Under the pieces are notes generated by a model that was given only the letters and a program-made list of their open reading frames with translations, was not told where the DNA came from and did no database searches. 64,000 nucleotides of DNA from Arthrobacter sp. C9C5 (GTDB lineage: Bacteria; Actinomycetota; Actinomycetes; Actinomycetales; Micrococcaceae). The stretch covers positions 1-64,000 of the forward strand of contig NZ_JABFMX010000019.1 of NCBI RefSeq assembly GCF_013359735.1. Reading direction: 5' to 3'. Each line of letters opens with the position of its first letter. Position 1 is the first letter of the stretch. Of this stretch, positions 1 through 64,000 are shown in pieces. A program made the position numbers and the translations under genes.

Positions 1-55
1 AGCGCCGATGGTACTGCACCCGGGAGGGTGTGGGAGAGTAGGTCACCGCCGGACA
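1..55 (+). rRNA. rrf: 5S ribosomal RNA, 3' end (partial)
   Basis: The window opens inside the 3' part of a 5S rRNA. The bases read like the conserved loop E/helix IV region and closing helix of actinobacterial 5S RNA (GGGAGAGTAGGTCACCGCC followed by GGACA). A strong terminator follows at once. The 5' part and the rest of the rRNA operon lie outside the window. Confidence 0.9.
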
Positions 56-67
56 ACCATTACAGCC

Positions 68-102
68 AGGCCCCGACACACAATGTCGGGGCCTGAGCTC
101 TT
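68..102 (+). terminator. rRNA operon terminator
   Basis: A perfect 11-bp stem (AGGCCCCGACA paired with TGTCGGGGCCT) around a CACAA loop, followed by a short T run, lies 13 bases after the 5S 3' end. This is a typical intrinsic terminator for the rrn operon. Confidence 0.85.
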
Positions 103-229
103 TAACACCCCAAACACAGACCCAGCGAGACGGCACAGCATACCGTCGTGCCACACCTGCGGGAGCGTGGGGGGAGAAACGTGCCACACGTGAGGGGGCG
201 TCGGGTTGGGGAGGAACACGGGCCGGCTG

Positions 230-257
230 TTGAGCGTTGGTTACCCTTGAGTAGCTT
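230..257 (+). promoter_or_regulatory. Candidate promoter of the SDR gene
   Basis: TTGAGC and TAGCTT are separated by 16 bases, 33 bases before the ATG of the short-chain dehydrogenase. Identified by inspection only. Confidence 0.4.
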
Positions 258-289
258 GAACCGTTGAAGCATCGACCACGGGAGACCCC

Positions 290-1138
290 ATGACCGCACG
301 GACCATCGTCATCACCGGCGCCAGCGACGGGATCGGCGCCTCGTCGGCCCGGACCCTCGCCGCACAAGGGGAGAACGTCGTCGTCGTCGGGCGCTCAGCG
401 GAGAAGACCGAACGGATCGGGAAGGAGATCGGCGCGGACTACTTCGTCAGCGACTTCGCCGAACTCGCGCAGGTGCGCCGGCTTGCCGCGCAGCTGAAGG
501 AGAAGTACCCGCGGATCGACGTCCTGGCCAATAACGCCGGCGGCATCATGGGCGCCCGTGAGCTCACCGTGGACGGCCACGAGAAGACCTTCCAGATCAA
601 CCACCTGGCGCCCTTCCTGCTCACCACCGAGCTGATGGACACCCTCGCCGCCAGCCAGGCCACGGTCATCAACACCTCCAGCGCCGCCAACTCGCTGTAC
701 GGCCGGCTCGACATCGAGGACCTGGAGGTCGCGAACAAGTACTCCGCCAACCTGGCCTACGGCAACGCGAAGCTGGAGAACATCCTCTTCACGTCAGAGC
801 TGCACAACCGTTACCACGGGGCGGGAATCTCCACGGCGGCGTTCCACCCCGGCGTGGTGGCCACCAACTTCGCCGCGAACACCACGAGCCCGTTCCGCTT
901 CATGTACCGCAGCTTCCTCAACCGGTTCATGCTGTCCCCGGAGCAGGGCGCGGACACCCTGGTATGGCTCGCTACGGCCGTACCGGGGCAGGACTGGGTC
1001 TCCGGCGCCTACTACGCCAAGCGGGCGCTGGCGAAGGCCAACAAACAGGCCTACGACGCGGAGCTGGCCCGGGAGCTGTGGGAGCGCAGCTCAGCCATGG
1101 TGTCGCAGGACATGGATAAGCTCGATTCCCGCGGCTGA
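290..1138 (+). CDS. Short-chain dehydrogenase/reductase
   Basis: Classical-type SDR of 282 aa, an NAD(P)-dependent oxidoreductase of the retinol dehydrogenase/WW-oxidoreductase-like group. The N-terminal Rossmann motif TGASDGIG (residues 10-17), the NNAGG structural motif (near 83-87), a serine in the NTSSAAN strand and the YGNAK catalytic Tyr/Lys pair (near 157-161) are all present. The ATG is preceded by a GGGAGA ribosome site. It stands alone between the rRNA operon and the small secreted protein gene. The family is broad and nothing here fixes the substrate. Confidence 0.9.
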   Translation: MTARTIVITGASDGIGASSARTLAAQGENVVVVGRSAEKTERIGKEIGADYFVSDFAELAQVRRLAAQLKEKYPRIDVLANNAGGIMGARELTVDGHEKTFQINHLAPFLLTTELMDTLAASQATVINTSSAANSLYGRLDIEDLEVANKYSANLAYGNAKLENILFTSELHNRYHGAGISTAAFHPGVVATNFAANTTSPFRFMYRSFLNRFMLSPEQGADTLVWLATAVPGQDWVSGAYYAKRALAKANKQAYDAELARELWERSSAMVSQDMDKLDSRG

Positions 1139-1231
1139 CACGGACCGAAACGGGCGCAATTATGGGTTAGCATTTCATTGCGCCTCGCCGACACGCGGCC
1201 GAGGGCTTCTATTGGGGGAGGGCTCTCGAAC

Positions 1232-1534
1232 GTGCGCCTGAAAAAACTGCTGATTGCCTCGCTGGCGGCCAGCGCCGTCGTACTGAGCGGCACGGCCGTG
1301 CCGGCATCTGCCGCGCCGGCGCCGAAGTCGTACAAGAACTGCACGGAGCTGAACAAGGTCTACCCGCACGGCGTGGGCCGCAAGGGCGCCAAGGACAAGA
1401 CCACCGGCAAGCGGGTCACCACCTTCCGCGTGGACAACACCCTTTACGGCTATAACGACGGCGGCGCGGTCCGGCACCGGGGCGAATACGACCTCGACCG
1501 AGACAACGACGGCATCGCCTGCGAAAAGCGCTGA
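1232..1534 (+). CDS. Secreted Excalibur-domain protein
   Basis: Small exported protein of 100 aa. A basic start (VRLKKLLIASLAA) and hydrophobic stretch ending in PASA-AP form a clear Sec signal peptide. The C-terminus carries the Excalibur calcium-binding signature DLDRDNDGIACEK, with a partner cysteine upstream in YKNCTELN. The GTG start is chosen over an earlier in-frame ATG because GGGGGAGGG lies about 9 bases before it and the signal peptide begins there. The domain is often found in extracellular nucleases and surface proteins; here it is the whole mature protein, so its role is unknown. Confidence 0.85.
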   Translation: MRLKKLLIASLAASAVVLSGTAVPASAAPAPKSYKNCTELNKVYPHGVGRKGAKDKTTGKRVTTFRVDNTLYGYNDGGAVRHRGEYDLDRDNDGIACEKR

Positions 1535-1550
1535 GCCGAACGCACAAGAG

Positions 1551-1573
1551 GGACCCGGCCGTTGGTCGGGTCC
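1551..1573 (+). terminator. Hairpin after the Excalibur gene
   Basis: GGACCCGGCC pairs with GGTCGGGTCC over a GTT loop (one G-T pair) 16 bases after the stop codon. There is no clear T run, so termination is likely but not certain. Confidence 0.5.
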
Positions 1574-1579
1574 GCTGCT

Positions 1580-1688
1580 GACGTTCCCGCCCGGTTCTTA
1601 GGTAGGGCACGCGGTGCACTCCGCGCCAGCTCGCACCGCGGCCGCCTGCCGACGGGCTGCGGCGGAGGTACAACTGGGCGGGAACGTC
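1580..1688. other. Nested inverted repeats, possible structured RNA or convergent terminator
   Basis: Between the convergent Excalibur and c-di-GMP genes, a perfect 13-bp inverted repeat (GACGTTCCCGCCC and its complement) encloses 83 bases. Inside it lie two more pairs, GCGGTGC/GCACCGC and GCCGC/GCGGC, giving a potential three-way junction. No long T run was found on either strand. The rest of 1689-1810 shows nothing recognisable. Confidence 0.4.
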
Positions 1689-1810
1689 GGCCACGGGAGC
1701 CGTGGTCGACGTCGACGTCGGCGGGCCAGTCGCCGCCGGTCTTCCTGCCACTAGGACTGTCGGCCCACGAACGGGCCGCAGACGCAATCCCCCACTCGGG
1801 CCAAACCGGC

Positions 1811-3634
1811 TTAACCCGCGGCTTCGACCTTGTCGATCGCCGTCAGGGCGCTTTCCATCGTGCCGGCGAGGTCGCTGGCCGGGGCGGGCTTGGCGAACAG
1901 GTAGCCCTGTAGCGAGTCGCAGCCCAGGTCCATCAGGTACTTGGCCTGCGCCGGCGTCTCGATGCCCTCGGCCGTGACCTTCAGTCCGAGGTTCTGCGCG
2001 GCGTTGATCATGGTCCGGAAGAACGGCAGGTGTTCCTTGCCGGTCTTGATCATCGCCACGAAGGAGCGGTCGATCTTGACCTTGTCCAGCGGCAGTTCCT
2101 TGAGCCGGCCCAGCGTTGAGTAACCCGTGCCGAAGTCGTCCATCGCGATCCGGACGCCGGCCTCGCGCAGCTGCGCCAGCTGCCGGAGCACGTCCGAATC
2201 GGCGTCGAAGAACACGCTCTCGGTCAGTTCGAGCATGAGCTGTCGCGGGTCGACCCCGGTGGAGGCGACAATCCCCAGCACGTCGGTGGCGAAGTCGCGG
2301 TGCTGGAACTGCAGGCCGGAGACGTTCACGGCCACGCTGTACGCGGCGTCGCCGGCCAGCCAGGGCCGGATCTCGGCACAGGCGCGGCGCATGACCTCGT
2401 CGCCGATCTCGCGGATCAGGCCGCTTTGTTCGGCTACCGGCAGGAACTGGTTGGGCGGAACGAGCTTGCCGTGCCGCTCCCAGCGCGCGAAGGCCTCGAA
2501 CTGCACCACGGCGCCGAGCCCGGGGGACACCACCGGCTGGTAGTGGACCGAGATCTGCCCCAGTTCCACCGCCTGCCGGAGCCCGGTCTCGCCTTGGGCC
2601 CTGTTGGCGGCTGTGTTCAGCATCTCCGGCCGGAACTGCAGCCAGGTGTTCTTCCCCGCCGCCTTGGCCGCCGTCATGGCCGAGTCCGCCTGCCGTAGCA
2701 GTTCCGCGCCGTCGTGGGTCTGCGGCGTCTTGGCGGCCAGGCCCATGCTGACCGCGGGGCGCACCAGCGACCCGCCGATCCGCGCCGGGACGTACAGGGA
2801 CTCGGAAATCCGCTTCGCCACGGCCCCGGCGTTCAGGCACTCGGTCAGCAGCACCACGAATTCGTCACCGCCCAGCCGGGCCACGGTGTCGTGCGGCCGG
2901 ACGCAGTTGCGCAACCGGCTGGCCACCTCGACCAGCAGCTCGTCCGCGGCGGAACGGCCCAGCATGTCGTTGTAGCTCTTGAAATCGTCCACGTTGATCA
3001 GCAGCACGTCCACCGGGTCCGGCCGGCGCAGCGCCGCGGCGAGGCGCTCGTTGAACAGGGTTCCGTTCGGCAACCCGGTCAGCGTGTCCCGCAGCACGGC
3101 CGCTTTGAGCTGGTCGTCGTGCTCCGCGGGCGTGAGCCGGGGGAGCACGCCGGTGGTGCCGGGCACCAGTTCTGCCTCCAGCGAGCCGAACGTCCGACGG
3201 CGGGGAGCGGCTGCCGCTGCAGCGGCACCGGCAGTGGCTCCGCCGTCGTGCGGCATTGCGGGTGGTGTGGCGCCGGGACGGGCCGGGAATCCCGGGCGCA
3301 CCGAGACGGCGACGGTCCCGGCCGTACCGGGCGCAGGCGGGAGGGCGGCGCAGGTGATTTGGACCGGGAACTCGGAGGCGTCGCCGCGGCGGCCCGCGCC
3401 GGTGAAGGGCGTCAGTCCAGTGCCGCCATCCAGCCCGGCGAGGACCTTGTGGAAATCCTCCCGCGCCGACTCGGCCAGCAGCAGGCTATAGTCGGCGCCC
3501 AGCAGTTGCGCCCGGGAATAGCCGAAGAGCTGCTCCGCGGCAGTGTTCAGGAAGGCGATGGATCCATCCGGGCCAAGCAGCAAGAGGGCGTCAGGGCTGT
3601 GCTCCAGCACTGTCTGTGCGAACGCTGCGTCCAT
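1811..3634 (-). CDS. PAS-GGDEF-EAL protein, cyclase half probably inactive
   Basis: 607-aa cyclic-di-GMP signalling protein. An N-terminal PAS domain (about residues 1-110) is followed by a GGDEF domain (about 190-350) and an EAL phosphodiesterase domain (about 365-600). GGDEF itself and an RPHD inhibitory-site motif five residues before it are intact. However, the metal-binding first Asp of the usual DxDxFK is Asn (INVDDFK), and the GHxxGD motif reads GRSAAD. The EAL motif is EAF, but the catalytic residues in NVSGLQ, LELTES, DDFGTGYS, KIDRSF, TAEGIET and LQGYLF remain. I infer a phosphodiesterase with a regulatory GGDEF. The ATG start follows a GGGGG stretch; the frame stays open upstream to 3943, so a longer form is possible. 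First of three tandem paralogs. Confidence 0.85.
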   Translation of the reverse strand: MDAAFAQTVLEHSPDALLLLGPDGSIAFLNTAAEQLFGYSRAQLLGADYSLLLAESAREDFHKVLAGLDGGTGLTPFTGAGRRGDASEFPVQITCAALPPAPGTAGTVAVSVRPGFPARPGATPPAMPHDGGATAGAAAAAAAPRRRTFGSLEAELVPGTTGVLPRLTPAEHDDQLKAAVLRDTLTGLPNGTLFNERLAAALRRPDPVDVLLINVDDFKSYNDMLGRSAADELLVEVASRLRNCVRPHDTVARLGGDEFVVLLTECLNAGAVAKRISESLYVPARIGGSLVRPAVSMGLAAKTPQTHDGAELLRQADSAMTAAKAAGKNTWLQFRPEMLNTAANRAQGETGLRQAVELGQISVHYQPVVSPGLGAVVQFEAFARWERHGKLVPPNQFLPVAEQSGLIREIGDEVMRRACAEIRPWLAGDAAYSVAVNVSGLQFQHRDFATDVLGIVASTGVDPRQLMLELTESVFFDADSDVLRQLAQLREAGVRIAMDDFGTGYSTLGRLKELPLDKVKIDRSFVAMIKTGKEHLPFFRTMINAAQNLGLKVTAEGIETPAQAKYLMDLGCDSLQGYLFAKPAPASDLAGTMESALTAIDKVEAAG

Positions 3635-3822
3635 GATGTGTACTGCCCCCAAAAGCGATGGATCTGTGAATGGCGCCGCGCACCGCCGGGAACCGGATTG
3701 GGTTCGCCGCGGTCCGCGCCTGCTGAAATCATATGTGTTCGCTAGCACAGTCCCATGCCGCCCCGACAGTAATCGCGAAAGCGTCCGAATATGTCGTCCG
3801 GTCGCCCAGACAAGAGGCTGAA

Positions 3823-5982
3823 CTAGAGCGCCACTGCCGGCTCCTGCAGGGCCGCGATGGCCTCTGCGGACTGTGTCACCGCCGCCGCCCGGCGTGCCCC
3901 GGGCACGGGGCGGGAGAAGAGGTAGCCCTGCAGGGCGTCGCACTCATGTTCCATCAGGTACCGGGCCTGGGTGGGCGTCTCGATGCCTTCCGCCGTCACC
4001 CGCAGGCCCAGGCTGTGGGCCATGTGGATCATGGACGTCAGGATGGGAAGCCGCTCCTCGCCGGTGTGCAGCATGGACACGAACGACTTGTCGATCTTGA
4101 CCGCGTCCACGGGAAGCTCCTGCAGGCGGCCCAGCGAGGAGTAGCCGGTGCCGAAGTCGTCCAGCGCCACCCGGATACCCGCGGCGCGCAGGGTGATCAG
4201 CTGCTGGATGACGTGGGAATCGGCGTCGAAGAACACGCTTTCGGTGACCTCCAGGACCAGCTGGTGCGGATCAACCCGGCTCCATGCCGCGATGTCCAGC
4301 ACCCGCTCGGCGAAGTCCTTATGCTGCAGCTGCACGCCGGAGACGTTGACGGCCAGGGTCCGCCCGGGATCCTCCGCCAGCCAGGACTGCAGCTCGGTGC
4401 AGCTCTGCCGGAGCACCTCGGCCCCGATGTCGCGGATCAGGCCGCTGCGCTCCGCGGTCTGGATGAAAGCGTCCGGCGCCATCAGCACCCCGTCGCGTTC
4501 CCAGCGGGCCAGGGCCTCAAACTGAATCACCTCGCGCCGGTTCGTGGAGATGACGGGCTGGTAGAAGACGGTGATCTGGCCGAGTTCGACGGCGCGGCGG
4601 AGCCCCGCGGTCAGCTGCGTGCGTTCCAGCAGGGTCGCCAGCATCTCCGGCTGGAAGTGCACGTAGCAGTTCTTGCCTGCCTCCTTGGCGGCGTACATGG
4701 CCACATCGGCCTGCCGCAACAGCTCGGAGGAAGACATGCCCTCCGTGCCGCGCGTCGCCACGCCCAGGCTCAGCCCCGGGCGCATCAGGGTGCCCTCGAT
4801 GGAGACCGGGGCGTTCAGCGTGGACACGATGCGCTGCGCCACCGCGTCCGAATCGCCGCAGCCGACCAGCAGCACTACGAATTCGTCGCCGCCCAGGCGG
4901 GCCACGGTGCCGTGCGGGCCCACGCAGTTCTGCAGCCGGCGGGAAATCTCCACCAGCATCTGGTCTCCCGCGTGGTGGCCCAGGATGTCATTGACTTCCT
5001 TGAAGTCGTCCAGGTCCAGCAGCAGCACCGCGACCGGGCCGGGGGACTCCAGCGCGGCGGTGGCGCGTTCGTTGAACAGCATCCGGTTGGCCAGCCCGGT
5101 CAGCGGATCCTGGAACGCGAGGGCCTTGAGCTGGTCAGCCTGCTGTGCCAGCTCGTCGAGGGCGCGTCGGGCCTGGTCCTGCGCCATGGTGCGGGTGGTG
5201 ACGTCGCGGAAGTTCCAGATCCGGCCCACCACTTCGTCGGCGACCTTCTGCGGCCGCGAATACAGTTCCACCGTGCGGCCGTCCTGGAACTCGAGCAGGT
5301 CATGGCTGTGCAGTTCATGGTCGGCGTAGAGCTCGGCGACCTTGGCCTTGAAGCAGTCCGGGGCCACCAGCTGCTTGGCGATGAATTTGACCAGGGCGTA
5401 GGCGTCGTCCTCGGCCAGGATCTCGCGCGGCATGCCCCACAACTTCAGGTACTGTTCGTTGACGCCGGTGATCTGGCCGGTGTTGGACACCACCACTATG
5501 GCGTCCGCCGTCGTCTCAAATGTGGCGTCGAGGAGCGAAACTGCGCTCCGCCGCCCGGCGTCGTCGTCCTGGCGGTGGGAGGTGTCGCGGACCGCCACCG
5601 CCATCGAGGTTCCGGCCGGCGTCGTGACGAGCGAGCAGGTAATCTCCAACGGGATTTCCCGGCCCTCGCGGTGCAGCCCAAGGCCAGGGAAAGGACGCGT
5701 TCCGAAAGAGCTGCCGCCGCCCAGCCGGCTCCACACCCGAAGGAACCCGCCGCGGTCGTCCTCCACGAGCAGTCGGCTGTGCGCGACGCCGATGAGTTCC
5801 TCTTTGGAGTAGCCGAAGAGGCGTTCGGCGGCCGGGTTGAGGAAGGAGATGATCCCCTCCGTGGTGAGCAGCAGCAACGCGTCAGGACCCTGCGTCAGCA
5901 GGGTTTCCGCCAATCCTTGTTCCACGTCGATGCCAGCCCCCGGGCGTTCGTAACTCGAATCCACCGGCAGGGCGGTGGTCAT
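3823..5982 (-). CDS. PAS-PAS-GGDEF-EAL c-di-GMP protein lacking the inhibitory site
   Basis: 719-aa bifunctional-type cyclic-di-GMP enzyme. Two PAS domains (about 20-130 and 145-260), the second ending in a PAC-like segment, precede a GGDEF domain (about 290-445) and a C-terminal EAL domain (about 460-705). The cyclase residues are canonical (LDLDDFK, GHHAGD, GGDEF), and so are the EAL residues (FEALARWE, NVSGVQ, LEVTES, DDFGTGYSS, KIDKSF, TAEGIET). The RxxD product-inhibition site five residues before GGDEF is GPHG, so feedback inhibition should be lost. No membrane segment is visible, so it is probably a cytosolic sensor. The ATG has only a weak GAAG ribosome site. Confidence 0.88.
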   Translation of the reverse strand: MTTALPVDSSYERPGAGIDVEQGLAETLLTQGPDALLLLTTEGIISFLNPAAERLFGYSKEELIGVAHSRLLVEDDRGGFLRVWSRLGGGSSFGTRPFPGLGLHREGREIPLEITCSLVTTPAGTSMAVAVRDTSHRQDDDAGRRSAVSLLDATFETTADAIVVVSNTGQITGVNEQYLKLWGMPREILAEDDAYALVKFIAKQLVAPDCFKAKVAELYADHELHSHDLLEFQDGRTVELYSRPQKVADEVVGRIWNFRDVTTRTMAQDQARRALDELAQQADQLKALAFQDPLTGLANRMLFNERATAALESPGPVAVLLLDLDDFKEVNDILGHHAGDQMLVEISRRLQNCVGPHGTVARLGGDEFVVLLVGCGDSDAVAQRIVSTLNAPVSIEGTLMRPGLSLGVATRGTEGMSSSELLRQADVAMYAAKEAGKNCYVHFQPEMLATLLERTQLTAGLRRAVELGQITVFYQPVISTNRREVIQFEALARWERDGVLMAPDAFIQTAERSGLIRDIGAEVLRQSCTELQSWLAEDPGRTLAVNVSGVQLQHKDFAERVLDIAAWSRVDPHQLVLEVTESVFFDADSHVIQQLITLRAAGIRVALDDFGTGYSSLGRLQELPVDAVKIDKSFVSMLHTGEERLPILTSMIHMAHSLGLRVTAEGIETPTQARYLMEHECDALQGYLFSRPVPGARRAAAVTQSAEAIAALQEPAVAL

Positions 5983-6017
5983 TAAACTTCAAGCATCATA
6001 GGGCCATGAGACCCAAA

Positions 6018-7805
6018 TCACAGCACCGACTGCGTTTGTGCGGCAGTGTCGTGGCGCAATGCGGTGATGGTCCGGGCCGACGCCGAGAGCGCAGCGGGCA
6101 GGCTGGGCGCCGGCTGGGGCCGGGAAAACAGGAAGCCCTGGAGGGAATCGCAGCCGCGTCGCATGAGGTACTCGGCCTGTTCCCGGGTCTCGACACCTTC
6201 CGCGGTGACGGTCAGGCCCAGGCCGTGGGCCATGTCGATCATGCAGTTCAGGATGGGGAGCGGCTCGGTGCCGCCGTGGATCAGGCCGACGAAGGACTGA
6301 TCGATCTTGAGCGTGTCCACCGGCAGGTCCTGCAGGCGGCCCAGCGAGGAGTAGCCGGTGCCGAAATCGTCTAGTGCCACCCGTACCCCGGCGCTGCGGA
6401 GCTGCACGAGCTGGCGCTGGACCTGGCAGTCGTCGTCGAAGAAGACACTCTCCGTGACCTCCACGACCAGCTGGTGCGGATCCACCCCGCAGGAGCCGGC
6501 GGTCGCGAACAGCAGCTCCGGGAAGTTGCCCTGCTGGAGCTGAACACCGGAGACGTTGACGGCGAGGGACCGGCTGGAATCCGCGGAAAGCCAGGGCTCC
6601 AGCTCGGTGCAGCCGCGCAGCAGGACCTCGGTGCCGATTTCGACGATCAGGCCGCTGCGCTCTGCGGTGGGGATGAACTGATGCGGCGGGACGAGGGCAC
6701 CGTCGCGTTCCCAGCGGGCCAGCGCCTCGACCTTGACCACGGTGCCCAGTCGGGCAGAGACGATCGGCTGGTAGTGCACCGCGATCTCCCCGCTGTCGAC
6801 GGCGGTGCGCAGCCCGGCCTCCAGGTCGGTGCGCTCCAGCAGCGCGGTCATCATTTCCGGGCGGAAGCGCAGATAGCGGTTCTTGCCGGCGGACTTGGCC
6901 GCGTACATGGCGATGTCGGCGCGGCGGAGCAGCTCGGAGGCGTCGACGGCGTCTTCGCTGATGGACGCCAGCCCCAGGCTCAGGCTGGGCCGCAGCATGG
7001 TGCCATCAATCCAGACCGGCAGCTTGAGGGATTCGACGACCCGCGCGGCGGCCGCGTCGGCGTCGAGCGACCCGACCAGCAGGACCACGAATTCGTCGCC
7101 GCCCAGCCGTGCTACAACGTCGTTGGGCCGGACGCAGGCGCGCAGCCGGCGGCCGACCTCGATCAGCATCTGGTCGCCGGCGTGGTGGCCGTGGATGTCG
7201 TTGACTTCCTTGAAGTCGTCCAGGTCCAGCAGCAGGACGTCGACGGCGGTCCCGCAGGGTCCGGCCAGGGCGTGCGCCAGACGGTCGTTGAAGAGTTGGC
7301 GGTTGGAGAGCCCGGTCAGCGGATCCTGGAACGCGAGCGTCTTCAGCTGGCTGGCCTGCTGCGCGAGGTCCGCCATGGCCTGGTTGATCTGGTCCTGGGC
7401 GCGCCGGGCCGCGGTGACGTCCCGGAAGCTCCAGACGCGGCCCACCACGCGGTCCTCGACCTTCTGCGGGCGGGAATACCGTTCAAAGGTCCGTCCGTCG
7501 CGGAAGTGCAGCACGTCGTGGCTCTCGGCGTCCGGATCGGCGTAGAGGGCCGTGACTTTTGCGAGGAACTGCTCGGGGTCCGTCAGCTGGCCCAGGACGG
7601 AGCCCATCACGGACTCGTCGTCGCCGGTGTCCACGAGTTCGCGGGGGATGCCCCACATCGAGAGGAACTGGTTGTTGACGGAGGAGATCCGGCCCTCGGC
7701 ACTGACCACGAGGATGCCGTCCGCGGTGGATTCCAGTGTGGCTGAGAGCAGGGACATGGCTTCGCGGAGCCGGGCGTCCTCCTCGGTGCGCGCTGAAGTG
7801 CTCAC
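6018..7805 (-). CDS. PAS-GGDEF-EAL c-di-GMP protein, complete active sites
   Basis: 595 aa from the GTG start used here. One PAS domain lies near residues 15-135, followed by a GGDEF domain with intact LDLDDFK, GHHAGD, GGDEF and RPND inhibitory site, and an EAL domain with intact EAL, NVSGVQ, VEVTES, DDFGTGYSS, KIDQSF and TAEGVET motifs. Of the three tandem paralogs this one keeps every residue needed for both activities. The frame is open to an ATG at 7871, but that ATG has no ribosome site. A strong GGGGAGG at 7854-7860 instead serves a 14-codon leader ORF whose TGA overlaps this GTG, so coupled translation from 7805 is the better model. Confidence 0.85.
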   Translation of the reverse strand: MSTSARTEEDARLREAMSLLSATLESTADGILVVSAEGRISSVNNQFLSMWGIPRELVDTGDDESVMGSVLGQLTDPEQFLAKVTALYADPDAESHDVLHFRDGRTFERYSRPQKVEDRVVGRVWSFRDVTAARRAQDQINQAMADLAQQASQLKTLAFQDPLTGLSNRQLFNDRLAHALAGPCGTAVDVLLLDLDDFKEVNDIHGHHAGDQMLIEVGRRLRACVRPNDVVARLGGDEFVVLLVGSLDADAAAARVVESLKLPVWIDGTMLRPSLSLGLASISEDAVDASELLRRADIAMYAAKSAGKNRYLRFRPEMMTALLERTDLEAGLRTAVDSGEIAVHYQPIVSARLGTVVKVEALARWERDGALVPPHQFIPTAERSGLIVEIGTEVLLRGCTELEPWLSADSSRSLAVNVSGVQLQQGNFPELLFATAGSCGVDPHQLVVEVTESVFFDDDCQVQRQLVQLRSAGVRVALDDFGTGYSSLGRLQDLPVDTLKIDQSFVGLIHGGTEPLPILNCMIDMAHGLGLTVTAEGVETREQAEYLMRRGCDSLQGFLFSRPQPAPSLPAALSASARTITALRHDTAAQTQSVL

Positions 7806-7846
7806 GCGGCCGTAACCGGACAAATCTGAGACCAACGATGCTGCAT
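7802..7846 (-). CDS. Possible 14-aa leader peptide coupled to the c-di-GMP gene
   Basis: ATG is placed 7 bases after GGGGAGG and opens MQHRWSQICPVTAA, ending in a TGA that shares GTGA with the downstream GTG start. The geometry is that of translational coupling. It is far too short for database support, and it lies out of frame inside the upstream extension of the downstream ORF. Confidence 0.4.
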   Translation of the reverse strand: MQHRWSQICPVTAA

Positions 7847-7988
7847 TCTGAATCCTCCCCTCAGAAATCATAGGGGGCGAAGCGCCGGCCCGGCGCCAGG
7901 GCGCGGGTGTCCGGCGGGTTGCGGCGTTCCCGCTCAGCCGTCCCGCTCGGGCCGGGCCGCTGGGTCCGGGTCGCTGGGGCCGGACCGC

Positions 7989-9377
7989 TCAGTCGGCGGT
8001 GGCCAGTCGGCCGGCGGCGGCCGCGTCCGCGCCAATCCCGGCGTCGGCCCTTCCCAGGCCCCGCACCGTCCAACCCGCCGCGGTCCAGGCGGCGGCGTCG
8101 AGGGCGTTCCGGGCATCCAGCACCGTCCGGCGGCGGACCAGCTCCCCGGCCGCGGCCGGGGAGAGCGAGCGGTAGGCCTCCCACTCGGTCAGCAGCAGCA
8201 CCAGCTCGGCGCCGTCGAGCGCCTGTTCGACGGCGGCCTCGAAGCGCAGCTGCGGATAGCGCAGCCAGGCATTGTTGATCGCCGCCGGATCGGTGACGGT
8301 GACGTGCGCCCCCGCGTCGGCCAGCTGCTGGGCAACGTCCAGGGCGGGGGAGTCGCGGATGTCGTCGGTGTCCGGTTTGAAGGCCGCCCCCAGCACGGTC
8401 ACACGCCGGCCGCCCAGCTGGCCGCCGCACAACTCCCGGGCAGCCTCCACGGTGCGGGAGCGCTGGCCGCGGTTGATGCCGTCCACCGTGGCCATCCAGG
8501 CGTCCACCGAGTCCACGCCCAGCGCCGCGGCCTGCACCCGGAGGGAACGGATGTCCTTGGGCAGGCAGCCGCCGCCAAAGCCAAGGCCGGCATGCAGGTA
8601 ACGGCCGCCGATCCGCGGATCCAGGCCCATCGCCTCGCCAAGCTCCGTCACGTCCGCGCCGGAGGCCTCGCAGAGTTCCGCCATCGCGTTGATGAAGCTC
8701 AGCTTGGTGGCCAGATACGCGTTCGACGCCGACTTGATCAGCTCAGCCGTCGCGAAGTTGCAGACAAGCCGGGGAATTCCGGCACAGAGCAGGGGCCCGT
8801 ACACCGTGTCCAGCGCCGCGGTGACGGCGGCGCCGGCGCTGTTCGGGTGCCGCGCGGACTCCTTGCCGCCCGGCACGCCGTACACCAGCCGGTCCGGCAC
8901 CAGGGAATCCTTGACCGCCGTGCCCTGGCGAAGGAACTCGGGGTTCCAGCCGAGCAGCACATCCGACCGCCCGGCCAGCACGCCGCGGAGCATCTCCACC
9001 GTTCCCACCGGCACGGTGGACTTGCCGACGACGGCGGCACGCGGCGCCAGGAACGGGAGCAGCGCTTCGGTGGCGGAGACCAGATAGCTCAGGTCGGCGC
9101 CGTCGGAGGTCTTGGACTGCGGTGTTCCGACGCAGAGGAAGTGCAGCTGCGCGCCCGCGGCGTCCGCGAAGCTGGTGGAGAAGGCGAGCCGGCCGTTGGC
9201 GCGGCCGTCGCGCAGGAGTTCGTCCAGGCCCGGTTCGTAGAACGGGGCGGCGCCGCGGTCCAGCTGGGCCACCTTGGCGGCGTCGACGTCGATCCCCACC
9301 ACGGTGTGCCCCATCGAGGCCAGGGTGGCGGCGTGCACCGCGCCGAGGTAGCCGCAGCCGATCACGGAAATCTTCAC
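7989..9377 (-). CDS. ugd: UDP-glucose 6-dehydrogenase
   Basis: 462-aa enzyme that oxidises UDP-glucose to UDP-glucuronate with two NAD+. The N-terminal Rossmann motif is GCGYLGAVHA (residues 7-16). The catalytic cysteine sits in GFGGGCLPKD near residue 260, and the C-terminal UDP-binding domain has the FKPDTDDIRDSP signature. The GTG start is chosen because GAGGAG precedes it by 8 bases; it overlaps the TGA of the upstream glycosyltransferase as GTGA, so the two are translationally coupled. UDP-glucuronate is a precursor for cell-surface polymers and for glucuronosyl glycolipids, which suits the partner gene. Confidence 0.93.
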   Translation of the reverse strand: MKISVIGCGYLGAVHAATLASMGHTVVGIDVDAAKVAQLDRGAAPFYEPGLDELLRDGRANGRLAFSTSFADAAGAQLHFLCVGTPQSKTSDGADLSYLVSATEALLPFLAPRAAVVGKSTVPVGTVEMLRGVLAGRSDVLLGWNPEFLRQGTAVKDSLVPDRLVYGVPGGKESARHPNSAGAAVTAALDTVYGPLLCAGIPRLVCNFATAELIKSASNAYLATKLSFINAMAELCEASGADVTELGEAMGLDPRIGGRYLHAGLGFGGGCLPKDIRSLRVQAAALGVDSVDAWMATVDGINRGQRSRTVEAARELCGGQLGGRRVTVLGAAFKPDTDDIRDSPALDVAQQLADAGAHVTVTDPAAINNAWLRYPQLRFEAAVEQALDGAELVLLLTEWEAYRSLSPAAAGELVRRRTVLDARNALDAAAWTAAGWTVRGLGRADAGIGADAAAAGRLATAD

Positions 9378-10540
9378 AGGGTTGCTCCTCTGGTGGTTGA
9401 ACTGGGGCTGGTGCAACCGGGGCTAGTGGAACCGGTGAGGACCGCTTCGTAGTGCCGCACGAGCTCCTCACCCAACGCGTGCCAGGTCCGGCCCTGCACC
9501 GAGGCGTGGGCCGCGGCGGCGAAGGCGCGGCGCTTGGCGTCGTCACCCGTCAGGTCCGCCACCCGGGACCGCAGCGCCGCGAGGTCACCCGGTTCGTAAA
9601 GCCAGCCGGTCCGCGAATTCTCCACCAGGTCCAGCGGGCCGCCGCGGCCGGTGGCGACCACCGGGACGCCGGCTGCCATGGCCTCCTGGATGGTCTGGCA
9701 GAAGGTCTCGAACTCGCCGGGGTGGACGAAGAGATCGAACGAGGCGACGGCCCGGGCCAATTCCTCGCCGCCGAGGAACCCGGTGAACACGGCCCCCGGG
9801 AGCGCGGCCTCGAGGGCTTCACGCTGCGGCCCGCCGCCGACGATCACCAGCCGGGTGCCGGGAATATCTGCGAGCACGGCCAGGTCCTCCACCTGTTTCT
9901 CGACCGCGAGCCTGCCCACGTAGCCGATGATCCGCTCGCCGCCGGGGGCTACGGAGGCCCGCCACGCGTCGTCGCGCTTCTCCGGGCTGAACCGCCGGGT
10001 GTCCACGCCGCGGCGCCACATATGCACCCGCGGAATGCCGCGGCCCAGGAACTGGTTCAGCGCAAAGGTTGACGGAACCAGGGTGCGCGAGGCGAGCAGG
10101 TGGATCTGCTCGACCCGGTTCCAGGCCCAGTTCTCCAGGAACGGGACCCCGTAGCGGCCCGCGTAGCCGGGGACCTCGGTCTGGTAGATGGCCACGGTGG
10201 GGATGCCCAGCTGGTGTGCGGCCTGGGCTGCCCGCCAGCCGAGCACGAACGGCGAGGCGAGGTGGACGACGTCGGGGGCGTAGTCGGCAAGGATTCGCTT
10301 GACCCGGGCCACACCGCCCAACGCCACCCGTACGTTCGTGTAGCCGGCCAGCGGCACGGAAGGGAGGCGGTGCACCCGCGCGCCGTGGACCTCGCCTGGG
10401 ACGTCGGGGTCCTGCGTGGATGGCGCGATCACCAGCACCTCGTCGCCTCGGCCCTGCAGATGTTCCAGGACCCTCAGGATGGAGTGCGTGACCCCGTTCA
10501 TCTGCGGCAGGAATGATTCGGCGACTAGTGCGATCCTCAC
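9374..10540 (-). CDS. GT4 glycosyltransferase, MgtA/PimB-like mannosyltransferase
   Basis: 388-aa GT-B fold glycosyltransferase of family 4. The start MRIALVAESFLPQMNGV is typical of actinobacterial GDP-mannose-dependent alpha-mannosyltransferases such as MgtA. The C-terminal domain carries the E-x7-E nucleotide-sugar motif (EFETFCQTIQEAMAAG). The MgtA family, as known from mycobacteria and corynebacteria, mannosylates glucuronosyl-diacylglycerol, and the coupled downstream gene makes UDP-glucuronate. I therefore infer a role in glycolipid or lipomannan-type membrane anchors. Phosphatidylinositol mannosylation (PimB) is the alternative. Confidence 0.8.
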   Translation of the reverse strand: MRIALVAESFLPQMNGVTHSILRVLEHLQGRGDEVLVIAPSTQDPDVPGEVHGARVHRLPSVPLAGYTNVRVALGGVARVKRILADYAPDVVHLASPFVLGWRAAQAAHQLGIPTVAIYQTEVPGYAGRYGVPFLENWAWNRVEQIHLLASRTLVPSTFALNQFLGRGIPRVHMWRRGVDTRRFSPEKRDDAWRASVAPGGERIIGYVGRLAVEKQVEDLAVLADIPGTRLVIVGGGPQREALEAALPGAVFTGFLGGEELARAVASFDLFVHPGEFETFCQTIQEAMAAGVPVVATGRGGPLDLVENSRTGWLYEPGDLAALRSRVADLTGDDAKRRAFAAAAHASVQGRTWHALGEELVRHYEAVLTGSTSPGCTSPSSTTRGATL

Positions 10541-10889
10541 GCCTCCACCGTGGCCGCGGCGGCTGACGGCGCGGGGTTACCGGTGTGGCCTGCGGGGGAA
10601 GAGTGGGTTAACAGGCAGGTGCCGGGTCCGGGGCCTGGTGCCCGGCAGCTGCAGCCGAGCCGCCTTCACACTGGGCATGCCCTTCGGCCGGGCTTGCGGC
10701 TGGACATAGTCCCAATATGCGCGCTCGCTGCTGCGACAAGTGAGCATGTTGGGCGCCCGTTTGCCAAGGATGGCCGTTAGGGCGGGCCTCGGAGCGGTCA
10801 CATCCGGCAAATTGGTGCGGGGTCGCAATGCCCGGACCTGGTGCCCGGCGGCATCGGCGGCACCGGCAGTATCAGCCGTGCGGCCAGCG
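10541..10889. other. Gene-free stretch holding one dispersed repeat copy
   Basis: The 349 bases between the NfeD-like gene and the glycosyltransferase contain no credible ORF or RNA gene. Positions 10671-10755 are a diverged reverse-strand copy of the 115-bp array repeat found at 20.4-20.9 kb. The rest shows no clear signal. Confidence 0.7.
10671..10755 (-). repeat. Diverged single copy of the 115-bp array repeat
   Basis: Read on the minus strand it aligns along its whole length with the array unit: ACATGCTCA, TCGCAGC, GCATAT, GGGACTATGTCCAG and GGGCATGCCC occur in the same order and spacing as ACATGCTCA, TTCGCAGCC, GCATAT, GGATTATGTCCA and GGGCATGTCC of the array. The two loci are about 10 kb apart and in opposite orientation, so this is a dispersed family rather than a local duplication. 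Confidence 0.65.
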
Positions 10890-11138
10890 TCAGCGGCGCG
10901 GCTCGTGCCGCAAGACGTCCGGGAGTTCGTCCACGTAGACCGTCTGGGGCGGTTCGTAGTAGATCACCAGCACCTCGTCCCCGACGGCGAAGACGCTCTC
11001 CCTGTCGAACGGGTGGGCGTGGAAGGCGCTCGTCCCGCCGCGGAACGGCAGCATGACCTCCCCGATGGTGCCGGGCCCCACCAGCCCCGTCACCCGCCCG
11101 ATCCTGCCGGTCAGGCTGCGGTCGACGTTCCTATGCAT
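10890..11138 (-). CDS. Short NfeD-like OB-fold protein
   Basis: 82-aa soluble protein with the beta-rich pattern of NfeD C-terminal OB-fold domains (GRIGRVTGLVGPGTIGEVML, then VFAVGDEVLVIYYEPP). It has no membrane segment and no protease domain, so it corresponds to the short form of NfeD. Its ATG lies inside the last codons of the flotillin gene (8-base overlap), implying translational coupling. NfeD-like proteins commonly pair with flotillin/SPFH proteins and are thought to act with them in membrane microdomains. The family assignment rests on pattern and context. Confidence 0.7.
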   Translation of the reverse strand: MHRNVDRSLTGRIGRVTGLVGPGTIGEVMLPFRGGTSAFHAHPFDRESVFAVGDEVLVIYYEPPQTVYVDELPDVLRHEPRR

Positions 11139-12567
11139 CCGGGGCTTTCGGTGGCTGCTTGGCTGCCTGCCGGCCGTCTTTCAATGCCGTCCGCAGCGCA
11201 GGAAGGTAGTCGCCGACCTGCGCCAGGATGCCGCCGATCATCCGGTTGATGCCCTCCCCGCCGTTGAGGACGGTGAGCTGCCCGACGTGGGCGAACGGCT
11301 CCGCGGCCGCAGCAATGATGGCGGGCATGTTCTCGGCCAGCTGCTGCGAGATGACCGCGTCCTGGTTAGTCCCGAGCGCTTCGCCGCGCGCCTTGATGCC
11401 GTCGGCTTCGGCCAGCGCTTTGGCCTTGATCGACGACGCCGTCGCGTCACCGCGGGCCTTCGTGGCGGCAGCCTCGGCCTCACCGGTGACGCGGGTGGCC
11501 CCGGCGGCGGCCGCGGCCGCTGTCGCGTTGGCCTGCGCCTGGAGCTCGGTGCGCCGGGCATTGACCTGCGCCTCAAGCTCGGTCCGGCGCGCCAGCGCCT
11601 CGGCGGCGCTGATGTCCGCCGATTTCTGCCCCTCGGCCTCGGTGCGCTTGGCGTAGGCCTTGGCGTCCGCGGGCTTCCGGATGGTGGTCTGGAGCTTTTG
11701 TTCCTCACGGTCCGCCTCGAGCTTGGCGACCTCCGTTTCCTGGACCACCACTTGCTGCCGTGCGGTGGCCTCGGCCAGCGGTCCGGCCTGGGCGGCGTTG
11801 GCCCGGGCCCGTTCGGCGTTGGCCTGCGCCTCCGACTGTTTGATCGCGGACAGGCTCTGGGCGTCGGCGATTTGCGCGGCCGCCTCCGCCTCACGCTCGG
11901 CCGCCTCACGGTTCCGGGTGGCCTCCGCGATGCGGGCCTCCATCTTCACCTGGGCGATGTGCGGCTTGGCGATGTTCTGGATGTAGCCGGTGGGGTCCTG
12001 GAGGTCCTTGATCTGGAGCGAATCCACCACCAGGCCGAGCTTTTCCATCTCCACCCCGCTGGCGCTGCGGACCTGCGAGCCGAGCTTGTCGCGCTCGCGG
12101 ATGATCTCCTCCACGGTCATGCTGCCGATGATGGAGCGCAGGTGTCCTTCGAAGACGTTGTAAACCTGGCTTTGCATCTTGGGCTGCTGCCCGAGGAACC
12201 GGCGCGCGGCGTTCGCGATGAACGGCGGCGCGTCGCCGATCTTGTAGATCACCACGCCCTCGACAATCACCTGGATGCCCTGGGAGGTCACGCAGGAGAC
12301 CTTGAGTTCCGTCTCGTTCAGGGTCAGGGACAGGGTCCGCACGGTCTGCAGACCGGGGAACACCAGCGCCCCCTTGCCGGTGACGATCTTGAAGTCCATG
12401 CCGTCCCGCGTCTCGAGGGTTCCGCGGGTCAGGCCGGAGATGATCAGGGCCTCGTTTGGTTCGGCCACCTTCCACATCAGCTTGATCGCTATCCAGATGA
12501 CGGCGACGACGACGAGTGCCCCGGCGAGGACCGCGAGGAACGGGATAAAAGCTGAGAAATCCGGCAT
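11131..12567 (-). CDS. Flotillin/SPFH domain membrane protein
   Basis: 478-aa flotillin-like scaffold protein. One N-terminal membrane anchor (about residues 7-32, FLAVLAGALVVVAVIWIAI) is followed by an SPFH/PHB domain (about 35-200). A long Ala/Glu/Lys/Arg-rich coiled coil (about 200-400) contains the EAEAAA and ARAxAAQ repeats typical of flotillins. Such proteins oligomerise at the cytoplasmic membrane and organise lipid-ordered domains. The ATG has AAAGGG upstream. It is coupled to the short NfeD-like gene. Confidence 0.9.
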   Translation of the reverse strand: MPDFSAFIPFLAVLAGALVVVAVIWIAIKLMWKVAEPNEALIISGLTRGTLETRDGMDFKIVTGKGALVFPGLQTVRTLSLTLNETELKVSCVTSQGIQVIVEGVVIYKIGDAPPFIANAARRFLGQQPKMQSQVYNVFEGHLRSIIGSMTVEEIIRERDKLGSQVRSASGVEMEKLGLVVDSLQIKDLQDPTGYIQNIAKPHIAQVKMEARIAEATRNREAAEREAEAAAQIADAQSLSAIKQSEAQANAERARANAAQAGPLAEATARQQVVVQETEVAKLEADREEQKLQTTIRKPADAKAYAKRTEAEGQKSADISAAEALARRTELEAQVNARRTELQAQANATAAAAAAGATRVTGEAEAAATKARGDATASSIKAKALAEADGIKARGEALGTNQDAVISQQLAENMPAIIAAAAEPFAHVGQLTVLNGGEGINRMIGGILAQVGDYLPALRTALKDGRQAAKQPPKAPDA

Positions 12568-12746
12568 GGAAACCCTTTCGAGTCGGTGGGTCAGGCCAGT
12601 CTGGGGTGCTGCCGCCGAATAAGTCCAGCATTTGGCGGAACGGCTTTAGCTGTCCGGAGCAGCGGCCGGCGTCGCGACGTAGCCGCGGCGGCCGGGGACC
12701 CGGCGTCGGGCGCGAGACTCACGGCAGGCGGCGGGGCAAAAGAAAG

Positions 12747-12787
12747 CTGGTGCGGACACCCAAGAAGCTCCAGGCGCCCGCACCAGC
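12747..12787. terminator. Hairpin between the DUF4383 and flotillin genes
   Basis: CTGGTGCGG pairs with the complementary CCGCACCAG across a 20-odd-base loop, 70 bases past the stop of the DUF4383 gene on the minus strand. It lacks a T run, so terminator function is a guess. Confidence 0.3.
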
Positions 12788-12856
12788 AGGTAGTACGAAT
12801 TTGTTGGATTACTGAGAATCGTTCCTCATTCGCGGCTCCCTCTTCCCGGTGTTCGC

Positions 12857-13324
12857 TTACCGGGTTTGTGCGTCATCGGCCAGATGCCTCGAAAGCAGCC
12901 AGCCGGCGCCAATCATTGCCACGCCCAGCACCATGTGGGTCCAGTTGTCCATGGTGTTGAATGACAGGAAATTGGCCGCCGACCCCACGCCGACGATCAG
13001 CCCGTAAACGCTAAAGATGATGTACAGCAGGCCGAACCCCATGAGGAAGTTCCGGGCTCCCATGCCATTGCGGGACATGGTCAAGCCAGCGGCGCCAATG
13101 GCCAGCTGAACGACGTTCAGCAGCATGGACACCTGGAACAGTCCGAGGAACATGGCCTTGGAATCAGGCCCGAAGAACCTCAGTTCGCTGTACTGCGTGG
13201 TGATGCCCGGGATGAACCCCAGGACACCCACGACAAGAAGGACAATACCCACACCCATGCCGACGTTTTGGACATCAGTCCGTCCGAAATGTACGCCGTG
13301 TGCATGTGGGGATGCGGTAGTCAT
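12857..13324 (-). CDS. DUF4383 four-helix membrane protein
   Basis: 155-aa integral membrane protein of the DUF4383 family, common in actinobacteria and of unknown function. Four hydrophobic segments are visible (about residues 22-42, 63-85, 96-116 and 130-148), with the characteristic NWTHMVLG near the third loop and a short His/Asp tail. The ATG at 13324 is chosen over the longer open frame because GGAGG lies 6 bases upstream. It is monocistronic by appearance and divergent from the PerM-like gene. Confidence 0.85.
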   Translation of the reverse strand: MTTASPHAHGVHFGRTDVQNVGMGVGIVLLVVGVLGFIPGITTQYSELRFFGPDSKAMFLGLFQVSMLLNVVQLAIGAAGLTMSRNGMGARNFLMGFGLLYIIFSVYGLIVGVGSAANFLSFNTMDNWTHMVLGVAMIGAGWLLSRHLADDAQTR

Positions 13325-13509
13325 TTTCTGCCTCCAACCACTGATTGCGGACACCTTAAATTTTACGGCGGGGTAGCGGAAAAAGCGCTGCCGCGGGGCC
13401 ACCTGCGGTGGTGTGACGGAGGCGCGGCTGGCGGCGCCTGCGGCAACCTTGCCACCGGCTGAAATCCGGGGGACAAGAGCCTGTCGGAACCCGGCGGAGG
13501 GCCCCGCGC

Positions 13510-14850
13510 GTGGCACCATGGAAGACGATGAAACTGCGCGCTGATCAGACCGGGAACCGTGGCCTTCCGATGCCTCTATGGCTGCAGGGGGCGCTCGAGT
13601 CCGCGCAGGCCGCCGTGATCTCCGCGCTCGTCGTGATCGCACCGATCATCGCGGTCTGGGCCACGGCCGGGTTCCGCGAGGGCGGCTTTGAATTCCTCGC
13701 CCGGCTGGCCGGCCAGGCCTGGCTGCTGATCCACGGCGTCCCCTTGCTGCTGGAAACCGTCGGAGCCGGTACCGCGGGACGGCCCGAGTCCGGCACCCTG
13801 TCGCTCATCCCGCTGGGCCTCACGCTCATCCCGTTCCTGCTCGCCTGGCGCGCAGGGCGGCGGCTGGCCCGGGCGTCCTACACGGACCAGCTCTGGCAGG
13901 CGCTGCTCGGCTCCTGGCTGATGTACGGCGCTTTCGGGTTCGCCACCGGCTTCGTCTGCCGCACCTCCGAGGTCGGTGTCAGCCTCTGGTGCGCCTCCAT
14001 CGTCCCGCTGATCCCCTTCGCGCTTGGCATGGTGATTGGTGCCCGCCGGGAAGCGGGCTCCTGGAGCCGGCTGATCGGCGTCGACGCCGTGGCCTGGCTC
14101 TCGCGCACCAGCCAGCATTCGCGCTGGGCAGGCTCCTACCTGGGCTCCGCCATCAAGGCCGGCTTCGTGGCCGTGATGGCCAGCATGGCCATGGCTGCCG
14201 CCCTGCTCGCCGTGGACCTCATCATCCACTGGAACCTCATCATCGCCGTCTATGAGGCGCTCGACGCCGGCCCGGTGGGCGGCGCGGCGCTCACCATCGC
14301 GCAGCTGGGCTACCTGCCCAACCTGGCCGTGTTCGCGCTCGCCTGGACCTCCGGCTCCGGGTTCGCGCTCGGCGTCGGATCTCAGGCCGGGCCGCTGGCC
14401 ACCGCCGTCGGGCCGCTGCCCTCCATCCCGGTGTTCGCGGCGCTGCCCGCCGGTGCGCTGGAGTACGGCTTCGTGGCCCTCGTGGTTCCTGCGCTCGCCG
14501 GGCTCCTGGCGGGCTGGTGGTTCCTGCGCGAAGGCGAAAACCACTTCGACGAATGGCTCTCCATCAAGGTCAAGGCGCGCTGGTTCACCGCCACCGTCTC
14601 CACGCTGGTCTTGGGCGCCATGATCGGCGCCGTGGCGGGGCTGCTCGCGGCGGCACTGGCCTGGCTGGCCCGCGGTTCCGCAGGCATCGGGCGGCTCACG
14701 GACATCGGCCCGGATCCCCTCACGACGGCGTTGTTCGTGGCAGCTGAAACCGGCGTCGGCGTCGTGATCGGCTACGCGGCCGGGCCGTGGCTGGAACGAC
14801 GGCAGAAACTGCACGAAACGGATCTGGAACTAGCCGCCGAAGCCGACTAA
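13510..14850 (+). CDS. DUF6350 (PerM-like) polytopic membrane protein
   Basis: 446-aa membrane protein with about ten hydrophobic segments and a short charged C-terminus. It resembles the DUF6350 family, sometimes called cell division protein PerM, which in actinobacteria usually sits just upstream of purN as it does here. PerM has been linked to divisome stability in mycobacteria; whether this protein does the same is inference. A GTG at 13510 with GGAGG nine bases before it is used; an ATG at 13528 with its own GGAAGA is nearly as good. Confidence 0.75.
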   Translation: MAPWKTMKLRADQTGNRGLPMPLWLQGALESAQAAVISALVVIAPIIAVWATAGFREGGFEFLARLAGQAWLLIHGVPLLLETVGAGTAGRPESGTLSLIPLGLTLIPFLLAWRAGRRLARASYTDQLWQALLGSWLMYGAFGFATGFVCRTSEVGVSLWCASIVPLIPFALGMVIGARREAGSWSRLIGVDAVAWLSRTSQHSRWAGSYLGSAIKAGFVAVMASMAMAAALLAVDLIIHWNLIIAVYEALDAGPVGGAALTIAQLGYLPNLAVFALAWTSGSGFALGVGSQAGPLATAVGPLPSIPVFAALPAGALEYGFVALVVPALAGLLAGWWFLREGENHFDEWLSIKVKARWFTATVSTLVLGAMIGAVAGLLAAALAWLARGSAGIGRLTDIGPDPLTTALFVAAETGVGVVIGYAAGPWLERRQKLHETDLELAAEAD

Positions 14851-14884
14851 ACGGGGGCGTTCCAGGCCCCGCGGGCGGCCGGCG

Positions 14885-15316
14885 CTAGCGCAATTGCGTG
14901 GGCAGCGACTTCTCCAGCTGGGTCCGGCAAGCCGAGGCCGCCTGCTGGGTCAGGGCATGGCGGGCGCACTGCTGGTAGTCCCGGATCTGGTTGAAGAACA
15001 CCGCGGAGGCCAGCACCATCAGCACCATGACCGCGGAGACCACCAAGCCGGAGATGGTGCCGAACAGCACCAGGCGGGATTCCTTGAGCTTCACCGCACG
15101 CACGATCAGCACGATGCCGAGCACCAGTGCGGCCGCGGTAAGGATCGCGGTGAGCCAGAGGTAGCTGACGTCCAGCTGGAAGACGAAGAACGCCCCAAGC
15201 ACCGTGACGATAAACATGCGGAACAGGTTGTGCGTCCGGAGCAGCGATGCCTTGGCCGCTTCGCTCCGGGGATTCTGTCCCCGCTGGGCTCCGCCGGGGT
15301 CCTGGGGGGAATTCAT
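14885..15316 (-). CDS. Small three-helix membrane protein, unknown function
   Basis: 143 aa. A hydrophilic Gly/Gln/Pro-rich N-terminus (about 30 residues) leads into three transmembrane segments (about 33-50, 54-72 and 83-107). The C-terminal domain has two cysteines (QQCARHAL and ACRTQLEK) and probably lies outside, so a disulfide is possible. It lies antisense between the PerM-like gene and purN and diverges from purN. I do not recognise the family; similar actinobacterial hypothetical proteins occur beside purN. Confidence 0.65.
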   Translation of the reverse strand: MNSPQDPGGAQRGQNPRSEAAKASLLRTHNLFRMFIVTVLGAFFVFQLDVSYLWLTAILTAAALVLGIVLIVRAVKLKESRLVLFGTISGLVVSAVMVLMVLASAVFFNQIRDYQQCARHALTQQAASACRTQLEKSLPTQLR

Positions 15317-15343
15317 ATTTTCCAGCGTACGCGAGTGGCCCCA

Positions 15344-15349
15344 TAAGCT
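15344..15349 (+). promoter_or_regulatory. -10 element of a leaderless purN promoter
   Basis: TAAGCT ends 6 bases before the purN ATG, and no ribosome site precedes the ATG. This spacing puts the transcription start on the first base of the start codon, as in many actinobacterial leaderless mRNAs. Confidence 0.55.
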
Positions 15350-15355
15350 AAGTCA

Positions 15356-15934
15356 ATGCGCATAGTTGTCCTCGTCTCAGGCACCGGCTCCAATCTCCAG
15401 GCAGTCATCGACGCCGTCAGGGCCGGCGAGCTGGACGTGGAACTCGCCGCCGTTGGCGCCGACCGGCCCGGAACGTACGGGGTGGAGCGCTCCGCGGCCG
15501 CCGGAATCCCGACCTTCGTGGTGGATTTCAAGGCCTACCCGGACCGGGCCGCGTGGAATGCCGCGCTGACCGAAGCCGTCGCCGGGTACCGGCCCGACGT
15601 CGTCGTGTCCTCCGGGTTCATGCGGATTGTCAGTGCTGACTTCATCGACGCGTTCGGCGGCAAGTACCTGAACACCCATCCGGCGCTGCTGCCGGCCTTC
15701 CCCGGCGCGCACGGCGTCCGCGACGCCCTGGCCTACGGCGTGAAGGTCACCGGGTGCACGGTGCACTGGGCCGACGCGGGCGTTGACACCGGCCCGATCA
15801 TCGCCCAGGAAGCCGTGAGCGTGGACGACGGCGACACCGAGGAGACCCTGCACGAGCGGATCAAGACGGTGGAGCGGCGGTTGCTGGTGTCGACGCTGAA
15901 GTCGCTCGCCGCGGGGGCGAAGTCACCCAACTAG
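15356..15934 (+). CDS. purN: Phosphoribosylglycinamide formyltransferase
   Basis: 192-aa GAR transformylase that uses 10-formyltetrahydrofolate in step 3 of purine synthesis. The substrate loop SGTGSNLQAV lies at residues 8-17, the catalytic Asn/His pair in YLNTHPALLPAFPGAH near 100-115, and the catalytic Asp region in HWADAGVDTGPII near 140-152. Length matches the family. The promoter appears leaderless. The stop codon is built into the arm of a long hairpin that repeats about 1 kb downstream. purH lies 2.6 kb further on, separated by two unrelated genes. Confidence 0.95.
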   Translation: MRIVVLVSGTGSNLQAVIDAVRAGELDVELAAVGADRPGTYGVERSAAAGIPTFVVDFKAYPDRAAWNAALTEAVAGYRPDVVVSSGFMRIVSADFIDAFGGKYLNTHPALLPAFPGAHGVRDALAYGVKVTGCTVHWADAGVDTGPIIAQEAVSVDDGDTEETLHERIKTVERRLLVSTLKSLAAGAKSPN

Positions 15935-15993
15935 CTCGCAGCAGGGGCCGTTCTGAGGCCTCAAAACGGCCCCTGCTGCGAGTCAGTTGGGTG
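15924..15993. repeat. Long hairpin repeat, copy A (purN 3' end)
   Basis: Two 29-base arms (from CACCCAACTAG and ending GTTGGGTG) pair with only two adjacent mismatches around a 12-base loop. The core is GCAGCAGGGGCCGTT. The left arm overlaps the last codons and stop of purN. Its right arm shares 27 identical bases with copy B at 17018-17044. It can act as a terminator on both strands. Confidence 0.75.
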
Positions 15994-16030
15994 CATCGGC
16001 CGAGGCCTGTGGATAACCCCCTGAGACGGT

Positions 16031-16987
16031 ATGCGGTTTTGCGACGATGGGTGGATGAAAACACCCCGGCCGCTCCCGGCTCAGCTTGGCGCGGCGCCGT
16101 TTACCGTGCGCGAGGCCGTCGACGCAGGGGTCAGCCGGCGCCGTCTCAAACATTGCTCGCTGCACGTTCCGAGCCGCGGGATTCGGTTGTCACCCGGCGG
16201 TCTCACCGGCGTGAAGCTCCGGGCTCGGCCTCTGACCTTGGTAACCAACTTCTCGGCTGCCTCCCACGCTACGGCCTTTCTGATCTGGGAATTCCCAGGG
16301 TTCCTGCCGGGCTCCGACGCTCCCGATATCCATATTTCACGTCCGGACACTATGGCCATACCGCGGCGCAGGGGTGTGATCGGCCACGTCGGGCAGTTCT
16401 TCGCCGACGAAATCACGACCCTCGACGGTGTTCTGGTCACCACACGGGCCAGGACGTGGCTGGACTGCGCCCGGAGGATGAGCGTTGACGAGCTTACCGT
16501 GGTGGCGGACCATCTGCTGCGCCGTCCTCGGCCGCAACTTGAAGGCCGGGCGGAGCCATACGCCAGCAAGGAAGAGCTGGCTGAGATGCTGGACCGGCAC
16601 AAGGGCACGCCCGGCATCCGAAAGGCTCGGCTCGCTTTGGAGCAGGCCCGGATCGGTGCGGATTCAGCACCTGAAACCAGGCTCCGGCTCGCACTGTGCC
16701 GTGCGGGACTGCCAGAGCCGGAACTGAACCTGATAACGGCCCTGCGCCCCGGTGTCGTGCGCCAACCGGACCTTGCCTATCCGGAGTGCCGGGTTGCCGT
16801 GGAGTACGAGGGCGCCGTGCATTCCGAACCTGCCCAGGTGGTCCGCGACATCGCGAGGGAAGAGGACTTCACTAGCGCCGGCTGGATCCTGGTGCGGATC
16901 TCAAGACGGCACATGGAAAACAACGCACGCGCCGCCGTCGCGAAGGTCCGTGCCGCGCTCACTTGTCGCGGATGGCAACCGAAGTAA
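16031..16987 (+). CDS. AbiEi-like/PD-(D/E)XK nuclease-like protein
   Basis: 318-aa protein of a family frequent in actinobacteria. The N-terminus (FTVREAVDAGVSRRRLKH) resembles the winged-helix of AbiEi-type antitoxins. The C-terminal 110 residues resemble DUF559/Vsr-type nucleases: a Glu in SAPETRLRLAL, then PDLAYPECRVAVEYEG with the Asp and Glu expected of a PD-(D/E)XK core, then a conserved His. No AbiEii-type toxin partner is adjacent. An ATG at 16055 is an equally plausible start. The gene is flanked by two copies of the same hairpin and sits between purN and purH, which suggests an inserted cassette. Function is not established. Confidence 0.7.
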   Translation: MRFCDDGWMKTPRPLPAQLGAAPFTVREAVDAGVSRRRLKHCSLHVPSRGIRLSPGGLTGVKLRARPLTLVTNFSAASHATAFLIWEFPGFLPGSDAPDIHISRPDTMAIPRRRGVIGHVGQFFADEITTLDGVLVTTRARTWLDCARRMSVDELTVVADHLLRRPRPQLEGRAEPYASKEELAEMLDRHKGTPGIRKARLALEQARIGADSAPETRLRLALCRAGLPEPELNLITALRPGVVRQPDLAYPECRVAVEYEGAVHSEPAQVVRDIAREEDFTSAGWILVRISRRHMENNARAAVAKVRAALTCRGWQPK

Positions 16988-16990
16988 CTG

Positions 16991-17044
16991 GCAGCAGGGG
17001 CCGTTTCGAAAGGTCAGAACGGCCCCTGCTGCGAGTCAGTTGGG
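16991..17044. repeat. Long hairpin repeat, copy B
   Basis: GCAGCAGGGGCCGTT pairs perfectly with AACGGCCCCTGCTGC across a 12-base loop, between the convergent nuclease-like and MFS genes. The right side (17018-17044) is identical over 27 bases to 15965-15991 of copy A, making a direct repeat about 1.05 kb apart around the nuclease-like gene. Confidence 0.75.
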
Positions 17045-17064
17045 ATGGGCCGGCGGCGAAGGTG

Positions 17065-18417
17065 CTACTCCAGGCGGCGCTGCTTGGTCTCCGGCGCGAA
17101 GAAGGCCATCCAGAGCACCGAGAGCAACACCAGGCCGCCGGCCAGGGCGAAGGACGTGGCCAGTCCCAGTTCCGGCCACAGGAACGCGGCGAAGACCAAC
17201 GGTCCGAAGCCTGCGCCGAGCCGGGAGAACGTCGAGGCCCAGCCGAATCCCGAGCCGCGCAGCTCGGTCGGGTAGAGCTCCGACACGTAGGCGTACAGCA
17301 CCGGGATCGCCACCTGCACCACGAAGCCGAACACCAACAGCCAGAACACGGCCGCCGTCGGGATGTCCACGACGACGGCGACGATCACCAGCGTGAGCGC
17401 CGACAGCGGGCCGGTTACGGCCAGGATCCACTTGCGGCCCGTCCGCTCCACCAGCAGCGCGGCGACCACCACGCCAAGCAGGCCGACGGCGGCCATCGAT
17501 GCCGTGGTGAGGAACGCCTTGTACTCCTCGAAGCCGGCGCCGATCAGGATCCGCGGCATCCAGGTCAGCGACAGGTAGTAGACCAGCAGGATGCTGAAGA
17601 ACAAGGCCCAGGCCGCCGTCGTGATCTTCCAGCTGAACTGCCAGAGCGCGCGGAGCTGGGTCCAGGCGCTGCCGGCGGAGAGCCGCGGCGCGTCCTGGGG
17701 TTCGGGCAGGCTGTAGACCCGGGCTTCGGCGCCGGTGGCCGCGACCAGGCCGTCGATCACCCTGGCGGCTTCCTCGCGGCGGCCCTTGCGGATCAGGAAC
17801 AGCGGCGACTCCGGGACACTGCGCCGGATCCAGAACACCAGCAGCGCGGGCAGCACCATGATCAGCATGGTCAGCCGCCAGTCGGCGAAGACGGCGATGA
17901 GTCCGGCCGAGACGAACCCGCATAGCGCGGCGCCGATCGGCCACCAGCCGTCCATCGCGGTGAGGACCCGGCCGCGCTGCTTGCGGGGCGTGAACTCGCC
18001 CACCAGGGCGTAGTCCACCGGGATGCAGCCGCCCAGGCCGAAGCCCGCCATGAACCGAAACGCCACGAACCAGAGGAAGTCGGGGGAGAAGGCGCCCAGC
18101 ACGGTGAAGACCGAGAAGATCAGCAAGGTGGCGGTGAAGGCCTTCTTGCGGCCGATCGTGTCCGCGATGGTGCCCCAAACAAAGGCGCCCACGGCCATGC
18201 CGATCAGGTTGGAGGTGCCGATCCAGGCCGCGTCGCCGGCGCTCAGGGACCAGTGCTTTGACAGCAACGGAATGAGGATCCCGTTCAGCGTGACGTCCCA
18301 GGCGTCGAACATGAAGCCCAGGCCGCCGATCAGGAAAATCCGGCCCTGGACCTTCCACCGCCACGGCAGTTCCTGGACCACCTGTTCGCCGCTGGGCACA
18401 GTGGTGTAAGTATTCAT
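17065..18417 (-). CDS. MFS transporter, metabolite:proton symporter type
   Basis: 450-aa major facilitator with twelve predicted helices. The first loop motif is FVWGTIADTIGRKKAF (residues about 85-100), with the related FTPRKQRGRVLTAMDG near 145-160; both are typical of the sugar/organic-acid symporter branch that includes SV2-like and inositol-type carriers. AGGAGG precedes the ATG by 5 bases. It runs opposite to the pur genes and interrupts the purN-purH order. No adjacent catabolic gene indicates the substrate. Confidence 0.85.
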   Translation of the reverse strand: MNTYTTVPSGEQVVQELPWRWKVQGRIFLIGGLGFMFDAWDVTLNGILIPLLSKHWSLSAGDAAWIGTSNLIGMAVGAFVWGTIADTIGRKKAFTATLLIFSVFTVLGAFSPDFLWFVAFRFMAGFGLGGCIPVDYALVGEFTPRKQRGRVLTAMDGWWPIGAALCGFVSAGLIAVFADWRLTMLIMVLPALLVFWIRRSVPESPLFLIRKGRREEAARVIDGLVAATGAEARVYSLPEPQDAPRLSAGSAWTQLRALWQFSWKITTAAWALFFSILLVYYLSLTWMPRILIGAGFEEYKAFLTTASMAAVGLLGVVVAALLVERTGRKWILAVTGPLSALTLVIVAVVVDIPTAAVFWLLVFGFVVQVAIPVLYAYVSELYPTELRGSGFGWASTFSRLGAGFGPLVFAAFLWPELGLATSFALAGGLVLLSVLWMAFFAPETKQRRLE

Positions 18418-18567
18418 CTCGGCCTCCTGGGAAAACTCTACGTGCCGCCGCGCGCCAGCGGGGAAGCTTCACACTCCGGCGCGCGGGCAGGCAGAGGGCC
18501 GTGACGCGATAAACTGGCCGCATCCCCACCACCCGCGGCCGCGCCGCGATATAAGACGGAGACTTTT

Positions 18568-20253
18568 GTGAGCTTTACGCAGCTTGAACGTGTATCCATC
18601 GACCGTGTTCCCATCCGCCGGGCCCTCATCTCGGTCTACGACAAGACCGGTCTGGAGGAGCTCGCGAAGGGCCTGCATGAAGCCGGCGTCAAGATCGTCT
18701 CCACCGGTTCCACCGCCAAGAAGATCGCCGCCGCAGGGATTCCGGTGCAGGAAGTCGAAGAAGTCACCGGCTCCCCGGAAATGCTGGACGGCCGCGTCAA
18801 GACCCTGCACCCGCGCGTGCACGGCGGCATCCTCGCCGACCGCCGCGTCCCGGCGCACATGAAGACGCTCGAGGACATGTCGATCGAGCCGTTCGACCTC
18901 GTCGTCGTGAACCTCTACCCCTTCGTGGAGACCGTGAAGTCGGGCGCCGCGCAGGACGACGTCGTCGAGCAGATCGACATCGGAGGTCCCGCGATGGTGC
19001 GGTCGGCCGCGAAGAACCACGCCGCCGTCGCGATCGTGGTGGATCCGGCGTCCTACGGTTCCGTGGTGGATGCGGCCTCCTCCGGCGGGTTTGACCTGAA
19101 GACCCGACGCCGGCTCGCCGCCAAGGCGTTCGCGCACACCGCGTCCTACGACACTGCCGTGGCCACCTGGACCGCCAGCCAGTTCCTCGACGAGGACGGC
19201 GACGGCGTGATCGACTGGCCCGCCTACGCCGGCCTGGCCCTGGAACGCTCCGAGGTGCTGCGCTACGGCGAAAACCCGCACCAGCAGGCCGCGCTGTACG
19301 TGGACAAGGCCGCCCCGGCCGGCATCGCCCAGGCCGACCAGCTGCACGGCAAGGCGATGAGCTACAACAACTTCGTCGACGCCGACGCCGCCCTGCGCGC
19401 CGCGTTTGACTTCGCCGAGCCCGCCGTCGCGATCATCAAGCATGCCAACCCCTGCGGCGTGGCCGTGGGTTCCGCCTCCGCGGCGGACCCGATCGCCGAC
19501 GCCCACGCGAAGGCCCACGCCTGCGACCCGGTTTCGGCGTTCGGCGGCGTGATCGCGGCCAACCGCACCGTCACAGCCGGCATGGCCCGGACCGTGGCCG
19601 GGATCTTCACCGAGGTCGTCATCGCGCCGGGCTTCGAGGACGAGGCCGTGGAGATCCTTTCCAAGAAGAAGAACATCCGCCTCCTGACCCTGCCCGAGGG
19701 CTACGGCCGCTACCCGACCGAGTTCCGCCAGGTCTCCGGCGGCATGCTGGTCCAGGCCACGGACAAGGTCGACGCCGAGGGCGACAACCCGGCCAACTGG
19801 ACGCTCGCTGCGGGAGAGGCCGCAGACGCCGCCACGCTGGCCGACCTCGCCTTCGCCTGGACGGCCTGCCGCGCGGCCAAGTCCAACGCGATCCTGCTGG
19901 CCGCCGACGGTGCCGCCGTCGGCATCGGCATGGGCCAAGTCAATCGACTCGACTCCTGCCGGCTCGCCGTCGAGCGGGCCAACACCCTGGGTGTCACCGT
20001 GGAGTCCAACGTCGAGGGTGCAGGCGGGGCCTCGAACGCCGACGCCGCCGGAGCTCCGGAACGGGCCCGCGGTGCCGTTGCGGCCTCGGACGCGTTCTTC
20101 CCATTCGCCGACGGCTTGCAGATCCTGATCGACGCCGGCGTCCGCGCCGTCGTGCAGCCCGGGGGATCCGTCCGCGACGAGGAAGTCATCGCCGCAGCCA
20201 ACGCCGCCGGCATCACGATGTACTTCACGGGCGCCCGCCACTTCTTCCACTAG
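18568..20253 (+). CDS. purH: Bifunctional AICAR transformylase/IMP cyclohydrolase
   Basis: 561-aa PurH catalysing the last two steps of IMP synthesis. The N-terminal MGS-like cyclohydrolase domain (about 10-200) begins [17 protein letters not shown]. The C-terminal transformylase domain includes [27 protein letters not shown] with the catalytic Lys-His, and DAFFPFADG. It is slightly longer than the 530-aa enterobacterial enzyme. The GTG start has GACGGAGA upstream. It ends in a strong terminator whose stem shares a core with the adjacent 115-bp repeats. No ZTP riboswitch was found upstream. Confidence 0.95.
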
Positions 20254-20280
20254 GGGAGCTGCGCAGCGCTTGCCGCCAGG

Positions 20281-20325
20281 AATGGACATGCCCTCCCTAT
20301 CCGGGAGGGCATGTCCATTTTTTGT
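20281..20325 (+). terminator. purH terminator
   Basis: A perfect 17-bp stem (AATGGACATGCCCTCCC and its complement) with a TATCC loop runs straight into a T tract. The GGACATGC core recurs in the outer arms of the neighbouring repeat array. Confidence 0.9.
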
Positions 20326-20386
20326 GCCGCAGGGGTGTGCCGCGTGCACTGCCGCGTGCAGTGAGATTGCCCCGGTTACAGGGCCC

Positions 20387-20866
20387 GGGGGACATGCTCA
20401 TTCTTCGCAGCCAGGGGTGGGCACTAGCCAGAGGTCAGCGGGACATGCTCATCCTTCGCAGCCAGGGGTGGGCATATAAGGATTATGTCCACTGGCCGGC
20501 GCGTGCAGTGGGCATGTCCCCTGTGAGCGCCCGGAACCTGGCGGCCGGGTCAGGGGGACATGCTCATCCTTCGCAGCCAGGGGTGGGCATATAAGGACTA
20601 TGCCCACTGGCCGGCGCGTGCAGTGGGCACGTCCCCTGTGTGCGCCCGGACCCTGGCGGCCGGGTCAGGGGGACATGCTCATCCTTCGCAGCCACGAGTG
20701 GGCATTTGGGGATTATGTCCACTGGCCGGCGCGTGCAGTGGGCATGTCCCCTGTGTGCGCCCGGACCCTGGCGGCCGGGTCAGGGGGACATGCTCATCCT
20801 TCGCAGCCACGAGTGGGCATATGGGGATTATGTCCAGTGGCCGGCCCGTGCGATGGGCATGTCCGG
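20387..20866. repeat. Tandem array of a 115-bp palindromic repeat (four full units plus one truncated)
   Basis: The motif GACATGCTCATCCTTCGCAG recurs with its ACATG at 20443, 20558, 20673 and 20788, exactly 115 bases apart, and a truncated unit starts at 20387. Each unit is bounded by GGGGACATGC and its complement GCATGTCCCC (C-to-T or C-to-G changes in the outer copies). It contains an inner inverted pair GTGGGCATA/TATGYCCAC; the C/T variation keeps G-C or G-U pairing. The period is not a multiple of three and the translations drift, so it is non-coding. Related sequence occurs at 10671-10755. Confidence 0.9.
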
Positions 20867-20897
20867 TGGGAGGGGCAGGCTCCGGGACCAGCACACA

Positions 20898-20958
20898 GCA
20901 ACGCGGGGTCACTTGCCGCCCTGTCGAGGGGGATAGGTGGCAAGTGACCCCGCGTTGC
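20898..20958. terminator. Long hairpin after the protease gene
   Basis: CAACGCGGGGTCACTTGCC pairs perfectly over 19 bases with GGCAAGTGACCCCGCGTTG across a 21-base loop, 44 bases beyond the protease stop on the minus strand. Probable terminator; its sequence is unrelated to the 115-bp repeat. Confidence 0.6.
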
Positions 20959-21001
20959 CCTATTCCTTTCCTAGGGTGTGGGCGTATTGGGGGTGGGGTT
21001 C

Positions 21002-21976
21002 TTAGGAGGCTGCGGCGGTGCTGTAGGCCTGCTGGATCACCGAGCCCCAGTAGGGGCCGTACATCACGGTGGAGCGGCTGCCGTAGCCGTAGCTGTTGAT
21101 GGAGTTCTGGTAACCAGAGGAGCTGGTGCCGATGAACCAGGGGCCGCCGGAGGATCCGCCGGTCATGTCGCAGGGGATGCCCTGGGCGTTGAACTGGGGA
21201 TTGTTGGGATCATCGGAGGCCGGGCCGGTGCAGCTCACCAGCGACTGGCCGTCGAACGGCGCCGCGGCCGGGTAGCCGTAGGACTTGTAGGTGAGGCCGC
21301 GCGCGGCGTTGAACTGGACGCCGGAGGCACCGACGACGTCGGACAGGTTCTGTCCGTTCAGCGGGGACACGACGGCGAATCCGGTGTCGTACTGCATATC
21401 GCCGGCCGAGCTCCACTGGGTCGTGGTGTAGAGCGCCTTGGCCGCCCACTTGCCGTACGGGGCGGCGCCGTTGAGGTACGCGGGGACGAAGACGAAGTTG
21501 GTGGCGAAGGCACCCGGGCCCTCATTGACGCAGTGGCCGGCCGTGGAGACGGTGCTCTTATTGGTGGAGGCCACCGAGTTGCCCGAGCAGACGTAGTTGC
21601 TGCCGCCCATCGTGAAAAACACCTTGCCGATGTTGGAGACCGGCGACTCGGCGGCGTGCAGGGTGGGCTTGCCGTTGGCGGCCTTGCCCGAGATCTGGGT
21701 GCTCGAGCCCTTCTCCACGGTGGCGGCCGAGGACTTGTTCCCGCGGGCCAAAGCCTTGTCCGCCAGCACGTCGCCGGGGATGGCCGATTTCATCCGCTCG
21801 GGCGTCCAGTAGTCGGCGGCGCGCGAGCCGTCGACGGACTGGCTGGCCACCTGGGGAGCCTTCTTGTCCTGCGCCGCAACGGGCGAGGCGGTGGCGCCGC
21901 CGGCCGCGCAGATCGCCAGGAGGGCCGCGGCGGAGAGGCTGAGGAGGCTGGTGGCCAGAGTCTTGGGTGTTCTCAT
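21002..21976 (-). CDS. Secreted trypsin-like serine protease
   Basis: 324-aa exported S1-family peptidase. Residues 1-30 form a Sec signal peptide (LSLSAAALLAICAAGGATA). A roughly 75-residue pro-region precedes the catalytic domain. The triad is visible as STAGHC (His), MQYDTGFAVV (Asp) and TGGSSGGPW (Ser), with cysteine pairs around the His and Ser segments. AGGA lies ahead of the ATG. Its promoter carries a palindrome between the -35 and -10 elements, so it is probably regulated. Likely role is extracellular protein degradation. Confidence 0.9.
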   Translation of the reverse strand: MRTPKTLATSLLSLSAAALLAICAAGGATASPVAAQDKKAPQVASQSVDGSRAADYWTPERMKSAIPGDVLADKALARGNKSSAATVEKGSSTQISGKAANGKPTLHAAESPVSNIGKVFFTMGGSNYVCSGNSVASTNKSTVSTAGHCVNEGPGAFATNFVFVPAYLNGAAPYGKWAAKALYTTTQWSSAGDMQYDTGFAVVSPLNGQNLSDVVGASGVQFNAARGLTYKSYGYPAAAPFDGQSLVSCTGPASDDPNNPQFNAQGIPCDMTGGSSGGPWFIGTSSSGYQNSINSYGYGSRSTVMYGPYWGSVIQQAYSTAAAS

Positions 21977-22038
21977 GGGTGTCCTAACCGGGAGGAATGC
22001 GGGGCGGCCTGCCGGTGCGGGCCGCTGTGATGGGTTAG

Positions 22039-22067
22039 AAACTACGTCAAATTGACGAACATGTAAA
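22039..22067 (-). promoter_or_regulatory. Protease promoter
   Basis: On the minus strand TTTACA and TAGTTT are separated by exactly 17 bases, giving a start about 55 bases before the protease ATG. A second TTGACA occurs just upstream. Confidence 0.6.
22045..22057. promoter_or_regulatory. Palindromic operator inside the protease promoter
   Basis: CGTCAAATTGACG is a perfect 13-base palindrome lying wholly within the 17-base spacer between the -35 and -10 elements, where a bound repressor would block RNA polymerase. The regulator is unknown. Confidence 0.5.
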
Positions 22068-22179
22068 GAACTTTGTCAACAACTGTCACATCAGATTCGC
22101 GCAGGATTAGGCCGGCTGCACGAGTCACGGGGCGACGGAGCCCGTCCCGGATAGGCGCCAATGGGGCCACCTCGGGTAA

Positions 22180-24465
<2,286 letters not shown>

Positions 24466-24476
24466 CCCGCATAACG

Positions 24477-24518
24477 CGAACGGCGCACCGGGAACTCCCG
24501 GTGCGCCGTTCGGCGTTT
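24477..24518 (+). terminator. icd terminator
   Basis: A 17-bp inverted repeat (CGAACGGCGCACCGGGA and its complement, two-base centre) is followed by GCGTTTAA, directly downstream of the icd stop. Confidence 0.8.
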
Positions 24519-24615
24519 AAGCGGCCGGCCGGTCCATGGCCGGACGACGACGGCGGTGCGTCCCGCCGTCGTCGGCCCGTGGCGGCCGGCGATTGCCCAG
24601 CGGCCAGGCATCTGC

Positions 24616-25218
24616 CTAGCGGTCGGAGATCCTGCGGCCGCCGCCGGCCTCGCTGGCCGGTTCGGTAGCCAGATCCGGGTCCGCGTCCAGCGGCGCTCCG
24701 GTCCCCAGCACGTCGTACTCCGGGTCGGTTACCGGCGTCAGCCCGCCGACCCGCCCGTCCGCGTCCCCGCTGTTGACCCGCTCGCGCCACGCGCCGGTCT
24801 CAAAGTCGCGGCCCTCAATGAACTTCTTGAACCGCTGCAGGTCCGCCCCCACCTGCCGGGAGTCGAGGCCGACCGCAGCGCCGATTTTCTCGGTGGCAGT
24901 GCCGGGCTCCCAACTGAGTTCGACGTCGACCCGGGTCTCCGCCGGTCCCAGCTCCGCGAAGCGCACGGTGCCGGCGTTGCGGGGGCTGTCTAGGCTTTCC
25001 CAGGACACCTGCCGGTCGGGATCCTGGCTGGTGATCCTGGCGTCGTAGTCGCGCTTGACCCCGCCGACGCTGGTTTGGAAGTGGACGGTGGTGTCATCGA
25101 GCTGCTGGACGGAGTCGACGCCGCTCATGAACTGCGGGAAGTCCTCGAACTGGGTCCACTGGTTGTAGGCCTGGCTCAGGGGAACGTTGACGGCGATGGA
25201 TTCCTGGACTGTTGCCAT
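24616..25218 (-). CDS. SRPBCC (polyketide cyclase/START-like) protein
   Basis: 200-aa cytosolic protein. Residues 1-140 match the SRPBCC 'cyclase/dehydrase' group (VQESIAVNVPLSQAYNQW, FEDFPQFMSGVDSVQQLDD), a fold that binds hydrophobic ligands. The last 55 residues are acidic, Gly/Pro-rich and probably disordered. The ATG at 25218 is preferred to a GTG four codons earlier because AAGGAG is spaced correctly for it. Monocistronic. Ligand and role are unknown. Confidence 0.8.
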   Translation of the reverse strand: MATVQESIAVNVPLSQAYNQWTQFEDFPQFMSGVDSVQQLDDTTVHFQTSVGGVKRDYDARITSQDPDRQVSWESLDSPRNAGTVRFAELGPAETRVDVELSWEPGTATEKIGAAVGLDSRQVGADLQRFKKFIEGRDFETGAWRERVNSGDADGRVGGLTPVTDPEYDVLGTGAPLDADPDLATEPASEAGGGRRISDR

Positions 25219-25384
25219 GCTTGCTTTCACTCCTTCGGCTGGCAGGCTGCGGCCTGCGTCGTAGCAAGGGACGGATACAAGGGTTGGTACAAGTGCTCGG
25301 ACAGCGGTTGGGACAAGTCAGGCCGTTTCCGGCCTGACTGACCAAGCTAGCGGGATCCGGCCAATTGTGAAAGTCCGGAGGCCG

Positions 25385-25909
25385 TCAGCGGCCGCCCTTG
25401 CCTTTGCCCTTGGGTTTGCTCTTCCCGACCGCCGGGGCCGGCGCCACAGGAGCCGGCGCTGCCGCTGCCTGGGCCGCGGCGGCCGCCTTCGCGGCTGCTG
25501 CTGCCGCCGCGGCCTTGGCTGCCGCCGCAGCCTTGTCGGCTGCGGCCTTCTTGGCCGCCGCCGCATCCCGGGCAGCCTTGTCGGCCGCCGCCTGCTTGGC
25601 AGTGAGGTCGGCGCGGACGGCATCCATGGCTGCCTTGATGCTTTGGTGGCGTTTGAAGGACACTTGTCCCTCCGTTGCCGCCGCGTCGAGCTTGGCGCCC
25701 AGTTCCTCCAGTAGTTTCAGCGCGCCGGCGGAGTCGTTGGTGGCTGCGGCCTCGGTCACGGCCAGGACCTGGGACTGGAGCTGACCTGCAGCCGTGCCGT
25801 CCAGTTCGGGAGCGGCGCCACATCCGGTGAGCGACCCGGCGATCAGGGCGGCTGTGAGCAGCGGACCGGCTACGGCCAGGTTCCAGCGCCGTTTGCTGGT
25901 GGCGTTCAT
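25385..25909 (-). CDS. Ala/Lys-rich lipoprotein coupled to a Ser/Thr kinase
   Basis: 174-aa lipoprotein. Basic N-terminus, hydrophobic segment and lipobox SLTGC (near residue 30) direct membrane anchoring. A mature region of about 80 residues with helical character is followed by a long AAAKAA-type stretch (about 115-150) and a Pro/Ala then Lys/Gly-rich tail (KSKPKGKGKGG). The ATG overlaps the kinase stop codon as ATGA, so the two are translationally coupled. The basic tail may bind anionic wall polymers; that is inference. Confidence 0.75.
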   Translation of the reverse strand: MNATSKRRWNLAVAGPLLTAALIAGSLTGCGAAPELDGTAAGQLQSQVLAVTEAAATNDSAGALKLLEELGAKLDAAATEGQVSFKRHQSIKAAMDAVRADLTAKQAAADKAARDAAAAKKAAADKAAAAAKAAAAAAAAKAAAAAQAAAAPAPVAPAPAVGKSKPKGKGKGGR

Positions 25910-27195
25910 GGTTGCACGCTCTTCTGCAGTTGCTTCAGGTGCTCGCCCAAATCGCCGGAGACGGCCGGATAAGGCACGACGGCGGGCGGCTTGGGGACAG
26001 CGAGGGAGACGGCGACGGCGGCTGCCGCAAGGAGCGCCACCAGAGTCAGGACGACGGCGATCCTCGTGCGGCGTCGGGCCTGGCGGAAACGCGCGAGCGG
26101 ACGGCCCAGCACGCCCAGCCTGCCGGCGCGGCGCACCGGGGCGTCGTCCGGGGTCAGTGCGTGGTGCCGGCGGGTTCCGGCCCTGGTGCCCGGGGCCTGG
26201 CCGGCCGAGCCCTGCGCTGTGTTTTGGACAGGGTCCTGAGCTGTGTCCTGGACAAAGTCCCGCACTCCCGTCGCCGAGCGCGGCGGCCGGGCGGGCGGTG
26301 CGGGCAGCACCCTGGTCCGTTCTTCGGCGAGCGGGCCCGGCAAGGAGTCGGGGGAGACCAGGGCCTGGCGCAGCGCAGCCTCCAGGTCGGCAGCCGCGGG
26401 GCGATCCAGGGGGTCCAGCGCGGTCATGGCCCTGATCAGTTGGGCCCACTCGGCCGGCACCGCGTCGGGAATAACGGGGGCGCGGTGCAGCCGGGCCACT
26501 GCCGACTCGACGGCGCTTCCCGGATACTCCACGGATCCCTTGATGCACTCCAGCAGGACCAGGCCCAGCGAGTAGATGTCGCTGGCCGGACCCATGTCGG
26601 CGCCGCGGGCCTGTTCCGGACTCAGGTAGGCGGCCGTCCCCACCATCGTCCCGGTGGCTGTGAGCCTGGTCCCGTCGACGATCCTGGCGATGCCGAAATC
26701 GGTCAGCTTTGGCCGCAGCGGTTCGCCGGGCCGGACCCGCACCAGCAGGACGTTGGCCGGTTTGATGTCGCGGTGGATGATTCCGAGGGAGTGGACGTAG
26801 GCGAGGGCATCGGCGAGTCCCGCACCGATCACGGCAAGCTCGTCGAGAGGTACCGGGCTGTGCCGGATCCGGCTCCGGAGGTCCTGGCCCTCCACCAGTT
26901 CCATGGTCAGGAACGGCCTGGGCTCGTCCGGGATCCGGGTGTCCGTGCCGGCGTCGAAGAGCGTTACGAGGCTCGGATGGTTCAGTGTGGCCAGGAGTTC
27001 GATCTCGGCCTGCTGGCGTTTGAGCTCATCGGCGTCCGCGGATTGCGGGGCGAAGAGCTTGAGCGCGACGTCCCGGCCCAGGTTCTCGTCCCGGGCAGAG
27101 TACACGGACGCCATGCCGCCCCGGCCGATCACTTCGCCCAGACGGTAGCGGCCGCTCAGGATCTCGGTCGTGACCTCACTGGGTAAAGCGTCCAC
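25906..27195 (-). CDS. Eukaryotic-type Ser/Thr protein kinase, membrane-anchored
   Basis: 429-aa Hanks-type kinase. The glycine loop GEVIGRGGMASVY and its Lys (VALKLF) lie near residues 20-45, the catalytic HRDIKPANVLL and DFGIA near 140-165, and GTAAYLSPEQARG in the activation segment. A Pro/Arg-rich linker follows the kinase domain, then one transmembrane segment (RIAVVLTLVALLAAAAVAV) and an outer tail of only about 35 residues with no PASTA repeats. The GTG start has GGGGA upstream; the frame is open further but without signal. It ends in ATGA with the lipoprotein gene, its likely partner. Confidence 0.85.
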   Translation of the reverse strand: MDALPSEVTTEILSGRYRLGEVIGRGGMASVYSARDENLGRDVALKLFAPQSADADELKRQQAEIELLATLNHPSLVTLFDAGTDTRIPDEPRPFLTMELVEGQDLRSRIRHSPVPLDELAVIGAGLADALAYVHSLGIIHRDIKPANVLLVRVRPGEPLRPKLTDFGIARIVDGTRLTATGTMVGTAAYLSPEQARGADMGPASDIYSLGLVLLECIKGSVEYPGSAVESAVARLHRAPVIPDAVPAEWAQLIRAMTALDPLDRPAAADLEAALRQALVSPDSLPGPLAEERTRVLPAPPARPPRSATGVRDFVQDTAQDPVQNTAQGSAGQAPGTRAGTRRHHALTPDDAPVRRAGRLGVLGRPLARFRQARRRTRIAVVLTLVALLAAAAVAVSLAVPKPPAVVPYPAVSGDLGEHLKQLQKSVQP

Positions 27196-27693
27196 GATGT
27201 TCCCCGTCTTTCGTCCTGGCGCCGCGGTGGCGTCCCTAAAGAATAATACGGGTGCGGGTATCGGGTTCCGGCACGGGCCGCATCGTTCAGCTGTCGTCTG
27301 TGATGGCGGATCCACCTTTCTCGCGGAGGGAAGGGGTGCCGCCGGAGCCGGCGAGGCCGTTGAATCCCCCAGCGGACCCAACGACTTCGCTCCGGCGGCA
27401 ATAGACCTGGACGGGAGCGGCCACGCGTTACGGTGGCCGTCCCGCGGGCGGAGCTTGCGCCGGGGTCGGGCGCGGCAGCCGGCGTGGGCATAGCGGCAGG
27501 GACCCGCGACGTGAGGGGGCCGGACCGGACGCGAGGGGCGCTGAGACGGCGCGCCTAGGCGGAACGTTGGTGCCGGGTATCCGTTCGCGGACGGTGGTGT
27601 CCATGGGGAAATCTCCTGAATGACTGGTGGCGGGCGCACATGGCAGCCCGAAGGACCGTGCTCTGCGCAGGAAAATGGCAGAGGACGGCCCTA
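27196..27693. other. Gene-poor stretch between kinase and Pro-rich protein
   Basis: About 500 bases hold no recognisable gene, apart from the possible 58-codon ORF listed separately. I see no RNA gene, repeat or clear terminator. Confidence 0.5.
27428..27604 (-). CDS. Possible 58-aa Pro/Arg-rich ORF
   Basis: An ATG 8 bases after AGGAG opens a 58-codon frame (MDTTVRERIPGTNVPPRRAV...) ending in TAA, 90 bases downstream of the Pro-rich secreted protein gene. The ribosome site is convincing, but the composition (Pro, Arg, Ala) is what random high-GC sequence gives. No family recognised. Confidence 0.25.
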   Translation of the reverse strand: MDTTVRERIPGTNVPPRRAVSAPLASGPAPSRRGSLPLCPRRLPRPTPAQAPPAGRPP

Positions 27694-28965
27694 CTAGTCA
27701 GGAGAAGATCCGGGATCGGCGGCGACAGCAGGATGTACGTGCTGGAGCGGGCCGCTGATGGGGTCGGAGCCCATTGGGGGAATGAGGAAGAACGCGCTTG
27801 GCGTCCACGCAGCAGCGCCGGAAGGCCCGCTGGCCGTGGAACCGCTGCCGGACCCCGACCCGGGGGTCGCCGGGAGGGCAGCAGGGGCAGGCAGCCCGGT
27901 GTCGCCGCCACGGGGCCGGGGCGCGTCATTGCCGCCCGTGGGCGCCGCGGGGGCACCGTCTCCGGTTGACCGGGGGCTCGCAGGAGTTCGGCTCCCTGCG
28001 GCCAAGGCACCCGGCATACTGCCGCGGGCCGGGACTTCCGGCAGGGTCAGGGTGGAGACGTAGCCGTAGCTCGCCGCGGGGTAATCGGCCTGAAGGCCCT
28101 GCGGTTGGTCCGCAGCCGCCGGGCTTTGCTTCAGCAAAGGATCAGCGCTGGCCGGAGTGACTGCGACGGTCTTCCGTGGCGGGACAAGCGGTGCACGCCC
28201 GGCGCCGAGCTGGCCCGGGACGACCACCGGCGCCGGTATCACCGCAGGCAGGGTTGCCGGGGGCATCGTGCCGGGGGCGGATTCGCTCACTGGGGGCGTT
28301 GGCTCGGGAGCAGGCGGGACAGTCGGGAGGTCTCCGGCGCCCGTGTCGGGAGCGGTGACCGGAACAGCGGGGTCCGTAACCGGATCCGTAACCGGTGCCG
28401 GATCACTGGAAGGGGCGGGAGCAGGTTCTCCGGGCGGGTCCGGCGCGGGAGCAGGTTCTCCGGGCGGGACCGGCGCGGGAGCCGGGGAGGGCTCGGCCGG
28501 GGGACTGGCGACGGGTTCACTGACCGGTGGAACGGGGGCTGGAGTCTCAGCAACCTGGGAGGCCGGTTCGGGCTGGGCAACCGGCAACACGGGTTGCGGG
28601 ACGACAGGGGGCGCGTCGGGCTCCGCAAGCGGCACGACGGGTTGCACGACGACGGGCTCCGGGACAACCGGCAGGGGGACAGTCGGAGGCGAAACCGGCG
28701 CCGGGGCCGCGGTGACGGCGGGCGCGGTTGGAGCTGGAGCCGACGGTGCCGGGCTTACGGGTGCTATCGGGTCATCGGCTTTCGGGAATTGGATCATGGT
28801 CACGACGGCCGAACCGGGGGCGGGTGGAACCGCGCCGGAGACCCTGAGTTCGTCGGCGTTGGCCGTGGCCGCGGAGAGCGCCAGCCAGGTCAGCCCGGCT
28901 CCCAAGGCCAGCAGCCCCCGTTGCAGGAAGCGGCGCGCACGGGGACGGGTTGTTGCAGATTCCAT
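27694..28965 (-). CDS. Secreted Pro/Ala-rich protein, unknown function
   Basis: 423 aa. A signal peptide (RRFLQRGLLALGAGLTWLALSAATANA) is followed by a short folded-looking start and then about 250 residues dominated by PAP, PVP and PEP repeats. A second half is less repetitive and ends in a distinctive segment (AAAWTPSAFFLIPPMGSDP ... DPGSSPD). The ATG at 28965 is chosen because GGGGAGG lies 10 bases before it. The Pro-rich part may span the cell wall. Its location beside a surface kinase and lipoprotein is suggestive only. Confidence 0.7.
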   Translation of the reverse strand: MESATTRPRARRFLQRGLLALGAGLTWLALSAATANADELRVSGAVPPAPGSAVVTMIQFPKADDPIAPVSPAPSAPAPTAPAVTAAPAPVSPPTVPLPVVPEPVVVQPVVPLAEPDAPPVVPQPVLPVAQPEPASQVAETPAPVPPVSEPVASPPAEPSPAPAPVPPGEPAPAPDPPGEPAPAPSSDPAPVTDPVTDPAVPVTAPDTGAGDLPTVPPAPEPTPPVSESAPGTMPPATLPAVIPAPVVVPGQLGAGRAPLVPPRKTVAVTPASADPLLKQSPAAADQPQGLQADYPAASYGYVSTLTLPEVPARGSMPGALAAGSRTPASPRSTGDGAPAAPTGGNDAPRPRGGDTGLPAPAALPATPGSGSGSGSTASGPSGAAAWTPSAFFLIPPMGSDPISGPLQHVHPAVAADPGSSPD

Positions 28966-29079
28966 GCGCAACACACCTCCCCGAATCTATCGACGATTGG
29001 TCTACAGGGTAAGTCCGGGGGCCGGGGCGAGTCCATAGCCCGCGGCAAACTTGGGCCCGCAAAGCCCGGAAATCAGGGG

Positions 29080-30150
29080 TCAGCGCACGTCGTTCGGGTA
29101 GCTCACTCCCAGCTGGGCGCGGACGCCGTCGAAGAGCCGCATGGTGTTGAGGGAGTCCTCCAGCGGCATCACCGGGCTCTCGGTGAGGCCCTGCTGGATG
29201 CAGCGGGTAACCTCGCGAAGTTCGTAGCTGTAGCCGCGCCCCACAACACTGAACTGCTCGGCGCGCGGCTCCTCGAAGCCGACCCGCACGACTAGTTCCG
29301 TGGGGTTGTTGACCGAGCCCAGGCTCTGCAGGAACCCCTGGCTCCCGGCCACCGTGGCGGCGCGCGGCCCATGGGCCAGAAGCGAGGAGGTCAGCTGGGC
29401 TTGGGCCCCGTGGTGGTAGCCCAGCGTCAGCGCATTTTGGGCGTCCACGCCGTCGTCGTTGATCCAGCCGGTGGCACTGACCGTCTGCGGGAAACCCAGC
29501 GTGCCCAACGCCCACAGCAACGGATAGATGGTGATGTCCAGCAGGGCGCCGCCGCCGTCCCTCGGAGCCCACAGCCGGGAGGTGGGGGAGTAGGGGGCCG
29601 GGAAGCCCAGGTCCGCGCCGACCCACTTGACCTCGCCGATCTCGCCCGAAGCGGCGATCTCGAAGGCCCGCTGCATGCTGGGCAGGAACCGGCTCCACAT
29701 CGCTTCCATCAGGAACAGGCCCTTGTCCCTCGCCAGCTCCACGAGCTCGGCGGCCTCCCGGGCGTTGACGGTGAGGGCTTTCTCGCACAGCACATGCTTG
29801 CCGGCCCGCAGCGCCGCCAACGCGATTTCGTGGTGGTGGGCGTGCGGCGTGGCGACATATACGACGTCGACGGCGTCATTGGCCAGCAGCCGTTCATAGC
29901 CCGCCACGCCGTCGTGGTCCCCGTAAGCCCGGGCAAAGCCATAGTCGGCCGCGAAGGCATCGGCCGCTGCCTGGCTGCGCGAGCTCACCGCGTAGAGCTC
30001 CGCGTCCGGGAGGAGTTCGAGGTCCCGGGTGACGGCGGCGGCGATCCCGCCGGTGGCGACCACACCCCACCGCAGCCGGGCGCCGGTGGCCGTCCGCGGA
30101 TCCTGGTCGGGTTGGCTGAACAGCCACGGCTTCGCAATAAGGGCAGACAT
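29080..30150 (-). CDS. Gfo/Idh/MocA family oxidoreductase
   Basis: 356-aa NAD(P)-dependent sugar-type dehydrogenase. The Rossmann segment is RWGVVATGGIAAAVTRDL (about 28-45). VVYVATPHAHHHEIALAAL and HVLCEKALTVN follow; the usual EKP is EKA, but the catalytic Lys is retained. The C-terminal domain contains WAPRDGGGALLDITIYPL, with GGGALLDIT the family's typical loop. Probably acts on a sugar or polyol. The ATG lacks a strong ribosome site. It stands alone. Confidence 0.88.
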   Translation of the reverse strand: MSALIAKPWLFSQPDQDPRTATGARLRWGVVATGGIAAAVTRDLELLPDAELYAVSSRSQAAADAFAADYGFARAYGDHDGVAGYERLLANDAVDVVYVATPHAHHHEIALAALRAGKHVLCEKALTVNAREAAELVELARDKGLFLMEAMWSRFLPSMQRAFEIAASGEIGEVKWVGADLGFPAPYSPTSRLWAPRDGGGALLDITIYPLLWALGTLGFPQTVSATGWINDDGVDAQNALTLGYHHGAQAQLTSSLLAHGPRAATVAGSQGFLQSLGSVNNPTELVVRVGFEEPRAEQFSVVGRGYSYELREVTRCIQQGLTESPVMPLEDSLNTMRLFDGVRAQLGVSYPNDVR

Positions 30151-30170
30151 GCTGCCATCTTCTCACCCGT

Positions 30171-30266
30171 CTGCGGGAGGGATGCGTCTTTGGTGGCGCG
30201 AGCTGCGGGAGGTATGCGTCTTTGGTGGTGAAAGCTGCGGGAGGATCGGACGGGATCCGCCCGCAG
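30171..30266. repeat. 32-bp tandem repeat ending in a hairpin
   Basis: CTGCGGGAGG starts at 30171, 30203 and 30235 (period 32). The first two units continue with near-identical ATGCGTCTTTGGTGG. The third begins a hairpin instead: CTGCGGGAGGATC pairs with GGATCCGCCCGCAG with one mismatch. The hairpin lies just after the ABC ATPase gene on the minus strand and could terminate it. Confidence 0.75.
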
Positions 30267-30274
30267 CGCCTTGG

Positions 30275-30982
30275 CTAGCCCGGAAGTGACGCAGCAGCGC
30301 GGTTCCGCGCGGTCTCCTCGGTGAGCCGGCCCTGCTGGAGACGGAAGCGCCGATCCGTCTTGTTAGCCAAAGCGCGGTCGTGGGTGACGACGAGGATGGT
30401 CGTGTTGTAGTCCCGGCTCAAGGCGCTGAGCAGCTCGATGATGTGCTCGCCGGTCTGCTCGTCCAGGTTGCCGGTGGGTTCGTCGGCCAGGATCAGCTTG
30501 GGCTCGTTGGCCAGCGCCCGGGCGATGGCAACCCGCTGCTGCTCGCCGCCGGAGAGCCGGTTGATCCGCCGCACGTGCTTTTCCGGGCCCAGCTGCACCT
30601 GCTCCAGGAGCTGCCTGGCGCGTTCGGCCCGCGCAGCCTTGCGGATGCCGGCAAACTCCATCGGCAGCATCACGTTGTCCACGGCAGACAGGTTGGGGAT
30701 GAGGTTGAACTGCTGGAAGACGAAACCGATGTCCCGGCGCCGGTACCGCGTCAGCTGCCCGTCGGGCATGCCGGCCAGGCTTACGCCGTCGACCAGCACG
30801 TCGCCGCTGGTGGGCTTGTCGAGGGCTCCGAGCAGGGACAGCAGGGTGCTCTTGCCGCTGCCGCTTTTGCCCACGATCGAGGCGAGGGTGCCTTGTTCGA
30901 GTTCGAAGCTCACGTCGTTGACCGGCTTGATGGTGCGGTCGCCGGACTTGAAGGTGCGGACCAGGTTCTTGACTTCGATCAT
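30275..30982 (-). CDS. MacB-type ABC transporter ATP-binding protein
   Basis: 235-aa ATPase of the MacB/LolD class. Walker A is GKSGSGKST (about 38-46), the Q-loop lies in [11 protein letters not shown], the signature is LSGGEQQR, Walker B is LILADEPTG and the switch His lies in VVTHD. It should power the MacB-like permease encoded immediately upstream; GAGGAG precedes its ATG and the two genes are 2 bases apart. Such pairs export peptides, lipoproteins or antibiotics, or act in envelope stress. Substrate unknown. Confidence 0.92.
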
Positions 30983-30984
30983 GG

Positions 30985-32442
30985 CTATTCTCCTCGGAGG
31001 ACTTCGATGGGACGGATGCGGGCCGTGAGCAGCGCCGGGACGAGGGCGCCGATGATGGCGACGCCGAACACCGCGGCGATGCCCGCGGCGATGACGCCGG
31101 GCGAGGCGCTCGCGGTGACGGAGGTCAGCAGCTGGTTGGCACCGCCGAGTGGGTTCCCTTCGGGGAAGCCGCCGGGGAAGCCGCCGGGGAAGCCGCCGGG
31201 CCCGCCGCGCCGTCCGGTGGCTGCCGCGGTGGTGCTGTTGGAGCTGATCAGGGCCGAGGCGATGCCGCCGCTGGCGAAGGAGGCGACGGCGGCACCCACC
31301 GCGCTGCCCAGCGCCACCAGCACCAGGGCCTCAAGCACGAACTGCAACCCGATGGTGCGGTTGGGGGCGCCGATGGCCTTCAGCACGCCGATTTCGCGGC
31401 GGCGCTCGCGGACCAGCATGACCATGATCAGCAGGATGATCAGGCCGGCGGTGGCCAGGGCGGCGGCAAAGGCGATGAAGGAAATGTTCTTGACGCTGTC
31501 CAGCGAACTCACCGCGGTCTGCAGGTTCCGCTGACCCTGGCTGACGTCGGCCTTGTCGGTGCCGAGGGCGGTCTGCAGGGCGGTCTTCGCGGCGTCGACG
31601 TTCTCCATGCTGTTGACCGTGACGATCATGGAGGACAGCTCGCCCGGCAGTGCGGCGAGGCTCTGGGCCGTCGGCAAGGTCAGGTAGAGGGCATTGTTGC
31701 CGAAGGCGGTCCCGGCGTCGAACAGCCCTTTGACCGTGAAGGTCTTGTCTCCGATGGTGAACGTGGAGCCGACCTTGAGGTTGTTCTTCTCGGCCAAGGT
31801 GATGCCGAGCAGCGCGCCGGCGGATGAGGCGGTGTAGTTGCCCAGGCCTGTGCCCTGGGTCAGTTGGAGGGCCTTGCCGCTCGAATCCACCTCGGCGCCG
31901 ATGCCCGTCGCGGTCACCGGCAGCGAGAACGCCGGCGCGGACTGGCTGGTGCTCCCGGTGCCGCCTGTAGTGCCCGAGGACTGGTTGCGGTTGCCGAGTG
32001 TGCCGGCGTCGATCGCGGCCCTCAGGCTCGTCGTGACGGAGGTGGCCGACTGGCCGCCAGGAAGGCCCGGGCCGCCCTGTCCGCCGGGTCCCGCCTGGCC
32101 GGTTTGCGATGCGGCAGCCTCGGCTGCCGCTGCGGCGGCATTGCGGAGCCGCAGCGCCTTGGTGCCGACGACGCTGCTCACGTTGGGCACCTTGGCTGCG
32201 GTGGCAGCCTGCGCGGCGGTCAAGGGCTCGCCGCCGCCTTCGAAGCCCTGGCCGCCGGCCGGATTGACGGTCAGGACTGTGCCCACCGACGCGTTCAGTT
32301 CGGCGACCTTGCCGGTGACGGCCTGGTTGGCCACGAGCATGGACAGCGCAAGGCCGATGGCCACGGCGAGGACGGCCACGACGGCGGCGGTCCTGACCCT
32401 GTTTCGAAAGGCGTTGCCTACACTCCGGGCAAGGACGCTCAC
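30985..32442 (-). CDS. MacB/FtsX-type ABC transporter permease
   Basis: 485-aa permease. One N-terminal helix ([20 protein letters not shown], about 20-40) is followed by a large extracytoplasmic MacB-PCD domain with Gly/Gln/Pro-rich low-complexity loops. The last 180 residues form the FtsX domain with three helices. [12 protein letters not shown] insert lies before the final helix. The GTG at 32442 is used because AGGAG precedes it by 4 bases. It forms an operon with the ATPase gene. Confidence 0.88.
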
Positions 32443-32595
32443 GGTACTCCTAGGGATCTGGCGCCGGACGGATTGGCCGGCGGCTGCTCCCACACTGGTA
32501 CGGGCTGCTGTGCGGACGTCGGGGCAATGCTGTGGATCCGCTGTGAAGGTGTGGGCCGCCGTCGGGCGCGACCCGCATCCGCGGGACCGGAGCAC

Positions 32596-32641
32596 AAAAA
32601 GGCCCCGGCCCTCCCTTGCGGGAGAGCCGGGGCCCGGTTTT
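32596..32641 (-). terminator. Terminator of the sugar-transport operon
   Basis: GGCCCCGGCCCTCCC pairs with GGGAGAGCCGGGGCC (one mismatch, TTGC loop). Five A's on the left flank give a T run to minus-strand transcripts leaving the sugar-binding protein gene, and TTTT on the right allows some bidirectional use. Confidence 0.85.
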
Positions 32642-32652
32642 AGAGCGTCAGA

Positions 32653-33753
32653 CTACTTGGTCAGCGGTCCGAGTACCGGATCGTCGACGTAGGCCGTCTT
32701 GACGTTTTCCTTGGTCACGATGACCGGCTCCAGCAGGTAGGCCGGGACGGTCTTGACCTTGTTGTTGTAGGACTTGTCGTCGTTGATCTCAGGCGTCTTG
32801 CCGGCCTGGATGTCCTTGACCATGGTGATCGCGTGCTCGACGAGCTTGCGGGTGTCCTTGTTGATGGTGGAGTACTGCTCACCGGCCATGATCGACTTCA
32901 CGGACTCAACTTCCGAGTCCTGGCCGGTGATGATCGGCAGCGGCTTGCCGGCGGCCTTGACCGAGGTCAGGACCGCGCGGGCCAGCGTGTCGTTCGGGGA
33001 CAGCACGCCGTCCAGGGAGGCGCTGCCGTAGCTGCCGGCCAGCAGGGTGTCGGCACGACGCTGGGCGTTCTCAGCCTTCCAGCCCTGGGTAACGGCCTGT
33101 TCGAAGGTCTTCTGGCCCGACTTGACCACGAGGGTGCCGTCGTCGATCTTCGGCTGGAGCACCTTCATGGCGCCGTCGAAGAAGACCTTCGCGTTGGCGT
33201 CATCGGGGGAACCGGCGAACAGTTCGATGTTGTACGGGCCCGAGGGCTTCTTGGCCTTCATGCCGTCCAGCAGCGCCTGGCCCTGCAGCTCGCCAACCTT
33301 GAAGTTGTCGTATGCCACGTAGTAGTCCACGTTCGGGGTGTTCAGGAGCAGACGGTCGTACGCGATGATGGTGGCGCCGGCGTCCTTGGCCTGCTTGAGC
33401 TGGGTACCCAGCTGGGCGCCGTCGATGGCACCCACGATGATGACCTTGGCACCCTTGGTGACCATGGCGCTGATCTGGTTCTGCTGTTCCGAGACGCCGC
33501 CGTTGGCGAACTGCACATCTGCCTTGAAACCGGCACCCTTGAGGCCGTCGTTGAACAGCTTCTCTGCCAGCACCCAGTTTTCACTGGTCTTCTGGGGAAG
33601 CGCGACGCCGATCGAGGAGTCCTTGGGGAACGCCTCGGCGCCGCTGCTCGCGCCACCGGAAGTTCCGCTGTCGGAACGGCCGCAGGCTGTCAGCGCCAGT
33701 GCCGCAATAGCAGCGATCGCTGCTGCCTTTCCTGCTTTACCAATCATTTGCAT
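32653..33753 (-). CDS. chvE: ChvE-type multiple-sugar-binding lipoprotein
   Basis: 366-aa solute-binding lipoprotein for a monosaccharide ABC importer. The N-terminus has a hydrophobic stretch and lipobox ALTACG (Cys near residue 24). A long Ser/Gly linker leads to a periplasmic-binding fold with GVALPQKTSENW, AKVIIVGAIDGAQL, IAYDRLLLNTPNVDYYVAYDN and PIITGQDSEVES, all typical of ChvE/XylF-like proteins. An earlier in-frame GTG at 33765 is possible; neither start has a strong ribosome site. Last gene of the mmsA-mmsB-chvE operon. Confidence 0.9.
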   Translation of the reverse strand: MQMIGKAGKAAAIAAIAALALTACGRSDSGTSGGASSGAEAFPKDSSIGVALPQKTSENWVLAEKLFNDGLKGAGFKADVQFANGGVSEQQNQISAMVTKGAKVIIVGAIDGAQLGTQLKQAKDAGATIIAYDRLLLNTPNVDYYVAYDNFKVGELQGQALLDGMKAKKPSGPYNIELFAGSPDDANAKVFFDGAMKVLQPKIDDGTLVVKSGQKTFEQAVTQGWKAENAQRRADTLLAGSYGSASLDGVLSPNDTLARAVLTSVKAAGKPLPIITGQDSEVESVKSIMAGEQYSTINKDTRKLVEHAITMVKDIQAGKTPEINDDKSYNNKVKTVPAYLLEPVIVTKENVKTAYVDDPVLGPLTK

Positions 33754-33817
33754 TGCTTGGTTCACTTTCTATAGATGGTGTTCGGAGAATCAGGGGTATC
33801 GGGGGCTTGGAAACCGA

Positions 33818-35086
33818 TCAGGCTTCCTTGGCAATGACCTCTTTGGTGGAGGTGGTCTCGTCGGGCTTGATCTCGTTGCCGCGGCCGAAGTTCTTCATCA
33901 TCATGCCGATGATCGACCGCTTGCCCTGGGACTTGTTGTAGACGTCGAAGGCGACGGCGATCAGGAGCACGAGGCCCTTGATGATCTGGGTGAGGTCGGC
34001 GCCGACGCCGAGCAGCTGCAGGCCGTTGTTCAGCACGGCCATCACGAGGCCACCGACGATCGAGCCGATCACGGTGCCGACGCCGCCGGTCACCGCGGCG
34101 CCGCCGATGAAGACGGCGGCGATCGCGTCAAGTTCCCAGCCGACGCCGTCGAACGGGCCCGAGGCGGTGGAGCGGCCGACGAAGATCATGCCGGCGAGGC
34201 CGGCCAGGATGGACATGTTCATCATGACCAGGAAGTTGACCTTCTTGGACTGCACGCCGGACAGCTCGGCCGCGTGGCGGTTACCGCCGACGGCGTAGAC
34301 GTGGCGGCCGACGATGGTCTTGGAGGAAATGAAGCCATAGACCAGGACCAGGACGGCGAGGATCAGGCCCGGGATCGGGAACGAGGTGCCCGGGCGGCCG
34401 GTCGCGAACAGGTACGTCGCGTAGAGGATGGCGCCGCAGATCAGGACGAGCTTGGTGACGGTCACCCAGGCTTCGGGCACCTCGGCGCCCAGGGACTTGG
34501 CCTTCCGGCGGGAGCGGATCTCGCTGACGATGACGAACGCCACACCGGCCAGGCCCAGCAGCAGGGTCAGGTTGTTGTAGCCGGTGACGGGCCCGAATTC
34601 AGGCAGGTAGCCGGAACCGATGTACTGGAAGTCGGCGGGGACCGGGATGGTGTTGGACTTGCCGACAAACTGGTTGAAGCCGCGGAAGAGCAGCATGCCG
34701 GCCAGGGTGACGATGAAGGCCGGGATGCCGACGTAGGCGGTCCAGAAGCCTTGCCAGGCGCCGATCAGGACGCCGAGCAGCAGGCCGAACAGGATGCCGA
34801 GGTACCACGGGATGCCCCAGTCCTGGATCATCAGGGCGACGCTGACGCCGACGAACGCCGCGACCGATCCCACCGAGAGGTCGATGTGGCCGGCGATGAT
34901 CACCAGCACCATGCCGATCGCGAGGATCAGGATGTAGGAGTTGCCGTTGAAGAGGTTGATCACGTTGCCCGGGGTGAGGGTGTTGCCCCCGGTGGCGATC
35001 TGGAAGAAGACGATCAGTGCAACCAGGGCGAAGATCATGCCGAATTGGCGGGTATTGCCGCCAAAGAGCTTCTTGAGCGCGTTCAT
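33818..35086 (-). CDS. mmsB: Multiple-sugar ABC transporter permease
   Basis: 422-aa permease of the ribose/xylose (CUT2) family, GguB/MmsB branch. About ten helices are visible. The family loop GHIDLSVGSVAAF lies near residue 65, and AGLAGMIFVGR plus the ATPase-contact region GGNRHAAELSGV lie in the second half. A short charged C-terminus ends in STKEVIAKEA. AAGGA precedes the ATG by 8 bases. It sits 45 bases after the ATPase gene. Confidence 0.93.
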   Translation of the reverse strand: MNALKKLFGGNTRQFGMIFALVALIVFFQIATGGNTLTPGNVINLFNGNSYILILAIGMVLVIIAGHIDLSVGSVAAFVGVSVALMIQDWGIPWYLGILFGLLLGVLIGAWQGFWTAYVGIPAFIVTLAGMLLFRGFNQFVGKSNTIPVPADFQYIGSGYLPEFGPVTGYNNLTLLLGLAGVAFVIVSEIRSRRKAKSLGAEVPEAWVTVTKLVLICGAILYATYLFATGRPGTSFPIPGLILAVLVLVYGFISSKTIVGRHVYAVGGNRHAAELSGVQSKKVNFLVMMNMSILAGLAGMIFVGRSTASGPFDGVGWELDAIAAVFIGGAAVTGGVGTVIGSIVGGLVMAVLNNGLQLLGVGADLTQIIKGLVLLIAVAFDVYNKSQGKRSIIGMMMKNFGRGNEIKPDETTSTKEVIAKEA

Positions 35087-35131
35087 TTTGTCAGTCCTTG
35101 TTGTCCGGAATGTTCTGGATGGTCCAGAGGG

Positions 35132-36688
35132 TCAGGCAGTCTTGCGGGCGGAAGTCATGAGTTTCATGAGGCTTTCCTGGCTGGCTTCCTCTTTGTTCAG
35201 CACGCCGGTGATGGCGCCTTCGAAGATGGTGTAAATGCGATCGGAGAGCCCCAGCAGTTCAGGAAGCTCCGAGGAGATCACGATGACGCCCTTGCCCTGG
35301 TTGGCCAGTTGCTGGATGATCCCGTAAATCTCGTACTTGGCGCCGACGTCGATCCCTCGGGTCGGCTCGTCCAGGATCAGCAGGTCCGGGTCGGTGAACA
35401 TCCACTTCGCCAGCACCACCTTTTGCTGGTTGCCGCCGGACAACTTGGCGACGCCTTCCTCCACGGACGGCGTCTTGGTGCGCAGCGACTTGCGGTACTG
35501 CTCGGCGACGGTGAATTCCTTGTCGGCGTCGACGACGTTGTGCTTGCTGATCTTCTTCAGCGCCGCCGAGACCGTGGTGGCCTTGATGTCGTCCAGCAGG
35601 TTCAGCCCGAGGGACTTGCGGTCCTCCGTGACGTAGCCGAGGCCGGCGTCGATCGCCTGCTTGACGGTCTTGAGGTGCAGTTCCTTGCCGTCCTTGTAGA
35701 CCTGGCCGGAGATGAAGCGGCCGTAGGAGCGGCCGAACAGGGACCGGGCGAGCTCGGTGCGTCCGGCACCCATCAGGCCGGCGAAGCCGACGATCTCGCC
35801 GCGGCGTACGAAGAAGTTGGAGTTCTTGCAGACCAGGCGGTCCTGGATCTGCGGGTGCCCCACGTTCCAGTTCTTGACCTCGAAGAACGTCTCGCCGATC
35901 TTGGGTTCGTGCTCCGGGAACCGGGATTCCAGGGTCCGGCCCACCATGCCCTTGATGATGCGGTCTTCGTCGACGCCGTCAGCCTTGACGTCGAGGGTCT
36001 CGATCGACTTGCCGTCGCGGATAATCGTGATGGAGTCGGCGATCTGCTCGATCTCGTTGAGCTTGTGCGAAATGATGATCGAGGTGATGCCCCGGCCCTT
36101 CAGGCCCAGGATCAGATCCAGCAGGTGCTGGGAGTCGGATTCGTTCAGGGCCGCGGTGGGCTCATCCAGGATGAGGAGCTTGACCTTCTTGTTCAGCGCC
36201 TTGGCGATCTCGACCAGCTGCTGCTTGCCGACGCCGATTTCCTTGACCGGGGTGTCCGGGTCCTCGCGGAGCCCAACCCGGGCCAGCAGTTCGGTGGAGC
36301 GGATCCGTGCCTCGGCCCAGTCGATCACCCCGCGCCTGGTCGGCTCGTTGCCCAGGAAGATGTTCTCCATGATGGAGAGTTCCGGGATGAGGGCCAGCTC
36401 CTGGTGGATGATCACGATGCCGGCGTGCTCGCTGGCCCGGATGTCCTTGAACTGCTGGACTTCGCTCTGGTAAACGATGTCGCCGGTGTAGCTGCCGTAG
36501 GGGTAAACGCCCGAGAGCACCTTCATGAGGGTGGATTTTCCGGCGCCGTTTTCGCCGCAGATGGCGTGGATTTCGCCGGCCTTCACCCGCAGATTCACCT
36601 CGGCCAATGCTTTAACGCCGGGGAATTCTTTGGTGATGGAGCGCATCTCGAGAATTATCGGATCGCTGTGCGTGTTGAGGGACGTCAT
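35132..36688 (-). CDS. mmsA: Multiple-sugar ABC transporter ATP-binding protein
   Basis: 518-aa tandem ATPase (two ABC domains, about 10-245 and 260-505) of the CUT2 sugar importer class, GguA/MmsA branch. The first domain has intact Walker [13 protein letters not shown] and DEPTAAL. The second has the degenerate Walker A ([11 protein letters not shown]) usual in this class, LSGGNQQKV and [10 protein letters not shown]. First gene of the operon; its promoter overlaps a candidate ROK operator. Confidence 0.93.
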
Positions 36689-36757
36689 CTGCCCTTACGC
36701 CTCCAATGCATGACTTCGTTGTCCGCCCCTGCAAACCGCAGGGCCGTCTGATGGAAA

Positions 36758-36786
36758 AGTAAACTGGATCACGCCGTTGTCGTCAA
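36758..36786 (-). promoter_or_regulatory. Promoter of the mmsA-mmsB-chvE operon
   Basis: On the minus strand TTGACG and TTTACT are exactly 17 bases apart, placing the start about 60 bases before the mmsA ATG. The -35 box lies inside the candidate operator. Confidence 0.6.
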
Positions 36787-36797
36787 GTCTTTAACGC
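36782..36797. promoter_or_regulatory. Candidate ROK operator upstream of mmsA
   Basis: GTCAAGTCTTTAACGC matches 13 of 16 bases of the site at 38041-38056 before the ROK gene. It has the TTAA/TTGAC half-site look of known ROK-family operators and overlaps the -35 box. Confidence 0.5.
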
Positions 36798-36818
36798 AAC
36801 GGGTGGGTAACGGCTGCT

Positions 36819-38009
36819 TTAGTTTCGCCGTATTCCGGCATGTTGGAAGACCAGGGCGGTGGCGCCAAGGGCCTCGGCGCGGTCGCCAAGCGAGGACATC
36901 GTCAGGGTGGTGGTTTCGCCGATGACGGGGACCGCGTGGCGCACCAGGCCGCGCCGGATCGGGTCCAGCAGCAGCTCGCCAAGCCCCGCCAGCGGCCCTC
37001 CGACCACGATCACCTCGGGGTTGATGAGGTTCGCGACGTTGCCCAGCGCGCGGCCGACGGCGAGCCCGGCGTCGTCCACCACCCGGAGCGTGGCCGAGTC
37101 CCTGGCGAGGGCCTTGCGCACGATGTCCTCCGGGGTCAGCGGCGCGTCCTCGCCCCGGCCCAGCAGTTCGATCATGGTGGTGGTCGAGGCGATCGTTTCC
37201 AGGCAGCCGCGGTTCCCGCAGCGGCAGACGAGGCCGTGCTCGTGGATGGTGGCATGGCCGATTTCGCCGGTGATCCCGACGTTCCCGTAGTACGGCATCC
37301 CGTTCAGGATCAGCCCGGCGCCGATGCCCGAGCCGATCTTCAGGAAGAGCAGGTTGCTGATGCCGGTGTGCGGGCCCCACGTCACCTCGGAGAGGGCGCC
37401 GAGATTCGCGTCGTTGTCGACAAATACCGGCAGATCCAGCGCTTCCTCAAGGCGTTTGAGGATGTTGATGCCCACCCACTCGGGCAGGATGGCGCCCTGC
37501 GCCACGGTGCCGGTACGGCGGTCGATGGGGCCCGGGATGCCGACGCCGGCCCCCACCAGGGCGCTGCGTTCCACGCCGCTATTGGCCAGCAGCCGGTCCA
37601 GCACCCCGACGGCGGCGGTGATGCCCTCCTCGGCGTGGTGGCCCAGTGGCAACAGGACCGATTCCTCCGCCACCACGTGGTAGCTGAGCGAGGCCAGGAC
37701 CACCCGGAGGTGGCGGCGGCCGAAGTCGATGCCGACGGCGACGGCACCGTTGCTGTTGAGCCGGACGTTCAGGGCGCGGCGCCCGGAACTGGTGATTGGT
37801 TCGGTGGACGCCAGCCCGGCGTCCTGCATGATCTTGACGATGTTGGAGACTGTGGCCGTAGAGAGGCCGGTCTGCCGGGCCAGTTCCGCCTGGGTGGAAG
37901 GGCCGGCCAGCAGGCATTCAATGATCCGCTGCTGGTTCAGATGCCGAAGCGCGGACTGCGACCCGGGGTTTTTAGTGCGGCTCCTCGTTGAGCGCGTTGG
38001 TGAGGGCAT
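36819..38009 (-). CDS. ROK family transcriptional regulator (XylR-like)
   Basis: 396 aa. A winged-helix domain (about 20-85, with QAELARQTGLSTATVSNIVK as recognition region) is joined to a ROK sugar-binding domain. The ROK signature CRCGNRGCLE (zinc site), EIGHATIHEHG and FVDNDANLGAL are intact. The phosphate loop is DFGRRHL rather than DxGGT, so it should bind sugar but not phosphorylate it. It lies directly upstream of, and on the same strand as, the sugar transporter it probably represses. The ATG at 38009 has no clear ribosome site. Confidence 0.88.
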   Translation of the reverse strand: MPSPTRSTRSRTKNPGSQSALRHLNQQRIIECLLAGPSTQAELARQTGLSTATVSNIVKIMQDAGLASTEPITSSGRRALNVRLNSNGAVAVGIDFGRRHLRVVLASLSYHVVAEESVLLPLGHHAEEGITAAVGVLDRLLANSGVERSALVGAGVGIPGPIDRRTGTVAQGAILPEWVGINILKRLEEALDLPVFVDNDANLGALSEVTWGPHTGISNLLFLKIGSGIGAGLILNGMPYYGNVGITGEIGHATIHEHGLVCRCGNRGCLETIASTTTMIELLGRGEDAPLTPEDIVRKALARDSATLRVVDDAGLAVGRALGNVANLINPEVIVVGGPLAGLGELLLDPIRRGLVRHAVPVIGETTTLTMSSLGDRAEALGATALVFQHAGIRRN

Positions 38010-38040
38010 GCAATGAAGCGTGCCGCATCCGGGGCTTGTA

Positions 38041-38056
38041 GTCAAGAAGTTAACGC
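38041..38056. promoter_or_regulatory. Candidate ROK operator upstream of the ROK gene
   Basis: GTCAAGAAGTTAACGC, 32 bases before the ROK start, matches the mmsA-upstream site in sequence, orientation and distance to a TTGAC box, which suggests autoregulation. Confidence 0.45.
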
Positions 38057-38250
38057 ATGGAGGGCGGTGCCACGGGATTCCGGCGGCGCCGCGTGCTGGC
38101 GCCCGGCCTGCGCCCCGCCGCAGGGACGTTCCGCCCTGCCCGCCCGCCGGCTGGGCGGAATTGCACCAACCCGGCCTTTTCGGGCCGAGGCTAGGCTGGA
38201 AGAGAGTCCGCGGCAAGCCTGCGGAGAGTCCGAAGAATCTCGAGGTGGTA

Positions 38251-39063
38251 ATGGTGCTGCTGGCCCTGATGCAAGCGAACTCGGCCGTGCTCGACGTGGC
38301 GGCGAACGTGGCGGCGGTCGAGGATGCGGCGCGCGCAGCGTCCGCCCAGGGCGCGCAGCTGCTGCTGACGCCGGAACTCTTTCCCGTCGGTTACGCGCCG
38401 ATTCGGCTGCGTGCGGCCTTCGACCCTGCCACGCTGCCGGCGCTCCGCGCGGCCCTGGCCGAGGTGGCCCGGCGGCACCAGATCGCGCTGGTGTACAGCC
38501 TGCCCGCCGTGACGCCGGCCGGGGAGTGGCGAATATCCGCGACCCTGGTGGATGAGTCCGGTGAGGAGTTGCTCGGCTACGAAAAGGTGCACTTGTTCGG
38601 CCCGGATGAACGGGAAGCGTTTGCTGCCGCCACCGAGGCCCCGGATGTCGTGGAGTTCCACGGGCTCAAGACCTCGCTGGTCATTTGCTACGACATCGAG
38701 TTTCCCGAGTCCGCCCGGGCCGCCGCCCTGCGCGGCGCGGAGCTGCTGCTGGTGCCCACGGCCCTCGCCGGCGGATTCGACGCCGTGCCGGACGTACTGG
38801 TCCGGGCCAGGGCGCTGGAGAACCAGCTGACCGTGGCCTACGCCAACCACACCGGCGTGGAGGCGGGCTGCGAGTTCCAGGGTGGCAGCATCGTGGCCGG
38901 CCCGGACGGTGCCGTCCTGGCCGCGGCCGGTACCGGCGTGGAACTGCTGTTCGCCGACGTCGGTGTGCCGGCGGACGCCGCCGCCGCGGAGAACGGTGCC
39001 GACGCTGCGGTGGCCTATCTTCGCGATCGCCGCCCGGAGCTCTACCGCGCCTGGGGAATCTGA
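38251..39063 (+). CDS. Carbon-nitrogen hydrolase, DavA-like amidohydrolase
   Basis: 270-aa nitrilase-superfamily amidase. The catalytic triad is visible as Glu in LLTPELFPVGY (near 44), Lys in GYEKVHLFG (near 111) and Cys in LVICYDIEFPE (near 147). The overall pattern, including VRARALENQLTVAYANH, is close to DavA, which hydrolyses 5-aminopentanamide to 5-aminovalerate. Two genes on, a DavB-like monooxygenase would make that amide, so the pair forms a lysine monooxygenase route; 4-guanidinobutyramide from arginine is the alternative substrate. GAGGTGG precedes the chosen ATG. Confidence 0.85.
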   Translation: MVLLALMQANSAVLDVAANVAAVEDAARAASAQGAQLLLTPELFPVGYAPIRLRAAFDPATLPALRAALAEVARRHQIALVYSLPAVTPAGEWRISATLVDESGEELLGYEKVHLFGPDEREAFAAATEAPDVVEFHGLKTSLVICYDIEFPESARAAALRGAELLLVPTALAGGFDAVPDVLVRARALENQLTVAYANHTGVEAGCEFQGGSIVAGPDGAVLAAAGTGVELLFADVGVPADAAAAENGADAAVAYLRDRRPELYRAWGI

Positions 39064-40799
39064 GCGGCGGACGTCCGGCCGGCGGACCTTGAGGCTGCGG
39101 GGGAGTCGGTAGCGGCGGCCGCGAAGACAGCCGGGACGGTGGCGCCGCCCCCGGCGTCGGGCAGCTCCGGCCCGCCCAGGTACTGCAGCGCAACCCAGAG
39201 CTCCGCGCGGGCCTGGGCCTGGTTGAGATCGAGGCCCAGCAGTTCGGCAATGACGCCGAGCTGCCGGCGGACGCTGTTGCGATGCAGTCCCGTGGCCTTC
39301 GCGGTGGCGTCCCAGCTGCCGTTCTCGCCAAGCCACGCGCGCAGAATGCCGAGCAGGCTGTCGCGGCGCTCCGGCTCGAGCGCAAGCAAGGGTGCCAGCA
39401 GGCGCCCGGCCAGCAGGGTGCCGGCCTCGGGGCCGAGCAGGCCCGTCACGGACCAGGTGACGTCGTCCTCCCGCACGCTCCGGCGGCCGGTGAGAACCTG
39501 GTTTCGCAGCGAGGAGGCGCGCTGGTGGGCGTCAGCCAGGCCCTCGAATTCGGTGCCGCCGCCAATCACCAGGCACCAGCCGAGACGTTCCACCTCGGCG
39601 AGCAGGGCGTCGTCGACCCTGAGCCGGGTAATGGCGGCAAAGCCGTAGTCGGTGAGCTCCACGAGTTTGGTGTCGAAGAGCCGGCGCCATTCGAGCAGCT
39701 CCCGCACCGGGGCTTCGCCTGTGCGGCGCGGACCGTCCGCTGGCCGGGCGCCCCCGGCGGCGGCGCCGATGCGGACGCCCTGGACGACGCGCAACTGCCC
39801 GGACCGGGTGGAGGAAATGCTCTGTGCCAGCAGGTCCTTCAAGCCGGTCACATGCCGTGCCGTTCCGGAGGCCGCGGTCTCCGGATGCAACAGCAACGCC
39901 GTGGCCAGCTGGCTCGGGGCCAGGGAACCGCTCGTGCGCTGGCGGACCAGCAGCTCCAGCAGCCCGACGGCGGTGGAGACGACGCTGTTCTGGGCCGGGG
40001 TCAGCGGTGCGTCCGTGCCGAGGACAAGCGCGCCGAGGTTGGCGTCCCGGGTGCTGCGCAACGGATACCCGAAGACCAGCGCAGAGCCTGCGGCGTCGAA
40101 TGAATCCATCTCCACCCGGGGACCGCTGCCGGCGAGCAGCCGGGTCAGCAACGGCTGCAAAGCGGCGGAATCGACTCCCGCTGCGGCGCCGGGGCCGGTC
40201 TGGAGCCCGGCGGAACCGGCCGCGCCGCGGGCCCGGACCCGTCCGTCCGCGCCGAACAACACAGCCCAGACCGGGACGCGCTGCACGAGGGCCGCCAGGA
40301 GTTCATGTTCGGGGCGCGCAGACAGGACCGCGCGCATCAGTTGCCGGTTGATGTCGGCCAGTTGGCGGAAAGTCTTGGCGTTGTCGGATTCGAGGAGCCG
40401 GGAGAATTCGAGGCCCAGGGCGGCGAAGGGGAGGCTGCCCGGGATGGACACCAGTGTCAGCCCGTGCCGCCGGCAGGCCCGTACTACAGCGTCCGGCACG
40501 GCCTCGAAATAGGGTTCCAGGCCAAAGCCGAGCGCCCCGACCCGGGCCCGGACCAAGCGCTGCACGTAGGCATCCACCGCCGTCTCGCTGCCGCCGCCAC
40601 CCTCGAAGGGAAGGCCGGCGGTAAGCAGGAACTCGCCGTCGAGCAGGTAGGGGGTCGGGTCGGCCAGCTCGCTCGGCTCGACCCAGCGTAGGCGCTCGTC
40701 CCCGTTACCAGCGTCGTGCAGGACCTCCAGCGCAGGGAGCTGGCGCAGGAACTGCGCAAGCGTGACGAAGCCGAAGCGCTCGGCGTCCTCAGCAGCCAC
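39042..40799 (-). CDS. PucR family transcriptional regulator
   Basis: 585-aa regulator. The N-terminal PucR sensor domain (about 12-125) contains LLDGEFLLTAGLPF. A variable GGDEF-related middle region follows. The C-terminal PucR HTH domain includes NGSWDATAKATGLHRNSVRRQLGVI split across about 525-555. The GTG at 40799 is chosen because GGAAGG lies 8 bases before it; a TTG 16 codons upstream has no site. The gene sits antisense inside the amine/amino-acid catabolic cluster and shares a divergent promoter region with the permease gene, which it probably controls. It overlaps the 3' end of the amidase gene by 22 bases. Confidence 0.85.
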   Translation of the reverse strand: MAAEDAERFGFVTLAQFLRQLPALEVLHDAGNGDERLRWVEPSELADPTPYLLDGEFLLTAGLPFEGGGGSETAVDAYVQRLVRARVGALGFGLEPYFEAVPDAVVRACRRHGLTLVSIPGSLPFAALGLEFSRLLESDNAKTFRQLADINRQLMRAVLSARPEHELLAALVQRVPVWAVLFGADGRVRARGAAGSAGLQTGPGAAAGVDSAALQPLLTRLLAGSGPRVEMDSFDAAGSALVFGYPLRSTRDANLGALVLGTDAPLTPAQNSVVSTAVGLLELLVRQRTSGSLAPSQLATALLLHPETAASGTARHVTGLKDLLAQSISSTRSGQLRVVQGVRIGAAAGGARPADGPRRTGEAPVRELLEWRRLFDTKLVELTDYGFAAITRLRVDDALLAEVERLGWCLVIGGGTEFEGLADAHQRASSLRNQVLTGRRSVREDDVTWSVTGLLGPEAGTLLAGRLLAPLLALEPERRDSLLGILRAWLGENGSWDATAKATGLHRNSVRRQLGVIAELLGLDLNQAQARAELWVALQYLGGPELPDAGGGATVPAVFAAAATDSPAASRSAGRTSAAQIPQAR

Positions 40800-40959
40800 G
40801 GCCGGGGCCTTCCCGGCGGCGGCTCGGCACGCCGTATCCCGGTGCAATATGTCTCATGACTGAAGACTATAGGTCATTTTGCACAACCGTGAGAGGTGGC
40901 TCACACCCCTAGGGTTGGTCTGGGGAAACCGACCACTACTGAAGATAAGGACGTCAACG

Positions 40960-42501
40960 ATGACTGTGCCAACTCTGCTCGGGGAACGCCCACCGGCCGC
41001 CGCCGCCAGCCGCCCCGGGCTCGCCGCCCAGCTCCTGCGCCGCAAGCCGATCGGGCAACTGGTCCGCGAGGCCGAAACCGGGCACGGCGGCACGCGGCTG
41101 GTCCGCAGCTTCGGCGTGTTGCAGCTGACCATGATCAGCGTCGGCGCCACGCTCGGCACCGGCATCCTGGTGATCCTGGGCGAATCGGTTCCGCTGGCCG
41201 GCCCGGCCATCTGGATCTCCTTTGCTATCGCCGGCTTGGCAGCCTTGCTCTCGGCCGTGTCGTACGCGGAGATGGCCGGCCTGGTGCCCGCCGCCGGGTC
41301 AAGCTACTCCTACACGTACGCCACGATGGGCGAGGGCATGGCCTGGATCTGCGGCTGGTGCCTGGTGCTCGAATACGCTGTCTCCGTGGCCGCCGTCGCG
41401 GTCGGTGCGGGCCAGTACGTCAACGAGGCCCTGGCAGTCTTCGGCCTGACGCTTCCGGACACCCTCTCGCAGCCGCCGGGAGCCGGCGGCGTGCTGAACA
41501 TGCCTGCGATCGTCATAGTCGTCCTCGCCATGGTGCTCCTGGTCCGTGGCGCCAAGGAGAGCGCCTGGATCAACACCGCGATCGTCCTGGTCAAGGTCGG
41601 CATCCTGCTGTTCTTCTGCGCCGTGGCCTTCACCGCGTTCAACGGCGGACACTTCGAGCCCCTCATGCCCATGGGCGCCGCCGGGGTCTCGGCTGCTGCC
41701 TCCCGGGTCTTCTTCTCCTACATCGGCTTCGACGCCGCGTCCACGGCCGGCGAGGAAGCCCGCAATCCCAAGCGTGACCTTCCGCGGGCCATCCTGCTCT
41801 CCATGCTGATCGTCACCAGCATCTACGTGCTCGTGGCCGTCGCCGCGATCGGCGCCCGGCCCTGGGGCTGGTTCGACGGCACCGAAGCGGCCCTCGTGAA
41901 AATCCTGGAGGAAATCACCGGCCAGCCGTGGGTCGGTGTGCTCTTCGCCGTCGGCGCCGTGCTCGCCATCGCAAGCATTGTGCTCACCGTCCTCTACGGA
42001 CAGACCCGGATCCTGCTGTCCATGTCCCGCGACGGCCTCGTTCCCAAGGTCTTCGGCCGGGTCTCGGCCCGGACCGGGACCCCGGTTGCCGGAACCCTGA
42101 TCGTGGGCACCGCCGTCGCGCTGACTGCCGGCCTCGTGCCGCTCGGCGCCCTCGCGGACGCCACCAGCATCGGCACCCTCTTCGCGTTCGCGCTGGTCAA
42201 CGTGGCCGTCATCCACCTGCGGCGCAGCCGGCCGGAACTCACGCGCAGTTTCCGCGTCCCGCTCTTTCCGCTGACACCGATCCTGGGCGCCATCATGTGT
42301 GCCTACCTGATGGCCAACCTCGGCGCCGAGACCTGGGCGGTCTTCGCTGCCTGGATGCTTGTGGGCCTTGCCGCCTACTTCGGGTACGGCCGGAAGAATT
42401 CCAGGGTGGCAGCCCTGAGCCACGAGGATTACCGTGAACTATCCGGCCGCCAACCCGCAAACACCACCCCAACCCAGGAAGTGAAGGCAGAGATCTCATG
42501 A
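40960..42501 (+). CDS. APC family amino acid permease
   Basis: 513-aa transporter with twelve hydrophobic helices. The first helix carries the APC substrate motif GATLGTGILVI, and EMAGLVPAAGSSYSYTY follows the second, as in cationic amino acid (CAT-like) transporters. The ATG is chosen because AAGGA lies 8 bases before it. The stop overlaps the monooxygenase ATG (ATGA), so uptake and oxidation are co-translated. Lysine or another cationic amino acid is the likely substrate by context. Confidence 0.9.
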   Translation: MTVPTLLGERPPAAAASRPGLAAQLLRRKPIGQLVREAETGHGGTRLVRSFGVLQLTMISVGATLGTGILVILGESVPLAGPAIWISFAIAGLAALLSAVSYAEMAGLVPAAGSSYSYTYATMGEGMAWICGWCLVLEYAVSVAAVAVGAGQYVNEALAVFGLTLPDTLSQPPGAGGVLNMPAIVIVVLAMVLLVRGAKESAWINTAIVLVKVGILLFFCAVAFTAFNGGHFEPLMPMGAAGVSAAASRVFFSYIGFDAASTAGEEARNPKRDLPRAILLSMLIVTSIYVLVAVAAIGARPWGWFDGTEAALVKILEEITGQPWVGVLFAVGAVLAIASIVLTVLYGQTRILLSMSRDGLVPKVFGRVSARTGTPVAGTLIVGTAVALTAGLVPLGALADATSIGTLFAFALVNVAVIHLRRSRPELTRSFRVPLFPLTPILGAIMCAYLMANLGAETWAVFAAWMLVGLAAYFGYGRKNSRVAALSHEDYRELSGRQPANTTPTQEVKAEIS

Positions 42502-44222
42502 CCACCGCCACCGAACTGCCGCCCCCCGGTCCGGCTTCCACCCCGGCGCATGTCCCGGCCGGGGACGGGACGTCCGCGGCGCCCATCACCATGCTGAATC
42601 CGGATTTCCCGTTCAGCTATGACCACTACCTGGCCCACCCGGAGGGCCTGGGATCCGTGCCGCCCGAACTGTACGGGACCGAAGTCGCCGTCGTCGGTGC
42701 CGGCCTGTCCGGGCTGGTGACCGCCTACGAGCTCATGAAGCTGGGCCTGCGGCCGGTGGTCTATGAGGCTGACCGGATCGGCGGCCGGCTGAGGACCGCC
42801 AGTTTTCCGTCCGCCCCGGGCGTCGTAGCGGACCTCGGCGGCATGCGTTTTCCGGTCTCCGGCAAGGCTTTCTACCACTATGTGGATCTCCTCGGCCTGC
42901 AGACCCAGGAATTCCCGAATCCGCTGGCGCCGGCGACCTCCAGCACCGTGATCGAGCTCGCGGGCCAGAAGTACTACGCCGAGACCGCCGCGGACCTGCC
43001 GCCGTTCTTCCTCGAGGTGGCGGACGCCTGGAAGGCGGCCGTGAACGACGGCGCCGCGTTCGCCGAGATGCAGGAGGCCATCCGGGCCCGGGACACGGCC
43101 CGGATCAAGGAGCTGTGGAACGCGATGCTCTCCGAACTGGACGAACAGACGTTCTACGGCTTCATCGCCGGCAGCGACGCCTTCAAAGAGGCAGGCTTCG
43201 CCCACCGCGAGGCGTTCGGCCAGGTGGGGTTCGGCACCGGCGGCTGGGACACCGACTTCCCCAACTCCATCCTTGAAATCCTTCGGGTGGTCTACACCGA
43301 CGCCGATGACCAGCACCGGCTCATCGCCGGCGGCGCGCAGCGGCTCCCCGAGGCGCTGTGGGAGCACACGCCGTCGGGCATGGCCCACTGGCCGGACGGC
43401 ACCTCCCTGGCCTCGCTGCACGCCGGCGCCCCGCGGGGCGCCGTGGACCGCATTGCCCGGGACGGCGACGGCGACTTCCGGATCCGCGAACGCTGGGGAC
43501 GCGAAGCGGCGTACCCGGCGGTGGTGACCACGTGCCAGTCATGGCTGCTGTCGACGCGGATCCACACGGACGAGTCACTGTTTCCGGCCGAGCTGTGGAC
43601 CGCGATCGAGCGCTCGCACTACATGCAGTCCTCCAAGACCTTCGTCATGGTCGACCGGCCGTTCTGGAAGGACATCGACGCAGAGAGCGGCCGTGAGGTC
43701 CTGTCCATGACCCTGACCGACCGGCTGAACCGGGCCACGTACCTGCTGGACAACGGCCCGGACCAGCCGGCCGTGATCCTGCTGTCCTACACCTGGAACG
43801 ACGACGCGCTGAAGTGGCTGGCACTCGATGCCGAAGAACGGGTGAAGCTCATGCTGCACTCGCTTGAGCAGATCTACCCCGGCGTCGACATTGCCAGCCA
43901 CATCGTTGGCCAGCCGATCACGGTCTCGTGGGAGGCCGACCCCAACTTCATGGGCGCGTTCAAGGCCAACCTCCCGGGGCACTACCGCTACCAGCAGCGG
44001 CTCTTTACCCACTTCAAGCAGGATGCTCTGGCCGCCGAACAGCGCGGCATCTTCCTCGCCGGCGACGACATTTCCTTCACCGCCGGCTGGGCCGAGGGGG
44101 CCGTCACCACCGGTTTGAACGCGGTCTGGGGCGTGGCCAACCATCTCGGCGGCCGGAGCGCCCCGGGGAACCCGGGACCGGGGGAGCTGCTGTCCGAGCT
44201 GGGCCCGATCGCCCTGGACTGA
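42498..44222 (+). CDS. Flavin-dependent L-amino-acid 2-monooxygenase, DavB-like
   Basis: 574-aa FAD enzyme of the amine oxidase superfamily. The dinucleotide motif VAVVGAGLSGLVTAYELMKLG (near 52-72) and GGRLRTA are intact. The blocks ELGGMRFPVS-like (here DLGGMRFPVS), KAFYHYVDLLGL, FGQVGFGTGGWDTDFPNS and the C-terminal IFLAGDDISFTAGWAEGA correspond to L-lysine 2-monooxygenase (DavB) and tryptophan 2-monooxygenase rather than to putrescine or monoamine oxidases. The reaction would convert lysine, O2 to 5-aminopentanamide, CO2 and water. Coupling to a permease and a nearby DavA-like amidase supports lysine or arginine as substrate. davT/davD are not in the window. Confidence 0.85.
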   Translation: MTTATELPPPGPASTPAHVPAGDGTSAAPITMLNPDFPFSYDHYLAHPEGLGSVPPELYGTEVAVVGAGLSGLVTAYELMKLGLRPVVYEADRIGGRLRTASFPSAPGVVADLGGMRFPVSGKAFYHYVDLLGLQTQEFPNPLAPATSSTVIELAGQKYYAETAADLPPFFLEVADAWKAAVNDGAAFAEMQEAIRARDTARIKELWNAMLSELDEQTFYGFIAGSDAFKEAGFAHREAFGQVGFGTGGWDTDFPNSILEILRVVYTDADDQHRLIAGGAQRLPEALWEHTPSGMAHWPDGTSLASLHAGAPRGAVDRIARDGDGDFRIRERWGREAAYPAVVTTCQSWLLSTRIHTDESLFPAELWTAIERSHYMQSSKTFVMVDRPFWKDIDAESGREVLSMTLTDRLNRATYLLDNGPDQPAVILLSYTWNDDALKWLALDAEERVKLMLHSLEQIYPGVDIASHIVGQPITVSWEADPNFMGAFKANLPGHYRYQQRLFTHFKQDALAAEQRGIFLAGDDISFTAGWAEGAVTTGLNAVWGVANHLGGRSAPGNPGPGELLSELGPIALD

Positions 44223-44230
44223 CCGGCCTG

Positions 44231-44337
44231 GGCGCGAACGTACACTTGCGGCCCCGTCCCGGCCGCACCCCCGGCGCGAACGTACACTTGCGGCCCCGGA
44301 AAGCGACGATTTCGGGGCCCCAAGTGTACGTTCGGCC
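44231..44337. repeat. 26-bp direct repeat with an inverted copy
   Basis: GGCGCGAACGTACACTTGCG plus GCCCCG occurs identically at 44231-44256 and 44273-44298. An inverted copy at 44313-44337 pairs with the second unit with one internal mismatch, forming a long hairpin between the convergent monooxygenase and carbonic-anhydrase-like genes. It probably terminates both. Confidence 0.8.
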
Positions 44338-44359
44338 CGCGCGGGGCGGGGTTAGGCGG

Positions 44360-44878
44360 TCAGGCGTGCAGTTCGCGGTGGGCGCGCGCGAGCTCCTGGT
44401 ACTGGGCGGCGTTGCGCTTGACGCCCTCGAACTCCTCGTCGCTCAGTTCCCGGCGGACCTTCGCCGGCACCCCTGCGACGAGGGAGCGGGGCGGCACCAC
44501 GGTGCCTTCCAGGACCACCGCGCCGGCGGCCACGAGCGAGCCGGCGCCGATCACCGCGCCGTTGAGGATGGTGGCGCTCATGCCGATCAGGCAGTCGTCC
44601 TCGACCGTGCAGCCGTGCACCACGGCGCTGTGGCCGACGCTCACCCGGGCGCCAATGGTGCAGGGGAAGTCCGGGTCCGCGTGCAGCACGACGTTGTCCT
44701 GCAGGTTGGTGCCGGCGCCCACGCTGATCGCGGCGGTGTCGGCCCTGACCGAAACGCCGTAGAAGGCGCTGGAGTTCTCTGCCAGCGTGGCCTTGCCGAT
44801 CACCGAGGCGCTCGGGGCAACGAAGGCGGATTCGTGGACGGCCGGGGTGTCACCGGCGAAAGCGTAAACGGGACTCAT
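44360..44878 (-). CDS. Gamma carbonic anhydrase-like hexapeptide protein
   Basis: 172-aa left-handed beta-helix protein built from hexapeptide repeats (for example VIGKATLAENSS, VIGAGSLVAAGAVV). The three His metal ligands of the gamma carbonic anhydrase/YrdA/PaaY family are present as NVVLHAD and VSVGHSAVVHG. It forms trimers with metal at the subunit interface. Some family members are thioesterases or inactive, so carbonic anhydrase activity is not assured. GGAGG sits very close to the ATG. Confidence 0.88.
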   Translation of the reverse strand: MSPVYAFAGDTPAVHESAFVAPSASVIGKATLAENSSAFYGVSVRADTAAISVGAGTNLQDNVVLHADPDFPCTIGARVSVGHSAVVHGCTVEDDCLIGMSATILNGAVIGAGSLVAAGAVVLEGTVVPPRSLVAGVPAKVRRELSDEEFEGVKRNAAQYQELARAHRELHA

Positions 44879-44969
44879 GCCTCCAGCCTAGGACACCGGC
44901 CTCTTGCGGGCAGGGCGGCGCTGAGTAGTATCGGGGCCATTCCAATGCACACCCCTGGAGGTGGCCGAG

Positions 44970-45473
44970 ATGTTCCTGCAGTTGATGAAACGTTTGGAAG
45001 GCGCCGATGCGCTGGACCCGGCCGTCCGGGCCGCGGAGCCGCTAGCCTCCCGCCTGATCGCCGACGCCCGGCTCCGGCGCTTCTTCCACGGTGACGCCAC
45101 CGGCATCCCGCCGCACGTGATCCTCACCGACGTGCCGTTTGGTGCGTGGTTCATGGCGATCTTCCTGGATCTCTTTCCGGACGAGGGCAGCCGGCGCGCC
45201 GCCCGCCGACTGGTGGGCCTCGGCGTCGTCGCGGCGGCGCCGACCGGGCTCAGCGGCTGGGCGGAATGGGCGCGGGCCGATCCCGCCACGCGTCGCGTCG
45301 GCGTCGTCCACGCCGCCGCAAACCTCGCCGCAACGCTGCTCTTCCTGGCGTCCTGGCGCGCCCGGCGCAAGGACCGCCACCGGCTGGGCGTGCGCCTGGC
45401 GCGGATGGGCGCCGTCCTCCTGGTTGCCGGCGGCTTCCTGGGCGGCTACATGCGCAGCGTCCAGCGCCCCTGA
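44970..45473 (+). CDS. DUF2231-like membrane protein
   Basis: 167-aa membrane protein with a cytosolic start (MKRLEGADALDPAVRAAEPLAS) and about four helices. HVILTDVPFGAWFMAIFLDL and the later GWAEWA and VVHAAANL segments match the DUF2231 family, whose His residues suggest metal or heme binding but whose function is unknown. The ATG at 44970 is used because GGAG is 9 bases before it; a GTG three codons earlier abuts the site. Confidence 0.8.
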   Translation: MFLQLMKRLEGADALDPAVRAAEPLASRLIADARLRRFFHGDATGIPPHVILTDVPFGAWFMAIFLDLFPDEGSRRAARRLVGLGVVAAAPTGLSGWAEWARADPATRRVGVVHAAANLAATLLFLASWRARRKDRHRLGVRLARMGAVLLVAGGFLGGYMRSVQRP

Positions 45474-45503
45474 CGGGCGGGACGGCACCCGGACGGGCAG
45501 TTT

Positions 45504-45917
45504 CTACCCGGGGGAGCGGAGGACAGTGAAGCCCCGGCCGAGGTCGGGGTGCCCGGGCTCGGGCAGGACGACGGCGATTGGCGCGCCGGGTTCCGCCACG
45601 CGCCGCAGCTCACGGACGACGTCGTCCCACTCCGACGGCGGCAGTCCCGCCAGTGCGTCCACCGCCCAGACGGACGGGAACGCGGCATCGGCAAACGGCA
45701 GCGCGCGGCCGGTCGCGACGGACGCGGAGAGCCCCCGGGTCCGGGCGGCATGGATGTTCTCCTCGGAGGCGTCCACGCCGGTGAAGTGGATCCCGGCGCG
45801 GACAAAGAGCAACCCGTCCGCGCCGGAGCCGCAGTCCAGGCCCAGCACGCCGCGCCGGCCCTCGGCCTTGAGCAGGGTGAGAAAACCGGAAAGATTGTCC
45901 TGCCGCGCTGATGCCAT
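45504..45917 (-). CDS. Short class I SAM-dependent methyltransferase
   Basis: 137-aa protein containing only the core of a Rossmann methyltransferase: motif I VLGLDCGSGADG (residues 24-35), the acidic GVDASEENI, and DALAGLP before helix D, followed by ELRRVAEPGAPIAVVLPE. Most relatives exceed 200 residues, so this may be a minimal enzyme or a trimmed domain; substrate unknown. It lies downstream of purU on the same strand, 39 bases past the last of three repeated stop signals. Confidence 0.75.
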   Translation of the reverse strand: MASARQDNLSGFLTLLKAEGRRGVLGLDCGSGADGLLFVRAGIHFTGVDASEENIHAARTRGLSASVATGRALPFADAAFPSVWAVDALAGLPPSEWDDVVRELRRVAEPGAPIAVVLPEPGHPDLGRGFTVLRSPG

Positions 45918-45955
45918 GGCTCCAGTTAAGGGCGGAGCCGGACCGAAGACAAGCC

Positions 45956-45990
45956 TTAGCTGAACGCCCTTAGCTGAACGCCCTTAGCTG
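45956..45990 (-). repeat. 14-bp tandem repeat of the purU stop region
   Basis: TTCAGCTAAGGGCG is repeated so that TAA occurs at 45986, 45972 and 45958 on the minus strand. Because 14 is not a multiple of three, the three stops fall in all three reading frames. Confidence 0.85.
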
Positions 45991-46844
45991 AAAACAACCG
46001 TCCGGTTGCCGTCCAGCAGCACCCGGTGCTCGGCATGCCACTGGACGGCCTGGGCGAGCGTGCGGCCCTCGACGTCGCGGCCCATCTGGACAAACTGCTC
46101 GGCGGTGCGCCGGTGGTCCACCCGGATAACTTCCTGCTCGATGATCGGGCCCTCGTCCAGGGCAGCGGTGACGTAGTGCGCCGTGGCGCCAATGAGCTTC
46201 ACGCCGCGGGCATGGGCCTGGTGGTACGGCTTGGCGCCCTTGAAGGAGGGCAGGAAGGAATGGTGGATGTTGATGGCCTTGCCGGTGAGCTCCGTGCACA
46301 TCTCGTCGGAGAGGATCTGCATGTACCGGGCCAGCACCGTGAGCTCGATGTCGTGCTCGGCCATGAGCTTGCGCAGCGCGTCCTCGGCCTCCACCTTGGT
46401 CTCCCGGGTCACGGGGATGTGGTGGAACGGGATGCCGTAGAACTCGGCCAGGCCCGCGAGGTCCCGGTGGTTGGAGACGATGGCCGGGATCTCGATCGGC
46501 AGGGTGCCCGAGCGCTGCAGGAACAGCAGGTCGTTGAGGCAGTGCGCGGAGGTGCTCGCCATCAGCAGGGTACGGACCTTCCGTCCGGCCGGGTTGAGGC
46601 TCCACTGCATGCCGAAGGCCTGGGCCACCGGTTCAAGCGCGGCGTGCAACTCGGCCGGCGCGGCCGCCGTCGTCGCCTCGACCCGCATGAAGAACGTTCC
46701 GGTGCCCTGGCTGCCGTACTGCTGCGAGTCCGTAATATTGCAGCCGGCCACGAGGAGGGCCCCGGCCACGGCGTGCACGATCCCGGGCCGGTCCGGGCAG
46801 GAGAGGGTAAGAACGTAGGAGGCAGTCAGCTGGTCTTCAGTCAC
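45984..46844 (-). CDS. purU: Formyltetrahydrofolate deformylase
   Basis: 286-aa enzyme that hydrolyses 10-formyl-THF to formate and THF. An N-terminal ACT domain (about 8-85, LTLSCPDRPGIVHAVAG) precedes a PurN-like formyltransferase domain with NIHHSFLPSFKGAKPYHQA (catalytic Asn/His) and ALDEGPIIEQEV (Asp region). In known family members the ACT domain senses glycine/methionine. It is divergent from the riboswitch-controlled glyA-folD pair, so the locus groups genes balancing folate one-carbon units. GTG start; the ribosome site is weak. Confidence 0.93.
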   Translation of the reverse strand: MTEDQLTASYVLTLSCPDRPGIVHAVAGALLVAGCNITDSQQYGSQGTGTFFMRVEATTAAAPAELHAALEPVAQAFGMQWSLNPAGRKVRTLLMASTSAHCLNDLLFLQRSGTLPIEIPAIVSNHRDLAGLAEFYGIPFHHIPVTRETKVEAEDALRKLMAEHDIELTVLARYMQILSDEMCTELTGKAINIHHSFLPSFKGAKPYHQAHARGVKLIGATAHYVTAALDEGPIIEQEVIRVDHRRTAEQFVQMGRDVEGRTLAQAVQWHAEHRVLLDGNRTVVFS

Positions 46845-46870
46845 GAAAGACAGCCTACCCGCGGCTGGGA

Positions 46871-46876
46871 TAGTCT
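46871..46876 (+). promoter_or_regulatory. Candidate -10 element upstream of the glyA riboswitch
   Basis: TAGTCT lies about 7 bases before the first conserved riboswitch bases, so the aptamer would begin near the RNA 5' end. AAGACA lies 17-18 bases upstream as a weak -35. Confidence 0.4.
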
Positions 46877-46877
46877 G

Positions 46878-46960
46878 GACCCGTCGCAACTGGCGTTGGG
46901 TGGCTAACCACCAGGGAGCGGCACGCACGCAGACCACGGATCGTACGCCTGGGCCGAGGG
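46878..46960 (+). promoter_or_regulatory. ZTP (pfl) riboswitch controlling glyA-folD
   Basis: Conserved blocks of the pfl aptamer occur in order: CCGTCGCAACTGGCG, a GGGTGG/CCACC stem, AGGGAGCG, a variable linker, and the pseudoknot strand CGCCTGGGCC. The class binds ZMP/ZTP (AICAR nucleotides), which accumulate when 10-formyl-THF is short, and commonly precedes glyA, folD and purH. A 10-bp hairpin (GGACGGCAGC/GCTGCCGTCC) at about 46973-46995 could be part of the expression platform. Confidence 0.8.
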
Positions 46961-47132
46961 TCATGTTTTTCCGGACGGCAGCCACGCTGCCGTCCCGCCG
47001 ACGGCATCCCCTCAGGGTGCTGCGCCTGCAGTATGGGTCCCGTTTCGGGTGCCCGTAATTTAGCGGCGCCGCGGCGGGCCAGCCGGTAACCTGACCTTAA
47101 AGCAGTGACCGTTGCCAAGCCAGGAGTTCTTC

Positions 47133-48434
47133 GTGACTACTTCCCTTAGCCTTTCCTCAGCAGCCGTGAGCAACCAGCCGCTCGCTGAACTCGACCCCGA
47201 AATCGCCGCCGTCCTGGCCCAGGAGCTCGGCCGCCAGCGCGGCACCCTGGAAATGATCGCCTCCGAGAACTTTGCGCCGCGCGCCGTGATGGAGGCACAG
47301 GGTTCCGTCCTGACCAACAAGTACGCCGAGGGCTACCCGGGGCGCCGCTACTACGGCGGCTGCGAGTACGTCGACATCGCGGAGCAGCTCGCGATCGACC
47401 GCGTCAAGGAGCTGTTCGGCGCCGAGTTCGCCAACGTCCAGCCGCACTCCGGTGCGCAGGCCAACGCCGCCGCGCTGTCCGCCATGATCACCCCGGGAGA
47501 CAAGATCCTGGGCCTCTCGCTGGCCCACGGCGGCCACCTCACCCACGGAATGAAGCTGAACTTCTCCGGCAAGCTTTACGAGGTCGCCGCCTACCAGGTC
47601 GAGGAAGACAACTTCCGGATCGACATGGACAAGCTGCGCGCGCAGGCGATCGCCGAAAAGCCCAAGGTCATCATCGCCGGCTGGTCGGCCTACCCGCGCC
47701 ACCTCGACTTCGCGGCCTTCCGCTCGATCGCCGACGAGGTCGGCGCGCTGCTCTGGACCGACATGGCGCACTTCGCCGGCCTCGTGGCCGCGGGACTGCA
47801 CCCCAGCCCGGTCCCGCACTCCGACGTCGTCACGTCCACCGTGCACAAGACCCTCGCCGGTCCCCGCTCCGGCGTAATCCTGGCCAAGCAGGAGTGGGCC
47901 AAGAAGATCAACTCCAACGTCTTCCCCGGCCAGCAGGGCGGACCGCTCATGCACGTCATCGCCGCCAAGGCCGTCGCCTTCAAGATCGCCGGCACGGAAG
48001 AATTCAAGGAGCGCCAGCAGCGTGTGCTGGAGGGCGCCCGGATCATCGCCGACCGCCTGAACCAGTCCGATCTCTCCGACGCCGGAGTCTCCGTGCTGAC
48101 CGGCGGCACCGACGTGCACCTGGTCCTCGTGGACCTGCGCAACTCCCAGCTGGACGGACAGCAGGCCGAGGACCTCCTGCACTCGGTCGGCATCACGGTC
48201 AACCGCAACGCCGTGCCCTTCGACCCGCGCCCGCCGATGGTCACCTCTGGCCTGCGCATCGGCACCCCGGCCCTGGCCACCCGAGGCTTCGGCGCCAAGG
48301 AATTCACCGAGGTCGCCGAGATCATCGCCACCGCGCTCAAGGCGGGGTCCGCGACCGACGTCGAAGCGCTCCAAACCCGCGTGGACAAGCTCGCCGAAGA
48401 CTTCCCGCTGTACCCGCAGCACGAGCAGTGGTGA
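47133..48434 (+). CDS. glyA: Serine hydroxymethyltransferase
   Basis: 433-aa PLP enzyme that converts serine and THF to glycine and 5,10-methylene-THF. [20 protein letters not shown] (near 40) and the PLP lysine in [14 protein letters not shown] (near 235) are intact, and the length fits. GTG at 47133 follows AGGAG by 6-7 bases and is preferred to an upstream TTG. First gene of the riboswitch-controlled glyA-folD operon. Confidence 0.96.
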
Positions 48435-48438
48435 TCCG

Positions 48439-49383
48439 ATGACCGCCACTGACTCTGTACCCGCAAACTCCGCACCGACGCAGGCGAACACCGCCCGGAT
48501 CCTGGACGGCAAGGCGACCGCGGCCGCGATCAAGGCCGAACTGACCGAACGCGTCGCCGCGCTCAAGGCCCGCGGCATCGTTCCGGGCCTCGGCACCATC
48601 CTGGTCGGCTCCGACCCGGGCAGCACCTGGTACGTGGGCGGCAAGCACAAGGACTGCGCCGAGGTGGGGATCACCTCGATCCGCCGCGACTTGCCGGAGG
48701 AGACCAGCCAGGAGGAGCTGCTGGCCGTGGTCCGGGAGCTCAATGAGAACCCGGAATGCACCGGCTACATCGTCCAGCTGCCCCTGCCCAAACACATCGA
48801 CCAGGACGTCATCCTGGAGGCCATGGATCCGGAGAAGGACGCCGACGGCCTGCACCCGATGAACCTGGGCCGGCTCGTGGCCAATGTCAGCGGACCCATG
48901 AAGTCCCCGCTGCCCTGCACGCCCAAGGGCTGCGTGGAGCTCCTGACCCGGCACGGCATCGACCTCAACGGCAAACGCGTCCTCGTGGTGGGCCGCGGTG
49001 TCACGATCGGCCGCCCGGTGGGCCTGCTGCTCACCCGCAAGGACGTCAACGCCACCGTCATCCTGGCCCACACCGGCACCGTGGACCTGCCCGCCGAACT
49101 CCGGCAGGCCGACGTCGTGATCGCTGCGGCCGGCCAGCCGCACATGATCAAGGCAGAGGACCTCAAGCCCGGCGCCATCGTGCTCGACGTCGGCGTCAGC
49201 CGCGTCGACGACGGCTCCGGCAAGGCCGTGGTCACCGGGGATGTCGAGCCGGCCGCGGCCGACGTCGCCGCCTGGCTGTCGCCGAACCCCGGGGGAGTGG
49301 GGCCGATGACCCGCGCCATGCTGCTGGCCAACGTGGTGGAAACCGCGGAACGCCAGCTGGCAGGCGGGCACGCCGCCGCCTAA
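48439..49383 (+). CDS. folD: Methylene-THF dehydrogenase/cyclohydrolase
   Basis: 314-aa bifunctional FolD producing 10-formyl-THF. The catalytic Tyr-x3-Lys is in [16 protein letters not shown], with [13 protein letters not shown] and [10 protein letters not shown] following. The NADP loop reads [13 protein letters not shown], the actinobacterial form, and the C-terminus has [14 protein letters not shown]. It starts 4 bases after the glyA stop. A hairpin terminator follows. Together with GlyA it refills the pool the riboswitch senses. Confidence 0.96.
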
Positions 49384-49398
49384 GCGATTGCGCCGGCA

Positions 49399-49434
49399 GG
49401 GCGCCCCTCCTTCGGGAGCGGGCGCCTTGGCCGT
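49399..49434 (+). terminator. glyA-folD terminator
   Basis: GGCGCCC plus CTCC pairs with GGAG plus GGGCGCC (one bulged C) over a stable TTCG tetraloop, with TT and GTTT following. Confidence 0.75.
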
Positions 49435-49524
49435 TTAAGCCGGACATCACGAATTGGCAAACGTCTGGACTTTTTTACGAAAAGACTCTTTCATAGTTTG
49501 CCCGGATCGACTACCGTGTTCCGG

Positions 49525-50497
<973 letters not shown>

Positions 50498-50505
<8 letters not shown>

Positions 50506-51364
50506 TTCAATTAACGCGGCGGCGGGGGCGACGGCGGCGCCCGCCCTGCGCGCGCATTCGCCGGCCGTCTCGGCGGCCCGCGCCCGCCGCTGGGGCGCCT
50601 TCTACTACGCCGAGCAGGTCCTGCGGGTGATGAAGGGCTACGGCTGGACCATCGTCATGTACGGCGTCGGCCAGCCGGTCGCCTACCTCTTCGCCATGGG
50701 CGTGGGCCTAGCCACGCTGGTGGATACGAACTCCACCGCGGCCTTCGGCGGCGTCAGCTACCTGGCCTTCATCGCCCCCGCGCTGCTGATCTCCGCCGCC
50801 GTGATGACCGCCGCCAACGAATTCACCTTCCCGGTGATGGACGGCTTCAAATGGCGCCGGGTCTACTACGGCCCGCACGCCTCGCCGCTGACGCCGGAAC
50901 AGATCGCGGCCGGGCAGATCATTGCCGTCACGGTGCGGTTCGTGCTGCAGTCCGCCATCTACTTCGGCGTCGTCGCACTCTTCGGTGCGTCCCCGGGCGG
51001 CTGGGGCTGGGTCTCGATCCTGGTGGCCACCCTGGCAGGGCTGTCCTTCGGCCTGCCGCTGATGGCCTACGCGGCCACCATCAAGAACGACAGGGGCCAG
51101 TTCGCCATGGTCATGCGCTTCATCGTGATGCCGCTGTTCCTCTTCTCCGGGACCTTCTTCCCGCTGGACACCCTGCCCCTGGCAGTCCGCTGGATCGGCT
51201 GGATCTCGCCGATCTGGCACGGCACCGAACTGGGCCGCGTCTTCAGCTACGGCTACCAGGAAGCGCCGCTTCTCACCGTGGTCCACGTCGTCTTCCTGCT
51301 CGGCCTCGCCGTTCTCGGCTGGGTCCTGACCCGGCGCCAGTTCGCCAAAAGGATGGCATCATGA
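50498..51364 (+). CDS. ABC-2 type exporter permease, first
   Basis: 288-aa ABC-2 permease with six helices. The ABC-2 conserved region lies in FSGTFFPLDTLPLAVRWIGW followed by ISPIWHGTEL. The TTG start overlaps the ATPase stop by 8 bases and has GGAG five bases before it. It shares sequence with the next gene (for example FLFSxTFxPL and WHGxEL), so the two permeases are paralogs that probably form a heterodimer. Confidence 0.88.
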
Positions 51365-52209
51365 GCGTGCTCGCCGGACACTATGACGCGGCCGGCCAGA
51401 GCGTCACCGACGCCGCCCGCAACCGCCGCTTCGGGCCGCTCTACTCGCGCAACGTGCGCGCCGTCGTCGCCCGCGGACTGATGGCCACCAAGAGCAGCAA
51501 CTGGATGGTCATGGTCTCCGGATTCTTCGAACCGGTGCTGTACCTGATCTCGATGGGCGTGGGCCTGGGCGCGATCGTCGGCGCGGTGCAGGGTCCCGGC
51601 GGGCAGCAGATATCGTACGCGGCCTACATCGCCCCGGCCCTGCTGGCGGTCTCGGCGATGAACGGCGCAGTCTACGACTCCACCTGGAACGTCTTCTTCA
51701 AGATGAACTTCGCCAAGCTCTACCAGGGCATGCTCTACACCTCCCTCGGACCGATCGACGTCGCGATGGGCGAAATTTTCCTCGCCCTGCTCCGCGGACT
51801 CATGTACGCCACCGGCTTCACCGCCGTGATGGGCGTGATGGGCCTGATCACTACCCCATGGGCCATCCTGATGATCCCGGCGTCGGTGCTGATCGCGTTC
51901 GGTTTCGCGAGCTTCGGCATGGGCATCACCAGCTTCATGAAGACCTTCCAGCAGATGGACTGGATCAACTTCGTGATGCTGCCGATGTTCCTCTTCAGCG
52001 CCACCTTCTACCCGTTGAGCGTGTACCCGCAGTGGATCCAGTGGCTGATCCAGGCGATGCCGCTGTGGCACGGGGTGGAGCTGCTGCGCCAGATCAGCGT
52101 CGGCGTGTTCACCCCCGCCACCGCCGTGCACATCGGCTACTACCTCGTCATGATCGTGCTCGGCGTGGCGCTCACCACCGGCCGGCTCCGCAAGCTGTTC
52201 CTGAAGTGA
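51361..52209 (+). CDS. ABC-2 type exporter permease, second
   Basis: 282-aa ABC-2 permease with six helices and the conserved FLFSATFYPLSVYPQWIQWL, then MPLWHGVELLRQ. The ATG overlaps the previous stop (ATGA) with AAGGA seven bases upstream. With its paralog and the ATPase it completes a DrrAB-like or NodIJ-like exporter; the transported compound is not evident from the neighbours. Confidence 0.88.
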   Translation: MSVLAGHYDAAGQSVTDAARNRRFGPLYSRNVRAVVARGLMATKSSNWMVMVSGFFEPVLYLISMGVGLGAIVGAVQGPGGQQISYAAYIAPALLAVSAMNGAVYDSTWNVFFKMNFAKLYQGMLYTSLGPIDVAMGEIFLALLRGLMYATGFTAVMGVMGLITTPWAILMIPASVLIAFGFASFGMGITSFMKTFQQMDWINFVMLPMFLFSATFYPLSVYPQWIQWLIQAMPLWHGVELLRQISVGVFTPATAVHIGYYLVMIVLGVALTTGRLRKLFLK

Positions 52210-52249
52210 CAAAACCGGTCGTCACAGACCCGGCGCAAAGGAGAACCCC

Positions 52250-52606
52250 ATGATCGGCAAATGGCACGCCCTCGTCATCGACTGCGAGCAGCCGGACACG
52301 GCCGCGACCTTCTACCAGCAGCTGCTCGGCATGATCCGGGTGGACGAGGATGCGGACTGGATTACGATCGGCGACGCCGCCGACCGCCCCGCGCTCGCTT
52401 TCCAGCGGGTCGAGCGGCTGGTCCGGCCGCAGTGGCCGGACGCTGACCACCCGCAGCAGATGCACGTGGATGTGATGGTGGGGGACCTCGACGCCGCGGA
52501 GGACGAGGTTCTGAAGCTCGGCGCCACGAACCTGTTCGCCGGCGGAGAGTCCTTCCGGGTCTACGCGGACCCCAGCGGGCACCCGTTTTGCCTGGTGCTG
52601 TCCTGA
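52250..52606 (+). CDS. VOC family (glyoxalase-like) protein
   Basis: 118-aa protein with the beta-alpha-beta-beta-beta fold of the vicinal oxygen chelate superfamily. WHALVIDCEQPDTAATFYQQ at the start, MHVDVMVGDLDAAEDEVLKL in the middle and YADPSGHPFCLVL at the end are typical of the Glyoxalase_6 group. AAAGGAG lies 6 bases before the ATG. Substrate unknown; some relatives give resistance to small toxic molecules, and an exporter lies just upstream. Confidence 0.85.
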   Translation: MIGKWHALVIDCEQPDTAATFYQQLLGMIRVDEDADWITIGDAADRPALAFQRVERLVRPQWPDADHPQQMHVDVMVGDLDAAEDEVLKLGATNLFAGGESFRVYADPSGHPFCLVLS

Positions 52607-52715
52607 CGGCGTAGTTCCGGCGTAGTTCTCCCGCAGTCCTCGGCCGTATTTCCCGCGCCGCGTCCCGCGCCGTTCGCCCGGGGTGGAAGCGCAGCCCCGA
52701 ATCCGGCCGGTTTGC

Positions 52716-52721
52716 GATAAT
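52716..52721 (+). promoter_or_regulatory. -10 element of a leaderless promoter
   Basis: GATAAT ends 6 bases before the ATG of the following membrane protein gene, which has no ribosome site. The spacing fits transcription starting at the start codon. Confidence 0.5.
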
Positions 52722-52727
52722 GGGCTC

Positions 52728-53300
52728 ATGCGATCTCTGGACAACCCTTCTGCCAAGCCGTCCGCGTTCAACGCGGCCACCGGAAAATTCTCAATGTTCC
52801 GCATCGGCGGACTCGGGATGACGGTCTTCATCATCGCGTTCCTGGTGGCCGTCATCTTCGCGGCAAACCAGAACGACGTCGTGGGCTGGGTTGTCGCGGT
52901 CATCGCCGCCTTTTGGCTCGCTCTGGCATCGTTCGTGGTGTTCAGCATCCAGCGGGCCGCCAAGAAAGCCGGCGCCAAGCTGAACGAGGCGCAGAACGCG
53001 TTCAACTCCGCGGTGGGCCGGGCGCCGTCGTCCGGCAGCGCCGATCACGGCGGCACGCGCCTCGTCGGCGACCGCCGCGGAGCGGACGAGATCCGCGACA
53101 TGAAGCTGGACCACTCCTTCAAGATTGTCCAGGTGCAGGTCCGCGTGGTGGAGCAGGAACGGGCCAAGGGCGGCGCCGCGGACCAGGAGACCATCCGCCG
53201 GGCGCTGGAAACCATCGAGATCACGGCCACCAATGCACGGGACATGATCAAGTCCGCGGACGGCACCGACGAGCCGGTCCACGGAACCATCATCGACTAG
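52728..53300 (+). CDS. Small membrane protein with amphipathic C-terminal domain
   Basis: 190 aa. Two adjacent helices (about 28-47 and 53-75) are followed by a soluble domain of about 115 residues with heptad-like stretches (QRAAKKAGAKLNEAQNAFN, then FKIVQVQVRVVEQERAKG). Its first residues are hydrophilic, so it probably sits in the membrane with the C-terminus in the cytosol. Similar actinobacterial hypothetical proteins exist but I know no function. The ATG is chosen on the leaderless -10. Its TAG stop is part of the -10 of the next gene. Confidence 0.75.
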   Translation: MRSLDNPSAKPSAFNAATGKFSMFRIGGLGMTVFIIAFLVAVIFAANQNDVVGWVVAVIAAFWLALASFVVFSIQRAAKKAGAKLNEAQNAFNSAVGRAPSSGSADHGGTRLVGDRRGADEIRDMKLDHSFKIVQVQVRVVEQERAKGGAADQETIRRALETIEITATNARDMIKSADGTDEPVHGTIID

Positions 53301-53303
53301 AGT
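53298..53303 (+). promoter_or_regulatory. -10 element of leaderless xth promoter, built on a stop codon
   Basis: TAGAGT begins with the TAG stop of the upstream gene and ends 7 bases before the GTG of exodeoxyribonuclease III. Confidence 0.55.
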
Positions 53304-53310
53304 GGAACGG

Positions 53311-55300
<1,990 letters not shown>

Positions 55301-55304
55301 CGCA

Positions 55305-55982
55305 ATGTCCTCCGCCAGCAAAGTCACCGCCAACGACACCGGGCGCGCCGTCCACCACAGCGCACGCAAGGGTTCAGGCGCCGCACCCCACCAAAGTGTG
55401 GCGGCCGGCAACGGACAGACCCCGGATGAGGGCATCAGCATCGGCGTCATCCTGGGCTTCCCGCCGGAGATCGCCGAGGAGCTGCAGCGCTGGCGGGCCT
55501 CCTTCGGTGACCCGATGGCCGCGTCCATACCGGCGCACATCACCCTGGTCACCACCACCATGACGCAGGACTGGGAAGCCACCCGCAACCACGTCCGCGA
55601 GGTGGCGCGGGGGCAGGAGCCGTTCAGCGTGACGATCGCCGGCACCGGGTCCTTCCGCCCGGTCTCGCCGGTGGTCTACCTGAACGTCGAGGCCGGTTTC
55701 GGCGAGTGCGTCAAGCTGCACCAGCAGCTCCAGACCGGGCCGCTGGAGCGCGAATTGCCGTTTGCCTACCACCCGCACGTCACCGTGGCCCACGACGTGG
55801 CCCCGGAAAGCCTCGACGAGGCCGAAACGGCGCTGAAGAATTACAGGGCCAGCTTCCCGGTGGCTAGCATGGGACTTTACGAGCACGACGACAACGGCAT
55901 CTGGCAGCTACGGGAAGAGCTTGACTTTGGCACCGAACCTGACGACCACCGAGGCGCGGCCGGCGCAACAGGCGCCCGCTGA
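55305..55982 (+). CDS. 2'-5' RNA ligase family protein
   Basis: 225-aa member of the 2H phosphoesterase superfamily. The two HxT/S motifs are visible as IPAHITLVT (near 84) and YHPHVTVAH (near 156). A disordered N-terminus of about 45 residues precedes the fold. Members cleave or join 2'-5' linked or cyclic phosphates in RNA, but the cellular substrate is generally unknown. It follows trpS by 4 bases, so the two are probably co-transcribed, and its 3' end overlaps the next gene by 62 bases. Confidence 0.85.
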   Translation: MSSASKVTANDTGRAVHHSARKGSGAAPHQSVAAGNGQTPDEGISIGVILGFPPEIAEELQRWRASFGDPMAASIPAHITLVTTTMTQDWEATRNHVREVARGQEPFSVTIAGTGSFRPVSPVVYLNVEAGFGECVKLHQQLQTGPLERELPFAYHPHVTVAHDVAPESLDEAETALKNYRASFPVASMGLYEHDDNGIWQLREELDFGTEPDDHRGAAGATGAR

Positions 55983-57090
55983 ACCTCCGCTTCCCACCGA
56001 CCTCGCCCAGCTGAGGCTGGAAGTCATCCGGAAGCGGGTGGACTGGGGCAAGGCACGGCGCTCCTCCGGCGGGGGCCTGGCCGCGCCGCTGGCCATGGTC
56101 CAGTGGCTGCTCGCCCGGCTCAACGCGTTCCGGCCGATGCGGGCCTTCCGGCATTACAACCTGCAGCACGGCCCGCTGATGAGCGCCGGCATCGGCTTCA
56201 ACATGTTCTTCTCCATCACCGGCCTGCTGGCCACCGGGTTTTCCATCGCCGGGCTGTTGCTGCGCGGCCAGCCGGCACTGCTGGACAAGGTCATCAGCAG
56301 CGTCGCCACCAGTGCCCCCGGGCTGCTGAAGGTAGACGGCCGGGCGGGGCTGGTGGACCCGCAGGAGCTGCTGAACCCCAACGGCCTCGGCTGGACGGCG
56401 GTGATCGCCGCCGTCGTCACCGTGGTGACCTCGCTGGGCTGGATCGCCGGCCTGCGTGACGGCCTGCGCGGCGTGCTGCGGCTCGGCCCGCTCAAGGTCA
56501 ACCCGGTCCTGCTGAAACTGCGCGACGTCGGCACCCTCCTGCTGCTCGGCGTGGCCCTGGTGATCAGCGCCGGTGCCTCCCTCGTGTTCGGCACCGCCGC
56601 CGGCTGGGTGGCCGAGCAGCTCAACCTGGACCCGCTGGTGGCCGGCCCGCTGACCACGTCCATCAAGATCGCGGTGCCGCTGGTCCTGGGCTGGGTGACC
56701 GCGCTGATCATGTTCCGGCTGGCCGGCGGCCTTAGACTGCAGCGCCGTGCCCTGCTGGAAGGTACCATCCTGTCCGCGGTGGGCACCAGCGTCCTGCAGA
56801 TCTTCAGCGCCGAACTCCTCGCCAGCGCCGGTCGGAACCCCATCCTCGCGCCCTTCGCCATCATCATCGGCCTGCTCATCTGGTTCAACCTGGTCAGCCA
56901 GGTCTACCTCGTCTCGGCCGCGTGGTCAGCGATCCGCGAAGAGGACCTCACGGCCACGCCGTCCGCCAAGACTGCCGGCTGGGGAGCGCGCCAGGTTCAG
57001 CCCGGGAAGACGCCGGCCGAGCCGCGGGAGCGACGCCGCCCGGCGGCTAGCTTCCGGCGTCGAGGTACTGATCGGCCCACGCCGAAATAA
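55921..57090 (+). CDS. YihY/virulence factor BrkB family membrane protein
   Basis: 389-aa integral membrane protein with six helices. AFRHYNLQHGPLMSAGIGFNMFFSI-type opening, LLAVALxxS-like central helices and the ending APFAIIIGLLIWFNLVSQVYLVSAAW are typical of the family once labelled RNase BN; its real function is unclear. The cytosolic C-terminus is Arg/Pro-rich. The TTG start has GGAAGAG upstream and lies within the RNA-ligase-like gene, suggesting coupling. Its 3' end overlaps the convergent hydrolase gene by 44 bases. Confidence 0.85.
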   Translation: MTLAPNLTTTEARPAQQAPAEPPLPTDLAQLRLEVIRKRVDWGKARRSSGGGLAAPLAMVQWLLARLNAFRPMRAFRHYNLQHGPLMSAGIGFNMFFSITGLLATGFSIAGLLLRGQPALLDKVISSVATSAPGLLKVDGRAGLVDPQELLNPNGLGWTAVIAAVVTVVTSLGWIAGLRDGLRGVLRLGPLKVNPVLLKLRDVGTLLLLGVALVISAGASLVFGTAAGWVAEQLNLDPLVAGPLTTSIKIAVPLVLGWVTALIMFRLAGGLRLQRRALLEGTILSAVGTSVLQIFSAELLASAGRNPILAPFAIIIGLLIWFNLVSQVYLVSAAWSAIREEDLTATPSAKTAGWGARQVQPGKTPAEPRERRRPAASFRRRGTDRPTPK

Positions 57091-57817
57091 TCTTGGCCGC
57101 GCGGGCGGCCTGGCCCTTGCCGGTGAGCAGGTGGTCGGAGCCCTCGAGCGAGACGAAGCTGCGCGGGTGCCGCGCGGTCTGGAAGATGCTGCTGGCATTG
57201 TCGATGCCCACCGTGTTGTCGGTGGGGGAGTGCAGCACCATCAGGGGCTTGTGCAGCCGCCGGATGCAGTCGGTCAGGTCCGCGTTTTCCAGGTCCTCGA
57301 CGAAATGCCGGCGGATCTCCACCCGCTTGCCGCCGAGGTCCACCTCGGCGCTGCCCTCGCTCAGGATGCGGTCCAGCGCGGCGTCAAAGACATGTGCGAC
57401 GTGCTTGGGCGAGAACGGGGCGCCTACCGTGGCGACGGCGTCGAGCTCCGGGATGCTCCCGGCGGCCGCCAGCACCGCGGCCCCGCCGAACGAGTGACCC
57501 ACGAGCAGCGACACGGCCCGGCCGGAGTCGCGCATGAACTCGGCCGCCCGGACGGTGTCCGCCACCTTGTGGCTGAAGGACCCCTCGGACCAGAGCCCCG
57601 CGGACTCGCCCAGGCCGAGGTTGTCGAAGCGGAGCATGCCCACCCCGTTGTCCGCCAGCGCCTTGCACATCCGCGAGGCCGAGGGGCTGTCCTTGCCGAG
57701 CGTGAAGCCGTGTGAGAACACACCCCAGCCTTTCACCGGCCCCTCGGGGAGGTCGATGACGCCGGAGAGCAGCTCGCCGGTGGAACCTTCGAAGGACACT
57801 TTTTCGGAGCGGGACAC
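57047..57817 (-). CDS. Alpha/beta hydrolase
   Basis: 256-aa serine hydrolase. GVFSHGFTLGKDSPSASR forms the oxyanion region, and the nucleophile elbow is LLVGHSFGGAAVL (Ser near 108). The acid lies in LMVLHSPTDNTVG, and the His in LEGSDHLLTGK. Proteins of this shape are sometimes fused to OsmC domains; here no OsmC part is present. The GTG at 57817 follows AAAGGGG by about 6 bases. Substrate unknown, possibly a short ester. Confidence 0.87.
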   Translation of the reverse strand: MSRSEKVSFEGSTGELLSGVIDLPEGPVKGWGVFSHGFTLGKDSPSASRMCKALADNGVGMLRFDNLGLGESAGLWSEGSFSHKVADTVRAAEFMRDSGRAVSLLVGHSFGGAAVLAAAGSIPELDAVATVGAPFSPKHVAHVFDAALDRILSEGSAEVDLGGKRVEIRRHFVEDLENADLTDCIRRLHKPLMVLHSPTDNTVGIDNASSIFQTARHPRSFVSLEGSDHLLTGKGQAARAAKIISAWADQYLDAGS

Positions 57818-57875
57818 TTGCGTCCCCTTTCGTCTGGTCGGGTGATCTGGTCGGGTCGTGCGGTGGGGTCGGGAA

Positions 57876-57925
57876 ACGACGGCGGCGCCCCCACCGCAAG
57901 GTGGGAGGCGCCGTCGTCGTTGGAG
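57876..57925 (-). terminator. sdhCDAB operon terminator
   Basis: ACGACGGC, GGCGCC and CCCACC pair in order with their complements around a four-base loop (one bulge, one mismatch), 20 bases after the sdhB stop on the minus strand. TTTCCC follows in that direction. Confidence 0.75.
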
Positions 57926-57942
57926 CTGGTTGCAGGTGTGCG

Positions 57943-58725
57943 TTAGATCTTGCGGGCCAGAATGGCCTGCTTGACCTCGGCGATTGCCTGCGTGACCTGG
58001 ATGCCGCGCGGGCAGGCCTCGGTGCAGTTGAAGGTGGTGCGGCAGCGCCACACGCCTTCCTTGTCGTTGAGGATCTCCAGGCGCATGTCGCCGGCGTCAT
58101 CACGGGAATCGAAGATGAAGCGGTGCGCGTTGACGATCGCGGCCGGGCCGAAGTACTGGCCGTCGGTCCAGAACACCGGGCAGGACGAGGTGCACGCGGC
58201 GCACAGGATGCACTTGGTGGTGTCGTCGAACCGTTCGCGGTCCTCGGCGGACTGCAGGCGTTCCTTGGTGGGCTCGTGGCCGCGGTTGATCAGGAAGGGC
58301 ATGACTTCGCGGAAGGACTGGAAGAACGGCTCCATGTCCACGATCAGGTCCTTTTCCACCGGCAGGCCCTTGATCGGCTCGACCGTGATGGGCTTGGTGG
58401 TGTCCAGGTCCTTGAGCAGGGTCTTGCAGGCGAGGCGGTTGCGGCCGTTGATGCGCATGGCATCGGAACCGCAGACGCCGTGGGCGCAGGACCGGCGGAA
58501 GGAGACGCTGCCGTCAATTTCCCACTTGACCTTGTGCAGGGCGTCCAGGACGCGGTCCGTGCCGTACATGGTGACGTGGAAGTCGTCCCAGGTGGACTCG
58601 TCGGAGACCTCCGGGTTGTAGCGGCGCACGCGCAGGTGGACGTCGAAGGACGGGATGTCCCCGCCGCCGCCGACGCCGGCGGGCAGTTCGATCTTGGAGG
58701 CTGGCTCAGCGAGTTCAGCGGTCAT
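57943..58725 (-). CDS. sdhB: Succinate dehydrogenase iron-sulfur subunit
   Basis: 260-aa SdhB. The [2Fe-2S] ligands are in SCAHGVCGSD with a later ACKTLL (the third position is Asp, as in E. coli). The [4Fe-4S] and [3Fe-4S] sites use CILCAACTSSCP and CTEACPRG. It passes electrons from the flavin subunit to quinone. The start follows the sdhA stop by one base, with GAGGA ahead. Last gene of the operon. Confidence 0.96.
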   Translation of the reverse strand: MTAELAEPASKIELPAGVGGGGDIPSFDVHLRVRRYNPEVSDESTWDDFHVTMYGTDRVLDALHKVKWEIDGSVSFRRSCAHGVCGSDAMRINGRNRLACKTLLKDLDTTKPITVEPIKGLPVEKDLIVDMEPFFQSFREVMPFLINRGHEPTKERLQSAEDRERFDDTTKCILCAACTSSCPVFWTDGQYFGPAAIVNAHRFIFDSRDDAGDMRLEILNDKEGVWRCRTTFNCTEACPRGIQVTQAIAEVKQAILARKI

Positions 58726-58726
58726 C

Positions 58727-60526
58727 TTAGTACTTCCTCACCATCGGCTCGTAGCGCGTAAAGACCACCGGTTTGGTGGCAAGCCGGATGCCGGCAATCG
58801 ACTCGGCGGAACCGTCCGCCGGTGCGTGGTCATCCTTGTACGCCATGGAGTGCTTCATGAATTTTTCGTCGTCGCGCTCGGGGAAGTCCTCGCGGAAGTG
58901 TCCGCCGCGGGATTCCTCGCGGTGCAGGGCAGCCACGGTCATGACCTTGGCGAGCTCCAGCAGGAAGCCCAGTTCCACGGCCTCGAGCAGGTCCAGGTTG
59001 AAGCGCTTGCCCTTGTCCTGGACGCTGATGCGCTGGTACCGCTCCTCGAAGGACGCAATGTCCTTCAGGACCTGGTTGAGCGTCTCGGCGGTGCGGAACA
59101 CCTGCATGTTGGCGTCCATGGTGTCCTGCAGTTCCTTGCGGATCTGGGCCACCTTCTCGGTGCCGTCAGAGGTGCGGACGTGGTCCAGCAGGTTCAGCGT
59201 GTAGGCCTCGGGATCCGCGGGCAGTTCCACGAAGTCCGCGGTCTTGGCGTATTCGGCCGCGGCGATGCCCGCGCGCTTGCCGAAGACGTTGATGTCCAGC
59301 AGCGAGTTCGTGCCCAGACGGTTGGAACCGTGCACCGAGACGCAGGCAACCTCGCCAGCGGCGTAGAGGCCCGGGACGACGGTGTCGTTGTCCTGCAGGA
59401 CCTCGGCGCTGATGTTGGTGGGGATGCCGCCCATGGCGTAGTGCGCCGTCGGGAAGACCGGAACCGGCTCCGTGTACGGCTCCACGCCCAGGTAGGTGCG
59501 GGCGAACTCGGTGATGTCCGGGAGCTTGGCGTCGATGTGCGCCGGCTCAAGGTGCGTCAGGTCCAGCAGGACGTAGTCCTTGTTCGGGCCGCAACCGCGG
59601 CCTTCACGGACTTCGTTGGCCATGGAGCGGGCCACGATGTCGCGCGGGGCGAGGTCCTTGATGGTGGGGGCGTAGCGCTCCATGAAGCGCTCACCCTCGG
59701 AGTTGCGCAGGATCGCGCCTTCGCCGCGGGCAGCCTCGGAGAGCAGGATGCCCAGGCCGGCCAGGCCGGTCGGGTGGAACTGGAAGAACTCCATGTCCTC
59801 CAGCGGGATGCCGCGGCGGAACGCGATGCCCATGCCGTCACCGGTGAGGGTGTGGGCGTTGGAGGTGGTCTTGAAGACCTTGCCGGCGCCGCCGGAGGCG
59901 AACACCACGGACTTGGCCTGGAAGACGTGCAGTTCGCCGGAGGCGAGGTCGTAGGACACGACGCCGGCAACGCGCTTCTGCTTGTACGGCGTGCCGTCCT
60001 CGCGGACTGCGTCTTCCTCGACGGTGAGCAGGTCGAGGACGTAGTACTCGTTGTAGAACTCGACGTTGTGCTTGACGCAGTTTTGGTACAGCGTCTGCAG
60101 GATCATGTGGCCGGTGCGGTCCGCGGCGTAGCAGGCACGGCGGACCGGAGCCTTGCCGTGGTCGCGGGTGTGGCCGCCGAAGCGGCGCTGGTCGATCCGG
60201 CCCTCGGGCGTGCGGTTGAACGGCAGGCCCATCTTCTCAAGGTCCAGGACGGCGTCGATCGCTTCCTTCGCCATGACCTCGGCGGCGTCCTGGTCCACCA
60301 GGTAGTCGCCGCCCTTGATGGTGTCGAAGGTGTGCCACTCCCAGTTGTCTTCCTCGACGTTGGCCAGGGCTGCACACATGCCGCCCTGTGCCGCGCCGGT
60401 GTGGGAGCGCGTGGGGTAAAGCTTGGTCAGTACTGCTGTTCGCGCACGCTGACCGGATTCGATCGCGGCGCGCATGCCAGCGCCACCGGCACCGACAATG
60501 ACGACGTCGTACTTATGGACCTGCAT
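58727..60526 (-). CDS. sdhA: Succinate dehydrogenase flavoprotein subunit
   Basis: 599-aa SdhA that oxidises succinate to fumarate. The FAD motif VVIVGAGGAGMRAAIE starts at residue 8. The covalent flavin His is in RSHTGAAQGG (near 42), and the catalytic Arg region in FGGHTRDHGKAPVRR with the SNRLGTNSLLD segment further on. The ATG at 60526 gives the canonical N-terminus; a TTG seven codons earlier is possible. Confidence 0.96.
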   Translation of the reverse strand: MQVHKYDVVIVGAGGAGMRAAIESGQRARTAVLTKLYPTRSHTGAAQGGMCAALANVEEDNWEWHTFDTIKGGDYLVDQDAAEVMAKEAIDAVLDLEKMGLPFNRTPEGRIDQRRFGGHTRDHGKAPVRRACYAADRTGHMILQTLYQNCVKHNVEFYNEYYVLDLLTVEEDAVREDGTPYKQKRVAGVVSYDLASGELHVFQAKSVVFASGGAGKVFKTTSNAHTLTGDGMGIAFRRGIPLEDMEFFQFHPTGLAGLGILLSEAARGEGAILRNSEGERFMERYAPTIKDLAPRDIVARSMANEVREGRGCGPNKDYVLLDLTHLEPAHIDAKLPDITEFARTYLGVEPYTEPVPVFPTAHYAMGGIPTNISAEVLQDNDTVVPGLYAAGEVACVSVHGSNRLGTNSLLDINVFGKRAGIAAAEYAKTADFVELPADPEAYTLNLLDHVRTSDGTEKVAQIRKELQDTMDANMQVFRTAETLNQVLKDIASFEERYQRISVQDKGKRFNLDLLEAVELGFLLELAKVMTVAALHREESRGGHFREDFPERDDEKFMKHSMAYKDDHAPADGSAESIAGIRLATKPVVFTRYEPMVRKY

Positions 60527-60643
60527 ACCAGATGCTCTTTCTCTCAAAATTCGCTGTAAAACACCGCCGGCGGAGCCTGCGCAGTGAAGTCTCGTGATCC
60601 CTACCCGCGCAGGGCAAGGATCAGCGCCCGGAGGGCCGGGCCG

Positions 60644-61108
60644 CTACGGAGCGGGGCAGAACCCGCCGGGCAGCTGCACGCCGTCGACCACGGGGCACGG
60701 GTTGAAGGTGAAGATCACCAGCGTGCCGAGGATGATGATGGCTGCGGCCGCGGCGTAGAGCACGATCTTCAGCCAGAGACGCGTCGCATCCTTTTCGGCG
60801 TAGTCGTTGATGATGGTGCGCACGCCGTTGGTGCCGTGCAGCATGGCGAGCCACAGCATGGCGAGGTCCCAGACCTGCCAGAACGGGTCGGCCCACTTGC
60901 CGGCCACGAAGCCGAAGTCGATCGCGTGGATGCCCTCGCCGACCAGCAGGTTGACGGTCAGGTGGCCGAAGATGAGGACCACGAGGACGACGCCGGAAAG
61001 CCGCATGAAGAGCCATGCCAGCATTTCGAAGTTGCCCTTGGACGAACCGCTGCGGCGGTACTGCGGCGCAATCTTGCCGCTGCGCGGACTCTGAATGGTT
61101 GCACTCAT
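60644..61108 (-). CDS. sdhD: Succinate dehydrogenase membrane anchor subunit
   Basis: 154-aa membrane anchor with three helices (about 30-52, 75-97 and 110-135). RLSGVVLVVLIFGHLTVNLL and AMLHGTNGVRTIINDY carry the conserved heme/quinone-site residues. Cysteines near the end (NPCPVVDG and GGFCPAP) are unusual extras. GGAGG inside the sdhC 3' end serves its ATG. Confidence 0.92.
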   Translation of the reverse strand: MSATIQSPRSGKIAPQYRRSGSSKGNFEMLAWLFMRLSGVVLVVLIFGHLTVNLLVGEGIHAIDFGFVAGKWADPFWQVWDLAMLWLAMLHGTNGVRTIINDYAEKDATRLWLKIVLYAAAAAIIILGTLVIFTFNPCPVVDGVQLPGGFCPAP

Positions 61109-61111
61109 GGC

Positions 61112-61492
61112 TTAGTGACCTCCGAGGGCGAGGGACAGGTGGCGGATGGAGAAGCCGACCATGACGACGACCCAGAGGGCCAGGACCGTCCACAGCATCT
61201 GGCGCTGGTACTTCGCGCCCTTCTTCCAGAAGTCGACGGCGATGATCCGCAGGCCGTTGAAGGCGTGGAAAACGATCGCTGCGACGAGGCCCGTTTCACC
61301 CAGGGCCATAAGGGGGTTCTTGTAGGCACCGATCACGGCGGTGTAGGCCTCGGGGGACACACGCACCAATGAGGTGTCCAGCACGTGGACCAACAAGAAG
61401 AAAAAGATCACTACACCGGTAACGCGGTGTCCAACCCAGGACCACATGCCTTCACGGCCGCGGTACAAGGTGCCAGCTGGTTTTGTCGGCAC
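61112..61492 (-). CDS. sdhC: Succinate dehydrogenase cytochrome b556 subunit
   Basis: 126-aa anchor subunit with three helices. WSWVGHRVTGVVIFFFLLVHVLD contains the conserved Ser/His of the quinone and heme sites. GTG at 61492 has GGGAGG eight bases upstream, so the longer open frame is not used. First gene of sdhCDAB, behind a good promoter. Confidence 0.93.
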   Translation of the reverse strand: MPTKPAGTLYRGREGMWSWVGHRVTGVVIFFFLLVHVLDTSLVRVSPEAYTAVIGAYKNPLMALGETGLVAAIVFHAFNGLRIIAVDFWKKGAKYQRQMLWTVLALWVVVMVGFSIRHLSLALGGH

Positions 61493-61582
61493 TGAATAAA
61501 CCTCCCTGCAACACAGCGGCGCTGGCATGGGATCCACGCGGGGGGAACGCCTGCTGCGAGAGCACTCGTAAGCTCAAGCCTA

Positions 61583-61611
61583 AATCTAGGCTTCGCCCTC
61601 AGCTTATTCAA
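61583..61611 (-). promoter_or_regulatory. sdhCDAB promoter
   Basis: On the minus strand TTGAAT and TAGATT are exactly 17 bases apart, about 90 bases before the sdhC start. AAGCCTA/TAGGCTT form an inverted repeat over the -10 box. Confidence 0.6.
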
Positions 61612-61749
61612 TTCAGCGGATCGATGGTGACGGCGCCCGGCGCGGTTTTTGACCGCTTTTGAGACGAACGCCACATTCGCCGGCGCCGGCGCCGACTCCG
61701 TTTGCGTGCGCCGCGTGCCAAACTCCGGGGTGTGCGGACGGCGTTCCGC

Positions 61750-61755
61750 TAAAGT
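61750..61755 (+). promoter_or_regulatory. -10 element of leaderless manC promoter
   Basis: TAAAGT ends 7 bases before the manC ATG, which has no ribosome site. Confidence 0.55.
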
Positions 61756-61762
61756 AGCCGTG

Positions 61763-62920
61763 ATGACTACAGACAATATGGCCAGCCACGACTCACCCCA
61801 GGACGCTGCGGCGGACTCACCGCTGAGGCGTTTTATCGCGGTGATTCCGGCAGGCGGTGTGGGGACCCGGCTCTGGCCGCTGTCCCGGGCCGCCGCCCCC
61901 AAATTCCTGCACGACCTCACCGGCTCCGGCAGCACGTTGCTGCGCGCCACCTACGACCGGCTGGAACCCCTCGCGGGCAGCCGTGTGCTGGTCGTCACCG
62001 GAACGGCCCACCGCGAGGCCGTGTGCCGCCAGCTGCCCGAGGTGCGCGAGTCGGACCTGGTCCTGGAGAGCGAGCCCAAGGATTCGGGTGCGGCCATCGG
62101 CCTCGCCGCGGCCATCCTGTTCGAGCGCGATCCGGACACCATCATGGGTTCCTTCGCCGCGGACCAGGTCATCAGCCCCGACGCGCTGTTCCAGGACGCC
62201 GTACGCGAGGCCATCCACACCGCGGCCACCGGCAAGATCGTCACCATCGGCATCAAGCCCACGCACCCGTCCACCGGCTTCGGCTACATCCGCGCCGGCG
62301 ACAAGTTGAGTGTGCCCGGCGCCCCCAGCGCCCACACGGTCGTCGAATTCGTCGAGAAGCCCAGCGAGGAAGTCGCCCAGCAGTACCTGGACAGCGGCGA
62401 GTACGTCTGGAACGCGGGCATGTTCGTCGCGCCGGTCTCGCTCATGCTCAAGCACCTGGAGGCCAACCAGCCGGAACTGTTCGCGGGCCTGCAGGAGATC
62501 GCCAAGGCCTGGGACACCCCGCTGCGCGATGAGGTCACCACCCGCGTCTGGCCGACCCTGCCCAAGATCGCCATCGACTACGCGGTGGCCGAGCCCGCCG
62601 CGGCGGCCGGGGACGTCGCCGTCGTGCCCGGGACTTTCCGCTGGGACGACGTCGGGGACTTCGCCTCCGTGGGCCGGCTCAACAGCGCCAAGGAAGTCGA
62701 CGACGTCACCGTGATCGGCGAGGGTGCCCGGGTCTTCACCGAGAACTCGAGCGGCGTGGTGGTCTCCGACACCAAGCGTGTGATCGCCCTGATCGGCATC
62801 GAGGACGTGGTGATCGTGGACACCCCCGATGCGCTGCTGGTGATGACGAAGGCGCATTCGCAGCGGGTCAAGGCCGCCGTGGACGCACTCAAGGCCAGCG
62901 GCGACACGGACGTCCTCTAG
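61763..62920 (+). CDS. manC: Mannose-1-phosphate guanylyltransferase
   Basis: 385-aa nucleotidyltransferase making GDP-mannose. The signature IPAGGVGTRLWPLSRAAAPK (near 35-54) and FVEKPSEE (near 195) are intact, with GYIRAGD and WNAGMFVAP typical of the family. It lacks the C-terminal isomerase domain of bifunctional ManC/AlgA. The ATG is chosen from the leaderless -10. The product could feed the MgtA/PimB-like mannosyltransferase in this window. Confidence 0.93.
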   Translation: MTTDNMASHDSPQDAAADSPLRRFIAVIPAGGVGTRLWPLSRAAAPKFLHDLTGSGSTLLRATYDRLEPLAGSRVLVVTGTAHREAVCRQLPEVRESDLVLESEPKDSGAAIGLAAAILFERDPDTIMGSFAADQVISPDALFQDAVREAIHTAATGKIVTIGIKPTHPSTGFGYIRAGDKLSVPGAPSAHTVVEFVEKPSEEVAQQYLDSGEYVWNAGMFVAPVSLMLKHLEANQPELFAGLQEIAKAWDTPLRDEVTTRVWPTLPKIAIDYAVAEPAAAAGDVAVVPGTFRWDDVGDFASVGRLNSAKEVDDVTVIGEGARVFTENSSGVVVSDTKRVIALIGIEDVVIVDTPDALLVMTKAHSQRVKAAVDALKASGDTDVL

Positions 62921-62992
62921 TCCGCTTCCGGTAAGCGGGGCCGTCCTGCCGTAACCGTCCGACCGCGATGCCGCTATTTTTCTGACTCTCGC

Positions 62993-62998
62993 TAGAGT
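62993..62998 (+). promoter_or_regulatory. -10 element of a leaderless amidohydrolase promoter
   Basis: TAGAGT ends 6 bases before the GTG start of the M20 amidohydrolase gene; no ribosome site is present. Confidence 0.5.
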
Positions 62999-63004
62999 GA
63001 TTGT

Positions 63005-64000
63005 GTGCGCAATTACACTACTGAAGCTGAGCCAACTACCCTGGTGAGGCCGTGGCTGGAGCCACTCCTGCCGGAGCTGACCGCCTTCCGCCGCGACCTG
63101 CATGCGCACCCCGAGCTGTCCTTCAAGGAGTTCCGCACCACGGACAAGCTGGCCCAGCGGCTCGAGGCTGCCGGCCTGACGCCGCGCCGGCTCGAGGGCA
63201 CCGGGCTGACCGTGGATGTCGGCGAGGGCCCCATCGCCACCGCGCTCCGCGGCGACATCGACGCCCTGCCCATCATCGAAGAGACCGGGCTGCCGTTCGC
63301 GTCCAAGAACCACGGCGTGACGCACGCCTGCGGCCACGACGTCCACACCACCACGATGCTGGGCATCGCCCTGATCCTGCAGCGGATGCACGAGTCCTCG
63401 CCGCTGGGCGGCACGGTCCGGATCATCTTCCAGCCGGCCGAGGAGACCATGCCCGGCGGCGCGCACGCGTGCATCGAACAAGGTGTGCTGGAGGGGGTGC
63501 CGCGGATCCTGGCGCTGCACTGCGACCCCCGGATCGAGGTCGGCAAGATCGGCACCCGGATCGGCGCCATCACCTCGGCGTCGGACACCATCAAGATTGA
63601 ACTGACCGGCCGCGGCGGCCACACCTCGCGCCCGCACCTGACCGAGGAACTCGTCTTCGCCCTCGCGCAGATCGCAGTCAACGTCCCGGCCGTTCTCTCC
63701 CGCCGCGTCGACGTCCGCAGCGGCGTGTCCGTGGTCTGGGGACACATCTCGGCCGGCTCGGCACCGAACGCCATCCCGGCGAGCGGCTACATGGCCGGCA
63801 CCATGCGCTGCCTGGACCGGGATGCCTGGCACAGCGCGGGGGAGATCCTCGACGAGGTGGTGCAACAGATCGCGGCCCCCTACGGCGTCGACGTGCACCT
63901 GGAGCACACCCGCGGCGTGCCGCCCGTGGTGAACTCCGAGCACGAGACCGCGCTGATCGAGGCCTCGGCCCGGGCCGAAATCGGCGAGAGTTCCGTGGTG
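63005..64000 (+). CDS. M20 family amidohydrolase (partial, runs off the end)
   Basis: At least 332 aa of an M20D metallopeptidase/amidohydrolase. LTAFRRDLHAHPELSFKEF, RGDIDALPIIEETGLPF, HACGHDVHTTTML (metal His/Asp), IFQPAEETMPGGA (catalytic Glu pair) and GRGGHTSRPH are all in order, as in N-acyl-amino-acid or hippurate hydrolases. The stop lies beyond the window, which is why no closed frame exists. The GTG start sits 6 bases after a TAGAGT -10, so the mRNA is probably leaderless. Confidence 0.9.
   Translation, partial: MRNYTTEAEPTTLVRPWLEPLLPELTAFRRDLHAHPELSFKEFRTTDKLAQRLEAAGLTPRRLEGTGLTVDVGEGPIATALRGDIDALPIIEETGLPFASKNHGVTHACGHDVHTTTMLGIALILQRMHESSPLGGTVRIIFQPAEETMPGGAHACIEQGVLEGVPRILALHCDPRIEVGKIGTRIGAITSASDTIKIELTGRGGHTSRPHLTEELVFALAQIAVNVPAVLSRRVDVRSGVSVVWGHISAGSAPNAIPASGYMAGTMRCLDRDAWHSAGEILDEVVQQIAAPYGVDVHLEHTRGVPPVVNSEHETALIEASARAEIGESSVV

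Follow-up and report, generated by a model that had tools for sequence, protein, structure and literature searches.

A tandem palindrome array downstream of purH in Arthrobacter belongs to a dispersed family of rigidly spaced intergenic sites and may serve as a cluster of protein docking sites

A repeat array between two convergent genes

The stretch of DNA analyzed here, referred to as the window, comprises 64,000 nucleotides of a contig of Arthrobacter sp. C9C5 (NZ_JABFMX010000019.1). In it, purH, which had a match in each congeneric genome searched (61 of 61), converges on a gene for a secreted trypsin-like protease, and the gap between the two holds a tandem array for which TRF returned a period of 115, 3.8 copies, 94% matches, and 0 indels. 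The features of the locus are as follows.

18568 to 20253, plus strand: purH, 561 aa, the upstream convergent neighbor (named by inspection and in the original prediction)
20281 to 20319, plus strand: purH-side hairpin, its stem on two 10-mers (20284 to 20293 and 20307 to 20316), running into TTTTTT
20390 to 20424, plus strand: truncated element with 10-mer GGACATGCTC, a 19-bp spacer, and half an inner site, GGGCAC
20433 to 20864, plus strand: tandem array, period 115 (TRF)
20441 to 20519, plus strand: composite element 1, 79 bp, built as 10-mer, 19 bp, inner split site (20470 to 20490), 19 bp, 10-mer
20556 to 20634, plus strand: composite element 2, 79 bp, inner site at 20585 to 20605, right 10-mer GGGCACGTCC
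20671 to 20749, plus strand: composite element 3, 79 bp, inner site at 20700 to 20720, left arm GGGCATT
20786 to 20864, plus strand: composite element 4, 79 bp, inner site at 20815 to 20835
21002 to 21976, minus strand: gene for a secreted trypsin-like protease, 324 aa, the downstream convergent neighbor (named by inspection)

As originally predicted, four 115-bp units and a truncated one lie between purH and the protease gene; TRF and the element starts at 20441, 20556, 20671, and 20786 agree on this. The prediction was also right to set aside a coding repeat and a CRISPR, both of which are ruled out by the period of 115 and the lack of unique, CRISPR-type spacers. Since the units are 87 to 95% identical to unit 1 (95% for unit 2, 93% for unit 3, and 87% for the last, partial unit), the tandem step was recent, and the tandem copies probably arose by slippage. 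The inverted pairs that were said to close the units are present, with the correction that the left 10-mer reads GGACATGCTC in all four units and is an imperfect palindrome; in unit 1 the two bases before it are CG instead of GG. The statement that changes in the inner pair preserve G-C or G-U pairing does not hold in units 3 and 4: GGGCATT places T opposite T in unit 3, and TATGTCCAG places G opposite G in unit 4.

Hairpins flank the array on both sides. The one next to purH (17-nt arms, fully complementary) was judged by inspection to be the purH terminator, and the one on the protease side, at 20898 to 20958, has 23-nt arms that are 96% complementary. The terminator scan called neither of them.

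One architecture recurring across the genus

The loci read share a single architecture: two outer 10-mers and between them, 19 bp from each, one split 10-mer with a gap of 9 bp. The 10-mers are 10-bp palindromes of the GGRCATGYCC type, and the inner site is the same palindrome split open, which makes it about one helical turn longer than the compact form. The consensus of the 79-bp element is GGACATGYYC-N19-GGRCATA-N7-TATGYCC-N19-GGRCATGTCC; simpler arrays carry a 10-mer every 29 bp. In the sample from the host genome, neighboring sites lie 69 bp (31 cases), 29 bp (20 cases), 32 to 34 bp (13 cases), or 45 to 46 bp (7 cases) apart. The 19-bp spacing is exact in 148 of 158 flanks, 6 others having no 10-mer in range and 4 having one elsewhere; this count comes from 79 copies chosen without regard to spacing, and an earlier one on 48 copies was partly circular, with some loci picked with one 19-bp spacer.

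The spacer letters, for their part, drift toward saturation, while spacer length hardly changes. Where the neighboring proteins are 70 to 79% identical, spacer identity is 0.47 (0.43 between unrelated copies) and core identity 0.91 (0.88 between unrelated copies), and spacer identity rises to 0.54 at 80 to 89% and to 0.61 at 90 to 99% protein identity, all of these locus values being those of the best of several pairs. Constraint falls on the sites and their spacing and mostly not on the letters of the spacers. The inner gap is not wholly fixed: besides the genome G024, described below, 11 genomes have matches with an 8-bp gap, at most 5 per strand.

In the 3.86-Mb genome of the host (G000), a BLAST search with one unit listed 60 matches, and matches with an E value of <0.001 lie on contigs C5, C7, C10, C22, C33, C44, C46, and C47. 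GGRCATGYCC occurs 174 times in this genome, versus 10 times for a reversed control; in 36 other genomes of the genus it numbers 118 to 235 in carriers and G024 and 44 to 89 in element-free genomes, so part of the host's 174 copies is background. Of the 206 genomes of the genus, 56 have the inner site GGRCATA-N7-TATGYCC (1 to 32 copies; never more than 1 for the reversed control); the 29-bp pair of 10-mers likewise occurs in 56 of the 206 (control, 0). Both patterns occur in 54 of these genomes and neither in 148, one of which (G200) has 8-bp-gap matches, and the distribution across the genus is nearly all or none. In a sample of the family, the left 10-mer plus inner site was present in 6 of 24 genomes of the same genus and absent from all 271 genomes that represent 31 other genera. 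Among the matches listed, 113 of 114 named records with this left-plus-inner pattern are titled Arthrobacter or Pseudarthrobacter. Viral contigs held 0 exact matches to it, and plasmid and phage records gave no BLAST match to the array.

The repeat belongs to a family of short palindromes, rigidly spaced, that occupy fixed intergenic places in about a quarter of sampled Arthrobacter-group species, and the idea of a dispersed family recurring in the genus is borne out, the unit being present elsewhere. A local slippage duplication without function would account for the high identity between units but is very improbable as an explanation of the element, which recurs in the same 79-bp form in 56 of 206 congeners and at many loci unrelated to one another, its cores being kept and its spacers near saturation. 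For the element, as opposed to its tandem copies, that recurrence refutes slippage.

In a tree built from the purH DNA sequences of 59 genomes, which omits G030 and G075, where purH is split, the carriers fall in two groups. Two carrier clades are not upheld, a single carrier clade not being rejected (p-AU = 0.57), and this one-gene tree neither shows nor rejects a single clade. The only other title among the named records listed is that of a metagenome contig assigned to Ramlibacter (L213, JAQGMS010000365.1), which carries the element and had no BLASTN match to the other element loci compared; either misbinning or transfer may be at work. Among the papers listed in searches of the open-licence literature, none was seen to describe the element.

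Placement of the clusters relative to genes

None of 167 composite clusters overlaps a called gene, genes having been called with an in-house script based on codon usage, for which two host contigs served as the training set. With 36 of the 167 left unclassified at locus edges, 131 could be placed, 68 of them in convergent, 55 in tandem, and 8 in divergent gaps, compared with 96, 311, and 141, respectively, of 548 background gaps of at least 100 bp; this background includes gaps that hold the element, and clusters that occupy one locus in different species count separately. Grouped by flanking protein family, the 167 clusters represent 46 places, of which 37 could be placed (17 convergent, 16 tandem, and 4 divergent), and 27 of the 46 hold clusters from at least two genome labels, where two labels may in some cases denote one genome. 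In tandem gaps, 47 of 55 clusters are nearer the end of the upstream gene. A promoter-linked operator array does not match this placement, with divergent gaps holding 8 of 131 clusters and 4 of 37 locus groups.

An intrinsic terminator precedes the element at only 14 of 125 facing gene ends (1.4 in shuffles), so many elements may be transcribed, and a general claim that they are untranscribed was dropped on this account. A close pair of 10-mers was seen in 21 of 125 gaps. Single exact 10-mers do fall in called genes, in 10 of 17 cases on contig C11 and 0 of 6 on C10 (counts from an earlier version of the gene-calling script), and 4 of the 10 in-gene copies on C11 read GGGCATGCCC.

On the scale of the chromosome, the 20% opposite dnaA holds 7 of 99 clusters where 19.8 would be expected, in eight genomes of known dnaA position that are not independent and share loci; this depletion is weak, and it was not seen in G072 and G182. 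A factor was also sought among the neighbors of the clusters and did not emerge there: the 298 flanking proteins fall into 109 families, the 22 largest of which look, by eye, like ordinary genes, one of them for a CRP-like regulator.

Folding potential of the element

The original prediction took the changes in the inner pair as a hint of selection on RNA. This fails across sets of 43, 48, and 79 nonredundant copies (drawn by threshold from 101, 225, and 275 copies, respectively), in which paired positions vary independently; substitutions ignore the predicted pairs, the second of two outcomes that together had been named beforehand as reducing the repeat to a local slippage duplication. With 43 copies, pairing was 0.406 in the left spacer (0.400 in column shuffles), 0.403 in the right spacer (0.424 in the shuffles), and 0.415 between the two spacers (0.432 in the shuffles). 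The set of 48 gave the same null picture, the largest excess being that of one outer 10-mer with the other (z = 2.0), and one arrangement fell below chance (z = -2.5). With 79 copies, none of 1,485 column pairs exceeded the shuffle maximum (mutual information, 0.322 versus 0.338); the best antidiagonal reached a z of 1.48, and the left-spacer hairpin gave -2.2. The spread of the whole-element test is about 0.011, and to judge from it a rise in pairing of a few percentage points should have shown. At the variable positions of the inner arms, read on the transcribed strand in tandem contexts, the counts were 41 A-T, 21 G-T, 12 A-C, and 4 G-C, which is close to independence; counted by clusters, G-U was not significantly favored over A-C (12 versus 8; P = 0.50).

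Single units have better folds than their shuffled versions (plus strand, z of -2.2 to -3.2; minus strand, z of -1.2 to -3.0), which we put down to the palindromes themselves. A closing stem and a 7-bp inner stem are possible, since invariant cores give no covariation signal. Rfam returned no family at gathering score and six weak matches, the best of which (30.3 bits against a cutoff of 128) sits at the protease-side hairpin, and the aligned flanks have no conserved T-run beside the element.

That the elements act in mRNA as 3'-end hairpins, as terminators or exonuclease barriers, would be in keeping with this folding, with the position of 47 of 55 tandem clusters near the upstream gene end, with the purH hairpin that is built on the same 10-mers, with the 21 of 125 gaps that contain a close 10-mer pair, and with some 29-bp pairs whose spacers are fully complementary. 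We nevertheless consider this function decidedly unlikely, as neither spacers nor arms covary, the transcribed strand is unbiased in the G-U versus A-C comparison, and both the T-run in the flanks and an Rfam match at gathering score are lacking.

A change of inner spacing in one genome

In G024 the 9-bp inner pattern has 0 matches, and the 8-bp pattern has 16 on the forward strand and 19 on the reverse strand. Reading the purH locus and ten more regions among the matches listed gave 14 elements in 11 clusters, and all 14 have an 8-bp inner gap; region L300 yielded no element under the reading rule used. Eight of the 11 clusters lie at loci where G066 has 9-bp clusters, and 7 of the 11 at such loci of G000, with the qualifications that some of these matches are based on one flanking protein, that one locus accounts for two of the 11 clusters, and that the comparison covers the fetched regions only (between 14 and 18 clusters each in G000, G066, and G012). 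G012, which belongs to the other carrier group of the tree, has 5 of 18 clusters at loci in common with G000.

Recopying from a new master since the split would leave similar spacers within G024. Its spacer identity across different loci is 0.483, similar to that in other genomes (0.495 to 0.518), and its spacers therefore seem not to have been copied from one master. At common loci the best spacer pairs reach 0.66 to 0.79 for G000 and G066, 0.45 to 0.66 for G000 and G024, and 0.37 to 0.58 for G066 and G024, each value being the highest of several from fetched regions that may hold more than one locus. In the sister genome G018, the array is absent from the purH locus and the 10-mer hairpin is kept; genome-wide, the counts in G018 are 0 for composite sites with either gap and 1 for the 29-bp pair.

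Both the switch in G024 and the absence in G018 would be accounted for if one trans-acting reader had changed or been lost; other causes, such as fast turnover, are possible. We read the G024 switch as co-evolution with a putative trans-acting, geometry-sensitive DNA-binding factor. If this reading is true, the two genomes constitute a natural experiment in site-factor co-evolution, and a comparison of gene content among G000, G066, G024, and G018 should point to the factor gene.

Discussion

In outline, the family resembles REPINs, REPs, and BIMEs in its short extragenic palindromes, inverted ends at a fixed distance, tandem clusters, and convergent or 3'-end location. Its inverted conserved ends, extragenic throughout the composite clusters, are 69 bp apart in 31 neighbor pairs, and for the GI REPIN of P. 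fluorescens the available part of the source gives 71 bp (PMC3116915). The same part describes REPIN spacers as holding to their length more closely than to their sequence, as do those of the present element (PMC3116915), and REPs are described, in the part of the report at hand, as extragenic clusters that prefer 3' ends and convergent gaps (PMC3733652), a preference that the composite elements share along with their clustering in tandem. On these grounds the element might be a REPIN-like nonautonomous mobile palindrome, spread by a trans-acting transposase and now mostly inherited vertically, a proposal that we regard as unlikely. A RAYT-driven REP was rejected on the finding of 0 matches to Y1_Tnp (PF01797) in the host; among 59 genomes 3 had a match, 1 of these in the genus, and the four fetched Y1_Tnp loci, of 2.0 to 3.4 kb each, held no element. 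Compensatory changes, common in REPINs according to the available part of the source (PMC3116915), are not seen in the spacers of the element. Further, unlike the RAYT-associated elements, the present one has a third conserved site, the split palindrome, in its middle and occupies loci common to several species, and the G024 switch was seen at common loci without homogenized spacers, all of which speaks against such mobility. The ends differ as well: REP palindromes carry a GTAG- or CGTC-type tetranucleotide, as far as the available parts of the reports go (PMC8266576, PMC3733652), whereas the consensus of 116 copies of the element has GGAC. If the element were REPIN-like after all, such a family in a host without a RAYT match would call for a new enzyme. 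A study that counts palindromes in Arthrobacter livingstonensis gives no consensus in the part of the paper at hand (PMC12306157).

On balance, and with moderate confidence, we favor the view that the array is a cluster of sites recognized as duplex DNA by a putative lineage-specific, trans-acting DNA-binding factor. To judge from the sequence comparisons, the element would behave more like a set of protein docking sites than like a folded RNA; among the guesses made at the outset, a protein-binding array fits best and a REP-like element fits in outline, and the hint of selection on RNA is not supported. We infer a dimeric or oligomeric protein that would bind the half-sites side by side to form one rigid nucleoprotein unit, with tandem units raising its occupancy. 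Sites at gene 3' ends or between convergent genes would disturb few promoters and could be inherited at common loci. Where the factor changed, as may have happened in G024, the sites would have changed along with it, and where it was lost, as perhaps in G018, they would have gone.

As to the purpose of such a complex, a first guess is that the bound array marks, anchors, or insulates chromosome segments, and a role in chromosome organization is possible. If that were true, a common soil genus would have an undescribed DNA-binding factor by which tens of loci are organized or insulated. SlmA-binding sites, Noc-binding sites, and matS are sets of chromosome-organizing palindromes, mostly single short sites, of which there are tens per chromosome and which are read as duplex DNA, a likeness to the present family. 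SlmA and Noc sites are depleted at the terminus; such a depletion would be a further likeness, and the one observed here is weak. Unlike these single sites, the present ones form composite, rigid arrays for which the factor is putative. A more far-reaching conjecture, to which we give little weight, is that of putative docking sites that are locked in geometry, spread chromosome-wide over quiet common loci away from the terminus, and served by a reader that can switch their spacing throughout a genome, which together would make up a chromosome-organizing system outside the ParB, Noc, SlmA, and MatP kinds. GGRCATGYCC also fits the consensus of the p53 response element, RRRCWWGYYY; p53 being a eukaryotic factor, we see in this a coincidence of letters and claim no relation.

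Several hairpins and repeats were noticed in passing. The hairpin downstream of purH, in carriers as well as in the element-free G018, consists of two family 10-mers in the arrangement GGACATGCCC-TCCC-loop-GGGA-GGGCATGTCC; besides the window (20281 to 20319), a hairpin on family 10-mers follows purH at loci L055, L061, L064, L067, and L071, and many noncarriers have an unrelated hairpin of the GACGGCGCCCGTCC type there. Some period-29 pairs differ from the rest of the family in that their spacers are complementary over all or nearly all of their length (G032 C2:47048, G116 C3:228046, G083 C12:212438, G088 C10:31033, and G124 C1:1216486), and these spacers differ between species with their complementarity kept; like the purH hairpin, such pairs are possibly terminators that adopted the 10-mers. 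Sequence similar to the protease-side hairpin (20898 to 20958) is present in G066, G018, and G024, and ACGCGGGGYC has few matches in the two host contigs, so that the hairpin is not obviously a dispersed repeat. Elsewhere in the window, TRF found a 14-bp unit in 2.8 perfect copies at 45954 to 45992 and a 30-bp unit in 2.3 copies (97%) at 28415 to 28482.
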